Positions 1-64,000 of a DNA stretch of 64,000 nt are shown piece by piece. This DNA is from a bacterium (GTDB taxonomy: Bacteria > CLD3 > SB21): the NCBI GenBank assembly GCA_019695335.1, contig JAIBAF010000014.1, forward strand, positions 1 through 64,000, given 5' to 3'. Each line of letters starts with the position of its first letter. Position 1 is the first letter of the stretch. The notes under the pieces were generated by a model. The model did no database searches. It saw only the letters and a program-made list of their open reading frames with translations, and had not been told where the DNA came from. The translations under genes were made by a program, and so were the position numbers.

Positions 1-756
1 GCGGAATGCTGGAATCGCGGCACGGCGACTTTCATGATCCTCGGTGACACGTGCACGCGCAGCTGTGGCTTTTGCGCCGTCAAAACCGGGAAACCGACAT
101 GGCTGGATCTGGAAGAACCCAAACGCGTAGCCGAGTCGGTCCGGAAAATGCATTTACGTCACGCCGTGATCACTTCCGTCAATCGCGACGAATTGCCCGA
201 CGGCGGCTCGATGATTTTCGCCAATACGATTCGCGAGATCAATAAAGCCATCCCGTCCTGCCGCGTCGAAGTGCTGATTCCCGATTTCAGAGGCAACGAA
301 GAAGCTCTGAAAAATGTCGTCGACGCGAAGCCGGATATTCTGAACCACAATATTGAAACCGCTCCGCGTTTGTACCAAGTCGTCCGCCCGCAGGCCAATT
401 ATCAGCAAAGCCTTGAATTGCTCGGCCGCGCAAAAAAAATGAACATGGCTACGAAAAGCGGCATGATGCTCGGCCTCGGCGAAACGAACGACGAAGTGCT
501 TGAAGTCATGCGCGATTTACGCGAGGTAAATCTGGATATTCTGACATTGGGCCAATATTTACAGCCAACCAAAGAACATCTTCCCGTCGACCGGTTCGTC
601 CATCCCGACGACTTCGCCATGTTCAAAACCAAAGGCCTTGAAATGGGATTCCGGGTCGTCGAATCCGGCCCGCTCGTTCGCAGTTCCTACCACGCCGATG
701 AACAGTCGGACGGCGTCGATCAGTATTTTCAGGATCGGATCACTTCGAAGTTTTAG
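1..756 (+). CDS. lipA: Lipoyl synthase (LipA), 5'-truncated by the window edge
   Basis: Radical SAM enzyme that inserts two sulfurs into protein-bound octanoyl groups to make lipoyl cofactors for 2-oxoacid dehydrogenases and the glycine cleavage system. The reading frame is open from base 1, so the first ATG at 34 is internal. The first visible residues ([12 protein letters not shown]) contain the last cysteine of the auxiliary cluster motif (ECW), followed by the radical SAM motif CTRSCGFC and then KTGKP. The C-terminal part keeps LGQYLQPT and the VRSSYHA end typical of the family. About 50 N-terminal residues lie upstream of the window. The gene stops 26 bases before the glycosylase gene. 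No lipB is visible here. Confidence 0.96.
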
Positions 757-782
757 TTTTTTCATAACAAACACCGGAATCA

Positions 783-1364
783 ATGTCTGTCAAACTCAAC
801 CGTTTGCTGAAAGAAATTCGTGCGTGCAACGTGTGTGAGGCGTCTTTGCCGCTGGGTCCTCGGCCGATCCTGAGCGCGAAACCGACGGCTAAAATTCTGA
901 TCATCGGACAGGCGCCGGGTGCAAAAGTTCATGCCAGCGGTATTCCGTGGGACGACGCCAGCGGCGACCGGCTGCGCGATTGGATGGGCATTACACGGGA
1001 GATCTTTTATGACGCTTCGGTCATCGCCTTAGTCCCGATGGGATTTTGTTATCCCGGCAAAGGAAATTCCGGCGACCTTCCTCCGCGCCAGGAATGCGCG
1101 CCGCTCTGGCACCGGAAAGTTTTAGAACTGCTCCCGCAGATCAGACTCACCTTACTGATCGGACAATTTGCACAAAATTATTACCTGTCCGGCCGCGTCA
1201 AAAAAACTTTAACCGATACGGTCAGGGCGTTCAAAGAATACCGGCCGAAATACTTTCCTTTGGTTCATCCTTCCCCGCGCAACCAGATATGGATGAAAAA
1301 AAATCCGTGGTTTGAAAAGGCCGTGATCCGGGAATTAAAAAAATCGGTTGCTTCGATTCTGTAG
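783..1364 (+). CDS. Uracil-DNA glycosylase family protein (family 4-like, four cysteines)
   Basis: Predicted base-excision repair enzyme removing uracil from DNA. The 193-residue protein carries the active-site motif GQAPG (residues 42-46) and the C-terminal HPSPRN motif. Cysteines at 15, 18, 89 and 105 have the spacing expected for the 4Fe-4S cluster of family 4 glycosylases, which supports a cluster-bearing enzyme. The start ATG at 783 follows lipA closely. The exact substrate range within the UDG superfamily cannot be told from sequence alone; a UdgX-type or generic member is possible. Confidence 0.88.
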   Translation: MSVKLNRLLKEIRACNVCEASLPLGPRPILSAKPTAKILIIGQAPGAKVHASGIPWDDASGDRLRDWMGITREIFYDASVIALVPMGFCYPGKGNSGDLPPRQECAPLWHRKVLELLPQIRLTLLIGQFAQNYYLSGRVKKTLTDTVRAFKEYRPKYFPLVHPSPRNQIWMKKNPWFEKAVIRELKKSVASIL

Positions 1365-1431
1365 TGAAACTATCATTTTGATTAATCGTTTTACCGGCAT
1401 TCTAAATTACCATCTAACATTCGGGAGTATT

Positions 1432-3870
1432 ATGAGAAAGCTTTTTTTTCTTTTTTTATGCGTTTGGACGACCGTGGCGCACACGCAGAATTCCCTGCCG
1501 ACCATTGCCGCCAAAACAACCGGCATGAAAAAATACAGCGGGTTTTTCAATTTTTATTGGGAAGATTCTTCCGGAAAAATCTGGCTCGAAATTGAAAAGT
1601 TTGACAGCGAATTTTTATATATGAATTCTTTGCCGGCAGGGCTCGGATCGAACGATATCGGGCTGGATCGCGGCCAGATCGGTTCCCGGCGAATTGTCTA
1701 TTTCAATCGCGTCGGGCCGAAAGTATTGCTCGTCCAACCGAATTACGGTTACCGCGCGATCACATCCGATCAAAACGAACAACGCGCCGTGAAAGAATCG
1801 TTCGCCCAATCCGTGTTATGGGGATTTAAAATCGAAGCGGCGGAAGGGAATAAGGTTCTTGTGGACGCAACCGAATTTTTTCTACGCGACGCTCATGACG
1901 TGATCGGCAGTTTGCGGCAAACCAAACAAGGTACGTATCGGTTTGACGCTTCGCGCTCAGCAATGTATTTACCTCAAACCAAAAGCTTTCCAAAAAATTC
2001 AGAATTTGAAACGACGGTGACGTTTACCGGCGGCGACGACGCCGGCGATTTTGTTTCACAGGTTGCGCCGACGGTTCAGGCAATCACGCTCCGCCAGCAC
2101 CATTCTTTTATCGAATTGCCGGACGATCAATTTTCGCCGCGCATCTACGATCAACGCGCGGGATTTTTTGCGCAATCGTTTTTCAACTACAGTTCGCCGA
2201 TCGGTGAATCATTGATTACGCGATTCATTGCACGTCACCGCCTCAAAAAGAAAAACCCGAACGATGCGATATCGGAAGCGGTCAAACCGATCATTTATTA
2301 CGTCGATAATACGACGCCGGAACCGGTCCGGTCGGCTTTACTCGAAGGCGCATCGTGGTGGAATCAGGCTTTTGAAGCCGCCGGCTACAAAAATGCTTTC
2401 CAGGTTAAAATTTTACCCGAAGACGCCGACCCTATGGATGTTCGCTACAATGTGATCCAGTGGGTTCACCGCTCAACCCGCGGCTGGTCGTACGGCGATG
2501 CGATCACCGATCCTCGCACCGGTGAAATTATCAAAGGTCATGTGACACTCGGATCGCTGCGTGTGCGTCAGGATTATCTGATCGCGCAGGGATTACTCGC
2601 GCCTTTTGAAGAAGGAAAAGCAGTTCCGAAAGATATTCTGGAAATGGCGCTCGCACGAATCCGCCAGTTATCGGCACATGAAGTTGGGCACACGCTCGGA
2701 TTAGAACACAATTTCGGCGCGAGTTACAATAACCGCGCGTCCGTCATGGATTATCCGCACCCGAAAATCAAAATCAACGCCGACGGTTCTATTGATTTGT
2801 CCGACGCGTATGCCACGGGTATTGGTGAATGGGATAAGGTTGCGATCGAGTATGGTTATCAGGATTTTCCATCGACGGCTGACGTAAAATCTTCACTCAA
2901 TACTATTCTGACAAAAGCCGCAGCCAAAGGACTTTTGTACATCACCGATCCGGACGCACGCATGCAAGGCGCGGCTCACCCGTACGCACATTTGTGGGAC
3001 AACGGCACGGATCCGATTGCCGAACTCAAAAACGTCATGACCATTCGCGCCAAAGCGTTGTCCAATTTTTCAGAAAAAGCCGTTCCTATCGGTACTCCGA
3101 TGAGCGCGTTGGAAGATGTTTTAGTTCCGATATATAATTTTCATCGGTATCAACTTGAAGCGGTCTCGAAGATGGTCGGTGGGCTCAATTATTCGTACGC
3201 CGTGCGCGGTGATAATCAGATCATCACGGCGATCGTGAAGCGCGACGACCAGCAAAAAGCTTTGGACGCGATGCTGGACTGTCTTAATCCGGGTTCGCTG
3301 ACCATGTCAGAATCCATCCTGAAGATCATTCCTCCGCGATTGTATGTATTCTATCCGACGCGCGAAATTTTCACAAAAAGAACAGGAATTACGTTTGACG
3401 CCGTCGCACCGGCTGAAGCGCTCGCGAATTTCACTGTATCCCTTTTACTTCAGCCCAACCGCGCCGAACGCCTCGTCGAGTATCATGCCCGGGATAATAA
3501 TCTCGGTCTCGACGAAGTCATCAGCCGATTGATCGAGAAAACATGGAAAGCAAAGCGCGAAACCGGTTTGAACTCACAAGTGCAGTTGGCCACCGAACAA
3601 ATCGTTTTGACGCGGCTTTTCGCGCTTGCACAAAATGAAAAAACATCGTACCAGGTCCGCGCCATCGTTTCCCAGGCTCTTAAAAACCTGAACGAATTTA
3701 TTGACGTTCAAAAAACAAAGACGAAAGACACGACGTATCTGGCTCATTTACAATTTGCGGCCGAGCGGATTAAAAATCCGGAGAAAATATCCGGCGCTTC
3801 AACATTCGATTTGCCGCCCGGCGCACCTATCGGAACATTTGAATGCGAGTCTGAGTCGTTCGATTTTTAA
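1432..3870 (+). CDS. Secreted zinc-dependent metalloprotease (DUF5117/DUF4953 type)
   Basis: Large exported metallopeptidase of 812 residues. I start it at ATG 1432, which begins a clear signal peptide (MRKLFFLFLCVWTTVAHTQ) and has a GGGAG-like site upstream; an in-frame start at 1348 would overlap the previous gene and lack a leader. The zinc motif HEVGHTLGLEH (H416, H420, H426) is followed by a VMDYPHP Met-turn-like segment, as in metzincins. The long N-terminal part is the DUF5117-like region seen in Bacteroidota proteases of this architecture. Its substrate is unknown. The stop codon overlaps the end of the convergent barrel gene by four bases. Confidence 0.9.
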   Translation: MRKLFFLFLCVWTTVAHTQNSLPTIAAKTTGMKKYSGFFNFYWEDSSGKIWLEIEKFDSEFLYMNSLPAGLGSNDIGLDRGQIGSRRIVYFNRVGPKVLLVQPNYGYRAITSDQNEQRAVKESFAQSVLWGFKIEAAEGNKVLVDATEFFLRDAHDVIGSLRQTKQGTYRFDASRSAMYLPQTKSFPKNSEFETTVTFTGGDDAGDFVSQVAPTVQAITLRQHHSFIELPDDQFSPRIYDQRAGFFAQSFFNYSSPIGESLITRFIARHRLKKKNPNDAISEAVKPIIYYVDNTTPEPVRSALLEGASWWNQAFEAAGYKNAFQVKILPEDADPMDVRYNVIQWVHRSTRGWSYGDAITDPRTGEIIKGHVTLGSLRVRQDYLIAQGLLAPFEEGKAVPKDILEMALARIRQLSAHEVGHTLGLEHNFGASYNNRASVMDYPHPKIKINADGSIDLSDAYATGIGEWDKVAIEYGYQDFPSTADVKSSLNTILTKAAAKGLLYITDPDARMQGAAHPYAHLWDNGTDPIAELKNVMTIRAKALSNFSEKAVPIGTPMSALEDVLVPIYNFHRYQLEAVSKMVGGLNYSYAVRGDNQIITAIVKRDDQQKALDAMLDCLNPGSLTMSESILKIIPPRLYVFYPTREIFTKRTGITFDAVAPAEALANFTVSLLLQPNRAERLVEYHARDNNLGLDEVISRLIEKTWKAKRETGLNSQVQLATEQIVLTRLFALAQNEKTSYQVRAIVSQALKNLNEFIDVQKTKTKDTTYLAHLQFAAERIKNPEKISGASTFDLPPGAPIGTFECESESFDF

Positions 3871-4430
3871 ATATTAAATCCATATTCAACGCCGGCGTAT
3901 GTCTGGTTAAGAGCGCTGACTTTGGATTTTCCGAGAAAATAGGTTTGTTTGACGGATAACCGTGTGTGAAAAGACTCGCCGTCATAACCAACGCCGATTC
4001 CCGGCGTCATCATAAATCCTTCGCCGCGGTAATGAACCGCCGTGGAGGAACTGGAATTAATCGGACTTATTTTTTTATCGGCATGAGCGAGCATGCCCCC
4101 GAGAATCAACGATGCAAATGGAAAGAACTTAGACTTAGCCTGTGCCGATAAAAAAACTCCGGCGGTTTGTAACAAAACTTCGGTACCGTGATCTTTATAA
4201 GACGCAACAAGCGTGGAATAACCCCAATTGAAGTGGTCATTCACTTTTTTATAAAAATAAATACCGGAAGAATGCCCCAATCGAATATCTTTAAATTGAT
4301 CGTTGATTTTCGATAAGTTTAAACTCTGAACAGGCAGCGTATAATTGAAACCGAATCGATAACGTTTCTGTGCGTGCACATGCATTGAACAGAACAAAAC
4401 CATTAACGTCAAATACAAAACAACCTTCAT
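3867..4430 (-). CDS. Predicted small outer-membrane beta-barrel protein
   Basis: Protein of 187 residues with a signal peptide ending near HVHAQ, followed by alternating hydrophobic/polar strands rich in Gly, Tyr and Phe (for example RFGFNYTLPV) and an aromatic C-terminal strand (GVEYGFNI), consistent with an outer-membrane barrel. The ATG at 4430 is chosen because AGGAG lies just upstream and the signal peptide begins there; the frame continues further upstream without a good start. Function is not recognised. It is divergent from the AraC-type regulator at 4527 and may be its target, which is inference from position only. Confidence 0.7.
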   Translation of the reverse strand: MKVVLYLTLMVLFCSMHVHAQKRYRFGFNYTLPVQSLNLSKINDQFKDIRLGHSSGIYFYKKVNDHFNWGYSTLVASYKDHGTEVLLQTAGVFLSAQAKSKFFPFASLILGGMLAHADKKISPINSSSSTAVHYRGEGFMMTPGIGVGYDGESFHTRLSVKQTYFLGKSKVSALNQTYAGVEYGFNI

Positions 4431-4462
4431 GTAAACTCCTTTTTTAATTAAAATTAGTTTAC
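4431..4462. promoter_or_regulatory. Inverted repeat over the barrel gene's ribosome-binding site
   Basis: GTAAACT (4431-4437) and AGTTTAC (4456-4462) form a perfect 7-base inverted repeat with an 18-base spacer. On the - strand transcript the second arm is the segment AGTTTAC directly before the ATG and overlaps the end of the AGGAG Shine-Dalgarno site. It could be an operator in this divergent promoter region or a hairpin that masks the ribosome site. This is inferred from sequence only. Confidence 0.35.
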
Positions 4463-4526
4463 AAATATAACTTAACTTCTTACGCTTTTCGTCCTGAAGC
4501 ATGTATCCATACCAAATTTTTCCGAT

Positions 4527-5684
4527 ATGAACAGCGAATTAACACTGCAGCACGGTTTTGATGTCTACTCGATTATCGGAATTATTGGTATTGTTCAGGG
4601 ATTTTTTTTCTCTGTCGTTTTACTGACTAACATTCGTCACAACCACCGAGCCAATATTTACCTCGGCTTATGCCTTTTGAGTATTTCAATCGGTTTGATC
4701 GATATTATTCTGATTCATACCGGTTATTATTTGGAATACCCGTGGTTTTTGGGAGTGACAAACCCGGTCGATACTTTATACGGGCCTTTGTTTTATTTTT
4801 ATGTCTGTGCGCTCACCTCGGCGGATTTTTCTTGGTCAAAAAAGAAGCTGTTACATCTTATTCCTACCGCCCTGATGACGCTATTGACTGTTTTGATTGT
4901 TTTGGTTCCCATCGAAGAAAAATATAAAGCGTTGACGGATTTTTATGAAAAACGGCTCGCGACGAACACAGCGTTTGAAATAGATTGGGGAGATTTGATT
5001 TTTGATTCGCTGATCTATTTTCAATGTTTGACTTACTTGATTTTAGTTTTCAAAAGAATTGCTCGTTACGAAGCGGAGATCCTTGAAAATTTTTCATCGA
5101 CCGATCGATTGAGTTTGCGATGGCTCAAATTGTGTCTTGGCGTTTTGTTGTCATTGTGGACGATCTGGTTTCTTTTGGGTGTTTTCGATCAGTATGACCG
5201 GTATGTCATTTATCTGCCCGTCATCGCTTCACCATTTATATATGGCATGGGTTACTACGGTTTGAAGCAGCCCGAGCTTTTTCATTTTCCATCCGAAAAG
5301 AAAAAATATGAAAGTTCGTCGCTCACCTCCGATCAATCTCAAAATTATCTTAATCGAATATTAGAATTGATGGAAAATGAGAAACTCTATTGTGATCCGG
5401 AATTAAGTTTAAATACGTTGGCTGAGAAGATTTCTATTCCGGATCGTTATGTTTCACAAATCATTAATGAACAACGTAATCAGAATTTTTTCGATTTCAT
5501 CAATAATTACCGGATCAATGAAGCCAAAAAATTATTGATCTCCGATGCACACCAACATCTTACCATTCTTGCCATTGCGTTTGATTGCGGTTTTAATTCC
5601 AAATCGGCATTTAACGCTGCCTTCAAAAAATACACGGGTTTAACCCCTTCTGCGTACAAAAAATCCCTGCCTCAGGCGTCATAA
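4527..5684 (+). CDS. Membrane-anchored AraC-family transcriptional regulator
   Basis: Protein of 385 residues with a polytopic N-terminal half (about 6-7 hydrophobic helices between residues 15 and 245) and a C-terminal AraC-type double helix-turn-helix (about 280-385). The DNA-binding part shows LSLNTLAEKISIPDRYVS and the conserved second-helix region DCGFNSKSAFNAAFKKYTG. This layout, a membrane sensor joined to an AraC domain, is common in Bacteroidota and Leptospira. It is divergent from the barrel gene and upstream of the TonB receptor/DUF4249 pair, so it probably controls one or both. A paralog with the same layout lies at 60366-61490. Confidence 0.88.
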   Translation: MNSELTLQHGFDVYSIIGIIGIVQGFFFSVVLLTNIRHNHRANIYLGLCLLSISIGLIDIILIHTGYYLEYPWFLGVTNPVDTLYGPLFYFYVCALTSADFSWSKKKLLHLIPTALMTLLTVLIVLVPIEEKYKALTDFYEKRLATNTAFEIDWGDLIFDSLIYFQCLTYLILVFKRIARYEAEILENFSSTDRLSLRWLKLCLGVLLSLWTIWFLLGVFDQYDRYVIYLPVIASPFIYGMGYYGLKQPELFHFPSEKKKYESSSLTSDQSQNYLNRILELMENEKLYCDPELSLNTLAEKISIPDRYVSQIINEQRNQNFFDFINNYRINEAKKLLISDAHQHLTILAIAFDCGFNSKSAFNAAFKKYTGLTPSAYKKSLPQAS

Positions 5685-5853
5685 TTTTATCAGTTGATAA
5701 CAATTTTTTAATGAATTTCCTTGTCCTGATTCATGTTTGAGGACGAGATTACCGGTTTTTTTTCTAAATTATGACAGCCGCTTGTGACTTATCATTTACA
5801 AGGGCTTTCTTAAATGTATTGAATAGCGATTTTTACTTACAAAGGGAGGTTGA

Positions 5854-8175
5854 ATGAAGTTCTTGTTGTTTTTAATTATGACCACACTGTCTCTTTACGG
5901 CCAATCCGAATCGGCCAGCATCAGCGGATTTGTCTACGATGCCGGTGATCGTGAAGCTCTGATAGGCGCAAATATTTTCATCAAAGAGACTTTGCGGGGT
6001 GCTTCGACAAATCTTAACGGATATTTTGTCATTCCCAAAATCGAACCGGGCGATTACACGCTCGTTTGCCAGTATATCGGATATAAGCCTTACAACGCCA
6101 CTATACATTTTAAAGCGGGCGAACAAAAGACTTTAAATGTTTATCTCGAAGGGGATGCGATTGTCGCGGAGGAAATCGTCGTGACGGCCGATTCGATTCC
6201 GGTCGTTGAGCGTCTTTTCAGAAAACCCATTTCCAAACTGGAGCTTACCGGAATTGAAATCAATCAAGTGCCCCAGGTTGCTGAATCCGATTTGCTGCGT
6301 TCTTTGCAGACATTACCGGGCATTTCATCCGTATCCGATTTTTCTTCGGCTTTGTATGTTCGGGGCGGAACCTCAGATCAAAATCTGTATATGATTGACG
6401 GCACGGACGTGTATAATCCAGAACATGCATTCGGGCTGTTTTCTACTTTCAACACGGACGCCATTAAGAAAGTCGAAATTTCCAAAGGGGGTTTCGGTGC
6501 GGAATACGGCGGCCGTTTATCGTCGATTTTAAATGTTACCAACCTGGACGGCAACCGAGAAGAATTCGAAGGCAGCGGTTCCATCAGTTTGCTGGCTGCC
6601 CGTACAACATTGCAAATGCCGCTGGGACAATTTGGTTCGCTTTCGGGCTCGATCCGCCGCACATATTTCGATAAAACAATTGGGCAAGCGGTGGACGAAA
6701 TTCCGGATTACTATTTTTACGACGGCAATATCAAAGCATTTTTGCAATTGAATGAAAAAAATTACCTCACGATCAGCGGCTACGGCGGCAAAGATGTTTT
6801 AAATTTCATTTTTAATGAAAAATCCGACGACAAAGCCGGTTTTGATTATAATTGGGGTAATTCGACTGGCAGTATCCGGTGGACTCGAGTTTTTTCTCCG
6901 CAGCTATTTGCTAATTTTTGGGTCACGGGCAGCCGTTTTTCATCACATTTCGCATTCGATGATGATTTGAACCTCACTGAAAAAAATACGATCAACGATA
7001 TCACATTCAAGGGTAATCTTGAATATTATGGAAAAATCTGGAACGTCAAATTCGGTTTTGAACAAAAAAATATTCAGTGCCGTTACTATCAATCTTTTCC
7101 CGGTGGAATATTCGATGTTCCGGCCGAGCCTCGTCAATACACCGGATACGCACAGACTAATTTCAAACCCACTCGCCGCTGGGATATTGAAATGGGATTA
7201 CGGTACGATCTTTTCGACACCGACAAAAAATATCAAAGTCTCGATCCGCGCCTGAGCATAAAATACCAACTTAACGACGCGTCCAACGTTAAATTCGCTG
7301 CCGGCCGTTATCATCAGTACTTGCATCGTGTCCCGAGACCGTTTTTCGTCGGCGTGTGGACAGTCTCGGATCAATATCAAAAAGGGTCGTCATCCGATCA
7401 TTTTATCCTAGGATACCAACATCAGCTCGCTGAAACGTATCAGTTCGAATTGGAAACATATTACAAAAATTACAACCATATTTATCAGTTTAACCAAAAT
7501 CTCGCCACCAAAGTTATTGCGACGAATAAAGGAACGGATAACGTCACCGTTTTTGAAAGTACGTACGGCATTTTCGATCACGGAAAAGGGTATTCGTACG
7601 GTTTCGAACTAATGGCTAAAAAAGAAGTGGGCGTGGTCACGGGATGGGTAGGATATACGTTTGCAAAAACGCGGCACAAATTCGAAGATATTAATCAGGA
7701 AAAATCGTTCGCTCCTCGGCATGACCGCAGTTCAACTGTGAATTCCGTGCTTACAATCGATTTGAAAAATGCAATTCGCCGGATGAAAGGAAAACCGACG
7801 CAGCGCGACCTTTCACGGTGGACTATCGGCACTAATTTTATTTTTGCAACAGGCCAGCCGATTACCGTTCCGAATTCAACGTATTTTATCGGTCACACTC
7901 CGGATGGCGGAGTTGATCAACATGAATTCCCGACGGAAATCAATAACTACCGGTTACCGGCTTATGCTCGATTAGATTTAAGTATTACGTATGAAAAACA
8001 ATTCAAAACCTGGTCGATTGCGCCGTATCTGCAGGTTTTCAACATCGGTAACCGGAAGAATGTTTGGTTCATTGAATACGATGACCAAAACCAAAACGGG
8101 ACCGTTCAACGGAAAATCAAAACCATATCGATGTTTCCGCTGCTTCCGACTTTCGGTGTCAATTTCAAATTTTAA
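5854..8175 (+). CDS. TonB-dependent receptor with carboxypeptidase-like regulatory domain
   Basis: Outer-membrane active-transport receptor of 773 residues. A short signal peptide (ends near LYGQS) is followed by a carboxypeptidase-regulatory-like beta-sandwich (about 22-105: ISGFVYDAGDREALIGANI), a plug domain (about 125-235: LYVRGGTSDQNLYMIDGTDVYNPEH) and a barrel ending in the terminal aromatic strand GVNFKF. A strong AGGGAGG site precedes the ATG. It is followed after 19 bases by a DUF4249 lipoprotein, the usual partner of this receptor type in FCB bacteria. The ligand is unknown; no SusD or iron-specific gene is next to it. Confidence 0.93.
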   Translation: MKFLLFLIMTTLSLYGQSESASISGFVYDAGDREALIGANIFIKETLRGASTNLNGYFVIPKIEPGDYTLVCQYIGYKPYNATIHFKAGEQKTLNVYLEGDAIVAEEIVVTADSIPVVERLFRKPISKLELTGIEINQVPQVAESDLLRSLQTLPGISSVSDFSSALYVRGGTSDQNLYMIDGTDVYNPEHAFGLFSTFNTDAIKKVEISKGGFGAEYGGRLSSILNVTNLDGNREEFEGSGSISLLAARTTLQMPLGQFGSLSGSIRRTYFDKTIGQAVDEIPDYYFYDGNIKAFLQLNEKNYLTISGYGGKDVLNFIFNEKSDDKAGFDYNWGNSTGSIRWTRVFSPQLFANFWVTGSRFSSHFAFDDDLNLTEKNTINDITFKGNLEYYGKIWNVKFGFEQKNIQCRYYQSFPGGIFDVPAEPRQYTGYAQTNFKPTRRWDIEMGLRYDLFDTDKKYQSLDPRLSIKYQLNDASNVKFAAGRYHQYLHRVPRPFFVGVWTVSDQYQKGSSSDHFILGYQHQLAETYQFELETYYKNYNHIYQFNQNLATKVIATNKGTDNVTVFESTYGIFDHGKGYSYGFELMAKKEVGVVTGWVGYTFAKTRHKFEDINQEKSFAPRHDRSSTVNSVLTIDLKNAIRRMKGKPTQRDLSRWTIGTNFIFATGQPITVPNSTYFIGHTPDGGVDQHEFPTEINNYRLPAYARLDLSITYEKQFKTWSIAPYLQVFNIGNRKNVWFIEYDDQNQNGTVQRKIKTISMFPLLPTFGVNFKF

Positions 8176-8194
8176 AACTTGGAGTTACTAAAAA

Positions 8195-9100
8195 ATGAAA
8201 ATTAGAATTTTATTTATTGCCGCTTTATTTGCTGTTTCATGTGGCGAAGGAAAAATTGATATAAGTTCACAAAAATACGAACCTAAAATTGTGATCGAAG
8301 GATATTTGACGCCGCAGCATAAAGTCGAACGAATTCATATTAGCAGAAACTTTCCGCTGGATGCAGTAATCGATCCCGAAGATATTCCGATTGCCGACGC
8401 ACAGGTTACGATCACGGACTTAGCATCCATGACAGAATATCCTCTGACATATAATGTTGACTCAAGTTATTTTGAATATAACGGCGTTGGATTGGATATC
8501 GGCTTCAACAAAAGTTACCGGCTGAATGTAACCGCGGTTATTGATGGTCAGACTCTAATGGCCAATTCGACTACGACAACGCCTCAAAGCGGATTCAGCA
8601 TTATCCCGGAATTGTCCACGTTAGACAGTATGGTATACCGCAAGAAAAATTCAACCGGACAACTTGAATTTTTTAAAGTAGCTTTCAACCGTTCTCCGGG
8701 AGTAGATTTTTATTTAGTTACGATGATCGCTCGCAATCCGTCGGTTGAGTCATTTATATACTCGCCGGCCAATCCGTTCGGCGATGTGGATTCTTCCGAC
8801 GTTGTCAAAGATATGGAAGATTACCGTCATGATGATGACGATTGGTTGATGAATCCTAACTTAGGCCCTGGCACGACAACATTCGATCTCGAATGGTTCC
8901 TGATGTGGTTCTACGGTGAATACCAGATGACTATGTATGCCTGCGATAAGAATTATAAAGATTTTGCAATTACCAATGATGACGTACAGGAAGAAGACGG
9001 TAATTTTCACCAGCCCGTTTTGCATATCAATGGCGATGGAATTGGTGTATTTGGTTCTGTAATCGCTGATACGGCTTACATTAAAGTTCTAAAGCAATGA
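8195..9100 (+). CDS. DUF4249 family lipoprotein
   Basis: Exported protein of 301 residues with a lipoprotein signal (MKIRILFIAALFAVSCGEG, lipobox cysteine at 16). The first region after the lipobox, KIVIEGYLTPQHKVERIHISR, matches the start of the DUF4249 beta-sandwich. DUF4249 genes typically sit directly downstream of TonB receptors with carboxypeptidase-like domains, as here, suggesting an accessory surface lipoprotein of the same uptake system. A GGAG site lies upstream and a strong terminator follows, so the pair is probably one transcript. Confidence 0.85.
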   Translation: MKIRILFIAALFAVSCGEGKIDISSQKYEPKIVIEGYLTPQHKVERIHISRNFPLDAVIDPEDIPIADAQVTITDLASMTEYPLTYNVDSSYFEYNGVGLDIGFNKSYRLNVTAVIDGQTLMANSTTTTPQSGFSIIPELSTLDSMVYRKKNSTGQLEFFKVAFNRSPGVDFYLVTMIARNPSVESFIYSPANPFGDVDSSDVVKDMEDYRHDDDDWLMNPNLGPGTTTFDLEWFLMWFYGEYQMTMYACDKNYKDFAITNDDVQEEDGNFHQPVLHINGDGIGVFGSVIADTAYIKVLKQ

Positions 9101-9128
9101 TCACTTTTGAGATTGCCGCTTAACGATC

Positions 9129-9164
9129 AAGGGTTTTTCTAATTTTGAAAAACCCTTGTTTTTT
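9129..9164 (+). terminator. Rho-independent terminator after the receptor/DUF4249 pair
   Basis: AAGGGTTTTTC (9129-9139) pairs perfectly with GAAAAACCCTT (9147-9157) across a 7-base loop, followed by G and six T. It closes the transcript of the uptake genes. Confidence 0.9.
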
Positions 9165-9252
9165 ATATTACTTGCTATTCATTCACCCTTTATTTAATTT
9201 CGCTGCGTGTTTCAAGTTGTTTTATTTTTATTAATGTTATTGAAAGGGTTGA

Positions 9253-10923
9253 ATGAGTTCGTTTAGAGATTATGCGATTGCTCCTGAGATTTTAAAAGCT
9301 ATTGACGAAATGGGTTTTACCGAGCCTTCTGAAATTCAGGCTCAGGCATTGCCCGTTTTGCTTGATTATACGGGTGATTTTATAGGACAAGCCCAGACCG
9401 GTACCGGTAAAACTGCCGCCTTTGGAATTCCGCTCGTTCAAAAATTGGATAAAAATGCAAAAGATGTTCAAGCGATTATTCTCGCACCTACCCGCGAATT
9501 GGCCATTCAAATTTCGGAAGAATTAAAAAAACTATCTAAATTTAAACACCTCAAAATCTTGCCGATTTACGGCGGTCAGGACATCGGGGTACAAATCCGA
9601 ACCATAAGGCAAGGTGTTCAAATCGTTGTCGGAACGCCGGGCCGCGTGGTCGATCACCTTCATCGGCAAACCTTGAATCTTTCAAAAATTCAGAATTTCG
9701 TTCTCGACGAAGCCGATGAAATGCTCGATATGGGTTTCCTGGAAGAAATCGAAGAAATTTTATCGAACATTGGTCCGCAACGAAGCATCTGGCTTTTTTC
9801 GGCCACATTAAGTCGCGAAATTCGTGCGATTGCCGATCGTTTCATGAGTGATCCTGAAGAAATCAGGATTCAACGTAAAACGGCTACGACCGAAAAAACC
9901 GAAGAGCTGTATTACACCGTCAGAAGAAATAACAAATTCGAAGCCCTCTGTCGTCTTATCGATCATACGCGCGATATGTACGGAATTATTTTTTGCCAGA
10001 CTAAATCTGATACTGCGGAAGTTGCAGAAAAGCTGGTTCAAAAAGGATTCAAAGCCGAGGCGCTTCACGGTGATATGAGCCAGGCTCAACGCGAACATGT
10101 GATGCGTAAATTCAAATCAAAGGGTTTACGCCTGCTCGTCGCCACGGACGTGGCTGCGCGAGGCATTGACGTCAATGATCTGTCACACGTGATCAATTAT
10201 TCGTTGCCGCAGGAATCGGAAAGTTATATCCACAGAATTGGCCGTACCGGTCGCGCCGGTAAAACCGGAATTGCTATTACACTCGTTTCACCGGAAGAAC
10301 AATACAAACTTCGCCGGCTTGAAGGAACGACGCGTAAAAAAATCATCAAGTCAAATATCCCGACGCTTGAAGAAATTATGGAGTCGACTATCGACCGAAC
10401 AATCGGTGAATTTGAAGAAGCTTTATCCAATCCTAAAGGTTTTGACCGCTACTTTAATCGCGTCGATCCTATTCTTAAAAAATATTCGGCCGAACAAATT
10501 GCTCAAGGTTTTGTTACATTGCTTTGTCGTGAAATTCTGGAGAAATACGAAGACGACAAAGAACTCAACGTTCCGGATAATTTCGGACAATCGAGTTCAC
10601 GACATCCCGGCAGACGTGATCAAATGATCGAACTCATCATTGACATCGGTCAGCGTGATAATCTTCAAACCGGAACTTTAATCGGCCGGATATGCAATAT
10701 CGCCGGGATTGAAGGACGAAAAATTGGCCGCGTTTTTATTCAAGACGACCGCACAACTTTTAAAATTGATCCTGAAGTTGCCGACATCGTCATTCGAAAA
10801 CTCAATGGCGTAAAAATTTGCGGTAAACCCGTTACGGTACAGCACAACGATCCGAAATTTAAAAATTTGCGTACGCTGATGCATAAGAAACATTCCGGCC
10901 GCAGACCATCATTCAAACGTTAG
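9253..10923 (+). CDS. deaD: DEAD-box ATP-dependent RNA helicase with DbpA-type RNA-binding domain
   Basis: RNA helicase of 556 residues, likely acting in ribosome assembly or mRNA unwinding. All core motifs are visible: Q motif (GFTEPSEIQAQALP), Walker A AQTGTGKT, PTRELA, DEADEMLD, SAT and HRIGRTGRAG. The C terminus (about 460-535: QRDNLQTGTLIGRICNIAG, IGRVFIQD) is the small RRM-like DbpA/CsdA RNA-binding domain. It stands alone between a terminator and the DUF2147 gene. The symbol is by domain layout; it could equally be called csdA. Confidence 0.93.
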   Translation: MSSFRDYAIAPEILKAIDEMGFTEPSEIQAQALPVLLDYTGDFIGQAQTGTGKTAAFGIPLVQKLDKNAKDVQAIILAPTRELAIQISEELKKLSKFKHLKILPIYGGQDIGVQIRTIRQGVQIVVGTPGRVVDHLHRQTLNLSKIQNFVLDEADEMLDMGFLEEIEEILSNIGPQRSIWLFSATLSREIRAIADRFMSDPEEIRIQRKTATTEKTEELYYTVRRNNKFEALCRLIDHTRDMYGIIFCQTKSDTAEVAEKLVQKGFKAEALHGDMSQAQREHVMRKFKSKGLRLLVATDVAARGIDVNDLSHVINYSLPQESESYIHRIGRTGRAGKTGIAITLVSPEEQYKLRRLEGTTRKKIIKSNIPTLEEIMESTIDRTIGEFEEALSNPKGFDRYFNRVDPILKKYSAEQIAQGFVTLLCREILEKYEDDKELNVPDNFGQSSSRHPGRRDQMIELIIDIGQRDNLQTGTLIGRICNIAGIEGRKIGRVFIQDDRTTFKIDPEVADIVIRKLNGVKICGKPVTVQHNDPKFKNLRTLMHKKHSGRRPSFKR

Positions 10924-10970
10924 AATCGTCCAACGTATTCTTAATTTGCTATAAAGCGAAGGAGGTTTGT

Positions 10971-11444
10971 ATGAAAGTACTTTGGTTTTGTTTGACGCTC
11001 ATTTTTTCGTCACTGTCGTTTGCAGGAAATGCCGATGACTTACTCGGGCTTTGGCTTAATGAAGAAGGAACAGCAAAAATCGAAATCTACAAACAGGATG
11101 GCAAATTTTTTGGAAAAATTGTCTGGCTCAAAGAGCCTACGTATACAGAAAAAGACGTAAAAGATGAAAATCATCCAAGCGTTAAACTTGGCGCACAAAA
11201 AGTAGACTTCAAAAACCCTGACGCAGCGCGCCAGAATGATCCGGTTCTAGGATTGGTTATTTTGCGAAATTTTAATTACGATACTGATGATGAAGAATGG
11301 GTTGATGGAAAAATTTACGATCCAAAGAAAGGCTCGGATTACAAAGCTTTTATGAGATTGGAAAATCCGGACAAATTGTATCTCCGAGGCTATATAGGCT
11401 TTTCGCTGATCGGACGAACAACTTACTGGTCCAGAACGAAGTAA
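10971..11444 (+). CDS. DUF2147 domain-containing secreted protein
   Basis: Protein of 157 residues with a signal peptide (cleavage near LSFAG). The mature part begins DDLLGLWLNEEGTAKIEIYKQ and contains GKIVWLKEP, the GKIYDPKKG motif and the ending LRGYIGFSLIGRTTYW, all typical of DUF2147, a lipocalin-like envelope family of uncertain role. The start is supported by a strong AAGGAGG site. An intrinsic terminator follows directly. Confidence 0.9.
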   Translation: MKVLWFCLTLIFSSLSFAGNADDLLGLWLNEEGTAKIEIYKQDGKFFGKIVWLKEPTYTEKDVKDENHPSVKLGAQKVDFKNPDAARQNDPVLGLVILRNFNYDTDDEEWVDGKIYDPKKGSDYKAFMRLENPDKLYLRGYIGFSLIGRTTYWSRTK

Positions 11445-11455
11445 ATACAAAAATT

Positions 11456-11481
11456 AAAGGGCTGTTCATCAGCCCTTTTTT
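11456..11481 (+). terminator. Rho-independent terminator after the DUF2147 gene
   Basis: AAAGGGCTG (11456-11464) and CAGCCCTTT (11470-11478) form a perfect 9-base stem with loop TTCAT, continuing into a T run. Confidence 0.9.
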
Positions 11482-11559
11482 ATTTCATAGTAACGGCCAC
11501 AGTTCACTATTTTGACGGTTCTCTCTTTACTCAAATCGTTAGCGTTCTTATATTGCTGT

Positions 11560-13197
11560 ATGAAAAAAATTTATACGATTTTACCGACGATCCTTATTGG
11601 TTTATTATTTTCAAGTAACGTAATTCAGAAGTCGGTACAAATCGATATTCAAAATATCCGGACTCACTTGAATTTTCTTGGTTCTGATTCTCTTCAAGGC
11701 CGTCTTCCCGGGTCCCCCGGATCAAAAAAAGCATCAGAATATATCGCTAATTCACTCTTATCATCAGGATTGACTCCTATCGGGAACGACAATTCTTTTT
11801 TTCAGGAAATTCCACTTCATGCAAGCAAGGCTTTGACTTCATCAGAAATGAAGTTGTTTTCTCCAGACGGCCGTATTGAAAATTTATTGCTTAAAAAGGA
11901 CTTTGTACTTTTCAAATCCGGAGCTCAAACTTTTATACCCAATCCAATTCCTGTAATATTTGTCGGCTATGGAATAGCTGCGCCTGAATTTGATTACAAC
12001 GATTATCAATCGGTAGATGTTGAAGGAAAAATCGTTGTTTTTTTGGGTGGCGAACCTGTTTCCAATGATTCTTCATTTTTTGACGGAACATCACCTTCTA
12101 TTTACAGTTTTCCTGAAACCAAACAAAAAATTGCTTTGGCCCGTGGCGCCAGAGGAAGCATTTTAATACCTAATATTAATCAAGACATTGATTTTCAATG
12201 GAGCCATATTGTCAAAGATTTTTCTTTTGAGGACATTTCCTTGACATATGCACCGGCGGGAAACTTGTGTATTATGATGAACCCCAATTCGGCTCAGAAG
12301 CTTTTCGATGACGCTCCCACCTCGTTAGTGGATGTTTTTAAATTGGAAGAATCGCATCAAATCAAAAGTTTTGACTTAAATACTCAGTTATCGTTTCGTG
12401 GTGAATTTGCAGAGAAAGACTTTATTGAAAACAACATTGTAGGACTAATTGAAGGTACCGATCCTAAACTTAAAGACAGCTATGTGCTGGTAACTGCACA
12501 TTATGATCATCTGGGAATTGGTCCTGCAGTCAACGGAGATTCTATATACGACGGAGTCGTTGACAATGCTTCAGGAGTTGCGGTTACATTGGAATTAGCT
12601 CGATTTTTATCGATCAATAAGCCTAAACGTTCCGTTGTTTTTCTCTTCGTAACTGGTGAAGAATTCGGCTTGCTTGGATCGTTTTATTATATCGATCATC
12701 CTGTCGTCCCGTTATATAAAACAGTTGCTAATGTCAATATTGACGGAGTCGCTATTTTTGATACATTTAATGACGTCGTCGGTATCGGATCGGAAATTTC
12801 TGATCTAGGTACAATGTTGAAAGATATGCTAAAAAGAAATAATATGAATTTGTCGAGTATTCCTGAACCCTTTCTCCAAAGTGAATCGTTTTCTCGATCG
12901 GATAATTACGCTTTTGCACAAGCGGGTATTCCTTCTATCCTGATCATGGATGGGCTTAATCACAAACATGATTCGTATGAGAATTCAGTCGAACAAATGA
13001 TTACATGGGCTTTAGAAAGATATCATTCCCCCTTTGATGATCTTAGCCAACCCATTAACTATGACGCTATTTATCAACATACTGAATTGTTAGAACAATT
13101 TATTACATTGATATCGAATAGTTCCAAAACTCCTTCCTGGAAACCGGGTTCTTCATATATTAATGCACGACTTCAATCGATTGCTGAAAAGAAATGA
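11560..13197 (+). CDS. M28-family zinc aminopeptidase, exported
   Basis: Predicted secreted or periplasmic metallo-aminopeptidase of 545 residues. I start it at ATG 11560, which begins an N-terminal export signal (KKIYTILPTILIGLLFSS); an in-frame upstream start at 11512 would put 16 residues before it. A PA-like insert (about 130-265) precedes the catalytic domain. Di-zinc motifs are HYDHLG (about 314-319), YDGVVDNASG, the catalytic TGEEFGLLGS and a late SDNYAFAQAGIPS segment. It ends in an ATGA overlap with the PstS-like gene, implying coupled translation. Confidence 0.88.
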   Translation: MKKIYTILPTILIGLLFSSNVIQKSVQIDIQNIRTHLNFLGSDSLQGRLPGSPGSKKASEYIANSLLSSGLTPIGNDNSFFQEIPLHASKALTSSEMKLFSPDGRIENLLLKKDFVLFKSGAQTFIPNPIPVIFVGYGIAAPEFDYNDYQSVDVEGKIVVFLGGEPVSNDSSFFDGTSPSIYSFPETKQKIALARGARGSILIPNINQDIDFQWSHIVKDFSFEDISLTYAPAGNLCIMMNPNSAQKLFDDAPTSLVDVFKLEESHQIKSFDLNTQLSFRGEFAEKDFIENNIVGLIEGTDPKLKDSYVLVTAHYDHLGIGPAVNGDSIYDGVVDNASGVAVTLELARFLSINKPKRSVVFLFVTGEEFGLLGSFYYIDHPVVPLYKTVANVNIDGVAIFDTFNDVVGIGSEISDLGTMLKDMLKRNNMNLSSIPEPFLQSESFSRSDNYAFAQAGIPSILIMDGLNHKHDSYENSVEQMITWALERYHSPFDDLSQPINYDAIYQHTELLEQFITLISNSSKTPSWKPGSSYINARLQSIAEKK

Positions 13198-14024
13198 AAA
13201 AAATACTTTTTGTAATAAGTTTAGTATTATCAGGCTGTTCTTTGTTTAATGCAAGTGCTTCTAAGGTGTCAAGAACAATTCATATTCAAGGTTCAGATAC
13301 CATGGTTCTTTTAACAACATCATGGGCCGAAGAATACATGAAAAAAAATTCGTCAATATCAGTTTATGCTGAAGGGGGAGGCTCTGCAGTTGGAATTAAA
13401 GCATTAATCGAAGGAAAAGTTGATATTTGTGCATCCTCCAGGCCACTTCAGGCAAGCGAAGTCCGCAAAATAGCTGAAAAATATGGATCAATTTCAGTAT
13501 CATTTCTGGTGGCAAAAGATGCTCTCAGTGTTTATCTCAATCCAAATAACCCCATTCGTGACCTCACATTTGAGCAAGTCAAAGGAATTTTCACAGGAAA
13601 AATTAAGAATTGGAAAGAGGTTGGCGGCCAGGATCAGTCAATCCATGTAATCATTCGATCTCCAAATTCCGGAACCTATCTTTACTTCAAAGAACACGTA
13701 TTGAATGAAGAAGGTTATAGTGAGTTAGCTCAGGTTCTTCCAACGACTTCTGCAATTATCAATGAAGTTCTGGTCGATAATAACGCTATAGGATATGGGG
13801 GATTAGCATACGGAAAAGATCAAGTGATACATTGTCGAATCAATGGGATAGAGGCTACTGAAAAAAACGTACGGAATGATCAATATCCGATCATTCGATA
13901 CCTATATCTATACACTCGTCAACGGCCGCAAAATGATGTTAAATCTTTCATTGATTGGATTCTAACCGCCGAAGGACAAGATATTGTCAAAAAATCAGGA
14001 TATATTCCATTATTAATAAGATAA
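13194..14024 (+). CDS. PstS-like phosphate-binding lipoprotein
   Basis: Periplasmic substrate-binding protein of 276 residues with a lipobox (LVLSGC, Cys15). The fold begins IHIQGSDTMVLLTTSWAEEY, with the family motifs EGGGSAVGIKALIEGKVDI and SPNSGTYLYFKEHVL that contact phosphate in PstS proteins. No pstCAB permease or ATPase genes are present; instead it overlaps the peptidase by four bases. It may be an orphan high-affinity phosphate binder or a sensor. Binding of phosphate itself is inferred from family resemblance. Confidence 0.83.
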   Translation: MKKILFVISLVLSGCSLFNASASKVSRTIHIQGSDTMVLLTTSWAEEYMKKNSSISVYAEGGGSAVGIKALIEGKVDICASSRPLQASEVRKIAEKYGSISVSFLVAKDALSVYLNPNNPIRDLTFEQVKGIFTGKIKNWKEVGGQDQSIHVIIRSPNSGTYLYFKEHVLNEEGYSELAQVLPTTSAIINEVLVDNNAIGYGGLAYGKDQVIHCRINGIEATEKNVRNDQYPIIRYLYLYTRQRPQNDVKSFIDWILTAEGQDIVKKSGYIPLLIR

Positions 14025-14090
14025 AAGTCATTCTAATTCTTAATTCTAATGATTATATTTCTATTATTTTAATTTAAAACGGAGGTTACG

Positions 14091-14642
14091 ATGTTAAAAG
14101 CATTTATTTCTTTTTGTCTTATGATTTGTATGATATCATGTAAACCTGAAACGAAACCGGTACAGCTTAAGTCCGGAGATGTTATATTTAAAGCACCATC
14201 TGAGTGGGTAAGTGAGGTTCCTACCAATTCAATGAGAAAAGCGCAGTTCAAATTAACGGGAGCAGACAAAGTAGACGCTGAATTAGCTGTTTTCTTTTTC
14301 CCTGGCGCTGGTGGCACGGTAGATGCAAACTTGAACAGATGGTACGGCCAATTTAAGCAACCTGACGGATCCAATACCAAAGACAAGGCTGAAAAAACTG
14401 AAGTTCAGGTAAATGATATATCGGTATCAGTCGTATACGTCACAGGGATATATTTAAAACCTCGGGATCCGTCCATGATGGGTGGTGGCCCGGTTGATGA
14501 AATGACGGACTACGCGATGCGGGCCGCAATTGTCGAAACAGCGAATGGTCCTTGGTTTTTTAAGGCGGTAGGCCCTAAAATTACAATAGACAGTCATAAG
14601 AATTCTTTTGACGAATTTGTAAAAACATTTGAAATAAAATAA
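14091..14642 (+). CDS. Hypothetical lipoprotein
   Basis: Protein of 183 residues with a lipoprotein-type signal (MICMISC, Cys about 17) and a GGAGG site before ATG 14091. The mature part has APSEWVSEVPTNSMRKAQF, a pattern of envelope proteins that take up surface-damaging or carrier roles in FCB bacteria, but I do not recognise a named domain. It could be co-transcribed with the peptidase and PstS-like genes (66-base gap). Its transcript ends at a terminator located inside the convergent glgA gene. Confidence 0.7.
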   Translation: MLKAFISFCLMICMISCKPETKPVQLKSGDVIFKAPSEWVSEVPTNSMRKAQFKLTGADKVDAELAVFFFPGAGGTVDANLNRWYGQFKQPDGSNTKDKAEKTEVQVNDISVSVVYVTGIYLKPRDPSMMGGGPVDEMTDYAMRAAIVETANGPWFFKAVGPKITIDSHKNSFDEFVKTFEIK

Positions 14643-14644
14643 TT

Positions 14645-16114
14645 TTATTTGTTTTTATTGCGCTTAATATAGGCTTCTTCATAAAGAAGCCTATATTTTT
14701 TTGCAGAAGAATTCCATGAAAAGTCTTTTTTCATTCCGTTTATCTGTATTTTGTTCCATGTTGTTTTATCTTTGAACGTAGCTAAGGCTCTATTTACGGT
14801 CGTAAACAAAGCATATACGGTTGAATCATTAAAGTTGAATCCATTACCGTTTGATTGATCATAATGTTCATGCCAGTCCAAAACCGTATCGGCTAACCCA
14901 CCGGTTTTGCGAACTATTGGAACTGTTCCATACCTTAAACTGTACATTTGATTCAATCCACAGGGTTCATACAATGATGGCATGAGAAATATATCTGCTC
15001 CCGCTTCTATTAAGTGTGCCAACTCATTACTAAATCCAATGTATGACCAAAATTTATGAGGAATGGCATGTGCTATCGCTCGAAATAGATGTTCGAATCG
15101 ATCTTCACCGCTTCCCAATAAAACCCATTGTGCCTCAAGCAATGCCAGATCACTCAAAGCATCCGCAATAAGATCGAATCCTTTTTGCGTTACTAAACGT
15201 GATACTATTCCGATTAACGGTATATCAGGATTAAATGGAATGGATGTATTTTTTAGTAAGAACTCCTTATTCTTCAGCTTTTGATCAAGCCTATCCTTGT
15301 CATAATGAAAAGGGATGTGTGGATCGCTTTGTGGATCCCAAGTGTGGTAATCAATACCATTAATTACGCCATGAAGGTCGCTTCGGCGTGGCCATAGCAC
15401 TGTTTCCATTCCTTCGCCGAATTCATCAGTTAAAATCTCTTGCGCATAGGTTTCACTTACTGTATTAATCACTTCGGAAAAGACTATGCCTGTTTTTAAA
15501 AAACTAAATGTATTGTAAAATTCATAAGGCCCGCCCGGACTATAGCCTACTCTTTTCAATTCTGCTTTATCTAAAGTAGATTCGGGAAATCGACCTTGAT
15601 AGGCAATATTATGAATAGACATTATAGTTGCAGTCTTATCAAACATTCGGTCCCAATTATAGTTGTCTTTTAAAAATACAGGTATAAGACCGGTTTGCCA
15701 GTCATTACAATGGATCACGTCAGGGACCCATTTCATGTATTGCAGCGATTCAATAACCGCTTTACAAAATAAAATATATCGTTCGTCCTCATCCGGATCC
15801 ATTGTATAGATGTAACGCCTGTAAAAATAATGGGGGCAATCAATAAAATAGACATCGATATCTGATTGTGGTAATTTCGATCTTAGCACATGCACTGAGC
15901 GCACAATACCCGCTACACGGATAGGGATTTCACCGATCTCGGACTCATAATGCAATGAATATTTGCTTTCGTCGATAAGAGAGTATTTAGGCAGGAAAAC
16001 TTTAACTTCACAACCGATTTCGGTCAAAGCTTTAGGTAAAGCTCCAATGACGTCGGCCAAACCGCCCGTCTTGGCAAAAGGGGCACATTCGCTGGCAGCT
16101 ATTGCAATTTTCAT
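14645..16114 (-). CDS. glgA: Glycogen synthase (ADP-glucose type)
   Basis: GT5 glycosyltransferase of 489 residues that elongates alpha-1,4-glucan from ADP-glucose. It starts with MKIAIAASECAPFAKTGGLADV (the KTGGL motif binds the nucleotide sugar) and has HNIAYQGRFP, the mid-protein GIVSRLVTQKG and the C-terminal catalytic stretch EPCGLNQMYSLRYGTVPIVR with KTGGLADTV. It is the last gene of a five-gene - strand run, 12 bases after the esterase gene. Other glycogen genes (glgC, glgB, glgP) are not here. Confidence 0.96.
   Translation of the reverse strand: MKIAIAASECAPFAKTGGLADVIGALPKALTEIGCEVKVFLPKYSLIDESKYSLHYESEIGEIPIRVAGIVRSVHVLRSKLPQSDIDVYFIDCPHYFYRRYIYTMDPDEDERYILFCKAVIESLQYMKWVPDVIHCNDWQTGLIPVFLKDNYNWDRMFDKTATIMSIHNIAYQGRFPESTLDKAELKRVGYSPGGPYEFYNTFSFLKTGIVFSEVINTVSETYAQEILTDEFGEGMETVLWPRRSDLHGVINGIDYHTWDPQSDPHIPFHYDKDRLDQKLKNKEFLLKNTSIPFNPDIPLIGIVSRLVTQKGFDLIADALSDLALLEAQWVLLGSGEDRFEHLFRAIAHAIPHKFWSYIGFSNELAHLIEAGADIFLMPSLYEPCGLNQMYSLRYGTVPIVRKTGGLADTVLDWHEHYDQSNGNGFNFNDSTVYALFTTVNRALATFKDKTTWNKIQINGMKKDFSWNSSAKKYRLLYEEAYIKRNKNK
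14666..14702 (+). terminator. Terminator for the lipoprotein gene, inside the glgA coding end
   Basis: AATATAGGCTTCTT (14666-14679) pairs perfectly with AAGAAGCCTATATT (14684-14697) with a 4-base loop, followed by T through 14702. On the other strand the same bases encode glgA residues YRLLYEEAYI near its C terminus. The 14-base stem and T run make it a strong + strand terminator. Confidence 0.85.
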
Positions 16115-16126
16115 TAAGTGAATAAT

Positions 16127-16840
16127 TTATAAATAATGACCGATCATTTGTTGCCAATACGGCCAATCGTGCCCGACACCATTATCCCAGAAGTAATAAT
16201 GATGCCGAATACTCCTTTCACTAAGAACTTTGTGAAAAAATTCATTTCGTTCACGGCAAGGATCCAGATCGCTTGTAACAAGTGTCAGTTCAGTTTTGCC
16301 ATTATAGTGGTCAATATAATAGGGATCACTAAGATGTTGCATATAATGAGCTGGGTTATTGTAATAACAAAGATCATCATAATAACCATTTAGAAAGCCT
16401 TGAATTGTAAAAGATCCGCTCAAACTGATTGCTTTATCAACGAGTTCAGGATGTTTAAGTGCAAAATTGACTGCATGATAACCTCCGAAACTACAGCCGA
16501 AAAGAATCAAATAGCCTGATCCTGTTTGATGTCTTACATACGGAAGAAATTCATGAATTAAATATTCTTCGTAAATAACATGCCGTCTTACTTTCTCATG
16601 CGGATGAATGGTTTCATTGTACCAGCTGTCATTATTAATAGAATTTACACAAAAGATCTGAATAAGCCCATTGTCTATTTTTCCAGCAATAGGCTCAATC
16701 ATTCTGCGATCGGAGAACTCGAAATGATTTCCCAAAGTCGTCGGAAATACTACAACCGGCGCTCCAGTATTGCCAAAATGGATAAAATCCATTTGTTTAT
16801 TCAATCTTTCACTATACCATCCATGCATATAATGTTGCAT
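16127..16840 (-). CDS. Esterase-family alpha/beta hydrolase (esterase D-like)
   Basis: Cytoplasmic hydrolase of 237 residues with no signal peptide. The nucleophile elbow GCSFGG places the catalytic Ser at 117; the C-terminal GVGHDWPYWQQ supplies the likely catalytic His, and an Asp in SDLDPC may complete the triad. This is the putative-esterase (esterase D / antigen 85-like) fold. A GAGGAG site lies 5 bases before the ATG. Its place directly upstream of glgA may hint at acylated carbohydrate substrates, but that is inference from context. Confidence 0.85.
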   Translation of the reverse strand: MQHYMHGWYSERLNKQMDFIHFGNTGAPVVVFPTTLGNHFEFSDRRMIEPIAGKIDNGLIQIFCVNSINNDSWYNETIHPHEKVRRHVIYEEYLIHEFLPYVRHQTGSGYLILFGCSFGGYHAVNFALKHPELVDKAISLSGSFTIQGFLNGYYDDLCYYNNPAHYMQHLSDPYYIDHYNGKTELTLVTSDLDPCRERNEFFHKVLSERSIRHHYYFWDNGVGHDWPYWQQMIGHYL

Positions 16841-16873
16841 GTATCTCCTCGCAAGAATAGAAAATTAAATTCT

Positions 16874-17635
16874 TTAAACGCCTTCCATTGATTCCAATTC
16901 GGCTCTTATTGATCCTACGGCAATTTTACTTTTCATTAAAACAGGTATTTTTCTTGCATCATCGGTTAGCCAAATATTAAGATCGGATCGGTTTTTAAAA
17001 GGTCCTATGGGTGTTTGAACGACAATACATTCGAAATCACCGGCAGTTACGGAAACTCGCTCCTTCCGCAACACTTTTACGATAACATCACGATACTTTC
17101 CATTGTCAAAAGTTGACAGTGTAATCTCATTTCCGATAGCTAGAGGCTGTGTCCGTATGTAATAGAAAGCTGATATAATATCCTGAACATAAACAGGGAC
17201 ATTTACTTCTGTTTGTCCAGAATCAACATCGGCTATCGATGCTTTGCCCGTATCATGATGAAAATCGACTACAAAATTTCGTTTATATCCACCTTCGCTT
17301 GTATTTTTGACATAACGAAGAGGGTATATACCTTCCATATCGACATACGTTTCCAGTCGATTTCTTACTTTATATAGCGTTGAAAAAAAGGCGTTGGAGT
17401 TTGTAACAGCTGAAATAGAATAACAAGGCCGATCGTTGATTGTCGTTGCACTTTCTACGTTTAGGACCGCTGTGCCGGCACTAATAAATTCCCACCCGAT
17501 CGAAAATGATAACTTTTCGCCAACCTTAAATGCATTGTTCTGAATTTTTCGGAGTGATTCGTCTTGGTATTTACTTTCTTCAGCATTCGAAGTTATGTAA
17601 ACCGTTAAAAAAACAACCAATAATTTAATGATCAT
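16874..17635 (-). CDS. DUF3108 domain-containing exported protein
   Basis: Protein of 253 residues with an N-terminal signal sequence. The mature start FKVGEKLSFSIGWEFISAGTA and later DMEGIYPLRYVKNTSEGGYKR and VWLTDDARKIPVLMKSKI-like segments match DUF3108, a periplasmic family of unknown function. The start overlaps the phosphatase stop as ATGA, so translation is probably coupled. The esterase follows after 33 bases. Confidence 0.86.
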   Translation of the reverse strand: MIIKLLVVFLTVYITSNAEESKYQDESLRKIQNNAFKVGEKLSFSIGWEFISAGTAVLNVESATTINDRPCYSISAVTNSNAFFSTLYKVRNRLETYVDMEGIYPLRYVKNTSEGGYKRNFVVDFHHDTGKASIADVDSGQTEVNVPVYVQDIISAFYYIRTQPLAIGNEITLSTFDNGKYRDVIVKVLRKERVSVTAGDFECIVVQTPIGPFKNRSDLNIWLTDDARKIPVLMKSKIAVGSIRAELESMEGV

Positions 17636-18489
17636 GAGCTGATTAAATTAGGATAGATTTTTTGATTGGCTCGATGAATAATATTGGGAAATATTTCGTC
17701 AAGCACGTTCCGAATTTCATTAAATGTTTTTTGATAGAATTCAATGCCGAGCCCCATTGGGTCGGGAATTGAATCTATCAATCCTGCCGATCGTTCCTTT
17801 CCAAAAGCTTTTAATAAGAATGTTTTGTGCCTTGCGCTCGGAAAATTGTCCAAAATAAAATTAAGATGATCGATAGATAGCGCAAAAATAATATCGGATT
17901 GCTCGACTAAGACTCGATTAATTGATTTTGACCGGATTGCAGAAATATCTATACCGTTTTGTTGTGCTATTTGGACAGATTTTTCAGATGGCTTATTACC
18001 CTCAAAAGCATAGATACCGCATGATTGAATCCAAATTTTATCTAGCAGGCTTGGAGGCGCTTCTTCTTTAACTTTCTTCTGCAAGATCCCTTCTGCCATA
18101 GGGCTACGGCACATGTTTCCCGTACAAACAAATAGAACAGAATAAATATCATTAAAACTATAGGTTCCCATATAACTCTCTACAATATTAAACGGCCGAT
18201 CCAGATTATCCAACGGCGATTTTATTATTTTTGGTTCTGTGGGTCGCTGACGATCATTTCTGGGCGAGATTTTTTTTATTGAACTGATTCGTCGTTTTGA
18301 AATTATCTTCTTTCTGGTTTTTGACTTTTCATTTTTATTTTTTTTCTTAACTATTTTTTTTGAGCCAACTTTAGCGTGTTTCTTTTTCTTGATCGTTTTG
18401 CTTTTTGAGGTGCTTTTTTTCACTCGTGCTTTCTTTTTTTTCAAAAGTTTTTTTTGAGTTTTTTTAAGTTTCTTTTTTTTCTTTTTCAT
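17632..18489 (-). CDS. Low-molecular-weight protein tyrosine phosphatase with lysine-rich N-terminal tail
   Basis: Protein of 285 residues starting at ATG 18489 (a TTG at 18513 is possible but would overlap the upstream stop). Residues 1-75 are an extremely basic tail of Lys, Arg and Ser with no hydrophobic core. The phosphatase domain begins near 115 with the P-loop CTGNMCRS (Cys122) and ends with the general-acid IPDPMG motif, as in arsenate reductase / LMW-PTP enzymes. The usual family length is about 150 residues, so the tail is an addition. It could bind nucleic acid, polyphosphate or another acidic polymer. Gene order places it between a radical SAM enzyme and a DUF3108 protein. Confidence 0.87.
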   Translation of the reverse strand: MKKKKKKLKKTQKKLLKKKKARVKKSTSKSKTIKKKKHAKVGSKKIVKKKNKNEKSKTRKKIISKRRISSIKKISPRNDRQRPTEPKIIKSPLDNLDRPFNIVESYMGTYSFNDIYSVLFVCTGNMCRSPMAEGILQKKVKEEAPPSLLDKIWIQSCGIYAFEGNKPSEKSVQIAQQNGIDISAIRSKSINRVLVEQSDIIFALSIDHLNFILDNFPSARHKTFLLKAFGKERSAGLIDSIPDPMGLGIEFYQKTFNEIRNVLDEIFPNIIHRANQKIYPNLISS

Positions 18490-18502
18490 AGGGTAACTGT
18501 TT

Positions 18503-19594
18503 TTATACAGCAACGGGTTCGTTGGTTGTTTTTATATTAAAAGAACTGGATTTAATTTCTTCCTTCTCGAAAACTTCTACCTCCAATCCCTCAGAACAAT
18601 TGGTACAAATCGGTATTTCTTTTCGCTTTCTGAAAATTTGATTTCTGAATTTTGCATACTCGCTATTTTTCCAGATACGACGCATTCCTCCGTCTGAAAA
18701 AATGTTTCCCAATGGATATTCAGCGTTTTTATCAAAACAACACGGCGAAACGGTTCCATCCCAATTAATAACGGGGCATAGTAATACCCATCTGCAAAAA
18801 TTGATCTCTTCTATACGTGCTTTGAATCGGCCGTTGCCGTCCAGTTCATACCGTCTATATTTTTCGTTTTTAGGTAAAAACTCCTCCGCTTGTTCATCGG
18901 TATAAACTTGAGCTGTTTTAAACGATAAGACCTGAACACCACACTCTTGCCCCAGTTGTCGTATCGCTTCAAATTCGTGTTCATTATGTTTCATAACAAT
19001 GAATTGCAGTTCAATAACGGGTGTTTTACTTCCTAATTTTTTTTTTGAATCAGAAACCGCAAGGAGACCTTTGTATACCTTTTCAAATTTTCCGTTGACT
19101 CGATATTTCTCATAGGTCTCTTGTGATGCTCCATCTACAGCGACTATCAAAGTGCTTAGTCCTGAACGTACAATATTCTCAGCGTTTTCAATTAGAAAAT
19201 GCCCGTTGGTACTGGTCATGGTTTTTATTCCCCGATCAGTAGCATATCGAACCATCTCGGTAAATTGCCGGTTAACAAAAGGTTCACCTTGGCTCCATAG
19301 AGTCAAATGAACGAGATACCTTCCCATCTCATCTATCAACTTTTTGAATTTATCCAAATCCATTAAACCATCTTCACGTGTCATTAATTTGCTTCCAGTT
19401 ATACACAAAGGACAGCGCAAATTACAGATATTAGTAGGTTCGACCATCATTAAAAACGGATAACCAAAAACAATATTCTTGCGCGTTATTTTGCATACTC
19501 CATAAGAGAAAAAAACAAGTAACATGTTTGGTATTTTCCATAAATTTCTAGGACGTGATAGTATATCGATAATTTCTGTTAAGATGTAATTCAT
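18503..19594 (-). CDS. Radical SAM/SPASM domain protein
   Basis: Protein of 363 residues. The radical SAM cluster motif is CNLRCPLC (Cys57, 61, 64). The C-terminal SPASM-like region has INFCRWVLLCPVINWDGTVSPCCFD split over about 255-285 and a late ICTNC pair, indicating auxiliary iron-sulfur cluster ligands. SPASM proteins mature peptides or modify enzymes, yet no small precursor peptide gene is seen next to it. It heads the - strand run that ends in glgA. The substrate cannot be named. Confidence 0.88.
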   Translation of the reverse strand: MNYILTEIIDILSRPRNLWKIPNMLLVFFSYGVCKITRKNIVFGYPFLMMVEPTNICNLRCPLCITGSKLMTREDGLMDLDKFKKLIDEMGRYLVHLTLWSQGEPFVNRQFTEMVRYATDRGIKTMTSTNGHFLIENAENIVRSGLSTLIVAVDGASQETYEKYRVNGKFEKVYKGLLAVSDSKKKLGSKTPVIELQFIVMKHNEHEFEAIRQLGQECGVQVLSFKTAQVYTDEQAEEFLPKNEKYRRYELDGNGRFKARIEEINFCRWVLLCPVINWDGTVSPCCFDKNAEYPLGNIFSDGGMRRIWKNSEYAKFRNQIFRKRKEIPICTNCSEGLEVEVFEKEEIKSSSFNIKTTNEPVAV

Positions 19595-19878
19595 AATTTT
19601 ATTACAAAAAAGGATTTATCCATGATAATGCATTTATTATGTAAAATCAAGGTAAGATAAATCTCTTAGGTTAATAATTATAGCGTAGTAGTAGTAGTAT
19701 GTTATGTTGTGAATTTGTTAATAACAGACGGATGGGCATTGTTTTTATTTGATTTAATTTTAGAAAATAACGATAGAAATTGTTATTAAAACTGATCTTA
19801 TTGTTATTTTAACATTTTAAACACAAGTATGATGCAATTTATATACGAAAGATATACACCTATTCACCGATTATAATA
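19595..19878. promoter_or_regulatory. AT-rich intergenic region upstream of the radical SAM operon
   Basis: This 284-base gap holds no credible gene. It should contain the promoter for the - strand operon and the 3' end of the sprA transcript. TTGTTATT occurs at 19780 and 19801 (exactly 21 bases apart, two helical turns), with a near-inverted copy AATAACGA at 19766. A short GTA repeat (five units) lies at 19685-19699. No clear intrinsic terminator for sprA is seen. Confidence 0.35.
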
Positions 19879-22800
19879 TCATGTTCCAATTGAAATGTTA
19901 ATATTTATACCAGCCAAGACACGAGTGATTTTTCCCGCAATTAGACTCTTATTGCTTTCGTATTTGAAAAACATTCCACCCGTCAGTCGACTGGTGAATG
20001 AATAGTCTACTCTAGGTTCAAGCGACCAAATAGTGGCTTCATCGGTCTTTTTCTTTTCAGGAATTTCTAAAGTTGTGTTGTAGTTAAAAGAAAGTCTCTT
20101 ATTGTATGCAAAAGTGTTTGAAATCCGTATTTCGTTGTTGAGTTGTTTATTTTTCAAAAACCACAATGGCAAACGGAATCCGCCACGTTTGACATAAGAT
20201 AATGTAGAGGTTATAGACTTGGAATTGGTCGTCTGCCTAGATTTTTGTTGTGTATTTTCGATGTTTGTGTTGGTAAAAGTAATATTCTGCGTAATTCCGC
20301 CTTTCCACATAATATCAAAACCCATTTGCGGAAAAGTTTTGTTGGTGCTTATGTTGTCTGTAACAAATTTTCTACCATTACTTACAAATTCTTTACCTGG
20401 AATTCCTCCTATTGGCTTATCGCTTTTATATTCAGTAAAAAACATAGTCTTTTTCGAATTATAGTTGAAGTTGAAATTAATATTGTTTGTGAGACCGCTC
20501 ATAAGATTAAAGATCGGCCAACGACCAATATTCGACGCTCGAAGTGTAAGATCATAAAATATTGGTAAAGGAGACGACTGTAGCCACGGAAATAACGTCG
20601 AAGTTGTTTTTGTTCGCGTCTCAATATTGTTAGTACCAATTCCACGGCTTTCCGTATAATCAAATCGAAGATCTACAGTGAAATAAATAAAATTGAAACC
20701 GTACGTAAATCCATAATTTAATGTTTTGCGGGCCTGGTAAGTAAAGAGTCCTTGGCTTTGATAAATTCTGTTTTTATTAAATTGTTCTATTGTATCAAGG
20801 TTGAAACTAAAAAGATTATGAAGAAAATCGCTATTGGGTGTTGTAGTATAGCCGAACCACGTCATTGATGGGTCGGGGCGTTGATCAAGTCCACTCAAGG
20901 TAACCGAATTATCAAACGATGTGTTGAAACGAACATCATTAATCATGTTCAATGCCTTTTCGGTCAAAGACCCGAACTTTCGGGAGATTTTCTTGAAAGT
21001 ATTTTCTGATTGAGTAGAATCTTGCGTTTCTTGTGTTTCAGAGCCCCCCGAGCTTAAGCTTTTGAATTTGTCTCTTCTTCCGCGACGCCCACTTTCCTGC
21101 CCACCAGTTGGCTGCTTTTGTTTACCACTTCCTTCAATCGATTCACCCACAGATGATATGAAATTTCGAATACTATAGGTCATATCCAATTGTATTCGTC
21201 GCGTTAATTGAGAAGCTTGATTAAATCGTGTTTGCGGTGGCCGCTGGCGGACAATCGAATGCGTCGAAGTGTAGGTAAGAGTATGAGTTAGGAATCGAAA
21301 TGATGTCGGAGAGTAAGAGAGATTAAAAGAATTTGCTGTTGAATAATCTCGATTAAAAATCAAAGAATCAGGATCATTTTTTCCTTTTATTGTATCAATG
21401 GCTGTCCGATATTCAAAATCATCGAAGCCGTCAAATGGGTTAAGTCCTTTTGTTATGCCTTTTAGAATTTGTCCGGAAGACAGGCCACGTAGGTCTGACT
21501 GATATTTGACGGCGATCGTTGAGTTCAAAGATTGCCAAGGGCTTATTCCTAAGGAGTAACCTCGAGTGGCCGTCAAGGAGTTAAAGAAAGGTTTTTTGAC
21601 AGGTAAACCTTGCGCGTCGCGTTCAGTAGTTTCTGTTCGAGTAGATGTCAAAGAAAAATCAGTCGATAAATTGGTTAGCAAACTGTAATTGAAGTCTGTT
21701 TCTTGAATATTTTTAAAAATTGAGCCAATGAATGGAGTCTCAGCCAAAGGCATCCATTTGAAAACTTTTAACGATCGTTTCTTGACTCCCATATTGTAAG
21801 CTGTCGCACTCGTCCAATTAGTATTTTTGCTGTTGACAACGGTGGGAGATTTCGACTCAGAAACCGTATAATTGAAGTTGGATGTTAGATTGTCTATGGT
21901 ATATCGAAGCAACCAAAAATTGTTTTCATTTTTTGATTTTGAGAAACTCAGACTGAAACCACGAGATGTATTGATAGTGCGTATTCGAGAATCGAAAGTT
22001 TCTGCGATCGAAATCTGAGTGCCGACACTATCTTGTTCACGTTCAAGTCGGCTAATATAACTAGTATCGCCTTCAATGGAGTTTAAATAGTTTAAGCTAT
22101 CTGTAATTACAAATGCGCGATTCCGCAGAGATTCTAAATTCAATCCGTTTTGTTTTCTGGCATCTTTAACGAGAATATCGTTATTAGGTACGTATTTTGG
22201 ATCAACTTGGCTATGATTAATGTTGAAAGTGAGTGGTAAATTGATTCCCCAGCGTTCGATGTAAAATTTATGAAGATTGACACCTCCACTAAAATTCCAA
22301 TTTCGTGCATTTCCTGAATTTGCATCAAATCGCTGATCAATAGTTCGAAATTCTGAAGTTCGATATTGTATTAATCCGCTAAATGAAGCAAAGTCCGCTA
22401 AATTAAAAACCAATGCGGCTTTAGCGGCATATCCAGGAGCGTCATTGACATCCGATACGCGAAGCTCATTTACCCAAATTTCACCAGTGTAAGGTGTCGA
22501 ATTTCCATCGTTAGTCGCTCCTATATATAATTGTCTGATAGAGGCTATTGATGGATTACCTTTGATGCGGAGGATTTTTCCATCACCTAAATCAAATGTT
22601 TTTGTGTTTAAAGAATCCGGAGAAACCGAGGCATCAAATTTCTTTTTGGATAAATCTGAAAAATCGATATTGATTGAATTTTTGCTTTCGGCCCAATCGG
22701 CAAATAAAGGTTGTTCAATTTCGAAATAATTATTTTTGTCGCCTCCAAAACGGAAGAAGAATTTTATAGGACTTTGGTTAGTCTGAGTATCTTCGACGGG

Positions 22801-25800
22801 TAATGTAAGATTACCACGAGTGTCACCATGAACAAACATGCGCATTCGTCCATAATTACGCAAATCCGATGATTGTATGTTTTTAACAATTACAGCCGAT
22901 GCAGTAGATGGCAAATTATTGAGTTTAAGAGACAAAGACTGTTCTTTGACTTGCCTGTCGCGGTTATTACCAGCCTGTCCTGATATATATTCATTTTTAA
23001 CACTACGGGGTTTATCATAAAAAGAAGTTTCTTCTGTATTTGCATAAGAAATTTCGACAATTTTAGATGCATCATCAGCATTTATAGGTGGTATACTCGG
23101 AGGCAGAACAAGTCCATTGGCATTTTCTTCAGGAAAGGTCCATTCACTACTTACAAATTGCATTTCGGCCAGTTGAAAAGAAATAATCGAAGCGTCATTT
23201 GTTTCAGGAGATACCCACAATCGTGCGTTCCTGATATTTTGCAAACTGGGATTGTTTATAGCGGTATCCGGTCTTGAAATTGGAATTCTGTAGAGACGCC
23301 AATTAGGATCTTTACCTTTTCCAATAACTAAATTAGTGTCAGAACTGTTAGGATCTATTGAGAAAGAATACCTAAAAAATGAATTGTTCAGATCGATGAC
23401 ACCATTACCGTCCAGATCTTCTGTATCACCAAATTTTGTAATACCATCTACTTCATTGCCGGTCACGTTTTTTTCGATACCATTTACTTTTATTTGATCA
23501 ATATTGCCATCGCTAATCGCTTTTTTGATATCATCAACGCCTTCCAATTTTGCTTGAAACGGATTCCAATCGTCGCCGAAAGGATCTTCAGTTGAAGCAT
23601 TTATAACACCCCATGGATAGATAATTTGTAGGCTATCAATAATTCGTTGTTGATCCACGGTTACATTTGTTGAACCGGGAATAATACCTAAACTTCTCAA
23701 AATGCTATCTTCTTTTACATTTGAAAAATTATCCAATCCAATGTCTTCGTCATCGCCGATAGCAATTTGAAGGCCGGATTTAATTTCCTTATCTAATTCA
23801 TTGTTTCCATTCTGGTCTTCTGAAATTGCACCCAGATCAATTGTAACTCTGGTTTTTTGATTGGTCTCATTTTTGATCCAAAGTTCAATAAATTTGGTTT
23901 CTGCAAGCTCTTTTGCGGCTGAAATAGAAAAACCTTTCATAATACCACCCCATGACTCTGAAATTAGAGAAGGATTTTTTGTTTGGGGTTTAAGCGCAAC
24001 TTCTAAAATGGTTGTTGTTTCACTATTGTTTACATCGATTTGGCTTAAGTCTTGTTTCTTAACTTGATTTTGAAACCATATGAATTTGCCTCGCATAGAA
24101 GAATCTTTGAACGCTGGCGTGCTGGATAAAATCCATGATCGTCGGGTCGTTCCTAGCGGGAATGTTCTTTTGACAGCTTCAAAATCGTCTATATAGGCAA
24201 CACCGTTTTCGTTTTGTCGAATAAGACCATTGCTGGTATTGGGATTTGGAAGTATTTTTGCATATTCTGCACGAATATTAATTTTCGATGGTTGATTCGA
24301 GGAAATTAATGGGATATAGTTTACAAAATTTGTCAGGTATTTTGCGTTGAACTCAAGATTAGTATTAACATCCCAGACAAAATTATTGTATGGCTCTTCA
24401 CCTAATTGAACTCGCTTGTTGATTGTTGACTGGCTTTGAAATAATGCTGTCGTCCCAATAAATGAATTCTGCCCAAAACCGTGCTCCGATAAATTGTACT
24501 CTGCACGAGCCCCAAAAATAGATTTTTTATCAATCTGAAAAAGCTGTGCTTGCTCATAGTTAATTTCAAGATCGGCAGTTGGTAGCAAAGCGGCCTGATT
24601 AAGTAATTCAATCGTTCCAGAAAAATAGTCTATTACATAATCCACGTCTTTTTGTAAAGATGTACCATTGAGGATTACTTCTTCACTGCCTTCAAGCACA
24701 TTAAATCCCAAGTTGATAGTGCTTGTTTTTTTTGTAGTCGTTAGTTCTATTGAAAATTGATTTGCGGTTCTGTTTTTTTGCTCGCTTAGGCCGCCTCGAT
24801 CAAGATCATAAAAGTTGGCGAATCTTACTGAATCGGTTCCAATAACTGAAGGATATGCTTCGTTTAAAAATCCGGATAAATTATTTAAACCCGGGTCAAA
24901 AGGTCGCAATCTAGGAAAGATTAAATAACTTCTTCCAAAGTCGATAACGTCCTTATCAACTATATTATCTGGTCCGCCGGAATTTTCTCCAACTTCGTCA
25001 ATATGCAAGATTTCCATGATGCCTCGAGATTTATTGTCGGCATCATTCACGACGGTCAGTTCATTATTAATTCCATTAGGTTTGAATTTTATTTTAAGGG
25101 TACGAGTCTCTTCTTCGGATAAACCCGGTGCTCCAAAATCATATATATTTTTAAGTTCAAGATTCCATGTTGGATGTGAAGGACTAGGATTATTTGACCA
25201 AATCATTTTTAAAAGTAAGTTGGTAGTATCAGTATTGCCAATTTCATTACCGTCTTGGGTTTGAAACCAAACAGCTAAAATTTCTCCCAGTTGTACCGGT
25301 GTTGCCATTGTTATAATACCAAGCCGTGAGTCATAAGTATATTCAGCGCCTTTTACCATTTCTAGAAACCATCCGGATTGAGCTGTAGCATCAAGTTGCT
25401 TAAGCGTTTCAAAATTAAGATTAACACTGTTGGGGTCGGCAAGAATTCCGTTATTCGTAAGAGCAGTTCCTTGAATACTACCAGGAACTTTTTGGTTGTT
25501 TTGAGAGGCTTTGAAAACCTTTATTGCAATAATTTCTTTTTCAGGAAAGTAAGTATGTTGATAACGGGCCTGATAACTTTCATAATTGTCTCTGTATGAG
25601 TTGTCAAGAAAAAAGAATTTGGCTTTAGCATATTCATAGGAAGATCTTTTGATGGTTGTACCTTGCTCAGAGCCGCCCTTAAATTTGAGTTTTGTTTTTT
25701 CACCGCGTTGTAAACTGGCGATCGTGGTGAGATTAAGGTTGGCCAATTTAAAAAGCGCTTTTACTCCAAACAACCCTTTGTTTTGTCCGCCGGTTGTTAC

Positions 25801-26799
25801 GAACTCTGTTCCCGGGAGCGAAAGGTCTATATTACCCGCTTCAAGTTTTTGTAGGATTTCGTCGTCAAATCCTGTGTATGTCAGTTTGATATTGTTTTCA
25901 AAATCGAACTCACGTTCGCTGTCTTGATCGAAAAGAATTTCTACTTTTCGGCCAATTGTACCGCGCAGATTGAACTGCTGTTTTTGTTCGAATTTAGGAG
26001 TGAATTGAGTTGTTTTTCCCGTAGTTTGATTCTGGTTTGAAGATTTTTCACTTGCGCCTGAAACGCTTAAGTTGATGTTTCCGGTTGCATCGACTGCAAC
26101 CTCATCGCCGCCAAATATTTTTTGAAATGTTTCATTGGTCGTAACTGTAGCCGAAAAAAGTCGGACCGCGCCCCCTGTTTTCTCCTCTTGTTTTGATAAG
26201 CTGTTTGTTACAGATTTTGTAAACGAACTTCGAATTTCGTTTGTAAAATTTTCTCTGAAATATTCTTCTCGGTCAACTATGGTTTCTTCTTTGAAAGAGT
26301 TCGTGTATTTCCCTCTACCATACCGGTCTTGGAAAATGTAAAAATTCTGAGCGGTATCGATTTCTGTATTTAAAGCATAATTGGGCAATAAAGTTTGTGT
26401 TTGTGAGAAGTCAATCGATGGGCCACGTAACAGAAAGAAATTGTTATTTGGATTTAAAGAAATGGCTGAAGAATAGCTGAAAGGATACAATTGAAAGCTT
26501 GATTGAGTTACAGACGAATTTTCGAACAAATCGGCTTCGTCAATAATCGTTTCCGATACAATATGATGCATGTATCCGTTAATGCCGAATTGGTCGGCAA
26601 AAGCCGACAAAAGCCCCGTTAAGTAGTTTTCTGCTTCTTGTACAGATTCGTTTTCAGAAGTTAAAGAATCAAGAATTCCGGTTGAATCAATTCTTACAAT
26701 AGAAGAATCGCTCTGAGCATATGATGGATGGCAAAAAAGAAGAAGAAAGAAGATCGAGAATAAAGTATAAATTCTCACCGACAGAGGCAGTTTTTTCAC
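19879..26799 (-). CDS. sprA: SprA-family cell-surface translocon protein (type 9 secretion)
   Basis: Giant outer-membrane protein of 2306 residues with an N-terminal signal peptide (ends near SYAQS). In flavobacteria SprA forms the 36-stranded barrel through which type 9 secretion substrates leave the cell and is needed for gliding. Family-like features are the repeated paired segments such as LRGTIGRKVEILFDQDSE and FDFENNIKLTYTGFDDEI with KLEAGNIDLSLPGT, the ENGVAYIDDFEA segment and a long beta-rich C-terminal half. No other gld/spr/por genes are in the window, and no gene here shows an obvious type 9 C-terminal sorting domain. It sits next to rsmG at the origin cluster. Confidence 0.88.
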   Translation of the reverse strand: MKKLPLSVRIYTLFSIFFLLLFCHPSYAQSDSSIVRIDSTGILDSLTSENESVQEAENYLTGLLSAFADQFGINGYMHHIVSETIIDEADLFENSSVTQSSFQLYPFSYSSAISLNPNNNFFLLRGPSIDFSQTQTLLPNYALNTEIDTAQNFYIFQDRYGRGKYTNSFKEETIVDREEYFRENFTNEIRSSFTKSVTNSLSKQEEKTGGAVRLFSATVTTNETFQKIFGGDEVAVDATGNINLSVSGASEKSSNQNQTTGKTTQFTPKFEQKQQFNLRGTIGRKVEILFDQDSEREFDFENNIKLTYTGFDDEILQKLEAGNIDLSLPGTEFVTTGGQNKGLFGVKALFKLANLNLTTIASLQRGEKTKLKFKGGSEQGTTIKRSSYEYAKAKFFFLDNSYRDNYESYQARYQHTYFPEKEIIAIKVFKASQNNQKVPGSIQGTALTNNGILADPNSVNLNFETLKQLDATAQSGWFLEMVKGAEYTYDSRLGIITMATPVQLGEILAVWFQTQDGNEIGNTDTTNLLLKMIWSNNPSPSHPTWNLELKNIYDFGAPGLSEEETRTLKIKFKPNGINNELTVVNDADNKSRGIMEILHIDEVGENSGGPDNIVDKDVIDFGRSYLIFPRLRPFDPGLNNLSGFLNEAYPSVIGTDSVRFANFYDLDRGGLSEQKNRTANQFSIELTTTKKTSTINLGFNVLEGSEEVILNGTSLQKDVDYVIDYFSGTIELLNQAALLPTADLEINYEQAQLFQIDKKSIFGARAEYNLSEHGFGQNSFIGTTALFQSQSTINKRVQLGEEPYNNFVWDVNTNLEFNAKYLTNFVNYIPLISSNQPSKINIRAEYAKILPNPNTSNGLIRQNENGVAYIDDFEAVKRTFPLGTTRRSWILSSTPAFKDSSMRGKFIWFQNQVKKQDLSQIDVNNSETTTILEVALKPQTKNPSLISESWGGIMKGFSISAAKELAETKFIELWIKNETNQKTRVTIDLGAISEDQNGNNELDKEIKSGLQIAIGDDEDIGLDNFSNVKEDSILRSLGIIPGSTNVTVDQQRIIDSLQIIYPWGVINASTEDPFGDDWNPFQAKLEGVDDIKKAISDGNIDQIKVNGIEKNVTGNEVDGITKFGDTEDLDGNGVIDLNNSFFRYSFSIDPNSSDTNLVIGKGKDPNWRLYRIPISRPDTAINNPSLQNIRNARLWVSPETNDASIISFQLAEMQFVSSEWTFPEENANGLVLPPSIPPINADDASKIVEISYANTEETSFYDKPRSVKNEYISGQAGNNRDRQVKEQSLSLKLNNLPSTASAVIVKNIQSSDLRNYGRMRMFVHGDTRGNLTLPVEDTQTNQSPIKFFFRFGGDKNNYFEIEQPLFADWAESKNSINIDFSDLSKKKFDASVSPDSLNTKTFDLGDGKILRIKGNPSIASIRQLYIGATNDGNSTPYTGEIWVNELRVSDVNDAPGYAAKAALVFNLADFASFSGLIQYRTSEFRTIDQRFDANSGNARNWNFSGGVNLHKFYIERWGINLPLTFNINHSQVDPKYVPNNDILVKDARKQNGLNLESLRNRAFVITDSLNYLNSIEGDTSYISRLEREQDSVGTQISIAETFDSRIRTINTSRGFSLSFSKSKNENNFWLLRYTIDNLTSNFNYTVSESKSPTVVNSKNTNWTSATAYNMGVKKRSLKVFKWMPLAETPFIGSIFKNIQETDFNYSLLTNLSTDFSLTSTRTETTERDAQGLPVKKPFFNSLTATRGYSLGISPWQSLNSTIAVKYQSDLRGLSSGQILKGITKGLNPFDGFDDFEYRTAIDTIKGKNDPDSLIFNRDYSTANSFNLSYSPTSFRFLTHTLTYTSTHSIVRQRPPQTRFNQASQLTRRIQLDMTYSIRNFISSVGESIEGSGKQKQPTGGQESGRRGRRDKFKSLSSGGSETQETQDSTQSENTFKKISRKFGSLTEKALNMINDVRFNTSFDNSVTLSGLDQRPDPSMTWFGYTTTPNSDFLHNLFSFNLDTIEQFNKNRIYQSQGLFTYQARKTLNYGFTYGFNFIYFTVDLRFDYTESRGIGTNNIETRTKTTSTLFPWLQSSPLPIFYDLTLRASNIGRWPIFNLMSGLTNNINFNFNYNSKKTMFFTEYKSDKPIGGIPGKEFVSNGRKFVTDNISTNKTFPQMGFDIMWKGGITQNITFTNTNIENTQQKSRQTTNSKSITSTLSYVKRGGFRLPLWFLKNKQLNNEIRISNTFAYNKRLSFNYNTTLEIPEKKKTDEATIWSLEPRVDYSFTSRLTGGMFFKYESNKSLIAGKITRVLAGININISIGT

Positions 26800-26979
26800 G
26801 CAAGTACCTTTACAAAATCAGAAGATTAAAACGATTTGAATAGAAACGATCATGTTCAATAAGATATGAACGTATTAGAAAATTGTAGAAAGGTGCGTGA
26901 AAAATAATCTCCAGTTGATACGACGGTTAGGCGTATAAATTTTACATATAAGAATTCTTCAATTCAAGGAAAAAATATT

Positions 26980-27642
26980 TTATAAATGCTGGATTGTAAT
27001 AATAACCCCATCTCCTCCATATGAAAAAGGAAGCTTCTCCAGAGGATAAACGTTAAGTTTGTAATCCTTACTCTTCTTATGAAATAAATCGAGCTCTTCC
27101 TGAAAACTCTTTCCCTTTAAAAACACCAAAGTTCCGCTTTGGTTGATTAAAGGTTCGGATAAGAAAAGAAGTTTATCTAACCGTGCAACTGCCCGCGCTG
27201 TAACAAAATCAAATTCATTAAGAAAATCTTTTGAAAGATTTTCAACTCTCTTATTAACGATCTCTATCTTTTTTAAATTAAGTTTTGAAACGAGGTCATT
27301 TAAAAAATTAGTTTTTTTTGTAATGGAATCGACTAGAAAAAAATGAGATTGAGGAAATAAAATTTTTAAAATAATTCCAGGAAATCCGGCGCCCGAACCT
27401 ATATCAATAATTTTATCAGTTGGGGAAAATTTTAAAAGATGAGCGATGAGAGCTGAATTTAGAAAATGCCTTTCCAGAATATTTTTTTCATTACGGGAAA
27501 TAAGATTAAATTTCTTATTTTCTTCCAACAAAAATTCAAGATACAACTCAAACTGTTCTTTTTGTTGAGGAGTAGTTTTAAGAATATAATTATCAATTGT
27601 TTGAAAAAAGTCATTGAATTTAAAATCAATATAATTAACCAT
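26980..27642 (-). CDS. rsmG: 16S rRNA (guanine-527-N7) methyltransferase
   Basis: Class I SAM-dependent methyltransferase of 220 residues modifying G527 of 16S rRNA. It shows the family N terminus (LYLEFLLEENKKFNLIS), the SAM-binding DIGSGAGFPGIILKI and VTARAVARLDKLL segments. It lies 3 bases downstream of mnmG in the classic mnmE-mnmG-rsmG order. parA/parB, which often follow, are replaced here by sprA. The local DNA is very AT-rich. Confidence 0.95.
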   Translation of the reverse strand: MVNYIDFKFNDFFQTIDNYILKTTPQQKEQFELYLEFLLEENKKFNLISRNEKNILERHFLNSALIAHLLKFSPTDKIIDIGSGAGFPGIILKILFPQSHFFLVDSITKKTNFLNDLVSKLNLKKIEIVNKRVENLSKDFLNEFDFVTARAVARLDKLLFLSEPLINQSGTLVFLKGKSFQEELDLFHKKSKDYKLNVYPLEKLPFSYGGDGVIITIQHL

Positions 27643-27645
27643 TTA

Positions 27646-29547
27646 CTAAATCTGCGTTTTTGCATTTTGATTGCCGCGATTTCCTTTTTCTAAATATACC
27701 AAAAGTAAAGACAAATCGGCTGGACTTATACCAGATATGCGGCCTGCTTGGCCGATATTATCGGGTTTTATTTTTGAAAGTTTTTCTTTTGCTTCGGCAG
27801 ACAAAGATTTGATAGCTTTATAATCGAAATGTTTTGGGATTTTCTTTTCTTCAAGTCTAATGAATTTGTCAACTTGTTCTTTTTGACGTTTTAAGTATCC
27901 ATCGTACTTAATTGATGTATCTACTTCACGAAGCGTGTCACGATAGTTCAAATCTTCAAGAATATCATCTGCAAAAATCTTCGAACCTTTATAAAGATCC
28001 TTGAGAGTAATTTCAGGTCGCTTTAATATTTTTATCAATGGCTCCGGGTTTTCAATTATACTTGATGACTGTTCTTCTAGAAACGGATTTACGGTGGCAG
28101 GCTCGACAGTTTGATTAGAGATCCATTGATGAATTTTATTTATACAACTTACTTTTTTCTTGTAAGAATCATATTGAACATCGCCGACTAACCCCAACTT
28201 ATTGCCATATTCGGTTAGTCGCAGATCAGCGTTATCATAACGTAATAGTAGCCGGTACTCTGCTAACGAGGTAAAAATACGATATGGTTCCAAAGTACTT
28301 TTATTTACAAGGTCATCAATCAGAACACCAATATAGGCTTCATTTCTTTTTAAAATAAACGGTTCATCATTTTTAATTTTCAGTGCCGCGTTAATTCCAG
28401 CCATTAAACCTTGTGCCCCAGCTTCTTCGTATCCTGAAGTTCCATTGATTTGTCCGGCGAAAAACAAACCTTCTACAGACTTTGTTTCCATATTCAAATT
28501 GATTTGAAAAGGAGGGAAAAAATCGTATTCAACTGCATATCCAGGACGTAATACTTTTACATTTTCAAGTCCGGGAATAGTTCGAATTGCTTGTTCCTGA
28601 ACCTCTGCAGGTAAACTTGTTGAAAAACCGTTAACATAATATTCAATCGAGTCATAGCCTTCAGGTTCTAAAAAAATTTGGTGACGTTCTTTATCTGAAA
28701 AGCGATTAATTTTATCCTCAATAGAAGGGCAGTAGCGAGGTCCAATGCCTTTGATTCTACCGGTAAACATTGGTGATTGCTCAAAACCCGATTTAAGAAT
28801 TTCGTGGGTTGTTTTATTTGTGTATGTCAAATGACAAGGGATTTGTGGATTTTTTATAGAATCGGTTCGATATGAAAAAGGTTCAGGAGGATTATCACCA
28901 TACTGTGGCTGACAAACTGAAAAATCAATCGTGTCTTTGTGAATTCGCGGAGGAGTTCCGGTTTTTAAGCGTCCACTTTCAAATCCTAACCTTATAAGTG
29001 ACTCGGTGATTCCCAAAGCAGGATTTTCACCAAACCTTCCAGCACTTATATTTTTAAGTCCGATATGAATAATTCCATTTAAAAAAGTTCCACAAGTCAA
29101 GATAGCGGCTTTGCAATTTATAATTTCGCCGTCAGAAGTTTTGACACCTTTAATTCGATAATGATCGACAATAACCTCTACAACGTTTGCTTCCCTGATT
29201 TCTAGGTGTTTTTGTTTTTTTAAACTTGCTTGAATTGCTTTAGGGTAACCTGCGCGATCGACCTGTGCTCTGGGTGACCATACTGCAGGCCCACGCGATA
29301 AATTGAGAATTCTAAACTGGATTCCAACTTGATCAGTTATGAAACCCATTTCGCCGCCTAAAGCGTCGATTTCTTTTACCAAGTGCCCCTTGGCCGTACC
29401 TCCAACCGCAGGATTACATGAAAGTGTCCCGATCTTTGATGATTCCATAGATATCAGGAGAGTCGAACATCCCATTCTTGATGTAGCTAAGGCGGCCTCG
29501 TATCCGGCATGCCCTCCACCTACTATTACAACGTCGTATAAACTCAT
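27646..29547 (-). CDS. mnmG: tRNA uridine-5-carboxymethylaminomethyl(34) synthesis enzyme MnmG
   Basis: FAD-dependent partner of MnmE that builds the cmnm5 modification at the wobble uridine. The 633-residue length is normal. It has the dinucleotide-binding GGGHAGYEAA at the N terminus, SCNPAVGGTAKGHLV, GTFLNGIIHIG, the FAGQINGTSGYEEAGAQG-type motif and the C-terminal ISGISPADLSLLLVYL. The upstream region holds two parS-like palindromes. Confidence 0.97.
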   Translation of the reverse strand: MSLYDVVIVGGGHAGYEAALATSRMGCSTLLISMESSKIGTLSCNPAVGGTAKGHLVKEIDALGGEMGFITDQVGIQFRILNLSRGPAVWSPRAQVDRAGYPKAIQASLKKQKHLEIREANVVEVIVDHYRIKGVKTSDGEIINCKAAILTCGTFLNGIIHIGLKNISAGRFGENPALGITESLIRLGFESGRLKTGTPPRIHKDTIDFSVCQPQYGDNPPEPFSYRTDSIKNPQIPCHLTYTNKTTHEILKSGFEQSPMFTGRIKGIGPRYCPSIEDKINRFSDKERHQIFLEPEGYDSIEYYVNGFSTSLPAEVQEQAIRTIPGLENVKVLRPGYAVEYDFFPPFQINLNMETKSVEGLFFAGQINGTSGYEEAGAQGLMAGINAALKIKNDEPFILKRNEAYIGVLIDDLVNKSTLEPYRIFTSLAEYRLLLRYDNADLRLTEYGNKLGLVGDVQYDSYKKKVSCINKIHQWISNQTVEPATVNPFLEEQSSSIIENPEPLIKILKRPEITLKDLYKGSKIFADDILEDLNYRDTLREVDTSIKYDGYLKRQKEQVDKFIRLEEKKIPKHFDYKAIKSLSAEAKEKLSKIKPDNIGQAGRISGISPADLSLLLVYLEKGNRGNQNAKTQI

Positions 29548-29567
29548 ATTTTTAAATACTTTTATAA

Positions 29568-29583
29568 TGTTTCACGTGGAACA
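29568..29583. other. parS-like centromere site 1
   Basis: The 16 bases TGTTTCACGTGGAACA match the widely conserved chromosomal ParB-binding site (consensus TGTTNCACGTGAAACA) with a central CACGTG. It lies 21 bases upstream of the mnmG start, about 4 kb from the oriC candidate, where parS sites cluster in many bacteria. Confidence 0.85.
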
Positions 29584-29602
29584 ATATAGCCAAGAAATAG
29601 TG

Positions 29603-29616
29603 GTTTCACGTGAAAC
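29603..29616. other. parS-like centromere site 2
   Basis: GTTTCACGTGAAAC is a perfect 14-base palindrome, flanked by G and A, matching the core of the ParB-binding site. It is centred about 34 bases from site 1 and lies just beyond the mnmE stop codon. Confidence 0.87.
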
Positions 29617-29617
29617 A

Positions 29618-31006
29618 TTATTTGCCAATACAGAAATTAGAAAAAATGTTATTTAAAACATCATTACTTTTAATTTCACCAATAATTTCTCCGAGATGAG
29701 AAATAGCGTTATGAACGTCAATTGAAGCAAACTCAAATGACATTCTTTTCATAACAGTATCTTTAGCTAGCCGGATACTTTGTAAACTTTCTTCCAAAGC
29801 AATTTTGTGTCTTTGTCTTGAAATAACCGGTGAATCAAAACCAATATTGTTGCTAAAAATTTTTGTTATATGATCTTTCAGATTAGTGATTCCGATTTTA
29901 TCTTTTGCAGATATTTCTATAATTTCGGAATTAGCAAAGGCCTTAAGTTGTTGCATTGAAATTTGAGGACGGTCAATTTTGTTTGCTATGAATACGGTAT
30001 GTAAGTTTTTATATTTGGAACATTCTTCTTTTACTCTATTGATGATTGTAAAATCGTTTTCATCAAGTTTAGTTGAAATATCAAATATAAGAAGGATCAG
30101 GTCACTATTTGCCAATATTTCATTTGTGAGTTGGATACCTTCGTTTTCAATATTGTCTGTTGAATGCCGTATTCCAGCCGTATCAATTAATGTGAATGGT
30201 ATCCCGTTAATATCGATTGTTTCTTCAATATAATCCCTGGTAGTCCCAGGAACATCACTAACCAAGGCCCTACTTCGTAATAGCAATGAATTGAGAAGAC
30301 TCGATTTTCCTACATTCGGCTTTCCAATTATAGCAACTTTTGCTCCGTTACGAATTATTTGACCAAAATTATAAGTGGAAAGCAATTCCGATATTCTAGA
30401 CTCGATAGTTTCTATCTTGTTAACGACAGAATCGGTTTTAATATCAAGCAAGTTCTCTTCAGCAAAATCTAAATCGAGTTCCAATAAAGAACATAATTTT
30501 ATTAATTCTTCACGGAGAATTTTTATTTCAGTGGAAAGATTGCCCATGAATTGTGCGGCTGAGGAACGTCGTGCTCCTTCAGTTTTAGCGCTTATTAAAT
30601 CGCCAACCGCTTCAACTTGTGATAGATCCAATTTACCATTCAAAAAAGCTATTTTGGTAAACTCACCCGGTTCAGCAAGCCTAGCACCATTTTTCAGAAT
30701 CAAATCGAGAATTTTTTGAGTATTTAATATTCCGCCATGACAATTAATCTCAACAGTGTCTAATCCGGTATACGTCTTAGGTTCAAGCATAACTGAAACT
30801 AAAACATTGTCGATTGTTTCGTTAGAAAACGGATCCGTTAATTGCCCATAATGGAGGGTATGGGAATTGACGTTCTTTAAGCGGATATTAGAAGAGAATA
30901 ATTTATCAGCTACCTCAACTGCATTCTTACCTGAAATGCGAATAACACTAATTCCTCCTATACCTATGGGCGTCGCTATAGCAGCAATTGTGTCGGTCAA
31001 AATCAT
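29618..31006 (-). CDS. mnmE: tRNA modification GTPase MnmE (TrmE)
   Basis: GTPase of 462 residues acting with MnmG in wobble-uridine modification. Visible features are the N-terminal tetrahydrofolate-binding domain (IGIGGISVIRISG), G1 GKPNVGKS, the G3 DTAGIRHS, NKID and the C-terminal CIGK motif that carries the family cysteine. The ATG is one base after the yidC stop, so the genes are surely co-transcribed. Confidence 0.97.
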   Translation of the reverse strand: MILTDTIAAIATPIGIGGISVIRISGKNAVEVADKLFSSNIRLKNVNSHTLHYGQLTDPFSNETIDNVLVSVMLEPKTYTGLDTVEINCHGGILNTQKILDLILKNGARLAEPGEFTKIAFLNGKLDLSQVEAVGDLISAKTEGARRSSAAQFMGNLSTEIKILREELIKLCSLLELDLDFAEENLLDIKTDSVVNKIETIESRISELLSTYNFGQIIRNGAKVAIIGKPNVGKSSLLNSLLLRSRALVSDVPGTTRDYIEETIDINGIPFTLIDTAGIRHSTDNIENEGIQLTNEILANSDLILLIFDISTKLDENDFTIINRVKEECSKYKNLHTVFIANKIDRPQISMQQLKAFANSEIIEISAKDKIGITNLKDHITKIFSNNIGFDSPVISRQRHKIALEESLQSIRLAKDTVMKRMSFEFASIDVHNAISHLGEIIGEIKSNDVLNNIFSNFCIGK

Positions 31007-31007
31007 A

Positions 31008-32723
31008 TTATTTTTTCAATGAGGTATTGGTAATTAGGAGTTGTTGTCCCATAGTTAGTGCGTTGAAAATTGTCCAATATAAAACCAAACCGGAAGAAAA
31101 ATTATTGAAAATGAAAAAGAACAAGATAGGCATACCATACATCATGAATTTTTGGTTGAATTTTTGTGCTGGATCTTCAGAGTCTCCCATGGGCGTCATC
31201 GGGGTCAATTTCTGTTGAACAAAAGTGAGTATAGTCATAAAAATTGGCAAAGGATTTACATTAAAATCGCCAATGAAAGGTAAACCCGTATGCAATGTTG
31301 CGATAGTATCCGGTACAGAAAGATCTTTTACCCATCCGAAAAATGGAGCCTGACGAAGATCGATGCTCTCATGAAAAACATTATAAATGGGAAAAAGAAT
31401 AGGCATTTGAATCAACATAGGTAAACAACCCGACAAAGGATTATATCCGATTTCTTTATATAGCTTCATCATTTCTTGTTGCATTTTTGTCGGATTATCT
31501 TTGTACTTTTTCTGAATTTCCTTTTGACGAGGCATCACTTCTTTCATCTTTTGCATACCCACGTAGCTCTTATGAGTCAAAGGATACAAGACAATTTTAA
31601 CGATCAGCGCAAAAATAATTATTACCCATCCGTAATTAGGAATGATCCCATATAAAAAATTGAAAGTATACAAAATGGCTTTTGTTAGTGGCCGAATAAT
31701 TGCCCAACCCCACTCCAATATAACGGTCAAATTTTCATTATACGTATTCAGAATGCTAAATTCGCTAGGTCCCAAATAAATTTTAAAACGATCGATTTTA
31801 TTCGCCTCGTACTTCATGATCAAACTAAGAAAATTATTTTTTTGCGATAATTTTCCATTTTCATGAACGGTTTCAGCTTTTAGTGAACAACCTATACCAT
31901 CCTTCTCCTGAGGAATCATAAATAAGACAAAATATTTTGTTCTGGAGGCAACCCACTTCGTCAAACCTGTATATTGAGTTTCTAACGAAGCCGATTCTTT
32001 AATATCAAATTCTTCTTTTTCTTCTCCTAACTGCACATACGATTTAAAAAAGCTTAAATCATCAAGGGAATTCTTCTCCGTTGACTTTAATCCGGATATC
32101 CACTGCAATTGGTACTCTGAATTTGAAATAGCATCATCAAAATTTTTAAATTCAACATTAAGATCATAGTGATATTGATTATTATAAAAAGTATAGGTAA
32201 AAACAATTTGTCGTGTACTATCAAAGGTTAGAGTGTAAGAGTAAGTGTAGGTTTGGTCGTCCGACAAAGTAACCGACGAGTTAGTCGATGATGATTTAAA
32301 AACAGCTTTGTCCAAATTTACCAATTCATCATGATATTTAAACACTAGGTTCAAATTTCTTTGTGGATCAATAAAATCGACCTGATTACCGGTATAATCC
32401 TTGAATTTTTTTAAATGCCATTGTTTAAGAACTCCACCGCCCCGATTTGACAAAACTGCAGTATATAAATCCGTATTAATTGTAATATCATTTTCAACCG
32501 CATCAGACCACCATTGTTTTTTGACCATGATTTTTGTAGTGGTATCAGTACGTAGCTCAAGCGATGGTTGTTGTACAGTTTCTTTAGCAACGCTTTTGGT
32601 GGTATCGAGTACTTCCGGATGTTCGATAATATTTGGTTCAGGTGAGATTAATTTGGTATAAAATGGCCAAGCAATAATAATAATCGTAATTAGTACCATC
32701 GCACCTATTGTTTTCTTATCCAT
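31008..32723 (-). CDS. yidC: Membrane protein insertase YidC
   Basis: Inner-membrane insertase of 571 residues. An N-terminal membrane segment (MVLITIIIIAWPFY) is followed by a large periplasmic beta domain (about 60-340) and the conserved C-terminal multi-helix core with YGWVIIIFALIVKIVLYPLT, MQKMKEVMPRQKEIQKKYKD, SGCLPMLIQMPILFPIYNV and a final GLVLYWTIFN. This is the Gram-negative form. AGGAG lies upstream of the ATG. It follows yidD with a 33-base gap. Confidence 0.97.
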   Translation of the reverse strand: MDKKTIGAMVLITIIIIAWPFYTKLISPEPNIIEHPEVLDTTKSVAKETVQQPSLELRTDTTTKIMVKKQWWSDAVENDITINTDLYTAVLSNRGGGVLKQWHLKKFKDYTGNQVDFIDPQRNLNLVFKYHDELVNLDKAVFKSSSTNSSVTLSDDQTYTYSYTLTFDSTRQIVFTYTFYNNQYHYDLNVEFKNFDDAISNSEYQLQWISGLKSTEKNSLDDLSFFKSYVQLGEEKEEFDIKESASLETQYTGLTKWVASRTKYFVLFMIPQEKDGIGCSLKAETVHENGKLSQKNNFLSLIMKYEANKIDRFKIYLGPSEFSILNTYNENLTVILEWGWAIIRPLTKAILYTFNFLYGIIPNYGWVIIIFALIVKIVLYPLTHKSYVGMQKMKEVMPRQKEIQKKYKDNPTKMQQEMMKLYKEIGYNPLSGCLPMLIQMPILFPIYNVFHESIDLRQAPFFGWVKDLSVPDTIATLHTGLPFIGDFNVNPLPIFMTILTFVQQKLTPMTPMGDSEDPAQKFNQKFMMYGMPILFFFIFNNFSSGLVLYWTIFNALTMGQQLLITNTSLKK

Positions 32724-32756
32724 TAGAAAGCGCTCCTACAAACGTGTTTTAAAATT

Positions 32757-33011
32757 TTAGTTAGATTTGTGACATGTGCACTCAGGAACCGGATCATATC
32801 CACCGGGATTAAATGGGTGGCATCTCAGAATCCGTTTGGTGGCAAACCAAGACCCTCGCAAAACACCGTGTTTTTCAAGTGACTCTATAGCATAATGTGA
32901 ACATGAAGGATAAAATCGGCATGAAGATGGAATAATCAGTGAAAATGTCCACTGATAAACCTTGATCAGTATTACAAGTAAAATTTTGATCAATTGAATC
33001 AGCAATTGCAT
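32757..33011 (-). CDS. yidD: Membrane protein insertion efficiency factor YidD
   Basis: Small amphipathic membrane protein of 84 residues that assists YidC. Motifs are [22 protein letters not shown], and [15 protein letters not shown] prefer the ATG at 33011 over the in-frame ATG at 33062: the shorter form places YQ at residues 19-20, close to its position in E. coli YidD, and the extra 17 codons would fall within a terminator hairpin. No Shine-Dalgarno site precedes either start. rnpA, normally directly upstream, is absent. Confidence 0.92.
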
Positions 33012-33056
33012 AAAAACAAACAAGGCTTCTTCCAAAAAAATTTTTGAAAGAAGCCT
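33011..33056 (-). terminator. Terminator hairpin between rpmH and yidD
   Basis: On the - strand AGGCTTCTT (33056-33048) pairs with AAGAAGCCT (33031-33023); an inner A7/T5 tract can extend the stem. The 3' side runs into TTGTTTGTTTTT directly before the yidD ATG. It would end or attenuate rpmH transcripts. Confidence 0.75.
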
Positions 33057-33088
33057 GGCCATTAAAATTTTTGAAAGAAAAAGATTAT

Positions 33089-33232
33089 TTATTCATCACT
33101 GACTGACAATTTTTTACGGCCTTTTGCGCGCCTTGAAGCGAGCACACGTTTGCCAGCCTTTGTCTTCATTCGTGATCTGAAACCGTGTTTATTTTTTCTT
33201 TTCCGCTTACTCGGTTGATAGGTTCGTTTCAC
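33089..33232 (-). CDS. rpmH: 50S ribosomal protein L34
   Basis: Short 47-residue protein read on the - strand: starts (GTG) [20 protein letters not shown] and ends with [11 protein letters not shown]. This is the full L34 sequence pattern, including the KHGFRSRM core. The GTG start at 33232 is decided by an AGGAG site 6 bases upstream, and no ATG is available. It is divergent from dnaA across the oriC candidate, a common arrangement. Confidence 0.96.
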
Positions 33233-33639
33233 TTTAACTCCTAAGAATTTATTTAATATTATTTTAAATAATTGCTATTTCAAAAAAAGCATTCTTTTAG
33301 GGTGGGGAATTTAATCTAATTAATTCAAAAAGTCAAGTTAATATTATTCCAATACTTCATGCTCAACCGTCAAGTCCTTTAAATTAGCTAAACAAAATAA
33401 TTACAAATATTTAACACATGCAACGGGTTGATTGTGTTTAAACATTTGTTTATAAAGATTTTACAGTGATATTTATTAAAGTTTGTTCATTTAAAAATTT
33501 GTTAAAGAAAAATTTGTTTTACCTCATCTTCAGTAAAAATAAATATAAACATTATAACATTAAATCGTTAAATAAAACTTTCTTGACAATCATTGACTCT
33601 TTTTTAAATTTATCATGATAAAAAGAGACAGCTGGTTGG

Positions 33640-33666
33640 TGTTGATAATTTGTTAATTGTGAATAA
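33640..33666. promoter_or_regulatory. Pair of DnaA-box matches
   Basis: TGTTGATAA (33640-33648) and TGTGAATAA (33658-33666) have the same orientation and start 18 bases apart. The second is an exact reverse of the box form TTATTCACA; the first differs from TTATCCACA by one base. Confidence 0.6.
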
Positions 33667-33846
33667 CTTGTTGTGTTGAATCATTTATAATTTGTAATTT
33701 TCCTTCCTTTATTTGAAATATTACCCGATCAGGTTGTTTATTAAGCTTAAGTTTTATTTGTCTTTACGTGTTAATTATTGATTTAAAATATTTGGGTGAC
33801 TCGGATTTTGATATCTAAACTTCATTGTTATTCTTTTAATTGTTTG

Positions 33847-33855
33847 TGTGAATAA
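33847..33855. promoter_or_regulatory. DnaA-box match just upstream of dnaA
   Basis: TGTGAATAA, followed by CTT as at 33658, lies 21 bases before the dnaA start. This position would suit autoregulation of dnaA as well as origin function. Confidence 0.6.
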
Positions 33856-33876
33856 CTTATTTAGCATTATAAAATT

Positions 33877-35319
33877 ATGGTTGAATCGCAAAACGCTCTA
33901 CAGATCATGAATGGCTTAAATATGCTTGAAGGAGTGACAACTTCAGACGTTAAGTCTGTATGGGAAAAATGCTGTTCATTAATCAAAGAACAAATCCCGG
34001 GACCGTCATTTCGAACGTGGTTTAATCCAATTGAGCCAATAAAAATTGAAAACGGGAATATATACCTTATGATTCCCAATCAATTTTTCATTGAATGGCT
34101 TGATGGACGGTATAGTGAATTGATTAAATCGTCTTTGTTTTCAGCTTCAAACCAAGAATTGAATGTTTCTTATATTGTCAAAGATCAGACGTCACAGCAA
34201 ATTCCGCTTGAGGAGAACATTTCACAATCGGTTTATTCAATTCCTAAAACTACAACTCAAGGATATGATGTCGATCTATCAAAATTTGATACTTTTTTAA
34301 ACTCGCGATATACATTTGATAATTTTATTGAAGGCAACGGAAATAAATTCGCTAAAGCCGCCGCTTTAGCGGTGTCGGAAAAACCAGGAAAAACATCTTT
34401 TAATCCACTTGTAATCTATGGGGGTGCCGGACTGGGTAAAACCCATTTGATCCAGGCAATCGGTAACTATGTTCGTCAACATCATCCAACCAAGAAAATA
34501 GCGTACGTTACTAGTGAAAATTTTACAAACGATTTTGTGATTGCAATTCGCAACGATAAAGTTCAGGAATTTAGCAGACTTTACAGGAATTTTGACATTT
34601 TAATGGTTGATGATATACAGTTTTTTGCAGATAAAGGTAAAACACAGGAAGAATTTTTTCATACATTTAATACGCTCCATCAGATGGGAAAACAAATCGT
34701 TTTGACGTCTGACCGTCCTCCGAAAGAGCTGAAACATGTAGAAGAAAGGTTAATTTCAAGATTTCAGTGGGGATTAGTGACCGATATCCAACCACCGGAT
34801 CTGGAAACGCGTATAGCAATTTTGCAAAAACGCAGCGAAGAAGACGGTGTTTATTTACCTCCTGATGTTTGTGAATTTGTCGCTATGAATATCACAACAA
34901 ATATTCGTGAACTGGAAGGCTCGTTGATAAAATTATTGGCTTATGCTTCTATTTCTAATACCGAACTCACGCTCGATCTTGCAAAATCTGTTTTGAAAGA
35001 TACGATTGCAATCAAGAAGAAAAATCTTTCAATAGACATGGTACAGAAAACCGTCGCCTCGTATTACAATATTCCCGAGGACATGTTACGTGCCAAAACA
35101 AGAAAGAAAGAAGTTGTCGAAGCTCGTCAAATTTGTATGTATCTCATCAAAGAAATTCTTGGAAGTTCACTCAAAACCATTGGACTTCATTTTGGAGGAC
35201 GGGATCATTCTACGGTTATTTATGCTTGTAAATTGGTCGATGAATGGATGACGGCTAATCCCAAAATCAAAGACGATATAGAAATTATCAAACGAAAAAT
35301 TGAATTAGCCGGATATTAA
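33877..35319 (+). CDS. dnaA: Chromosomal replication initiator protein DnaA
   Basis: Initiator ATPase of 480 residues. Domain I (about 25-110: WEKCCSLIKEQIPGPSFRTWFNPIEP) is followed by a short linker, the AAA+ core with YTFDNFIEGNGNKFA, Walker A GGAGLGKTH (about 182-190) and Walker B ILMVDDIQF, and domain IV with the DnaA signature GGRDHSTVIYACK (about 440-452) that reads DnaA boxes. No Shine-Dalgarno site is seen before ATG 33877. dnaN, which follows dnaA in many genomes, is absent; aconitase follows after a terminator. Confidence 0.98.
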   Translation: MVESQNALQIMNGLNMLEGVTTSDVKSVWEKCCSLIKEQIPGPSFRTWFNPIEPIKIENGNIYLMIPNQFFIEWLDGRYSELIKSSLFSASNQELNVSYIVKDQTSQQIPLEENISQSVYSIPKTTTQGYDVDLSKFDTFLNSRYTFDNFIEGNGNKFAKAAALAVSEKPGKTSFNPLVIYGGAGLGKTHLIQAIGNYVRQHHPTKKIAYVTSENFTNDFVIAIRNDKVQEFSRLYRNFDILMVDDIQFFADKGKTQEEFFHTFNTLHQMGKQIVLTSDRPPKELKHVEERLISRFQWGLVTDIQPPDLETRIAILQKRSEEDGVYLPPDVCEFVAMNITTNIRELEGSLIKLLAYASISNTELTLDLAKSVLKDTIAIKKKNLSIDMVQKTVASYYNIPEDMLRAKTRKKEVVEARQICMYLIKEILGSSLKTIGLHFGGRDHSTVIYACKLVDEWMTANPKIKDDIEIIKRKIELAGY

Positions 35320-35344
35320 AACTTTCTTTTTCCTTTCACTGAAT

Positions 35345-35380
35345 AAAAGGACTTGGGTTTTTCTCAAGTCCTTTTATTTT
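35345..35380 (+). terminator. Rho-independent terminator after dnaA
   Basis: AAAAGGACTTG (35345-35355) pairs with CAAGTCCTTTT (35365-35375) with a 9-base loop; A/T flanks lengthen the stem and a T run follows. dnaA is thus a single-gene transcript. Confidence 0.9.
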
Positions 35381-35468
35381 TATGACGATCTTGCTTAAGA
35401 ATACGATTTTTTTTACATTCGCATTCGATTTTCAAAGACCCGCATTTTTTTAAAGGAGAATAAGCGAT

Positions 35469-37883
35469 ATGTTTGATCTAGATATGATTAAAAAGGTTTA
35501 TCAAAACCTCGATACAAAATTAACAAAAGTACGCAAGCTGTATGGTCGGCCGTTGACCTTAACTGAAAAAATTCTATGTTCACATTTTTCTGAAATGCTT
35601 AAATCAGCGCCAGAACGTTTTAAAACATATGTTGATTTAGCGCCAGATCGCGTTGCCATGCAGGATGCTACTGCGCAGATGGCATTGTTACAATTTATGT
35701 CTTCAGGAAGGAAAAAAGTTGCTGTGCCATCCACTGTCCATTGCGATCACTTAATTCAAGCGGAAGTTGGTGCATTGGGAGATCTGTCGCGCGCCGAAAA
35801 GGACAACAGAGAAGTTTATGATTTTCTTTCCAGCGTCTCTAATAAATACGGAATTGGTTTCTGGAAACCCGGAGCCGGTATCATCCACCAAGTGGTTTTA
35901 GAAAATTACGCATTTCCCGGTGGCTTAATGATCGGTACAGATTCACATACACCCAATGCCGGAGGACTCGGAATGCTGGCCATCGGCGTTGGTGGCGCTG
36001 ATGCCGTGGATGTCATGGCCGGACTACCGTGGGAATTGAAATGGCCAGGCGTGACAGGCGTCAAACTGACAGGATCGTTGTCTGGATGGACATCCGCTAA
36101 AGATGTTATTTTAAAGCTAGCAGGAATTTTGACAGTAAAAGGAGGAACTGGAAAAATCGTTGAATATTTTGGATCCGGGACCCAGTCCATCAGCTGCACA
36201 GGTAAAGGAACAATTTGTAACATGGGCGCTGAGATTGGCGCTACGACATCAGTATTCCCTTTTGATACACGAATGGCAACTTATTTGCGTTCTACTGAAC
36301 GAAGCGAGTTAGCCGCATTGTGTGAAAAATTTGCGCAACATTTAATGGCTGATCCGGAAGTATATGCATCACCTGAAAAATATTACGATGAAATTATTGA
36401 AATCGATTTGAGCGCTCTTGAGCCTCATATCAATGGTCCTTTTAGCCCGGATAAAGCTTGGCCAATTTCTCAATTCAAAAACGCCGTTGATGAAAACGCC
36501 TATCCGGAGGAAGTTAAAGTTGCACTGATCGGCAGTTGTACAAATTCATCGTACGAAGATATCGAACGTTCTGCAAGCATAGCGCGTTTAGCTGCACACA
36601 AAAATCTAAAAACCAAATCGGAATTCGTAATAACTCCGGGCTCCGAACAAATTCGGGCAACGATCGAGCATGACGGTCAACTGGATGCTTTGACGAAAAT
36701 TGGGGGCAAAGTTTTGGCCAATGCATGCGGCCCATGTATCGGGCAATGGAAACGTCATGACGTGAAGGACGGCGAAAAAAATACTATCATTACTTCTTAT
36801 AATCGAAATTTCGCCAAACGTAACGACGGTAACTCGGCTACGCATTCATTTGTCGCAAGTCCTGAAATTGTGACGGCCTTAGCAATTGCCGGTTCATTAA
36901 AATTTAATCCTCTTACTGATTATATCACTACTCCGTCTGGTGAGCAAATCAAGCTTCTTCCCCCGAGCGGCGATGAATTACCCAAAACAGGTTTTACATC
37001 TGGCGACGTAGGTTATGTTCAGCCGGCTAAAGACGGGTCAAAAATCAAAGTTGTCATCGACCCTAAAAGTACAAGACTTCAAGCTTTACTAGCATTCAAA
37101 AAATGGGATGGAAAAGACATTGCTGATGTTCCGGTATTAGTCAAGGCCAAAGGAAAATGTACAACCGATCACATTTCACCGGCAGGGCCGTGGTTAAAAT
37201 TTCGTGGCCATTTGGATAATATTTCCAATAATCTTTTTATTGGCGCTGTCAATGCTTTCGGATATGAACCCGGTAAAGGGAAGAATGTAATAACCGGTGA
37301 AGTAAAATCTTTTTCAGAAAACGCCCGTTATTATAAATCACAGGAAATCGGATGGATTACCATTGGTGATGAAAATTACGGTGAAGGATCCAGCCGCGAA
37401 CATGCCGCTATGGAGCCTCGTTATCTGGGCGGTAAAGCAATCATTGTAAAAAGCTTTGCCAGAATTCACGAGACCAATTTGAAAAAACAAGGAATGCTGG
37501 CGCTCACTTTCAAAAATCCTTCAGATTATGATTTGATACAAGAAGACGATCGATTATCCGTTATCGGGCTTCAATCATTTTCACCGGGAAATATACTGAA
37601 ATTGATTATCAAACATTCTGATGGTACGCAACATGAATGTGAACTCAATCATTCGTATAATAAAACTCAAATTGAATGGTTTAAAGCAGGAAGCGCTCTA
37701 AACTTGATGAGTATTCTTGACAAAAAAACACCGGCCAAACCGTCAAAGAAAAATGCTAAAAAAACAAAGAAAAAGAAGAAGCTTGTTGCAAAAAAAGCTG
37801 CGAAAAAAACACTAAAAAAAGTGGCAAAGAAATCGGTGAAAAAGTTAAAGAAAAAGACAACTAAAAAAAACCGTAGAAAATAA
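35469..37883 (+). CDS. acn: Aconitate hydratase with lysine-rich C-terminal tail
   Basis: TCA-cycle enzyme converting citrate to isocitrate, 804 residues. It is of the mitochondrial-like type. The 4Fe-4S ligands lie in [10 protein letters not shown] and [10 protein letters not shown], and the swivel domain has [16 protein letters not shown]. The catalytic protein ends near residue 750, the normal length; residues about 751-804 are a tail of Lys with Ala, Thr and Val repeats (for example [18 protein letters not shown]), resembling histone-H1-like or AlgP-like tails. A GGAG site precedes the ATG. Function of the tail is unknown. Confidence 0.95.
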
Positions 37884-37909
37884 TTTAAAACCTCCAGAGC
37901 ATAAACTTT

Positions 37910-37941
37910 ATGGGTTGAAACGATTGTTCAACCCATTTTTA
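37910..37941 (+). terminator. Rho-independent terminator after aconitase
   Basis: ATGGGTTGAA (37910-37919) pairs with TTCAACCCAT (37927-37936), loop of 7, then TTTTA. The T run ends 6 bases before the ATG of the next gene. Confidence 0.85.
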
Positions 37942-37946
37942 TTTAA

Positions 37947-38801
37947 ATGACACCATCTCCTGAAAAAAAGAAATATTTAGACGGCTTATTCTATTCGATT
38001 GGTCAACAATATATATCGAGTGATCCGATTCAGATCGTAAAAAAGTTTGACAATCCCGAAGACCAGGAAATTGCGGCGATAGTTGTTTCATCACTTGCAT
38101 TCGGTCAAGTGTCACAAATACTAAAAGCCGGAAATATGGTTTTATCATTAATGGAAAACCAACCGTCTGAATATGTGAGGAATTTCAATCCAAGCGACGC
38201 TTTAAAAATTTGGAAGAAATTTTACTACCGTATGATCAGACATTCCGATATGCTCAGATTGCTTTGGGTTTTAAAATCAATCAAGATCGAGCATGCCTCA
38301 ATTGGGCAATGGGTTTTGGAAAAATATCAGGAGGACGACGTTCATTTAGGTATTACATGGGCCCGATGTATCCAAGACATGAAAATTATCGATCGTAATC
38401 TTTGGAAATGGACGAGGTCGAAAGGAATAGGATTTAATCACCTTTTACCAGATCCCGGCAAAAGCAGCGCTTGTAAACGCGCTCATCTTTTACTTCGGTG
38501 GATGGTCAGAAAAGATAATGTTGATTTTGGAATTTGGAGCGGATTGCCCAAAGAAAAACTTCTGATTCCAGTCGATACACATATACAACGGATTGCTTAC
38601 AATATCGGTTTGACCGATCGGCGCGATCTTTCTGCAAAGACATCTTTGGAAGTGACATCGGAATTAAAAAAATTGGATCCCAACGATCCTGTTAAGTATG
38701 ACTTCGCATTGTGCCGTTTGGGTATCTTGAAAATGTGTCCTAAAAAGCGAAATCCCATCAAATGTAGTACCTGTCCTATTTTCGCAATTTGCCGATTATA
38801 G
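37947..38801 (+). CDS. TIGR02757 (DUF2400) family protein with C-terminal cysteine cluster
   Basis: Protein of 284 residues. Family features are EDQEIAAIVVSSLAFGQVSQILK near residue 50 and IPVDTHIQRIAYNIGLT (D210). The C terminus holds Cys264, 273, 276 and 282 in the pattern C-x8-C-x2-C-x5-C. Both VDTH and the cluster recall endonuclease III/MutY glycosylases (C-x6-C-x2-C-x5-C), though the helix-hairpin-helix with the catalytic Lys is not evident. Function is unknown. The start codon directly follows the aconitase terminator and has no Shine-Dalgarno site. Confidence 0.85.
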   Translation: MTPSPEKKKYLDGLFYSIGQQYISSDPIQIVKKFDNPEDQEIAAIVVSSLAFGQVSQILKAGNMVLSLMENQPSEYVRNFNPSDALKIWKKFYYRMIRHSDMLRLLWVLKSIKIEHASIGQWVLEKYQEDDVHLGITWARCIQDMKIIDRNLWKWTRSKGIGFNHLLPDPGKSSACKRAHLLLRWMVRKDNVDFGIWSGLPKEKLLIPVDTHIQRIAYNIGLTDRRDLSAKTSLEVTSELKKLDPNDPVKYDFALCRLGILKMCPKKRNPIKCSTCPIFAICRL

Positions 38802-38886
38802 TTTTAAACTGTCAAGAACCGCAAACGTCTAATTCAATAACATCAACCGATTGAAACGGGCGTTTGGAAAATATCAGCGGAGCGGC

Positions 38887-39462
38887 ATGGATGATCGGAC
38901 TTTAGTTCAACTTTTTACCCAAGGTCATGGCTATGAGCGACAAAAGGCGTTTACAGAAATTGTCAACGGGCATCGCGAACGGTTGTATTATGTCATCAAA
39001 GGTTTTGTCAATGATCATGATGATACGGATGATATTTTACAGGAAGTTTTCCTTAAAGCGTATCAGCACCTGCACAATTTCGAAGGAAAAAGCTCGCTCT
39101 ACACCTGGTTATGCCGGATTGCTATTAATTTGAGTATAACTCATTTACGGAAAAAAAAGATTCGTAATTTTCTTTCACTGGACACATTGATTAATCCTCC
39201 AGAAGCTCAACAATCACTGCCCGATCAAATTGCCGATGCCAATGAATTACGCAAAGTCATACAGAAAGCCGTTGAAAGCCTTCCTGAGAAACAAAAAAAA
39301 GTTTTTATACTTCGATATTACGACGAGCTATCAAATGGCGAGATTGCCACGATCATTGGTAAATCCGAAGGCGCTGTCAAAGCAAATTTTTTTCATGCAG
39401 TCAATAAAATAAAAAAGTATATTGAAAAACACTTGAAGGATGGTTATGGAAATCAAACTTGA
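38887..39462 (+). CDS. ECF-type RNA polymerase sigma factor
   Basis: Sigma-70 family factor of 191 residues starting at ATG 38887, where GGAG lies about 6 bases upstream; an in-frame TTG at 38851 is less likely. Region 2 is visible as DHDDTDDILQEVFLKAYQHLHNFEGKS (first half of that segment, about 48-75) and region 4 as LPEKQKKVFILRYYDELSNGE with the HTH IIGKSEGAVKANFFHAV. Regions 1 and 3 are short, as in ECF factors. The anti-sigma gene overlaps its end by 17 bases. Confidence 0.93.
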   Translation: MDDRTLVQLFTQGHGYERQKAFTEIVNGHRERLYYVIKGFVNDHDDTDDILQEVFLKAYQHLHNFEGKSSLYTWLCRIAINLSITHLRKKKIRNFLSLDTLINPPEAQQSLPDQIADANELRKVIQKAVESLPEKQKKVFILRYYDELSNGEIATIIGKSEGAVKANFFHAVNKIKKYIEKHLKDGYGNQT

Positions 39463-40048
39463 TCATATTCCCGATTATATTGAAAATCGGCTATCCGCCG
39501 AAGAAAGTGATTATATTGCAAAGTTGATCAAAACGGATCCCGATTGGCATAAAAGTTACAATGAGATTCTGTCAACTATGACGGCTATAGGAAAAACCAA
39601 ACAATCTTTCCAAAAGACTCCTGACAATTATTGGAATCATTTTTCAGCCCGGCTTCAGGGTAGAATATACAAGCAACAGCATAATAAAGTATTGTCTCGA
39701 AGAAGATTTCAGATCGTTTTTCCTGTTACGACAGTGGCCTGTGCTATTATTGTTTTCATGTTCATGATCGTGAAAACCGACCAGAAAATTAATTACGTTT
39801 ACCAAAATCTTAATTGGTCTGATGCTATGGAAGAAGATGATTTGGCATATTATTCCAATGATGCGGATCAACTTTGGGACAATTATTTCGGTAGCATCAG
39901 CGAATCGGAATTCAATCAGGATTCTGATCCGGTTTCGGGATCTGTATCGCCTCTCGACAGGGTCGGAGCTGAAAATGAATTGAACAAACTGTCTCATGAT
40001 GAAGAGATGGAACTTTTGAAAGAGCTTAATGAAAATGTAATTATCTAA
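39446..40048 (+). CDS. Membrane anti-sigma factor (predicted)
   Basis: Protein of 200 residues with a single membrane segment (FPVTTVACAIIVFMFMIV, about 90-107), an N-terminal cytoplasmic part and an acidic C-terminal part outside. The N terminus (IPDYIENRLSAEESDYIAKLIKTDPDW) resembles the anti-sigma domain that holds ECF factors at the membrane, but zinc-binding His/Cys residues are not obvious. ATG 39446 is chosen because AAGGA is correctly spaced before it. Overlap with the sigma gene supports regulation of that factor. The target pairing is inference. Confidence 0.75.
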   Translation: MEIKLDHIPDYIENRLSAEESDYIAKLIKTDPDWHKSYNEILSTMTAIGKTKQSFQKTPDNYWNHFSARLQGRIYKQQHNKVLSRRRFQIVFPVTTVACAIIVFMFMIVKTDQKINYVYQNLNWSDAMEEDDLAYYSNDADQLWDNYFGSISESEFNQDSDPVSGSVSPLDRVGAENELNKLSHDEEMELLKELNENVII

Positions 40049-40061
40049 ATGAGGCATTAAT

Positions 40062-40568
40062 ATGAAGATAAATACAAATTTAATCTTACTTGCTTTTTTT
40101 TATGTGATATCCACGACTGCCTATTCTCAAGAGACTCAGGAAATAATTGATAAAATCCAAGCCATAAAAAAGAAAAAATTGATTGAAAAGCTCAATCTGT
40201 CAAAAGACAAGAGCGATGAATTTCTGAAAATTTATGACAGCTATATGTCTAAAGACATGTCGCTTAATAAAGAAAAACGAAGCGTTTTCAAGAAATTGTC
40301 GCACATGTCTGCATTAGGCGATGATATATCGAGCGATAAAATTTTGAATACCGTTGATGAACTCAATAACTTAGATCGGGCAATCCAAAAGAATTATGAA
40401 GATAATCTAGGACAACTAAAGGAGTCATTGACTCCAGCCCAATTAGCGCGTTTTATTGTTTTTGAAAATCGTTTTCAATACAAACTCCGCGATTTGTTGA
40501 TAGACATTCGACGCAAAAAAGGCCGAATTCAACAATATGAAAATCCCTTCGACGAACCAATCGAGTAA
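40062..40568 (+). CDS. Spy/CpxP-like periplasmic protein (predicted)
   Basis: Protein of 168 residues with a signal peptide (cleavage near AYSQE). The mature part is largely alpha-helical and highly charged, with LIEKLNLSKDKSDEFLKIYD and a later SLTPAQLARFIVFENRF segment. Both recall the LTxxQ helix motif of Spy/CpxP envelope chaperones. It follows the anti-sigma gene by 13 bases, so it may be the periplasmic sensor partner of this sigma module. Family assignment is by motif only. Confidence 0.65.
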   Translation: MKINTNLILLAFFYVISTTAYSQETQEIIDKIQAIKKKKLIEKLNLSKDKSDEFLKIYDSYMSKDMSLNKEKRSVFKKLSHMSALGDDISSDKILNTVDELNNLDRAIQKNYEDNLGQLKESLTPAQLARFIVFENRFQYKLRDLLIDIRRKKGRIQQYENPFDEPIE

Positions 40569-40696
40569 TCTCAAACTCAAATTATAATTTTCAAAAAATT
40601 TTGCATATTGGGAATTTTTTTATTATTTATATGTTATAACATTAAATGTTTAAACTTTTATATTAATTTCTTTAAACTTAAATAAAGGGAGCTGTT

Positions 40697-41287
40697 ATGA
40701 AAAAGACAGTTATTTTTTCTCTCGCGTTATTAGCATTTAGCTTAAATATAGCAAAAGCGCAAACGAGATGGGAATCGGATCAAGTTCACTCCAATGCGAT
40801 TTTTACTGTAACCCATCTAGTTGTTTCAGAAGTTAGTGGCCATTTTAAAGAATTCAGCGCATCGATGGTGTCGACTAAAGATGACTTTTCAGATTCAAAA
40901 GTTGAAGCTACTATTAAAGTTGCATCTATTAGTACCGATAACGAGAAACGTGATGGTCATTTGAAGTCAGAAGATTTTTTCTATGCCGAAAAATATCCGG
41001 AAATCAAATTCATCAGCAAATCATTTACAAAAACCGGAGACAAAACTTACAAAATTACAGGCGATCTGACCATGCGTGGTGTGACGAAAACAATCGAACT
41101 GAATGCGATTTATAAAGGCAGTGTCAAAGATCCTTGGGGAAACACAAAAACCGGTTGGACCGCAACGGGTTCGTTGAACCGTTTCGATTATGGTCTTAAC
41201 TGGAATTCATTAATAGAAGCCGGCGGTGCTGTTGTGGGTGAAACCGTTAATTTGCAATTGAATATTGCTTTCGTACAGAAAAAGTGA
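40697..41287 (+). CDS. YceI-family periplasmic lipid-binding protein
   Basis: Protein of 196 residues with a signal peptide ending near AKAQT. The mature part starts RWESDQVHSNAIFTVTHLVVSEVSGHF and contains the family signatures VATIKVASIST-like strand (EATIKVASIST), GHLKSEDFFYAEKYPEIKF and the GDLTMRGVTKTIEL motif. YceI proteins are lipocalin-like barrels binding isoprenoid-type ligands. A GGGAG site is present. A terminator follows. Confidence 0.93.
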   Translation: MKKTVIFSLALLAFSLNIAKAQTRWESDQVHSNAIFTVTHLVVSEVSGHFKEFSASMVSTKDDFSDSKVEATIKVASISTDNEKRDGHLKSEDFFYAEKYPEIKFISKSFTKTGDKTYKITGDLTMRGVTKTIELNAIYKGSVKDPWGNTKTGWTATGSLNRFDYGLNWNSLIEAGGAVVGETVNLQLNIAFVQKK

Positions 41288-41303
41288 TAGTATTTTGAGC
41301 AAG

Positions 41304-41330
41304 GGGCGAAGATTCTCCTTCGCCCTTTTT
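41304..41330 (+). terminator. Rho-independent terminator after the YceI gene
   Basis: GGGCGAAG (41304-41311) pairs with CTTCGCCC (41318-41325) with a 6-base loop; A/T bases extend the stem and five T follow. Confidence 0.85.
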
Positions 41331-41346
41331 GCCATGGAGCCATCTT

Positions 41347-41799
41347 GTGACATCCATTGATGAAAAAATTCGTGGTAGATTTAGAAATGAATACCACCGG
41401 TTGACCGTCAATTTGATTTTTACTATCAACCGGATCATGAACGAGCATCAACAGCTGCTAAAAAAATTTAATATCTCACTACAGCAATTCAATATTCTTC
41501 GAATCCTCCGCGGACAATACCCTCAAACGATTTCCCTGAATTCGGTTAAAGACAGGATGCTTGACAAAAGTTCCGATGTTTCCAGGCTTGTTGATCGTCT
41601 TGTCAAAAAAAATCTTATCGATCGTACAGTTTGTCCGTCCGATCGCCGTCAAGTGAATCTTCTGATTACAGAAAAAGGTTTGAGTTTGCTCGAAAACATT
41701 GATAAAATTGAGGGATCGTTTGATCAAATTGTTTCCGGTTTGACTCAGGAAGAAGCAAAAACATTGAATCAGTTATTAGATAAATTGGAAAAGCATTAA
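41347..41799 (+). CDS. MarR-family transcriptional regulator
   Basis: Winged-helix regulator of about 150 residues. The conserved core includes FNISLQQFNILRILRG, the recognition region DKSSDVSRLVDRLVKKNLIDR and the wing CPSDRRQVNLLITEKG. No upstream ATG is in frame; GTG 41347 is preferred because GGAG lies 7 bases upstream, with TTG 41329 as an alternative. It ends one base before the next lipoprotein gene, its likely co-transcribed neighbour, and lies downstream of the YceI gene, a plausible target. Confidence 0.88.
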   Translation: MTSIDEKIRGRFRNEYHRLTVNLIFTINRIMNEHQQLLKKFNISLQQFNILRILRGQYPQTISLNSVKDRMLDKSSDVSRLVDRLVKKNLIDRTVCPSDRRQVNLLITEKGLSLLENIDKIEGSFDQIVSGLTQEEAKTLNQLLDKLEKH

Positions 41800-41800
41800 C

Positions 41801-42730
41801 ATGAATAACAAAATCAAAATTTCATTAACGCTGGCACTGCTCGCACTCATAATTCTTACGTCGGCTTGCCAGAAATCAGAACCGCCCAGCCAATCTTCCA
41901 AGCAAACTGTCAGTAAAGAATTTGCTGACTATTGGTATCAAGGAAAAGCAGAGCTTAATCGCTATGAGATAGAGCAGGCTCGTTACGGTGAAATTCGCAA
42001 AGGCGATGTGGTTCTGATCTTTGTGACGGAGGATTTTAATAGCGCAAAACAAGTGAAATTAGAAAACTATAGCGATGAAGCCAAAAGTAAGGCCATTCCG
42101 CTTTTAAAGATGAATTATGTTGTCAAATTTAATACCGGAATTTATCCGTATTCCGTTATGACTTCGGTCTTTACACCGGTTGATCTTTCCAAGACATTGA
42201 AAATAAGCAATTCCGTTCAGGAGTGGTGTGGACATACTTATACGCAACTTAATTTAAAGGATAATCAGTACGTATATGAAGGCCATTCGTATTTCGAAAA
42301 TGAAGCGGATGCATCGTATAAAATTGGAGCCGAGTTATTAGAAGATGAAATCTGGACCCGAATTCGTTTGAATCCGCAAAGTTTACCTTTAGGAAAAATT
42401 AAAATCATTCCTGGACTGATACAAGCGAGGTTTTTACACCGGCCAACAGCTACTGAAACAGCAACGGCTGTAATCATAGAAAACCCGTCAGATTCTTTGA
42501 TGACTTATTCGATTCAATATGAAAGCTATCAACGCGATCTTAATATTACTTTCAAAAAATCATTTCCTCATGAAATCATTTCTTTTGAAGGTACTTATAT
42601 TGATGGATTCGGACCGAAAGCAAAATTATTAAAGACGAAAGCCGTACGAACTCATCATCGGATGCTTGACTATTGGACGAAAAATTCTGAAAAGGATTCA
42701 ACATATCGTTTTGAATTGGGGTTGAAATAA
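41801..42730 (+). CDS. Lipoprotein of unknown function (type often mislabelled 'septum formation inhibitor Maf')
   Basis: Exported lipoprotein of 309 residues (lipobox ILTSAC, Cys23). The mature part begins with FADYWYQGKAELNRYEIEQARYGE (start of a conserved block) and has DVVLIFVTEDFN. It resembles lipoproteins widespread in Bacteroidota that are sometimes labelled Maf without sharing the Maf pyrophosphatase motifs; none of those motifs is seen here. It follows the MarR gene by one base. The function is unknown. Confidence 0.72.
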   Translation: MNNKIKISLTLALLALIILTSACQKSEPPSQSSKQTVSKEFADYWYQGKAELNRYEIEQARYGEIRKGDVVLIFVTEDFNSAKQVKLENYSDEAKSKAIPLLKMNYVVKFNTGIYPYSVMTSVFTPVDLSKTLKISNSVQEWCGHTYTQLNLKDNQYVYEGHSYFENEADASYKIGAELLEDEIWTRIRLNPQSLPLGKIKIIPGLIQARFLHRPTATETATAVIIENPSDSLMTYSIQYESYQRDLNITFKKSFPHEIISFEGTYIDGFGPKAKLLKTKAVRTHHRMLDYWTKNSEKDSTYRFELGLK

Positions 42731-42797
42731 ATTTGTTGCCGTCGGATGAATTTTTTTGTATGTTAAGATACCAGTCCATCCAATAAAAATGTAGCGC

Positions 42798-44438
42798 ATG
42801 ACAGCAGAGATTGACCGGCAATCCTACGACCCGGAAGATATTCTCCCTCGATTGAGTCATATTGAGATTTTACGCGCGCTCCCGCCTGAAGAAATCCAAG
42901 CATTAATTCCATTTGTTGAACACATGACTTATCCTTCCGGCGCCTCGATTATTGAACAAGGCGCAGTAGGCGATGCCATGTATTTCATCGAAAGCGGTAC
43001 AGCCGCAGTTCGCCGAAATGGTTCAAGTGAAACATGGATGGTTAAGGAAGGTAGTGTTGTGGGGGAAATGGCTTTGTTGACTGGGGAAACAAGATCGGCC
43101 AGCGTCAAAGCTGAAACTGACCTTTCGGTATGGCGAGTTTCAAAAGCTGCTTTTGATAAAATTGTAGCTGAGTCACCGCATCTTAAAGATGCACTCGATG
43201 ACTTAGTCAAACAACGTCTCAAAGGAATTGCTATAGCCCTACCCAATCAGCATGTCTGGGTTTCAACGGCATTAAGAGCCTTAGAAGCGAGATATCGCGG
43301 CTTATATACTTGGCAAGGTTTTATGGGAATTGGTTTAGTGATATGGCTTTTCCTGTTTATCAATAATATTTCCCAAGTAGTATCATTCGATGATTACGAA
43401 TGGTTGAACGCTGCTTTTCAATTGCTATCAGGATTATTGATTTTACAGGGTTCGTGTGAAGGTTTTGTGATCGGCGTCGAGAGAATGGGCGCTAAATTCA
43501 AGTGGGACGGATTTATTTCGGGAACCATCGGCTCTTTATTAAGCACACTTCCTGAGTTTGTCGTTATAGGATTTTTAGTCTGGGTTGAGCCGCTCGCTGC
43601 ATTTATAACAGCTATTGCGACGATATTCAACAATGCGTTGGCATTCTCTGTTTATTCATTTTTTCTGCCGAAGGATCGTCAAGGATGTTTTACAATGCCT
43701 CGTTCGTTGACAAAAGCGGGCGGAGAATTGATGATTGCCGGATGCGCAATTGCATTAATTGTCGGTACGGTCATGCTTGTGGCTAAGTCCGAAAATGTTC
43801 GGACAGAGATGCAGGGATTTGATCTGATTATTATCGGTTTGGTTTTGATGGTCATTTATGCTTATTACGTTTTGGTTTTGATACGCTATTATGCCGAGGG
43901 AAAAGATGATGTGGATTCGATGCCGCCTGATCCGGAACGACTGGGGCACGATACGAGTTGGAAGGGTATTATTTTCATGTTTATTTTGGGTATTGTCGGA
44001 GCTTATTGCGGAGGAGAAGTGATCGGCGGTTTTGCGGAAACAGCGCTCAAAGATCTGGGCCTACCGACGGTTTTGACATCCGGAGCGTTGGCGTTTTTTG
44101 CAGGCATCAGCGAATATATTATCGTTTATAAATCCCATCGCCGAGGTGAATTGGGTATAGCGTTGAGCAATGTTTTCGGGGGATTGACACAAGTGATGTT
44201 TTTGTTGCTTCCATTTGGATTGCTCGTGATCGGAATTATGGGAATTTTGACGGGTAATCCGGTTTTTGTGATCCCAATAAATTTAGCAACATCTCTATTG
44301 ATGCTCTTATTGTTTCCTCTGTTTTACACTTTACATCAATATGTTCAACAAGAGAAAAATCTGAATAACCTTGATGCGGCTGCTATGACCGGAATTTATA
44401 TATTGCTTTTGTATTTCCTTTTTACATTTCCGAATTAA
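42798..44438 (+). CDS. Cyclic-nucleotide-binding domain fused to a CaCA-like cation exchanger
   Basis: Protein of 546 residues. Residues about 20-145 form a cNMP-binding domain with GEMALLTGETRSASV, the phosphate-binding-cassette region. The rest (about 170-545) has roughly ten membrane helices with two alpha-repeat-like motifs: SLLSTLPEF (about 245) and GISEYIIV followed by RRGELGIALSNVFGG (about 437-460). Both resemble the Na+/Ca2+ exchanger repeats (G-[ST]-x-x-P-E). The Pro is replaced by Ser-Glu in the second repeat. It would be an inner-membrane exchanger gated by a nucleotide; ion and ligand are unknown. Confidence 0.78.
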   Translation: MTAEIDRQSYDPEDILPRLSHIEILRALPPEEIQALIPFVEHMTYPSGASIIEQGAVGDAMYFIESGTAAVRRNGSSETWMVKEGSVVGEMALLTGETRSASVKAETDLSVWRVSKAAFDKIVAESPHLKDALDDLVKQRLKGIAIALPNQHVWVSTALRALEARYRGLYTWQGFMGIGLVIWLFLFINNISQVVSFDDYEWLNAAFQLLSGLLILQGSCEGFVIGVERMGAKFKWDGFISGTIGSLLSTLPEFVVIGFLVWVEPLAAFITAIATIFNNALAFSVYSFFLPKDRQGCFTMPRSLTKAGGELMIAGCAIALIVGTVMLVAKSENVRTEMQGFDLIIIGLVLMVIYAYYVLVLIRYYAEGKDDVDSMPPDPERLGHDTSWKGIIFMFILGIVGAYCGGEVIGGFAETALKDLGLPTVLTSGALAFFAGISEYIIVYKSHRRGELGIALSNVFGGLTQVMFLLLPFGLLVIGIMGILTGNPVFVIPINLATSLLMLLLFPLFYTLHQYVQQEKNLNNLDAAAMTGIYILLLYFLFTFPN

Positions 44439-44441
44439 AAA

Positions 44442-45809
44442 ATGGCTTTCCAATCGATCAATCCATCCACAGACGCGTTGATCAAAAATTATTCTCCTAC
44501 CTCATGGAAAGACGCGCTATCCCTTGTCGACAAAACCACTCACGCTTTTCAAAAATGGACTGAAACAAGTTATCAGTCTCGTGCGAATCATTTAAAAAAA
44601 ATGGCGGAAGTTCTTCGGGCCCGAAAAAAAAGTTTAGCCGAGCTGATGGCTAGTGAAATGGGTAAACCTATATTGCAGGGAATTGCCGAAATTGAGAAAT
44701 GCGCGTGGGTTTGCGAATATTATGCCGATCACGGAGAGAAGTTTCTGTCGCCAGAATCGGTTCCTTCCGACGGTCAAAAAAGTTATATTACCTATAAACC
44801 ACTTGGAATAATTCTCGCCATCATGCCGTGGAATTTTCCATTCTGGCAAGTGATTCGTTTTCTTGCACCAACAGTGTTGGCCGGGAATGGAGCTTTACTC
44901 AAACATGCGCCGAATGTGAGCGGTTGTGCTATGGCCATCAAACAAGTTTTTGATGACTCAGGTTTTCCACAGGAGCTTTTTAATGTAGTATTCCTTGAAC
45001 CTGAGCATATTAGTCAACTCATTGAGCATCCTTTGATTCAAGGCGTTACACTTACCGGAAGTGTCAAAGCAGGTCAAGCTGTAGCCAGTCACGCAGGCAA
45101 ATTTCTTAAAAAAACCGTGATGGAATTGGGAGGCAGTGATGCATACATCGTTCTTGAAGATGCCGATATCGAGCTTGCAGCAGAAACATGCGTTAATTCG
45201 CGTCTTATTAATACAGGACAAAGTTGTATTGCCGCAAAAAGATTCTTGGTCGTAGAAGCGGTTCACGAACGGTTTGAAGAACTGTTGATTGAAAAGATGA
45301 GAAAGAAAACGATAGGCAACCCCTTGGAGGGCCAATTCGATCTTGGGCCGTTGGCAAGAAAAGATTTGCGAGACACGTTGCATCGGCAAGTTGAGGAAAG
45401 TATTCGTCAAGGAGCAAAACTAAAATTGGGTGGTCAAATTCCGCAAGGTTCCGGTGCGTTTTATCCGCCGACAGTTTTGAGCGGTGTAAAGCCGGGCATG
45501 ACTGTTTTCGAAGAAGAAACTTTCGGGCCTGTGGCATCCGTGATTTCGATAAAAAACGAATCGGAAGCTGTTCAACTTGCAAACAAGACTTCGTTCGGCT
45601 TGGGCGGCGCGGTTTTCACTACTGATTTAGAACGGGGTGAAAAAATCGCTCGCGATTATATTCAAGCCGGAAGCTGTTTTGTCAATGCGTTCGTAAAGTC
45701 CGATCCCAGGTTGCCATTTGGCGGGATCAAACAATCCGGTTATGGACGAGAATTATCAGCTTTTGGTATCAGAGAATTTGTCAACATCAAGACGGTATAC
45801 ATAAAATAA
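44442..45809 (+). CDS. NAD(P)-dependent aldehyde dehydrogenase (succinate-semialdehyde type)
   Basis: ALDH superfamily enzyme of 455 residues. The cofactor-binding MPWNFPFWQVIRF and TGSVKAGQAVA, the catalytic Glu in MELGGSDAYIVL and the catalytic Cys in NTGQSCIAAKRFLV are present, as is the late EEETFGPVA. Its length and the NTGQSC form fit the short succinate-semialdehyde dehydrogenase group. Start follows the exchanger stop by three bases; its stop overlaps the serine hydrolase start by one base. Confidence 0.92.
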   Translation: MAFQSINPSTDALIKNYSPTSWKDALSLVDKTTHAFQKWTETSYQSRANHLKKMAEVLRARKKSLAELMASEMGKPILQGIAEIEKCAWVCEYYADHGEKFLSPESVPSDGQKSYITYKPLGIILAIMPWNFPFWQVIRFLAPTVLAGNGALLKHAPNVSGCAMAIKQVFDDSGFPQELFNVVFLEPEHISQLIEHPLIQGVTLTGSVKAGQAVASHAGKFLKKTVMELGGSDAYIVLEDADIELAAETCVNSRLINTGQSCIAAKRFLVVEAVHERFEELLIEKMRKKTIGNPLEGQFDLGPLARKDLRDTLHRQVEESIRQGAKLKLGGQIPQGSGAFYPPTVLSGVKPGMTVFEEETFGPVASVISIKNESEAVQLANKTSFGLGGAVFTTDLERGEKIARDYIQAGSCFVNAFVKSDPRLPFGGIKQSGYGRELSAFGIREFVNIKTVYIK

Positions 45810-46846
45810 TGAGCAGGATTTTAATTTTAGGTCTGTCTCTGCTGATTGCATGCGAAAAAAAAGAATCTGAGGAATCGTGTTCTCAGAACATTGCCGATAC
45901 ATTGACAATTTCAATACCAAGCTCTGTTGGAGTTGATTCTTTGAAAATAGAATCCGGAATTACTAAGGCAAATTCCTCAGCGTACATATTCAGTTTATTG
46001 ATTCTCAAAAACAATCTGCTTATTTCAGAGAATTATTTCAAAGGTAAAACCGTCAATGACAACTACAGCATACGATCGGTAACTAAAACGATCGTTTCAG
46101 CTTTGACTGGTATAGCAATAAAGGAAAATAAAATTAGCAGCATTGACAAAAAAGTAAAAGATTTTTTCCCCGAGTATTTTTTTTCAACGACGGATCCGCT
46201 TGCCAGTAAAATCACTATAAAACATCTTCTGACGATGACGGCCGGATATCATTGGAATGAAGCCATTGACCGGTTATATGGTAATCGAATTGAATGGGCT
46301 ATTAATTTGCCTATGGACACAATTCCCGGAAGAATTTTCAATTACAGTTCTGCCGTACCGCATATCTTATCCGGAATACTCACCCGAGCCACTCACACCG
46401 GTACGCTTGAATTCGCCGACAAAAATCTGTTTCAGCCACTCCAAATTCAAACACCAATTTGGGACAAAGATCCGCAAGGATTTTATAATGGAGGAAGTGG
46501 ACTAAATCTGACTGCTCGCGACATGGCGAAAGTCGGATTTTTATACCTCAATCATGGTTGTTATGGCGGTCAAAGAATAGTCAATTCTTCGTGGGTTGAT
46601 TCATCGGGAGTTGATCAAACCAACGGTTATGAATATGGGTATTTGTGGTGGATCGGCCATACATCTGTTTATTCATATTATTACGCTTTAGGGTACGGCG
46701 GGCAGATGATCTTTGTCGTACCGGATTTGGCGTTAGTGATGGTTACAACAGCGAATCCGGTTGTCAACGATACTGAATCCGCACAAACAATTGGGCTTGT
46801 CACGGATATCTTTGAAAATGATATTATTCCCGCATTTTTAAATTGA
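45809..46846 (+). CDS. Serine hydrolase, beta-lactamase/class C family, lipoprotein
   Basis: Exported protein of 345 residues. A short N-terminal signal with lipobox LLIAC (Cys14) suggests membrane anchoring. The catalytic SxxK is SVTK (Ser90, Lys93), and the Tyr motif is YSSA (normally YxN). GYGGQM near 295 fills the place of the third motif. Such proteins are usually esterases or peptidases, not true beta-lactamases. The one-base overlap with the aldehyde dehydrogenase gene suggests co-expression. Confidence 0.88.
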   Translation: MSRILILGLSLLIACEKKESEESCSQNIADTLTISIPSSVGVDSLKIESGITKANSSAYIFSLLILKNNLLISENYFKGKTVNDNYSIRSVTKTIVSALTGIAIKENKISSIDKKVKDFFPEYFFSTTDPLASKITIKHLLTMTAGYHWNEAIDRLYGNRIEWAINLPMDTIPGRIFNYSSAVPHILSGILTRATHTGTLEFADKNLFQPLQIQTPIWDKDPQGFYNGGSGLNLTARDMAKVGFLYLNHGCYGGQRIVNSSWVDSSGVDQTNGYEYGYLWWIGHTSVYSYYYALGYGGQMIFVVPDLALVMVTTANPVVNDTESAQTIGLVTDIFENDIIPAFLN

Positions 46847-46866
46847 TCACTAATTTGTGAGGAACA

Positions 46867-48204
46867 ATGAGTAAAAGCGAAGAAAAAACCAAGCTGTTTA
46901 TTCTCGACACCAATGTTTTACTCTACGATCACACGTGTATTTACAATTTCAAAGAACACGATGTGGTCATTCCCATTGTCGTTTTGGAAGAAATTGACAA
47001 TTTTAAAAAAGGCAGCGATCTGATTAATTTTCAGGCGCGTGAATTTATCCGTGAACTGGATCGCCTTTCCAAAGACCAATTATTCAAAAAAGGCTTACAA
47101 CTTAGCAAGAACCACGGACGTTTATTTGTCGAAGTTGGCGAGCCGCAATCGGAACTTGTTGAAAAAGCATTTACGATCAATAAAGCCGATCATCGCATTC
47201 TTGCTCTCGCAGACCAAATGCGCAATAAGCGAAAAGACCGTGAAGTGATCATCATCAGCAAGGATATTAACTTACGGATGAAGGCCAAATCGCTCGGGAT
47301 GCTTGCGGAAGATTACGAAACAGGAAAAATTCGAAATATTGATGAGCTGTATACGGGTATCCAGACCTACGAAAACTTCGATGTCAATCTTATCCGCCGT
47401 TTTTACGAACCACCTAATACTGTAACGTCTGAAGAAATTTTAATTGATAAAAAACCGTACGCCAATGAATATTTCATTTTGAAAAATCATAGCAGCAGCG
47501 TGTTGGCTCATTATAATCCCATGGGCGCGGTAATGGAACGCGTGACGAAAAGATCGGCATATGGAATCGAACCGCGCAATGCCGAACAAACTTTTGCATT
47601 GGACGCGCTTCTCCGTACGGAAATAGCGGTTGTGACGCTTACGGGCAAAGCCGGAACGGGGAAGACGTTGCTGGCGCTCGCGGCCGCGTTGCAGCAGAGG
47701 CAAAACTACAGCCAGATTTATTTGGCGCGCCCGGTCGTACCGCTGGGTAACCGTGACATCGGGTATCTCCCCGGCGACGTTCAATCGAAACTCGATCCGT
47801 ATATGCAACCGCTCTGGGATAATCTGGCTGTGATCAAAAATAAATTTGGTTCAGAAAGCAGCGAAAATACGCGCATCAATGAAATGATCCAAAACGGAAA
47901 ATTATTGATTACTCCGCTTGCTTATATTCGCGGTCGAAGCCTTGATAAAATATTTTTCATCGTCGACGAGGCTCAAAATCTGACGCCGCATGAAATCAAA
48001 ACCATTATTACACGCGCCGGTGAAGGCGCTAAAATGGTTTTTGTAGGCGATATTTATCAGATCGATTCGCCATACCTCGACAGCCAGTCGAACGGCCTGA
48101 CGTATTTAGTGGATCGAATGAAGGGGCAGGAATTATTTGCGCATGTGAATTTGCTTAAAGGCGAGCGTAGCGCTTTGGCGGAATTGGCAAGTAATTTATT
48201 GTAA
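46867..48204 (+). CDS. PhoH-family ATPase with N-terminal PIN domain
   Basis: Protein of 445 residues. The PIN-like nuclease domain (about 8-150) has the acidic ligands in LDTNVLLYD and VLEEID, then NKADHRILA. The PhoH ATPase part has Walker A TGKAGTGKT (about 258-266), the Walker B VDEAQNLTP and GDIYQIDSPYLD. This PIN-PhoH2 layout is linked in other bacteria to RNA unwinding and cleavage. It converges with the kinase gene, with 7 bases between stops. GAGG lies before the ATG. Confidence 0.93.
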   Translation: MSKSEEKTKLFILDTNVLLYDHTCIYNFKEHDVVIPIVVLEEIDNFKKGSDLINFQAREFIRELDRLSKDQLFKKGLQLSKNHGRLFVEVGEPQSELVEKAFTINKADHRILALADQMRNKRKDREVIIISKDINLRMKAKSLGMLAEDYETGKIRNIDELYTGIQTYENFDVNLIRRFYEPPNTVTSEEILIDKKPYANEYFILKNHSSSVLAHYNPMGAVMERVTKRSAYGIEPRNAEQTFALDALLRTEIAVVTLTGKAGTGKTLLALAAALQQRQNYSQIYLARPVVPLGNRDIGYLPGDVQSKLDPYMQPLWDNLAVIKNKFGSESSENTRINEMIQNGKLLITPLAYIRGRSLDKIFFIVDEAQNLTPHEIKTIITRAGEGAKMVFVGDIYQIDSPYLDSQSNGLTYLVDRMKGQELFAHVNLLKGERSALAELASNLL

Positions 48205-48211
48205 AAAAATT

Positions 48212-51200
48212 CTAAATTTTTACTAGATCGCTAATAATTTCATCAACTGACTGATATCGTAACGACGGTTCGCGTTGTATACATCGCAAAATCAAAGCGT
48301 GAAGAGAAGTCGAGCTTTCAAGATATTTTGGTGAATCGTTGTGAATAGAAAAAATCAAGCTCATCTCGTTGTCGCCATGAAACGGTAATTCTCCAAAAAG
48401 CATTTCATACAAAACGACGCCGAACGAATAAATATCCGTCCTGAAATCTACTGATTTTCCGATCGTTTGCTCCGGGCTCATATAAGCCAGCGTGCCGACA
48501 AGTTGTCCACGATCGGCTATGGAACTCAACGCATTCATGCGAGCGAGTCCGAAATCCATAATCTTAATCGTTTCGTCTTTCTGTATCATGATATTGTCAG
48601 ATTTCAAGTCGCGATGGACGATGTTTTTTTCGTGAATTGCTTTTAATCCTTCCAGAATTCCTTTTGCGTAACTGATCGCCTCCGAAATTTCAATCTTCTC
48701 TTTTTCACGAATACGAGACTTCAGCGTCACACCTTCGATCATTTCCATCGCGATATAGCGCATATTTTCATTACTGCCGGCATTAAAAATCCGGACAACA
48801 TTCGGGTGATTGACTTGCCTTCCGATTTCAACTTCTTTAAGAAAGCGTTTGATTCCATCTTGCGATTCTAACAAGTCTTCTCTCAGTACTTTCAGCGCGA
48901 CCGTTTTTTTCCGTGACTGATCAATCGCTTCGAAAACGGATCCCATTCCGCCTTCGCCTAATTTACGGATAATTTTGTAGTGACTTATAAATCGTGTTTT
49001 GCGATAGACTCGGTAATATTCCCGAAAACGCACGCCTCCAAAGACGGTCAGCCCTATAATTCCTACGATACCAAGACGGAACCACCACGTCGACCAAAAA
49101 GGTGGACGAATAATAATTTCAATCGCCTGCCCGTCTTCATTCCACAATCCGTCGCTGTTGGCCGCTTTGACACGAAACGCGTAACGTCCCGGATCCAGAT
49201 TGGTGTAGTTGACATAACGCCGCGCGCCGGAATAGATCCAGGCCTTATCAAAACCTTCCATCATGTACGCATATTGATTTTTTTCAGGAATGGAGTAATT
49301 CAAAGCCGCAAATTCAAAGGAAAACACATTTTGTGTGTAATCGACTTCGATCGATCGTGTGTGTGTAATGGATTGCATGAGGGGAGAATTTTTCCCAATG
49401 GGAACAGATTCGTTGAAAATCTGAAAATCGGTGAGCAAAACCTGAGGAGCCGATGAATTACTCAACAAACTGTCAGGGTGAAAATAGTTAAATCCATTAA
49501 TGCCGCCAAAAAAAATATCACCTTTTTTGTTTTTGAAATACGCTCCGGCGTTGAACTCATTGCTTTGAAGTCCGTCACGTTCATCGTAATTAATAAACGT
49601 CCGTTTACGCGGATCAAATTTGGCGAGTCCTTTATTCGTGCTAACCCATAGAAATCCGTGATGATCGGCGACGATACCATACACGACGTCATTCGGCAAG
49701 CCGTTTTGTTCAGTAAAAAATTCAAATGTTTCAGTTTTCAGATCCAAAACATTGATTCCACCAGCAGTCCCGATCCATAATTTGTCAGGATAAAAAACAG
49801 TGTCTTCAAGTACGCACAAAACGATGTTGTTATTCAAAGAATTCGGACGATTGGGATCGTTGACATAGCGGCGAGATTTACCGCTTCGTTTGTCAAAACG
49901 ATTGAGACCTCCGCCTAGCGTACCTATCCAAATATAGCCATGATAATCTTCAAAGACCGCGCGGATCTGATTACTGCTGAGACTGGCGGAATCGGGCGGA
50001 TTATTTTTGAATGCCATGAATTTTTTTGTTGTTAAGTCAAACTTGTTAAGGCCGCCGCCGTTAGTTCCGATCCAGATAATTCTCGTGGAGGAATCGCGAT
50101 CAGCATGAATGGTGCGAATAGAATTAGCGTTGAGGCTATTAGAATCGTTCACAATATTTCTAAAATTACTAAACGAATTTTTTTTAGCATCAAAAACGTC
50201 AATTCCGCCTCGAACCGAGCCAATCCACAATAATGCGTCTGAAGATTTGAAAATCGTTCGGACAGAATTATTACTTAAACTGTTTGAATTTCCCGGATTA
50301 TTTTTATAGTGGACAAATTTTCCAGAATTCAATTCCCATCGATTCAGACCGCCGGCATCCGTGCCAACCCATAAAGAATTTTCCTCATCGTCGAAGAAAA
50401 AAGAATATACCATGTTGTCGCTTAGGCTATTAGGATCGGAGGGTATATTTTTAATGTGCGTAAATTTTTCACGATTTGGATCGTACTGATTAATTCCACC
50501 GCCATTCGTGCCGACCCATAGAATTCCTGAATGATCGAGATACATCGATTCGACCGAATTGTGGCTCATGCTCGTTATTTTTTGAGGATCGTGCATGAAA
50601 CGAGCAAACGTTTGGGTTTTAGGATCCCATCTGCAAACACCGCCTCCAAAAGTCCCAATCCATAAATACCCATAACGATCTTCTACAATCGCGTTCACAT
50701 CATCGTTGCTTAAAGCAGAAAGGTCGGTTGCTCGTGCACGATAACCGGTAAATTCACCGGATGTACGATCAAATCGGGCAACACCTCCACCATACATAGC
50801 GATCCAGATTTCGCCGTTACGATCTTCAAGAATCGCATGTACGTTATTGTGAGGCAAACTGTGAACCTTTTTGGGGTCGTTGCGGTAATGAATAAAATGT
50901 TGCTGATCGTAAGCGAACAAACCTCGATTCGTTCCAATCCACAAAACATTCCGGCTATCCTCCAGCAACGTCAATGCAACGGCATCCTCGTCAGGCAATT
51001 GAAGTTGTAAAAAATTTCCGTCATCATTCAAAACACCTAATCCTGCAGAAGAACCAATCCATAGCTTTCCTGAACGATCTTGATAAATGGTTTCGATATT
51101 GGATGTTGAGAATGTTTTAAAACGCGTAAATTTTTCAGAGGCAGGATCAAAACAATTTAATCCCTGAGAAGTTCCGATCCATAATCTTCCGTCGCGATCT

Positions 51201-51463
51201 TCAAATAAAGTGTTAATGAAATTACTGGAAATTGAATTCGTATCTTGCTGATGATGTTTGAAAATACGAAAACGGTAGCCGTCAAAACGATTTAATCCGT
51301 CCTCTGTACCGAACCACATAAAGCCATCGCGATCCTGCAAAATGCAAAAGACGTTGCTTTGCGATAAACCTTGCTCGATTGAGAAATGCCTGAATTTGAC
51401 GTCACGCAATTGTGAAAAACAAACGGCGTTCAAGAAGAAAAAGAAAAATAAAATGTAGCGCAT
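48212..51463 (-). CDS. Reg_prop propeller receptor fused to a Ser/Thr protein kinase
   Basis: Protein of 1083 residues with a signal peptide (ends CFSQL). Residues about 20-700 hold more than ten Reg_prop repeats (for example GLSQSNVFCILQDRDGFMW, IWIGTNGGGINQYD). A Y_Y_Y domain follows (about 700-785), then one membrane helix near 795-813, then a kinase domain (about 824-1083) with GEGGMGS, the VALKVL lysine, HRDLKSDN (Asp952), DFGLA and GTLAYMSPEQ. All key catalytic residues are present. This is the layout of hybrid two-component sensors, with a eukaryotic-type kinase in place of the histidine kinase. The propeller should be periplasmic and sense a carbohydrate or similar ligand; the target is unknown. 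Confidence 0.92.
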   Translation of the reverse strand: MRYILFFFFFLNAVCFSQLRDVKFRHFSIEQGLSQSNVFCILQDRDGFMWFGTEDGLNRFDGYRFRIFKHHQQDTNSISSNFINTLFEDRDGRLWIGTSQGLNCFDPASEKFTRFKTFSTSNIETIYQDRSGKLWIGSSAGLGVLNDDGNFLQLQLPDEDAVALTLLEDSRNVLWIGTNRGLFAYDQQHFIHYRNDPKKVHSLPHNNVHAILEDRNGEIWIAMYGGGVARFDRTSGEFTGYRARATDLSALSNDDVNAIVEDRYGYLWIGTFGGGVCRWDPKTQTFARFMHDPQKITSMSHNSVESMYLDHSGILWVGTNGGGINQYDPNREKFTHIKNIPSDPNSLSDNMVYSFFFDDEENSLWVGTDAGGLNRWELNSGKFVHYKNNPGNSNSLSNNSVRTIFKSSDALLWIGSVRGGIDVFDAKKNSFSNFRNIVNDSNSLNANSIRTIHADRDSSTRIIWIGTNGGGLNKFDLTTKKFMAFKNNPPDSASLSSNQIRAVFEDYHGYIWIGTLGGGLNRFDKRSGKSRRYVNDPNRPNSLNNNIVLCVLEDTVFYPDKLWIGTAGGINVLDLKTETFEFFTEQNGLPNDVVYGIVADHHGFLWVSTNKGLAKFDPRKRTFINYDERDGLQSNEFNAGAYFKNKKGDIFFGGINGFNYFHPDSLLSNSSAPQVLLTDFQIFNESVPIGKNSPLMQSITHTRSIEVDYTQNVFSFEFAALNYSIPEKNQYAYMMEGFDKAWIYSGARRYVNYTNLDPGRYAFRVKAANSDGLWNEDGQAIEIIIRPPFWSTWWFRLGIVGIIGLTVFGGVRFREYYRVYRKTRFISHYKIIRKLGEGGMGSVFEAIDQSRKKTVALKVLREDLLESQDGIKRFLKEVEIGRQVNHPNVVRIFNAGSNENMRYIAMEMIEGVTLKSRIREKEKIEISEAISYAKGILEGLKAIHEKNIVHRDLKSDNIMIQKDETIKIMDFGLARMNALSSIADRGQLVGTLAYMSPEQTIGKSVDFRTDIYSFGVVLYEMLFGELPFHGDNEMSLIFSIHNDSPKYLESSTSLHALILRCIQREPSLRYQSVDEIISDLVKI

Positions 51464-51573
51464 GATTTGGAATTTTTAGGAGTTCTTTTTAAATGTAAAA
51501 CTAATTGGCTCAAAAAACAAACGTGATTGAAAAGCAGTTCAAGAAGCATTAGATTAAAAAAATGGAGACACGG

Positions 51574-53130
51574 ATGACAATATTCCTAAATGGAAAAATT
51601 TATACCGGTTATGGTCAGGAAGTTGAGGCGCTCGCCGTTTCAAACGGGCGCATATTGGCTACTGGAACGAATCGCGATTTAATTTCATTTTTTCCGTCAT
51701 TCAAACAGATTGACCTGGAAAAACAGCGAGTCTTACCGGCTTTTACCGATGCGCATACGCATTTTCTGGCCTATTGTTTAAAACAGGATCAGCTTGATTT
51801 CAATGGTTTGACTTCTAAAGAGGAAGTGCTGGAATTAGTCCGGAAAAAAGCAACGCATACACCCAAAGGCGAATGGATTCAAGGAAGCGGCTGGAATCAA
51901 AATCTTTGGAATCCTGTCAAGTATCCTTCGAAGGAAGATTTGGATACAGCTGCGCCGGATCATCCGGTATGTTTGGAAGCGCGAGATGCGCACACGTCGT
52001 GGGTGAATTCTTCTGCTCTCAAAAAAGCCGGGATTACACGAGAGACGACGTTTGATTCAACGGGAGAAATTTTAAAAAACGCCGATGGCAATTTATCGGG
52101 AATTATAAAAGAAGAAGCACGTCAGCTTATTTGGCAATTCATTGAGAAACCCACGGCGGAGAAACGGCAGGATGTATTGCGTAACGGAATGAAATTGGCC
52201 TATGCGCAAGGGCTGAGCGGAGTGCACTGTATGGAGACTATTTCTGATTGGGAGACTTACCAAACATTGCATAGAGATGGTGAATTAAAACTTCGCGTAA
52301 ATTTTTATTATCCGATTCGATATTTGGATCACGTGATAGAATTAGGTTTGAAAAGCGGACTGGGCAATGAATGGCTGCGTTTCGGTGGCATGAAAATTTT
52401 TCTCGACGGGACGCTTGGCTCACAAACGGCCCACATGATCAAACCTTTTGAAAACTCAGACAACTACGGAACGGAAATTTTAACGGAAGAAGCTGTTAAT
52501 AGCCTTGTATTTCGGGCAGCACAAAATAATATCGCCTGTGCCATTCATGCGATTGGTGACAGAGCAAATCGGAAAGCCCTGCACGCTTTTTCAGCAGTAC
52601 GTAGAAAATTTCCTGAAAAAAGATTGAGGCAAAGGATCGAACATTGCCAGTTGGTTGATCCGGCTGATATGCCGCGTTTCGCCGAACATGAAATCATTGC
52701 GTCGATGCAACCAATACAAATTCCGGAAGACGTCGATACCGCCAATAAATTTTGGGGTGAACGTTGCCGCTACGCCTATCCGTTTCGTTCGCTTCTTCAG
52801 GCCGGTGCAGTCCTCGCTTTTGGATCGGATGTGCCTATCGAGACGTGCAATGTTTTTGAGGGAATCTTTGCGGCATTAAATCGTTCTAAACGTGGCGGCA
52901 TCGAGAGCTGGATTCCTGAACAAAAACTTGAATTACAGGAAATTATTCATGCGTATACCATTGGAAGCGCGTTTGCGTCAGGTGAAGAATCCATAAAAGG
53001 CAGTCTGAATCCCGGTAAAGTTGCCGATTTTATGATATTGTCCGATAATATTTTTAACATTCCGGCCACTGAAATTCCAAAGATAAAAGTCAAAATGATG
53101 GTAATTGGCGGGGAAAAAGTTTATGGATAA
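51574..53130 (+). CDS. Amidohydrolase-family protein (YtcJ-like)
   Basis: Metal-dependent hydrolase of 518 residues. The ATG at 51574 has GGAG correctly spaced before it; an in-frame ATG at 51562 is the alternative. The N-terminal sandwich strand TIFLNGKIYTGYGQEVEALAV is followed by PAFTDAHTHFLAY (metal HxH near residue 60), the family motif KIFLDGTLGSQTA, the HAIGDRANRKALHAF segment and a late FGSDVPIE. This is the amidohydrolase-3 subfamily of exoenzyme-like deacylases. The substrate is unknown. Confidence 0.9.
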   Translation: MTIFLNGKIYTGYGQEVEALAVSNGRILATGTNRDLISFFPSFKQIDLEKQRVLPAFTDAHTHFLAYCLKQDQLDFNGLTSKEEVLELVRKKATHTPKGEWIQGSGWNQNLWNPVKYPSKEDLDTAAPDHPVCLEARDAHTSWVNSSALKKAGITRETTFDSTGEILKNADGNLSGIIKEEARQLIWQFIEKPTAEKRQDVLRNGMKLAYAQGLSGVHCMETISDWETYQTLHRDGELKLRVNFYYPIRYLDHVIELGLKSGLGNEWLRFGGMKIFLDGTLGSQTAHMIKPFENSDNYGTEILTEEAVNSLVFRAAQNNIACAIHAIGDRANRKALHAFSAVRRKFPEKRLRQRIEHCQLVDPADMPRFAEHEIIASMQPIQIPEDVDTANKFWGERCRYAYPFRSLLQAGAVLAFGSDVPIETCNVFEGIFAALNRSKRGGIESWIPEQKLELQEIIHAYTIGSAFASGEESIKGSLNPGKVADFMILSDNIFNIPATEIPKIKVKMMVIGGEKVYG

Positions 53131-53204
53131 GGTTTTAAAGAATTCAGCATTGTTTAGACTAAAAATTTATGCTAAATTAGGCGGCTAAATAGAAAGAAAA
53201 AGTT

Positions 53205-53699
53205 ATGGGCATCAGCAAATTTACCGCGTTAACATTGTTGATTTGTTTTTCACTCAGTTGGAACTTTCCCGGAGATCAATTGACATGGTATTCTTTCGAT
53301 GAGGGATTGACAAAAGCCAAAGCAGAAAACAAACATGTATTGATCGATGTTTATACGGATTGGTGCGGCTGGTGTAAAGTGATGGAACAGAAAACTTATT
53401 CCGATCCGGATATTATCAAATATCTTAACGCCAAATTTATTCTTGTTAAACTGAATCCCGAAAAAGACGGCTCGATCACTTATAACGGAAAAAAATATTC
53501 GGCGGCACAATTTTCGGAAGGAATCGGCGTCAATGGTTATCCAGCCACGGCGTTTTTTGAATCCGATTCCAAAATGGTGACGCTGGTGCCCGGGTATATT
53601 CAGGCGAAAGAATTCCTGAATATTATCCAGTATATTGGTGAAAAAGAATATTATCAGATCAGCTTCGACGATTATCTTAAAGGCAAATCCGCGCCCTGA
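53205..53699 (+). CDS. Thioredoxin-like exported protein
   Basis: Thiol-disulfide protein of 164 residues with an N-terminal signal (TALTLLICFSLSW). The redox motif CGWC lies at 54-57 in VLIDVYTDWCGWCKVMEQ, followed by the cis-Pro loop VNGYPATAFF. It resembles DsbD/DUF255-type thioredoxins that act in the periplasm. Its stop overlaps the ABC permease ATG by one base, so the two are co-translated. Confidence 0.87.
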   Translation: MGISKFTALTLLICFSLSWNFPGDQLTWYSFDEGLTKAKAENKHVLIDVYTDWCGWCKVMEQKTYSDPDIIKYLNAKFILVKLNPEKDGSITYNGKKYSAAQFSEGIGVNGYPATAFFESDSKMVTLVPGYIQAKEFLNIIQYIGEKEYYQISFDDYLKGKSAP

Positions 53700-54922
53700 T
53701 GTTTACCAGAAAAACTTTCCATATTTTCCGTTGGGAATACACACAAAAAATCAAATCGAAAGGATTTATCTTTTCGATTATTTTTATGCCTACGTTTATC
53801 ATTGGTTTTACTCTGGTTCCCACTTATTTTGCTTCCCGTGAAAGTCAGAAAACGACCAACATTGCCGTTGCCGATGCGACCAGCTTTGCTTTGGAGTCAT
53901 TAAAATTAAAAATCGCTGAATCCAAACAATCGCACTTGTTCAATTTTCTTGAAATTCCCGGTGACGACGCCTTACGTGCGGATCGGGACGGCAAGGAATT
54001 GGTCAATAAAGGTATTGTTGATGGGTATTTGTTTCTCGACGATTCGATCTTTGCCAGAAAAACAGTTAAATATTACGTCAAGGGAACGGGGAGTTTTGAG
54101 AGTTTGCGGCAACTTGAAAACGCATTGAGCGACGTCATTCTGGTCGAACAATTGCGGCGGATGAACGTTAACGTTTTTGATGTCCGGAACGTAGCGCGAA
54201 AAATCGATGTGGAAGTTTCCCAGATCAATGACGAATCTAAAATCATGCAGAAATATATTGCAGCTATTATTTTTGTAATGATGTTATTTTTTTCAATTTT
54301 TAATTCAGGCAGTGCGTTCATGCGCGGTGTTGCAGAGGAAAAAAATAATCGCGTGATCGAAGTATTGATTTCCTCGGTCACTCCGAAGGAATTGATGGTC
54401 GGGAAGATTTTGGGACTCGGTATGGTTGGCTTAACGCAAATTGTCATCTGGATGCTTGCCGGAATGGCTTTCGGCGGCCCGATGGCGTTAAGTATTTTGT
54501 CGCCGCAGGTTATTTTTCTTTTTATCGTATATTTTGTTTTGGGTTATTTTATGTTGGCGGCTATTTTCTCAATCATCGGCGCCGTCGTATCTTCGGATCA
54601 GGACATTCAGCAAATTCAGGGCGTCATTTCGGCTATTGGCGTGGTTCCGGTTGCGTTTGCTATTCTCGTTTTACAAGATCCTGATTCCATGCTCGTCAAT
54701 ATTTTATCGTATTTTCCTCCGCTGACGCCCACGCTGATGATTTTGCGAGTGGTTATTTCGGAGCCGCCGATATATCACATTGCAGGAACGATCGTGACCT
54801 TAATCGTTTTTCTGATTCTAACGATGCGTTTTTCGAGCCGGGTGTTCGAAGTTGCGTTGCTGATGTATGGTAAAAGACCCACTGTGAAGGAAATATGGCG
54901 GTGGTACCGCTCTAAACAATAA
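53699..54922 (+). CDS. ABC-2 type transporter permease (NatB-like)
   Basis: Inner-membrane permease of 407 residues. An N-terminal helix (GFIFSIIFMPTFIIGF) is followed by a large external domain (about 45-175) and a bundle of about five helices with NRVIEVLISSVTPKELMVGKILG, typical of ABC-2/NatB permeases. The partner ATPase gene is not next to it; the only immediate neighbours are a thioredoxin-like gene and a small membrane protein. The transport substrate is unknown. Confidence 0.9.
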   Translation: MFTRKTFHIFRWEYTQKIKSKGFIFSIIFMPTFIIGFTLVPTYFASRESQKTTNIAVADATSFALESLKLKIAESKQSHLFNFLEIPGDDALRADRDGKELVNKGIVDGYLFLDDSIFARKTVKYYVKGTGSFESLRQLENALSDVILVEQLRRMNVNVFDVRNVARKIDVEVSQINDESKIMQKYIAAIIFVMMLFFSIFNSGSAFMRGVAEEKNNRVIEVLISSVTPKELMVGKILGLGMVGLTQIVIWMLAGMAFGGPMALSILSPQVIFLFIVYFVLGYFMLAAIFSIIGAVVSSDQDIQQIQGVISAIGVVPVAFAILVLQDPDSMLVNILSYFPPLTPTLMILRVVISEPPIYHIAGTIVTLIVFLILTMRFSSRVFEVALLMYGKRPTVKEIWRWYRSKQ

Positions 54923-54932
54923 CAAAATTTCA

Positions 54933-55208
54933 ATGCCAATTAAGTGGTTATTCAATATTATTATTTTTTTTCAATTAGCACTTTATAGCTGGGCTTTGTA
55001 TGTGTTCATTTTTGATAATGATGGTCATGTTCCCGTCGCTTACGTTGTGATTCATATGGTTGCGGGGCTTAATATATTATTTCTAGTTCTAGGCAGTATA
55101 ATGTCTTTGTTCTTAAAAAAACTGATTAGACAGATTTTATGGTCCATATTGATCGCATTGCCTGCTATTGGCATAGTAATCTATCTGTTTCTTCTGCGCT
55201 TTATCTAA
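54933..55208 (+). CDS. Small three-helix membrane protein
   Basis: Hydrophobic protein of 91 residues with three predicted membrane helices (about 7-26, 36-61, 67-89). It follows the ABC permease by 10 bases and its end overlaps the convergent lpxA by 8 bases. No family is recognised and no Shine-Dalgarno site is evident. It could be an accessory of the permease, based on position alone. Confidence 0.6.
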   Translation: MPIKWLFNIIIFFQLALYSWALYVFIFDNDGHVPVAYVVIHMVAGLNILFLVLGSIMSLFLKKLIRQILWSILIALPAIGIVIYLFLLRFI

Positions 55209-55968
55209 TAACACCTCTTTCACTTTTTTCAAAAAAATTAATAATTGAGTTGATTTCATGGCTGAGCGGCAATGTTTCTTTAATTCTGACTAAGGCCGCA
55301 GAGCGATTCAGTTTTTCACGGTAAATAATATGGTACGCTTTTTCGATAGATCGAATTTGTTCCTCCGAAAAATTTTTTCGCCGAAGACCAACATAATTTA
55401 ATCCCGCATAGCGCAAAGGTTCACCGGCAGCTAATACATAAGGCGGAACGTCTTGTGCAATACGATAGCCCCCGCCGACAAACGCATGCTGCCCGATACG
55501 TATAAATTGGTGCACCGGTACCATCCCGCCAATACCGGCATAATCTTCAATGATCACATGGCCAGCAAGATTCACGGCATTTGAAAGAATGACGTGATTG
55601 CCAATGACACAGTCGTGTGCCACGTGAACGTAATTCATAATAAGGCAATGGTCACCGATTACCGTTTTGCCGGATTCTGCGGTACCGCGATGAATGACCG
55701 AGTATTCGCGAATGCTCGTGTCGTCACCGATAATTAATTCGGAGTGCTCGCCATTAAATTTCAGATCTTGCGGAATACCGCCGATCGCGGCGCCGTGAAA
55801 TATCTTGCAACGTTTTCCAATGGCTGTGAAAGATTCGATGCGAACATGGGCTGCTACGGATGAGTCTTCTCCGATCGTTACATCGCGATCAATGATTGAA
55901 AAAGCATCCACCGAAACGCGGGCATACAATGTTGCATCGGAAGAAATAATAGCTGTCGGATGAATCAT
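55201..55968 (-). CDS. lpxA: Acyl-ACP--UDP-N-acetylglucosamine O-acyltransferase
   Basis: First enzyme of lipid A synthesis, 255 residues. It begins MIHPTAIISSDATLYARV, and the left-handed parallel beta-helix repeats continue through MNYVHVAHDCVIGNHVILSNAV (the conserved His region split over that segment). The C-terminal helices follow PLRYAGLNYVGLRRKNFS. ATG 55968 matches the normal family start; a longer frame up to 56067 only covers the upstream gene. It overlaps the SDR stop as ATGA. Other lpx genes are absent here. Confidence 0.95.
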   Translation of the reverse strand: MIHPTAIISSDATLYARVSVDAFSIIDRDVTIGEDSSVAAHVRIESFTAIGKRCKIFHGAAIGGIPQDLKFNGEHSELIIGDDTSIREYSVIHRGTAESGKTVIGDHCLIMNYVHVAHDCVIGNHVILSNAVNLAGHVIIEDYAGIGGMVPVHQFIRIGQHAFVGGGYRIAQDVPPYVLAAGEPLRYAGLNYVGLRRKNFSEEQIRSIEKAYHIIYREKLNRSAALVRIKETLPLSHEINSIINFFEKSERGVIR

Positions 55969-56654
55969 ACGCGTCCGGGAATTTTGATGATCGAACCGGT
56001 AACTCCGGATGAGGTGTCCGAAGCAAGAAACAGAAGCAGTTCGGCGATTTCGTCTGCGCGAACCCATTTTGAAAAATCAGCGTCCGGCATGCTTTTTCGG
56101 TTTGCGGGCGTATCGATAATGCTTGGAATAATGGCGTTAATTTGGATGTTATGAATTTTATTTTCTTCAGCCATCGTTTCAGTCAGGTTGATAACACCGG
56201 CTTTAGCCGCACCGTACGGGCCTGCTTGAGCGCCGCCCTTGAGGCCGGCACCGGCGCCGACATTAACGATCTTGCCTGATCGTTGAGAAATCATAACTTT
56301 CAATGCTTCACGGGAACACAAAAACACAGATTTCAAATTTAATTCGATCGTTTTGTCCCAAACGCCCGTATCGATCTCAGTCACGTTGGACCAGGGATAA
56401 ATTCCTCCGACTAAATTTAGTACAACATCCAAACGTTTAAATTGAGCGGTCACATCATGCATAAGCTGACGTACGCTCGATTCATCTAAGATATTACACG
56501 AATGGAAAATCACACGATCGGATTCAATAAGGTCGGAAGCTTTTGACGCATCTACGGCTACAACCGTTGCGCCGTTATCGATAAACTTTCTGACAACGGT
56601 TTTGCCCAGTCCGCCGGAAGCGCCGGTAATCAGACAGATTTTGTTAGTGAGCAT
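55965..56654 (-). CDS. SDR-family oxidoreductase lacking the usual catalytic Ser
   Basis: Short-chain dehydrogenase of 229 residues. It begins LTNKICLITGASGGLGK (nucleotide-binding glycines) and has NLVGG and the YxxxK pair Tyr147-Lys151. At position 134, 13 residues before Tyr, where classical enzymes carry Ser, there is Ala (NVGAGAG). AGGA lies before the ATG, ruling out the longer frame up to 56771. It is translationally coupled to lpxA. The substrate is unknown. Confidence 0.88.
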   Translation of the reverse strand: MLTNKICLITGASGGLGKTVVRKFIDNGATVVAVDASKASDLIESDRVIFHSCNILDESSVRQLMHDVTAQFKRLDVVLNLVGGIYPWSNVTEIDTGVWDKTIELNLKSVFLCSREALKVMISQRSGKIVNVGAGAGLKGGAQAGPYGAAKAGVINLTETMAEENKIHNIQINAIIPSIIDTPANRKSMPDADFSKWVRADEIAELLLFLASDTSSGVTGSIIKIPGRV

Positions 56655-56678
56655 GGTTATCCTTTTTTTAAAACATAT

Positions 56679-56716
56679 AAAAAAAAAGGCCAAAAGAAAA
56701 GTTTCTTCTGACCTTT
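56679..56716 (-). terminator. Rho-independent terminator after the DinB gene
   Basis: On the - strand AAAGGTCAGAAGAAA (56716-56702) pairs with TTTCTTTTGGCCTTT (56699-56685), a 15-base stem with two G-U pairs, followed by a T run. It separates the DinB gene from the SDR-lpxA pair. Confidence 0.85.
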
Positions 56717-56737
56717 TAAGTAATGACTCACTAAAGT

Positions 56738-57331
56738 TTAAAACGGATACTCCGGTGGTACGATTTTGCAACAGCGTAAATAAGTCGTCGCTTGCCCACG
56801 ATGATGCGCCGTATGTTCGATAATCGAGTAAAATGAATTCACAAAATCCTCGTTTATTTCACCAGCGGAAGAAACGCTGCGATGCAAAATTTCGAGCGAT
56901 TGTTTGAGATAGCTCATCACTTCTTCTTTTTTACCGGTGGTTTTGGGAGGATTCCATTCGGATTTTGTTTTTCTGAGATAATTTTCTTCCATCCAAACAA
57001 TTCCGTAAGCGATGTGATGCATCAGTTCTCCGTACGTCCAAACCGCCGAATCGGGCTTGAAATTATACTTTTCTGACGGCATCGCTTCACCGACATTCAG
57101 TGTATACTGCCGCGTCTTTTCGACGGCGGCCAATAATGGCTGTTTCATAGTCTCACCTTTCGTTTTGTATTCTGAGCCAGGAAATATAAATGTTGCCTCG
57201 GTAGAATTCTTAAGGAATCTTGCTTTTTTGTGTTGTGAAAAATCTTTAGCGGGCCATTGGAATGCTGTACAAACCATATATCCACCGAATAAAAACAGAA
57301 TTCCTAAATTCTTTAGAAAAAAAACTTTCAT
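56738..57331 (-). CDS. DinB-family protein, possibly exported
   Basis: DinB/YfiT-like four-helix metal-binding protein of 197 residues. The metal His residues appear in ELMHHIAYGIVW and the C-terminal EHTAHHRGQATTYLR. The long form has an N-terminal signal-like segment (KNLGILFLFGGYMVCTAF). An internal ATG at 57148, before KQPLLAAVEKT, has an AAGGTGAG site and would give a 136-residue cytoplasmic DinB of near-standard length; the upstream ATG also has AAGG. Which one is used is not settled. Confidence 0.82.
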   Translation of the reverse strand: MKVFFLKNLGILFLFGGYMVCTAFQWPAKDFSQHKKARFLKNSTEATFIFPGSEYKTKGETMKQPLLAAVEKTRQYTLNVGEAMPSEKYNFKPDSAVWTYGELMHHIAYGIVWMEENYLRKTKSEWNPPKTTGKKEEVMSYLKQSLEILHRSVSSAGEINEDFVNSFYSIIEHTAHHRGQATTYLRCCKIVPPEYPF

Positions 57332-57403
57332 GTTTTACCTTTCATGTCTTGTTAATTACATAAAAGATAAAAAACGATGAAAAAGGATGCTTAAGGAATC
57401 TTG

Positions 57404-58249
57404 CTATTTTCCGGATTGCCGGAATCGGGAAGGCGAATGCTTGTAGGTTTGTTTGAAGGAGGTTATGAAATGTTCGAGGCTATTGAAACCAGAGGCAAAA
57501 CAAATGTCTGTTACAGACAGATCAGTTTGTCGTAAAAGCCATTCGGAATTTTTCAACCGGACCTTTTGCAAATATTGGTACGGCGAATGCGAAGTGAAAG
57601 TTTTGAATACGCGGCTAAAATGAAAAGGACTGACGTAGCAATAATCGGCAATGGCTGACAATGAAATGTCATTTGAAAAGTTATTGGTTATGTATTCTTT
57701 GGCGCGTTCAATCGTGACTAAATGATGTTTTTTTAATTTGTCGTCGATCCGAGCGATAGCATTTTTGACGTCCAGGTTGGTCATGATCTGGTGAATTAAT
57801 TCCATAATCAGATTATCCGTGAGCAGTCGATTACCGGTTTTTTTGTTGATTAAAAGCTGATGATGCAAATATTCCAGATCGACATCGGTGGAAATAAGAA
57901 TCGAATGAAGATCATGATTTCCAAAAAACCAATGGCCTTTCAGGCGGTAATGATCGATCAAATGCTGATAAAAACGCTCACTGAATTGAATAATAGTACA
58001 TTCGTCCGGTACATGGTGGTTGTGTGTAACCGTATGTTCGTGACCAGATTTGGTAAGAAGCACTTTCCCGTTGTAGGAATCGTAAGAATGACGGAACACA
58101 TTGTAGATAAAATTGCCTTTGCGGATGAAACTGATTGAAAACGATTGGACGTACTCCCGTGGAGACGTTCCGTGATCCGTACAACGGCATCTGAAATCCA
58201 ACACCCGATAAAAATCAGAATGATGAAGTATACTGATATCAGCTTGCAT
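57404..58249 (-). CDS. AraC-family transcriptional regulator (cytoplasmic)
   Basis: Soluble regulator of 281 residues. The N-terminal half is a cupin-like sensor (KVLLTKSGHEHTVTHNHH, start of the sensor strand set), and the C-terminal half (about 180-281) is the AraC HTH with DISLSAIADYCYVSPFHFSRVF and FASGFNSLEHFITSFKQTY. It lies upstream of the DinB gene in the same direction, a common pairing, and is divergent from htpG. Confidence 0.9.
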   Translation of the reverse strand: MQADISILHHSDFYRVLDFRCRCTDHGTSPREYVQSFSISFIRKGNFIYNVFRHSYDSYNGKVLLTKSGHEHTVTHNHHVPDECTIIQFSERFYQHLIDHYRLKGHWFFGNHDLHSILISTDVDLEYLHHQLLINKKTGNRLLTDNLIMELIHQIMTNLDVKNAIARIDDKLKKHHLVTIERAKEYITNNFSNDISLSAIADYCYVSPFHFSRVFKTFTSHSPYQYLQKVRLKNSEWLLRQTDLSVTDICFASGFNSLEHFITSFKQTYKHSPSRFRQSGK

Positions 58250-58401
58250 AGCATTCCATTTTGTTCTTGTAACGAATATAATGAAGAAAAGTTAGTTAAT
58301 TACAGGAAAATTTTGAAAACAGCATTATTGCATTTTCATACAAAAATTTTTATCTTCCGCCCGCTAAAAATCTATGTTTTAACATCAACGAGGTGATTAT
58401 T

Positions 58402-60273
58402 ATGTCCGCTCAGACTTTGCAGTTTAAGGCCGAAGTGAAGCAGCTTTTGGACTTGATGATCCATTCGCTGTATTCACATAAAGAAATTTTCTTGCGTGAA
58501 TTACTGTCCAATGCATCCGACGCGATTGATAAAGCACGCTATGAATCGCTGACAAATTCGTCACTTATCGAAGGCGATGCCGACTGGAAGATCACGATCA
58601 AAGCCGATAAGTCGGCGGGTACGCTGACGATCAGCGACAATGGTATTGGAATGGATGAGGAGGATATCATCCGATCGCTTGGAACCATCGCACATTCGGG
58701 GACCAAAGAATTTCTTCAGCATCTCAGCTCAAAAGAAATCAAGGATCATCCTGAACTTATCGGCCAGTTTGGCGTCGGGTTTTATTCGGCGTTTATGGTT
58801 TCGGAAAAAGTTGCTGTCATTTCGCGAAAAGCCGGCGAACCGAGGGATAAAGCCGTTCGGTGGGAATCAAAAGCCGAAGGAACGTTTGAAATAGAATCGT
58901 TTGAGCGGACGTCCCGGGGTACAGACGTGATTTTGTATTTGAAGGAAGACGAAAAAAGTTTTCTCGATGAATGGGAAATTCGCCGTATTGTGAAAAAATA
59001 TTCCGATTATATCGAACATCCGGTTTGTATGGATGTCGAAAAAGATAAAAAAATTACCGAAGAAACCCTCAATTCCCGGAAAGCGATTTGGCTGAAAGAT
59101 AAATCGGAAATTCCGGCTGAAGAATATAATGAATTTTATAAACATGTTTCGCACGATTTTACCGATCCGGCCAAAGTTATTCATTTCAAAGCGGAAGGCA
59201 CTTCAGAATTTTCTGCATTGCTTTTTATTCCTCAAAAAGCTCCATTTGACATGTTTTACAAAGAATATAAAATCGGACCGACGCTATATGTTAAACGTGT
59301 TCAGATTATGGATCATTGTGAGGAACTTCTGCCTGTGTATTTGCGTTTTGTTAAAGGCGTCGTCGAGTCATCCGATCTGCCATTGAACGTCTCTCGCGAA
59401 ATCCTGCAATCTAACCGCCAGATCGAAGTCATTAAGAAAAATATCACCAAAAAAGTGCTCGATACGCTATCGGAAATGAAAACGGCCGAATACGAAAAAT
59501 ACGTAGAGTTTTACAATGAATTCCGCAAGTCTCTCAAAGAAGGGCTTTACGTCGATCATCAGCGCAAAGACGCGATTCGCGATTTGTTGCTATTTGAGTC
59601 TACCCGCACGGAGCGCGGAAAATATACTTCATTAAAAAATTATGTCGATGGCATGAAGACCGGGCAGGATGAAATTTATTATATTGCCGGATCGTCACGT
59701 GAGGAACTTGAGAAATCGCCTTACTTGGAAGCTTTCAAAGAAAAAGATTATGAAGTGCTTTTTCTATTGGATGAAATCGATGACTTTATTTCGCATGAAC
59801 TGGAATATCAGGGCAAAAAAGTCAAATCAGTCACCAAAGGCGATATCGATATTGATAAAACCCGTGAAACACAGAAAAAAGATGCGCAGAAAAAATATTC
59901 GAAACTCATCGATCTTATCAAAGACGTTTTGAAAGACGATGTGAAAGAAGTTCGTTTTTCGACCCGCCTTAAAGATTCGGCCTGCGTGCTGGTGGCTGAT
60001 GAAGGCGATATGGATCAAAATATGGAACGTATTCTGAAAGCGATGGGCCAAAGCATACCGGTCGGAAAGCGCATTCTGGAACTTAATCCGACGCATCCGC
60101 TTTTTGAGTCGATGAATGCAATGTTTGAAAAAGATAAAACGGCTCCGATCTTGAAAGAGTACGCCGGTCTCTTGTACGATCAGGCGCTTTTATTGGAAGG
60201 TTCAAAACCGAAAGATCCATCCAATTTTGCTAAAACCGTTGCTAAACTTATGGTTGACAATGTAAAATTGTGA
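58402..60273 (+). CDS. htpG: Chaperone HtpG (Hsp90 family)
   Basis: ATP-driven chaperone of 623 residues. ATG 58402 is preceded by GAGGTG at correct spacing. The N-terminal ATPase shows LRELLSNASDAIDKAR, the DNGIGMD loop, GTIAHSGTKEFL and GQFGVGFYSAFMV; the middle domain shows PLNVSREILQ, and the C-terminal dimerisation part follows. No CIRCE-type heat-shock element is seen upstream. Confidence 0.97.
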   Translation: MSAQTLQFKAEVKQLLDLMIHSLYSHKEIFLRELLSNASDAIDKARYESLTNSSLIEGDADWKITIKADKSAGTLTISDNGIGMDEEDIIRSLGTIAHSGTKEFLQHLSSKEIKDHPELIGQFGVGFYSAFMVSEKVAVISRKAGEPRDKAVRWESKAEGTFEIESFERTSRGTDVILYLKEDEKSFLDEWEIRRIVKKYSDYIEHPVCMDVEKDKKITEETLNSRKAIWLKDKSEIPAEEYNEFYKHVSHDFTDPAKVIHFKAEGTSEFSALLFIPQKAPFDMFYKEYKIGPTLYVKRVQIMDHCEELLPVYLRFVKGVVESSDLPLNVSREILQSNRQIEVIKKNITKKVLDTLSEMKTAEYEKYVEFYNEFRKSLKEGLYVDHQRKDAIRDLLLFESTRTERGKYTSLKNYVDGMKTGQDEIYYIAGSSREELEKSPYLEAFKEKDYEVLFLLDEIDDFISHELEYQGKKVKSVTKGDIDIDKTRETQKKDAQKKYSKLIDLIKDVLKDDVKEVRFSTRLKDSACVLVADEGDMDQNMERILKAMGQSIPVGKRILELNPTHPLFESMNAMFEKDKTAPILKEYAGLLYDQALLLEGSKPKDPSNFAKTVAKLMVDNVKL

Positions 60274-60365
60274 TCGATACGAAATGTTCTATGAAGTATC
60301 TCGAATAACAGATATATTCGCCTGTAAATAATGGCTCTGCATTCTTAAAATATCATCGGTCGATT

Positions 60366-61490
60366 ATGATATTTATATTTGGCATCGCCATCTCTGTTTT
60401 TCTTTTCGTATTGCTGTTATTCAAAAAAAATAGAATAGCGGCTGACAACGTGCTTTTGTTCTGGCTTTTGATTATTGTTGTCAGCCAATTTTTATTTTAT
60501 TTTGATTCTGTCCAGCTTTATGAAAATCATCTTTCCTTTCTTATCGGCATTAACCTCATTACGCCTTTCCTTCACCCTCCGCTGCTTTTTCTCTACGTGT
60601 CAGCGCTGACCGGTTCTTTACCGCAAAAAAAGGTTTTTAATATTCTTCATTTTGTACCCGTAGTGTTTTTTGGAATTTATTTGTTTGTAAAATTTTTTAG
60701 CCTGCCGGCTGAACAAAAATTATATGTCATGACTAATGCGGGTATTGGTTTTGAAGATTTAGATCGTTTAAGGTATATCGCCATTGTAGTCATCGGAATT
60801 ATCTATGTGTTAGGGTCACTATACCGTATTAATATTTATCAGAAGAAAATCAGAAACGCATTCTCTAATATCGAAAAAATAAATCTCAAATGGCTTCAAG
60901 TCATTACATACGGAATTGGGATTATTTGGATAACAGTGATCCTCGGAACGGATATAGAGACGAATACGGCAGTAGCGATGTTTGTACTGCTAATAGGGTT
61001 TTTTGGTGTTCGGCAAACGCCAGTTTTTACCGGGGTTTTATTGGATAAACTATCGGTTCAGGATCAACCGGATCCAATTGATCCAGATAACCGCGAATTA
61101 TCAAAAAAATATGAAACGTCCGGTCTTTCCCAAGAAAAAAAGCTGTTTCTGGAAACGGCTTTGGCTAGAAAGATCGATGAAGAAAAACTTTATTTGGATC
61201 CCGAATTGTCTCTGGATAAACTGGCTTCTCTGCTAAACGTGCACCCGAATTATTTATCCCAATATATTAATGAAGTTCTGCAAATTACGTTTTATGATTA
61301 TATCAATTTTAAGAGAATAGAAGAATTCAAACGTTCGGTGCAATTGCAAGAAAACAAAAACCTCAATTTGCTTGGTTTATCCTACGATTGTGGTTTTAAT
61401 TCAAAATCCTCTTTTAATAGAAATTTTAAAAAATTTAGCGGTCAGACGCCTTCCGAATACCTCTCTCATTTAAATAAAATACCCGCCTAG
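60366..61490 (+). CDS. Membrane-anchored AraC-family transcriptional regulator (paralog)
   Basis: Protein of 374 residues with about seven membrane helices (about 1-220) and a C-terminal AraC HTH (about 270-374). The recognition region DCGFNSKSSFNRNFKKFSG closely matches the one at 4527-5684, so the two are paralogs. It lies upstream of a lipoprotein hydrolase and a barrel protein, which it may control. Confidence 0.88.
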   Translation: MIFIFGIAISVFLFVLLLFKKNRIAADNVLLFWLLIIVVSQFLFYFDSVQLYENHLSFLIGINLITPFLHPPLLFLYVSALTGSLPQKKVFNILHFVPVVFFGIYLFVKFFSLPAEQKLYVMTNAGIGFEDLDRLRYIAIVVIGIIYVLGSLYRINIYQKKIRNAFSNIEKINLKWLQVITYGIGIIWITVILGTDIETNTAVAMFVLLIGFFGVRQTPVFTGVLLDKLSVQDQPDPIDPDNRELSKKYETSGLSQEKKLFLETALARKIDEEKLYLDPELSLDKLASLLNVHPNYLSQYINEVLQITFYDYINFKRIEEFKRSVQLQENKNLNLLGLSYDCGFNSKSSFNRNFKKFSGQTPSEYLSHLNKIPA

Positions 61491-61530
61491 CAGTAAACCA
61501 CTGCATTTTCACAATTTACAACATGTGTCA

Positions 61531-61608
61531 TCTTACAATTTGAGGCGAAAGCCCCTTTGAAAGATTGTATTTTGAAGGCGTTAATAACGTGGCGAACGTA
61601 AGAACGCC
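61531..61608 (+). ncRNA. Candidate structured 5' leader
   Basis: Three nested pairings can be drawn: TACAAT (61534-61539) with ATTGTA (61564-61569) around a GGC-GAAA-GCC tetraloop hairpin (61544-61553), then GGCGTT (61577-61582) with AACGCC (61603-61608) around ACGT/ACGT (61587-61590, 61596-61599). It ends 32 bases before the hydrolase ATG. No known riboswitch class is recognised. Confidence 0.35.
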
Positions 61609-61640
61609 ATTTTCAATTACAATTTAAAAAGGAGTGAAAA

Positions 61641-62660
61641 ATGATATCCTTGATGATATCGGCAATTGGCTTTACTAGCCGGCAGGCACATAAAATTTTA
61701 TTACTATGTGTCATGTTGATGACTGTTTTGAATTCATGCGAAACGCATGAAATGGATGAAGCTGGATTATTGGTCCCTTTAACGGTTGACGAAGATCCTT
61801 CTTTGCCATCTATCTCTGTGAATGGTACGCAGCTTCATGCGGAATCATTTGGGAATCCGGATGATCCGATACTGATAGTACTTCATGGCGGACCCGGCGG
61901 CGATTATCGCTACTTACTTAATTGCGCTGAGTTTGTCAACGACGGTTTTTTTGTAGTGATGTATGATCAGAGAGGCAGCGGATTGTCCAAACGGCACGAT
62001 GCGAATATCTATACCATGCAACTTTTTATAGATGATTTGAACGCTGTCATCAATCACTACAAAAAGGATTCAACTCAGAAAGTTTTTCTTTTAGGACAAT
62101 CCTGGGGCGCGATGTTGGCTACGGCGTATGTCAACCAACATCCGGAAACGATCGGTGGTCTTGTTCTGGCCGAGCCGGGCGGTTTTAGATGGAAAGAAAC
62201 CAAAGATTATATCAAACGCTTTATGGAAATACATTTGTTTGATGAAACGAGTAATGATTATGTCTATTTGGATCAGTTCATTACCGGAGATGATCATCGT
62301 GTGCTTGATTATAAAGCCAGCCTGATGGCTGCCGCTGATTTTGCCGACGGAAATAAAACCGGCGTTGAAGGCCTTGAGCCGTATTGGCGATTTGGAGCAA
62401 TCACCAACAAAGCGGCTATGGATTATGCGGAAAAACACGGATTTGATTTCACAACCAATCTTAATCAATACAACACAAAAGTGTTGTTCGTTTACAGCGA
62501 ATTAAATAAGGCGTATGGAAAAACGCATGCAGAAAAGGTTTCCTCAGCTTATCCGAATGTACAGATGGAAGAAATCATGGGACATGGCCATGAAATGACC
62601 TACTTCGGCTGGGATAAATTTTATCCTTTGGCAAAAAACTATCTTAATGAAGTCAAATAA
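61641..62660 (+). CDS. Alpha/beta hydrolase, proline-iminopeptidase-like lipoprotein
   Basis: Exported hydrolase of 339 residues. A lipobox-like end (TVLNSC) suggests lipid anchoring. The oxyanion HGGPGG, the YDQRGSGLS strand, the nucleophile elbow GQSWG (Ser154) and a late GHGHEM His complete an alpha/beta hydrolase of the proline-iminopeptidase type. AAGGAG precedes the ATG. It is followed after 19 bases by the barrel gene. Confidence 0.88.
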   Translation: MISLMISAIGFTSRQAHKILLLCVMLMTVLNSCETHEMDEAGLLVPLTVDEDPSLPSISVNGTQLHAESFGNPDDPILIVLHGGPGGDYRYLLNCAEFVNDGFFVVMYDQRGSGLSKRHDANIYTMQLFIDDLNAVINHYKKDSTQKVFLLGQSWGAMLATAYVNQHPETIGGLVLAEPGGFRWKETKDYIKRFMEIHLFDETSNDYVYLDQFITGDDHRVLDYKASLMAAADFADGNKTGVEGLEPYWRFGAITNKAAMDYAEKHGFDFTTNLNQYNTKVLFVYSELNKAYGKTHAEKVSSAYPNVQMEEIMGHGHEMTYFGWDKFYPLAKNYLNEVK

Positions 62661-62679
62661 ATTTTAGGAGAAAAAAGAC

Positions 62680-63339
62680 ATGAAAAAATTAATTATGGCG
62701 ATCATTTTTGTTGGAATAACAGGTTCAAGTTACGGGCAGAATTTTAATTGGCGATCTGTTAATGAACAAAATCCAAATATGGTGTATTCCGGTTTTGGAT
62801 ACGATTTCGGCATGACGGCGCAAGTTGGTTATGGACGTTTTATTCAGACGATCAGGCCGTTGCTCTTGACTTTCGATTATTCTATGCCGATGGGACATCG
62901 GTTGACGGATGATTTTAAAATGAGAATCGGAGGCCAGGTTGAACTGTATAAGAAAAACAGTTTTGCAGTAGCGGGCAAAGTTCTAGGAAATTTTCGAAAC
63001 CATAATACATCCTTGGTCAGAATTTCAAGCTTTGGCGGTGAATTTTCTCTCGTGACCGGATATTTCAAACCGACATTTTATGCTGCTTTGGAAGTGAGCG
63101 CCGACGGAGCTGTCGTTTCATATTTAAAACACACCAGCCTTATGAAGGATAATTACCCGGAGATTCAGGATGGATGGTATTTAAATAACGGTGCCCATTA
63201 TTTTTATGGCGTACAAGCAGGCAAAACCATAGGCCAAAGTTATGATGCGAATTTACGATTTGGCATAACGAATGCCCGTGGAAAAGAAGGCGATGTATTG
63301 CCGGCTTATTTTCAATTGGGCTTAATTAAACGGTTTTAA
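62680..63339 (+). CDS. Predicted outer-membrane beta-barrel protein
   Basis: Protein of 219 residues with a signal peptide (cleavage near SYGQN). Alternating aromatic and Gly-rich strands (GFGYDFGMTAQVGYGRF) and the aromatic C-terminal strand QLGLIKRF fit an outer-membrane barrel. It shares no obvious similarity with the barrel at 3867-4430, although both adjoin a membrane AraC regulator. The function is unknown. A TAGGAG site precedes the ATG. Confidence 0.7.
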   Translation: MKKLIMAIIFVGITGSSYGQNFNWRSVNEQNPNMVYSGFGYDFGMTAQVGYGRFIQTIRPLLLTFDYSMPMGHRLTDDFKMRIGGQVELYKKNSFAVAGKVLGNFRNHNTSLVRISSFGGEFSLVTGYFKPTFYAALEVSADGAVVSYLKHTSLMKDNYPEIQDGWYLNNGAHYFYGVQAGKTIGQSYDANLRFGITNARGKEGDVLPAYFQLGLIKRF

Positions 63340-63355
63340 CCAGGAGGTTTGATAC

Positions 63356-63395
63356 AAATGTAGAGCGAAACATTGTTTCGCTCTACATTTATTTT
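63356..63395. terminator. Rho-independent terminator after the barrel gene
   Basis: AAATGTAGAGCGAAAC (63356-63371) pairs perfectly with GTTTCGCTCTACATTT (63375-63390) with a 3-base loop, followed by a T-rich tail. The 16-base stem with an A-rich left flank could work in both directions. Confidence 0.88.
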
Positions 63396-63494
63396 TACTG
63401 CTTGCCTGTTTAATATTCACTTGAGGGATTCTCTGAAATATCGTATCATATCGGCGACTTAGATTGTGATAATGTTTTAAAAAATTGAGGTATT

Positions 63495-63989
63495 ATGAGC
63501 AAGCCATTAGTGGGTGTCGTCATGGGCAGCGACAGCGATTGGGAAGTGATGCAACACGCTGCCGAGCAATTGAAGTCATTTGGCGTTTCGTATGAAACTC
63601 GGGTTGTATCGGCTCATCGGACTCCCGATTTGTTATTTGAATATGCAGAAAAAGCACACGAGCGGGGATTGGTTTGTATCATTGCCGGTGCCGGCGGTGC
63701 AGCACATTTGCCGGGCATGTTGGCCGCAAAAACAACCATTCCGGTGCTCGGCGTTCCCGTTCCTTCAAAATATTTAAAAGGAATGGATTCCTTACTATCG
63801 ATCGTCCAGATGCCCAAAGGCGTTCCGGTTGCTACATTTGCGGTCGGTGAAGCGGGCGCAGCCAATGCCGGATTGTTTGCCGTGTCGATTATTGCAAGTC
63901 AGGATACAGTACTTGCTAAAAAGCTTTCGAATTTTAGGAATACTCAAAAAGAAAAAGTTTTAAATATGAAACTTCCGGAGATCAAATGA
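63495..63989 (+). CDS. purE: N5-carboxyaminoimidazole ribonucleotide mutase
   Basis: Purine biosynthesis enzyme of 164 residues converting N5-CAIR to CAIR. The motifs GSDSDWEVM at the N terminus, SAHRTPD (catalytic His), [11 protein letters not shown] and [15 protein letters not shown] are diagnostic for class I PurE. Its stop overlaps the next ATG as ATGA, as in a purE-purK pair. Confidence 0.97.
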
Positions 63990-64000
63990 TCCTTCCGGGA
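63986..64000 (+). CDS. purK: Probable start of purK, cut by the window end
   Basis: An ATG overlapping the purE stop as ATGA opens a frame MILPG that runs to the last base. PurK proteins commonly begin with ILPG before the GGGQLG nucleotide-binding loop, and purK commonly follows purE. Only five codons are visible, so this rests on position and those residues. Confidence 0.5.

Follow-up and report, generated by a model that had tools for sequence, protein, structure and literature searches.

Lysine-rich tails recur on a tyrosine phosphatase and other, unrelated proteins of one bacterial lineage

Polycationic arms have been described before on proteins of the bacterial nucleoid and of granules. 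AlgP and PhaF of pseudomonads carry histone-H1-like C-terminal arms which, according to excerpts of the source, are long, rich in Lys/Ala/Pro/Thr/Ser and of high net positive charge, and which are described there as binding DNA and positioning polyphosphate (polyP) or PHA granules (PMC9239181). HbhA and HupB of Mycobacterium tuberculosis have a basic, Lys-rich terminal region that has been likened to histone H1 (excerpts of PMC10665949), and Lys-rich regions are also present on the translation-linked proteins YihI and Rnr of Escherichia coli (excerpts of PMC12345225). The open-licence literature, in which absence is a weak sign, yielded no paper on a Lys-rich tail of a bacterial LMW protein-tyrosine phosphatase (LMW-PTP), aconitase or transketolase.

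The DNA analysed here is a stretch of 64,000 nucleotides (the window), which encodes on its minus strand a phosphatase of 285 amino acids (ATG at 18489, stop ending at 17632). Instead of consisting of one compact domain of some 150 residues, this protein has a tail of about 90 residues, a linker and, inside it, a domain of normal length. Judged by sequence, the domain is a member of the LMW-PTP family and the whole protein a new architecture.

Features of the phosphatase locus and of the second tailed enzyme in the window. Columns: feature; positions in the window; strand; observation.
Feature	Positions	Strand	Observation
Lys-rich N-terminal tail, residues 1-90	18220..18489	-	38 K, 7 R; found in 7/7 family genomes
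Linker, residues 91-116, consensus NLxRPFNI[IV]ESYMGxYxFND	18142..18219	-	conserved
LMW-PTP domain, residues 117-285	17635..18141	-	Pfam match 118-265
P-loop C122-TGNMC-R128-S129	18103..18126	-	C122, R128, S129 invariant across 30-homolog alignment
Asp-Pro (presumed general acid), D243-P244	17758..17763	-	invariant across 30-homolog alignment
Upstream radical SAM/SPASM gene	18503..19594	-	same gene order in 5 orthologous loci
Downstream DUF3108 gene	16874..17635	-	overlaps phosphatase stop
Lys-rich C-terminal arm of aconitase, residues 748-804	37710..37880	+	aconitase model ends at residue 747 of 804

The normal LMW-PTP domain that the earlier note had placed behind the tail is present as an intact LMWPc match (PF01451; E 2.4e-27, 96.3 bits against a cut-off of 23.2 bits), which covers positions 1-142 of the 144 of the profile. 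We take the P-loop and the Asp-Pro pair to have their usual catalytic roles, the latter as the general acid. The nearest solved chains by sequence are 4egs and the YwlE-type 4pic, and the whole catalytic domain, including both motifs, is alike. The protein differs from the YwlE type in having M126 in its CTGNMCRS loop, where the YwlE-type sequences of the 30-homolog alignment mostly have Thr. The P-loop Thr of YwlE sets the preference for phospho-arginine, and phosphotyrosine is therefore the likelier substrate type, though the nearest solved relatives include chains of the YwlE type. A search for the McsB arginine kinase gave no PF00217 match, and the control search likewise matched in 0/14 genomes. 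The phosphatase appears to be an ordinary LMW protein-tyrosine phosphatase that is predicted to be catalytically intact. In the AlphaFold2 model, confidence is high for the catalytic domain alone: pLDDT is at least 93 over most of it, but mostly about 50-60 in the tail and linker. An exception within the tail is residues 2-25, which are drawn as a helix with moderate confidence (pLDDT 74-83); only 2 of the 30 rows of the input alignment span the tail.

Besides its Lys and Arg the tail contains 9 Ser, 9 Ile and 3 Asp/Glu residues. A basic tail had been described before as about 75 residues consisting mostly of Lys/Arg/Ser; it is real and somewhat longer, at about 90 residues, and is Lys-rich rather than an even mixture of the three. 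AAA makes up 29 of its 38 Lys codons, and the GC content of this part of the gene is 0.28. With 33 Lys in its best 60-residue window, the phosphatase ranks first among the 51 ATG-started ORFs of at least 120 amino acids in the window, followed by an aconitase with 28; the next value is 14.

Nine genomes of this phylum were compared, seven from the taxonomic family of the window (f1) and two from a sister family (f2). The search in orthologs that had been proposed for the tail located it in all seven f1 genomes, the contig of one (G002) beginning inside the tail. Its length in this family is about 85-105 residues, counting the start of the linker. The ATG lies 13-24 nt past the stop of the upstream gene in 6/6 genomes where both are readable, and this retained spacing supports the start at 18489. 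Between genera the tails share 24-37% identity, compared to 17-21% when the letters of these columns are shuffled, while linker and catalytic domain share 71-83% and 66-72%, respectively. Within genera the dN/dS of the tail is 0.21 (G000/G001) and 0.30 (G004/G006). Lys sites are kept more often than other sites in both pairs: 36/39 versus 28/45 in G004/G006, whose tails align without gaps (Fisher p 0.0017), and 32/37 versus 26/52 in G000/G001, where the alignment is gapped and the figures depend on it (Fisher p 0.0006). Since the sequence is nearly scrambled between genera while composition and Lys positions are retained, the tail is best read as a translated arm that is selected for its composition more than for its sequence.

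A start downstream of an unconserved tail, which would have made the tail an annotation error, is not what the orthologs contain. Residues 95-106, just ahead of M107, are conserved as protein, with synonymous codon changes, which makes a downstream-only start untenable; most codon changes in the linker are synonymous too. An artefact or wrong start can be ruled out, since tail, start and linker are all kept in f1. It is conceivable, though very unlikely, that two products are made, the tailed form and a tailless phosphatase from a second start at M107. This Met is invariant in 7/7 f1 sequences and sits about where tailless LMW-PTPs begin; however, the codons ahead of it vary synonymously (GAG/GAA, AGT/AGC, TAT/TAC) and no fixed ribosome-binding stretch was seen before it.

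To see how far the arm extends beyond f1, 80 LMW-PTP loci were fetched from named genomes, one of which (L032) belongs to f1. None of the other 79 has a Lys-rich arm with linker, with one locus (L068) unreadable in frame, which agrees with the earlier view that the tail is not part of the LMW-PTP family. Some of these loci have long in-frame upstream stretches, which are other domains or unverified open frames. A match in G105 (query 31-271) looked at first as if it extended into the tail, but belongs to a different gene, which stops ahead of a normal LMW-PTP. The LMW-PTPs of f2 have 158-164 residues and are not clean orthologs, since their gene surroundings differ. Among the loci examined, the tail thus appears to be lineage-specific and limited to f1.

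The order radical SAM gene, phosphatase, DUF3108 gene is kept in 5/5 orthologous loci for which both flanks are available. In the window, an esterase-like and then a starch-synthase-like gene follow beyond the DUF3108 gene, all on the strand of the phosphatase. A DUF3108 gene is also found near a tailless LMW-PTP in 5 of the 79 loci outside the family (L033, L034, L035, L037 and L061, with records from Zixibacteriota, KSB1, Caldithrix and one other bacterium), directly adjacent in three of them. The open frame of the phosphatase starts there only 11-20 residues ahead of the catalytic Cys, and on the simplest reading the LMW-PTP/DUF3108 pair is older than the Lys-rich tail. This pairing is conserved in several phyla and is unexplained, independently of the tail. 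On the same strand of the window lies a gene for a very large protein of 2306 amino acids with a SprA_N match (19879-26799). SprA_N marks a gliding- or secretion-type protein that is best known from Bacteroidota, and the host of the window belongs to another phylum.

As an additional approach we looked for tails of the same kind on other proteins of the genome. The window and 60 further 20-kb stretches, which were chosen by contig number and not at random, make up 34% of the genome and contain 1,487 open frames of at least 120 residues; shorter frames with basic stretches (ribosomal proteins and likely out-of-frame readings) were left out. A strict filter (K≥10, K+R≥12 and D+E≤1 within 30 residues) is passed by six of these frames. 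Apart from the phosphatase they code for the aconitase of the window (35469-37883, plus strand), a transketolase with a C-terminal arm (stretch L160), RsfS (L157) and a YbjN/TY-Chap-like protein (L161), both with N-terminal arms, and a sigma-70 family protein whose Lys-rich arm is likewise N-terminal (L152:18634-19371, plus strand). In 400-kb samples of two other genomes, the same filter is passed by 1/541 frames in G003 of f1 (its RsfS) and by 0/360 in G008 of f2.

Four of these arms were traced in relatives and are kept within the family. That of aconitase is found in the six f1 genomes with a readable C-terminus (the gene of G004 runs off the contig), and those of the YbjN-like protein, of transketolase (in G006 the contig ends within it) and of RsfS are found in 7/7; for RsfS the listed start is GTG or TTG, so that its exact first residue is unsure. 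Neither f2 genome has the arm on aconitase, which ends in both about where the f1 arm starts, or on the YbjN-like protein. RsfS of f2 also lacks it, with 122 residues in G007 and a 128-residue open frame in G008. No f2 transketolase was matched at E 1e-50; as a substitute for this comparison, the more distant G009 and G014 were used, and their transketolases have no arm. The aconitase arm is likewise missing in the more distant G016. Altogether, 26 arms have a K+R content of 36-56%, 0-5 Asp/Glu and 0-3 Phe/Trp/Tyr. Lys-rich tails of one kind therefore seem to recur on unrelated proteins of the f1 lineage.

The tail is of low complexity, AT-rich and fast-evolving, and it might be asked whether an A-rich stretch came to lie in frame by chance and was retained without function. 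This is highly improbable: frame, length class and Lys sites of the tail are maintained over four genera, arms persist in the GC-richer genome G003 (0.45-0.46), and they are also built with AAG codons (up to 11/25, in L006). AT-rich DNA alone is not sufficient to generate such tails and can be ruled out as their source, since the G008 sample without a single such frame comes from a genome of lower GC content (0.34 versus 0.425).

Searches for Lys-rich patterns at the DNA level gave a less distinct picture. Runs of seven Lys codons are no commoner in the genome than expected by chance (5 matches compared to 5 in the control), and this pattern does not pick up the window's own tail. The pattern KKxxKKxxKK, for which 98 genomes were scanned, is mildly enriched in f1 (126 matches compared to 86 in the control), and shows no excess in G004-G006 (42 compared to 44). 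Some unrelated genomes have more of it (G033, 28 versus 5 in the control; G041, 45 versus 11), and Lys-rich stretches as such are thus not exclusive to the f1 lineage. Dense stretches are located in G041 (G041:C2:24492-24788 and G041:C6:423606-424154, both on the minus strand) and are indicated by the counts for G033; going by this DNA pattern, they possibly code for histone-H1-like proteins.

The recurrence on unrelated proteins suggests a shared way of anchoring to a negatively charged component of the cell. Since charge is kept without sequence, the simplest account is that the phosphatase shares a recurrent histone-H1-like tail with aconitase, transketolase, RsfS, the YbjN-like protein and the sigma factor, and that this tail would act as an electrostatic tether, independent of sequence, to a polyanion inside the cell, with nucleic acid the most likely one. 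We give this reading a probability of about 0.5. The partner would be nucleoid DNA or ribosomal or messenger RNA, the tether would concentrate the attached protein there, and dephosphorylation by the phosphatase could thereby be placed at the nucleoid or the ribosomes. RsfS acts on the ribosome and the sigma factor on DNA, and it is because of these two bearers that nucleic acid is our first choice. The compositional similarity to the DNA-binding arms of AlgP and PhaF speaks for the tether. The mild enrichment of KKxxKKxxKK in f1 and its absence in G004-G006 count against it, as do the higher counts in some unrelated genomes and the fact that, of the six bearers, two are enzymes of central metabolism that are not known to need nucleic acid. 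Disorder of the arm and any effect on dephosphorylation are inferred, and the helix modelled at residues 2-25 counts against full disorder. A tether to DNA, RNA, polyP or an acidic surface polymer had been suggested previously; a polyanion tether remains plausible, whereas a surface polymer is unlikely, since the tailed proteins are of kinds found in the cytosol and a hydrophobic segment is missing from the tail.

The main rival to nucleic acid is polyP, to which the Lys-rich tails would bind as chains or granules and so place or regulate the enzymes, above all in starvation; we consider this rather unlikely. All seven f1 genomes encode PPK1 (PF02503), but so does the tailless f2 genome G008, so that its presence does not discriminate. 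The arms are dominated by Lys and not Arg. Excerpts of the literature report polyP binding by disordered, Lys-rich regions of YihI and Rnr from E. coli, cite polyLys as a polyP binder (PMC12345225), and locate AlgP with its H1-like arm on polyP granules (PMC9239181). However, the PASK definition given in the first of these excerpts, at least 75% D/E/S/K in 20 residues with a Lys (PMC12345225), is reached by only 2 of the 26 arms, with 15 such residues, while the best 20-residue window of the phosphatase tail has 14. Still less probable is a role without a polyanion polymer, in which the arms would contact anionic membrane lipid or an acidic protein or tune solubility or stability. Charge alone would suffice for this, and composition, not sequence, is what is kept; yet the arms have next to no hydrophobic or aromatic residues for insertion, and the same arm at either terminus of six unrelated cytosolic proteins fits a common polymer better.

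Going beyond the nucleic acid tether, f1 might use Lys-rich tails as a general address label that gathers the six proteins in one compartment by polycation-polyanion attraction and couples central metabolism and phosphatase signalling to it. The compartment would be the nucleoid, ribosome-rich RNA or a polyP condensate. We put this forward tentatively and regard it, compartment included, as doubtful; the label could perhaps be switched by Lys acylation or by the polyP level.

Compared to LMW-PTPs elsewhere, the protein of the window adds an N-terminal Lys-rich arm and a linker that are absent from the loci examined. Its arm belongs to a set of 26 that resemble those of AlgP and PhaF in being long, Lys-rich and poor in acidic and aromatic residues. 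In contrast to AlgP and PhaF, no KPAA repeat is kept in the f1 arms, which sit on enzymes, a ribosome factor and a regulator instead of on granule or nucleoid proteins. HbhA and HupB differ in the same direction, being nucleoid-associated proteins and not enzymes. The Lys-rich region of YihI also has acidic residues, going by excerpts of its description (PMC12345225), whereas the f1 arms are nearly free of them and mostly fall outside the PASK rule. What stands out here is that metabolic enzymes and a phosphatase of a single lineage have such arms as a conserved trait, selected for composition. Together with the f2 orthologs without arms, this offers a natural with/without comparison for asking if charge by itself is what bacteria use to sort soluble enzymes.
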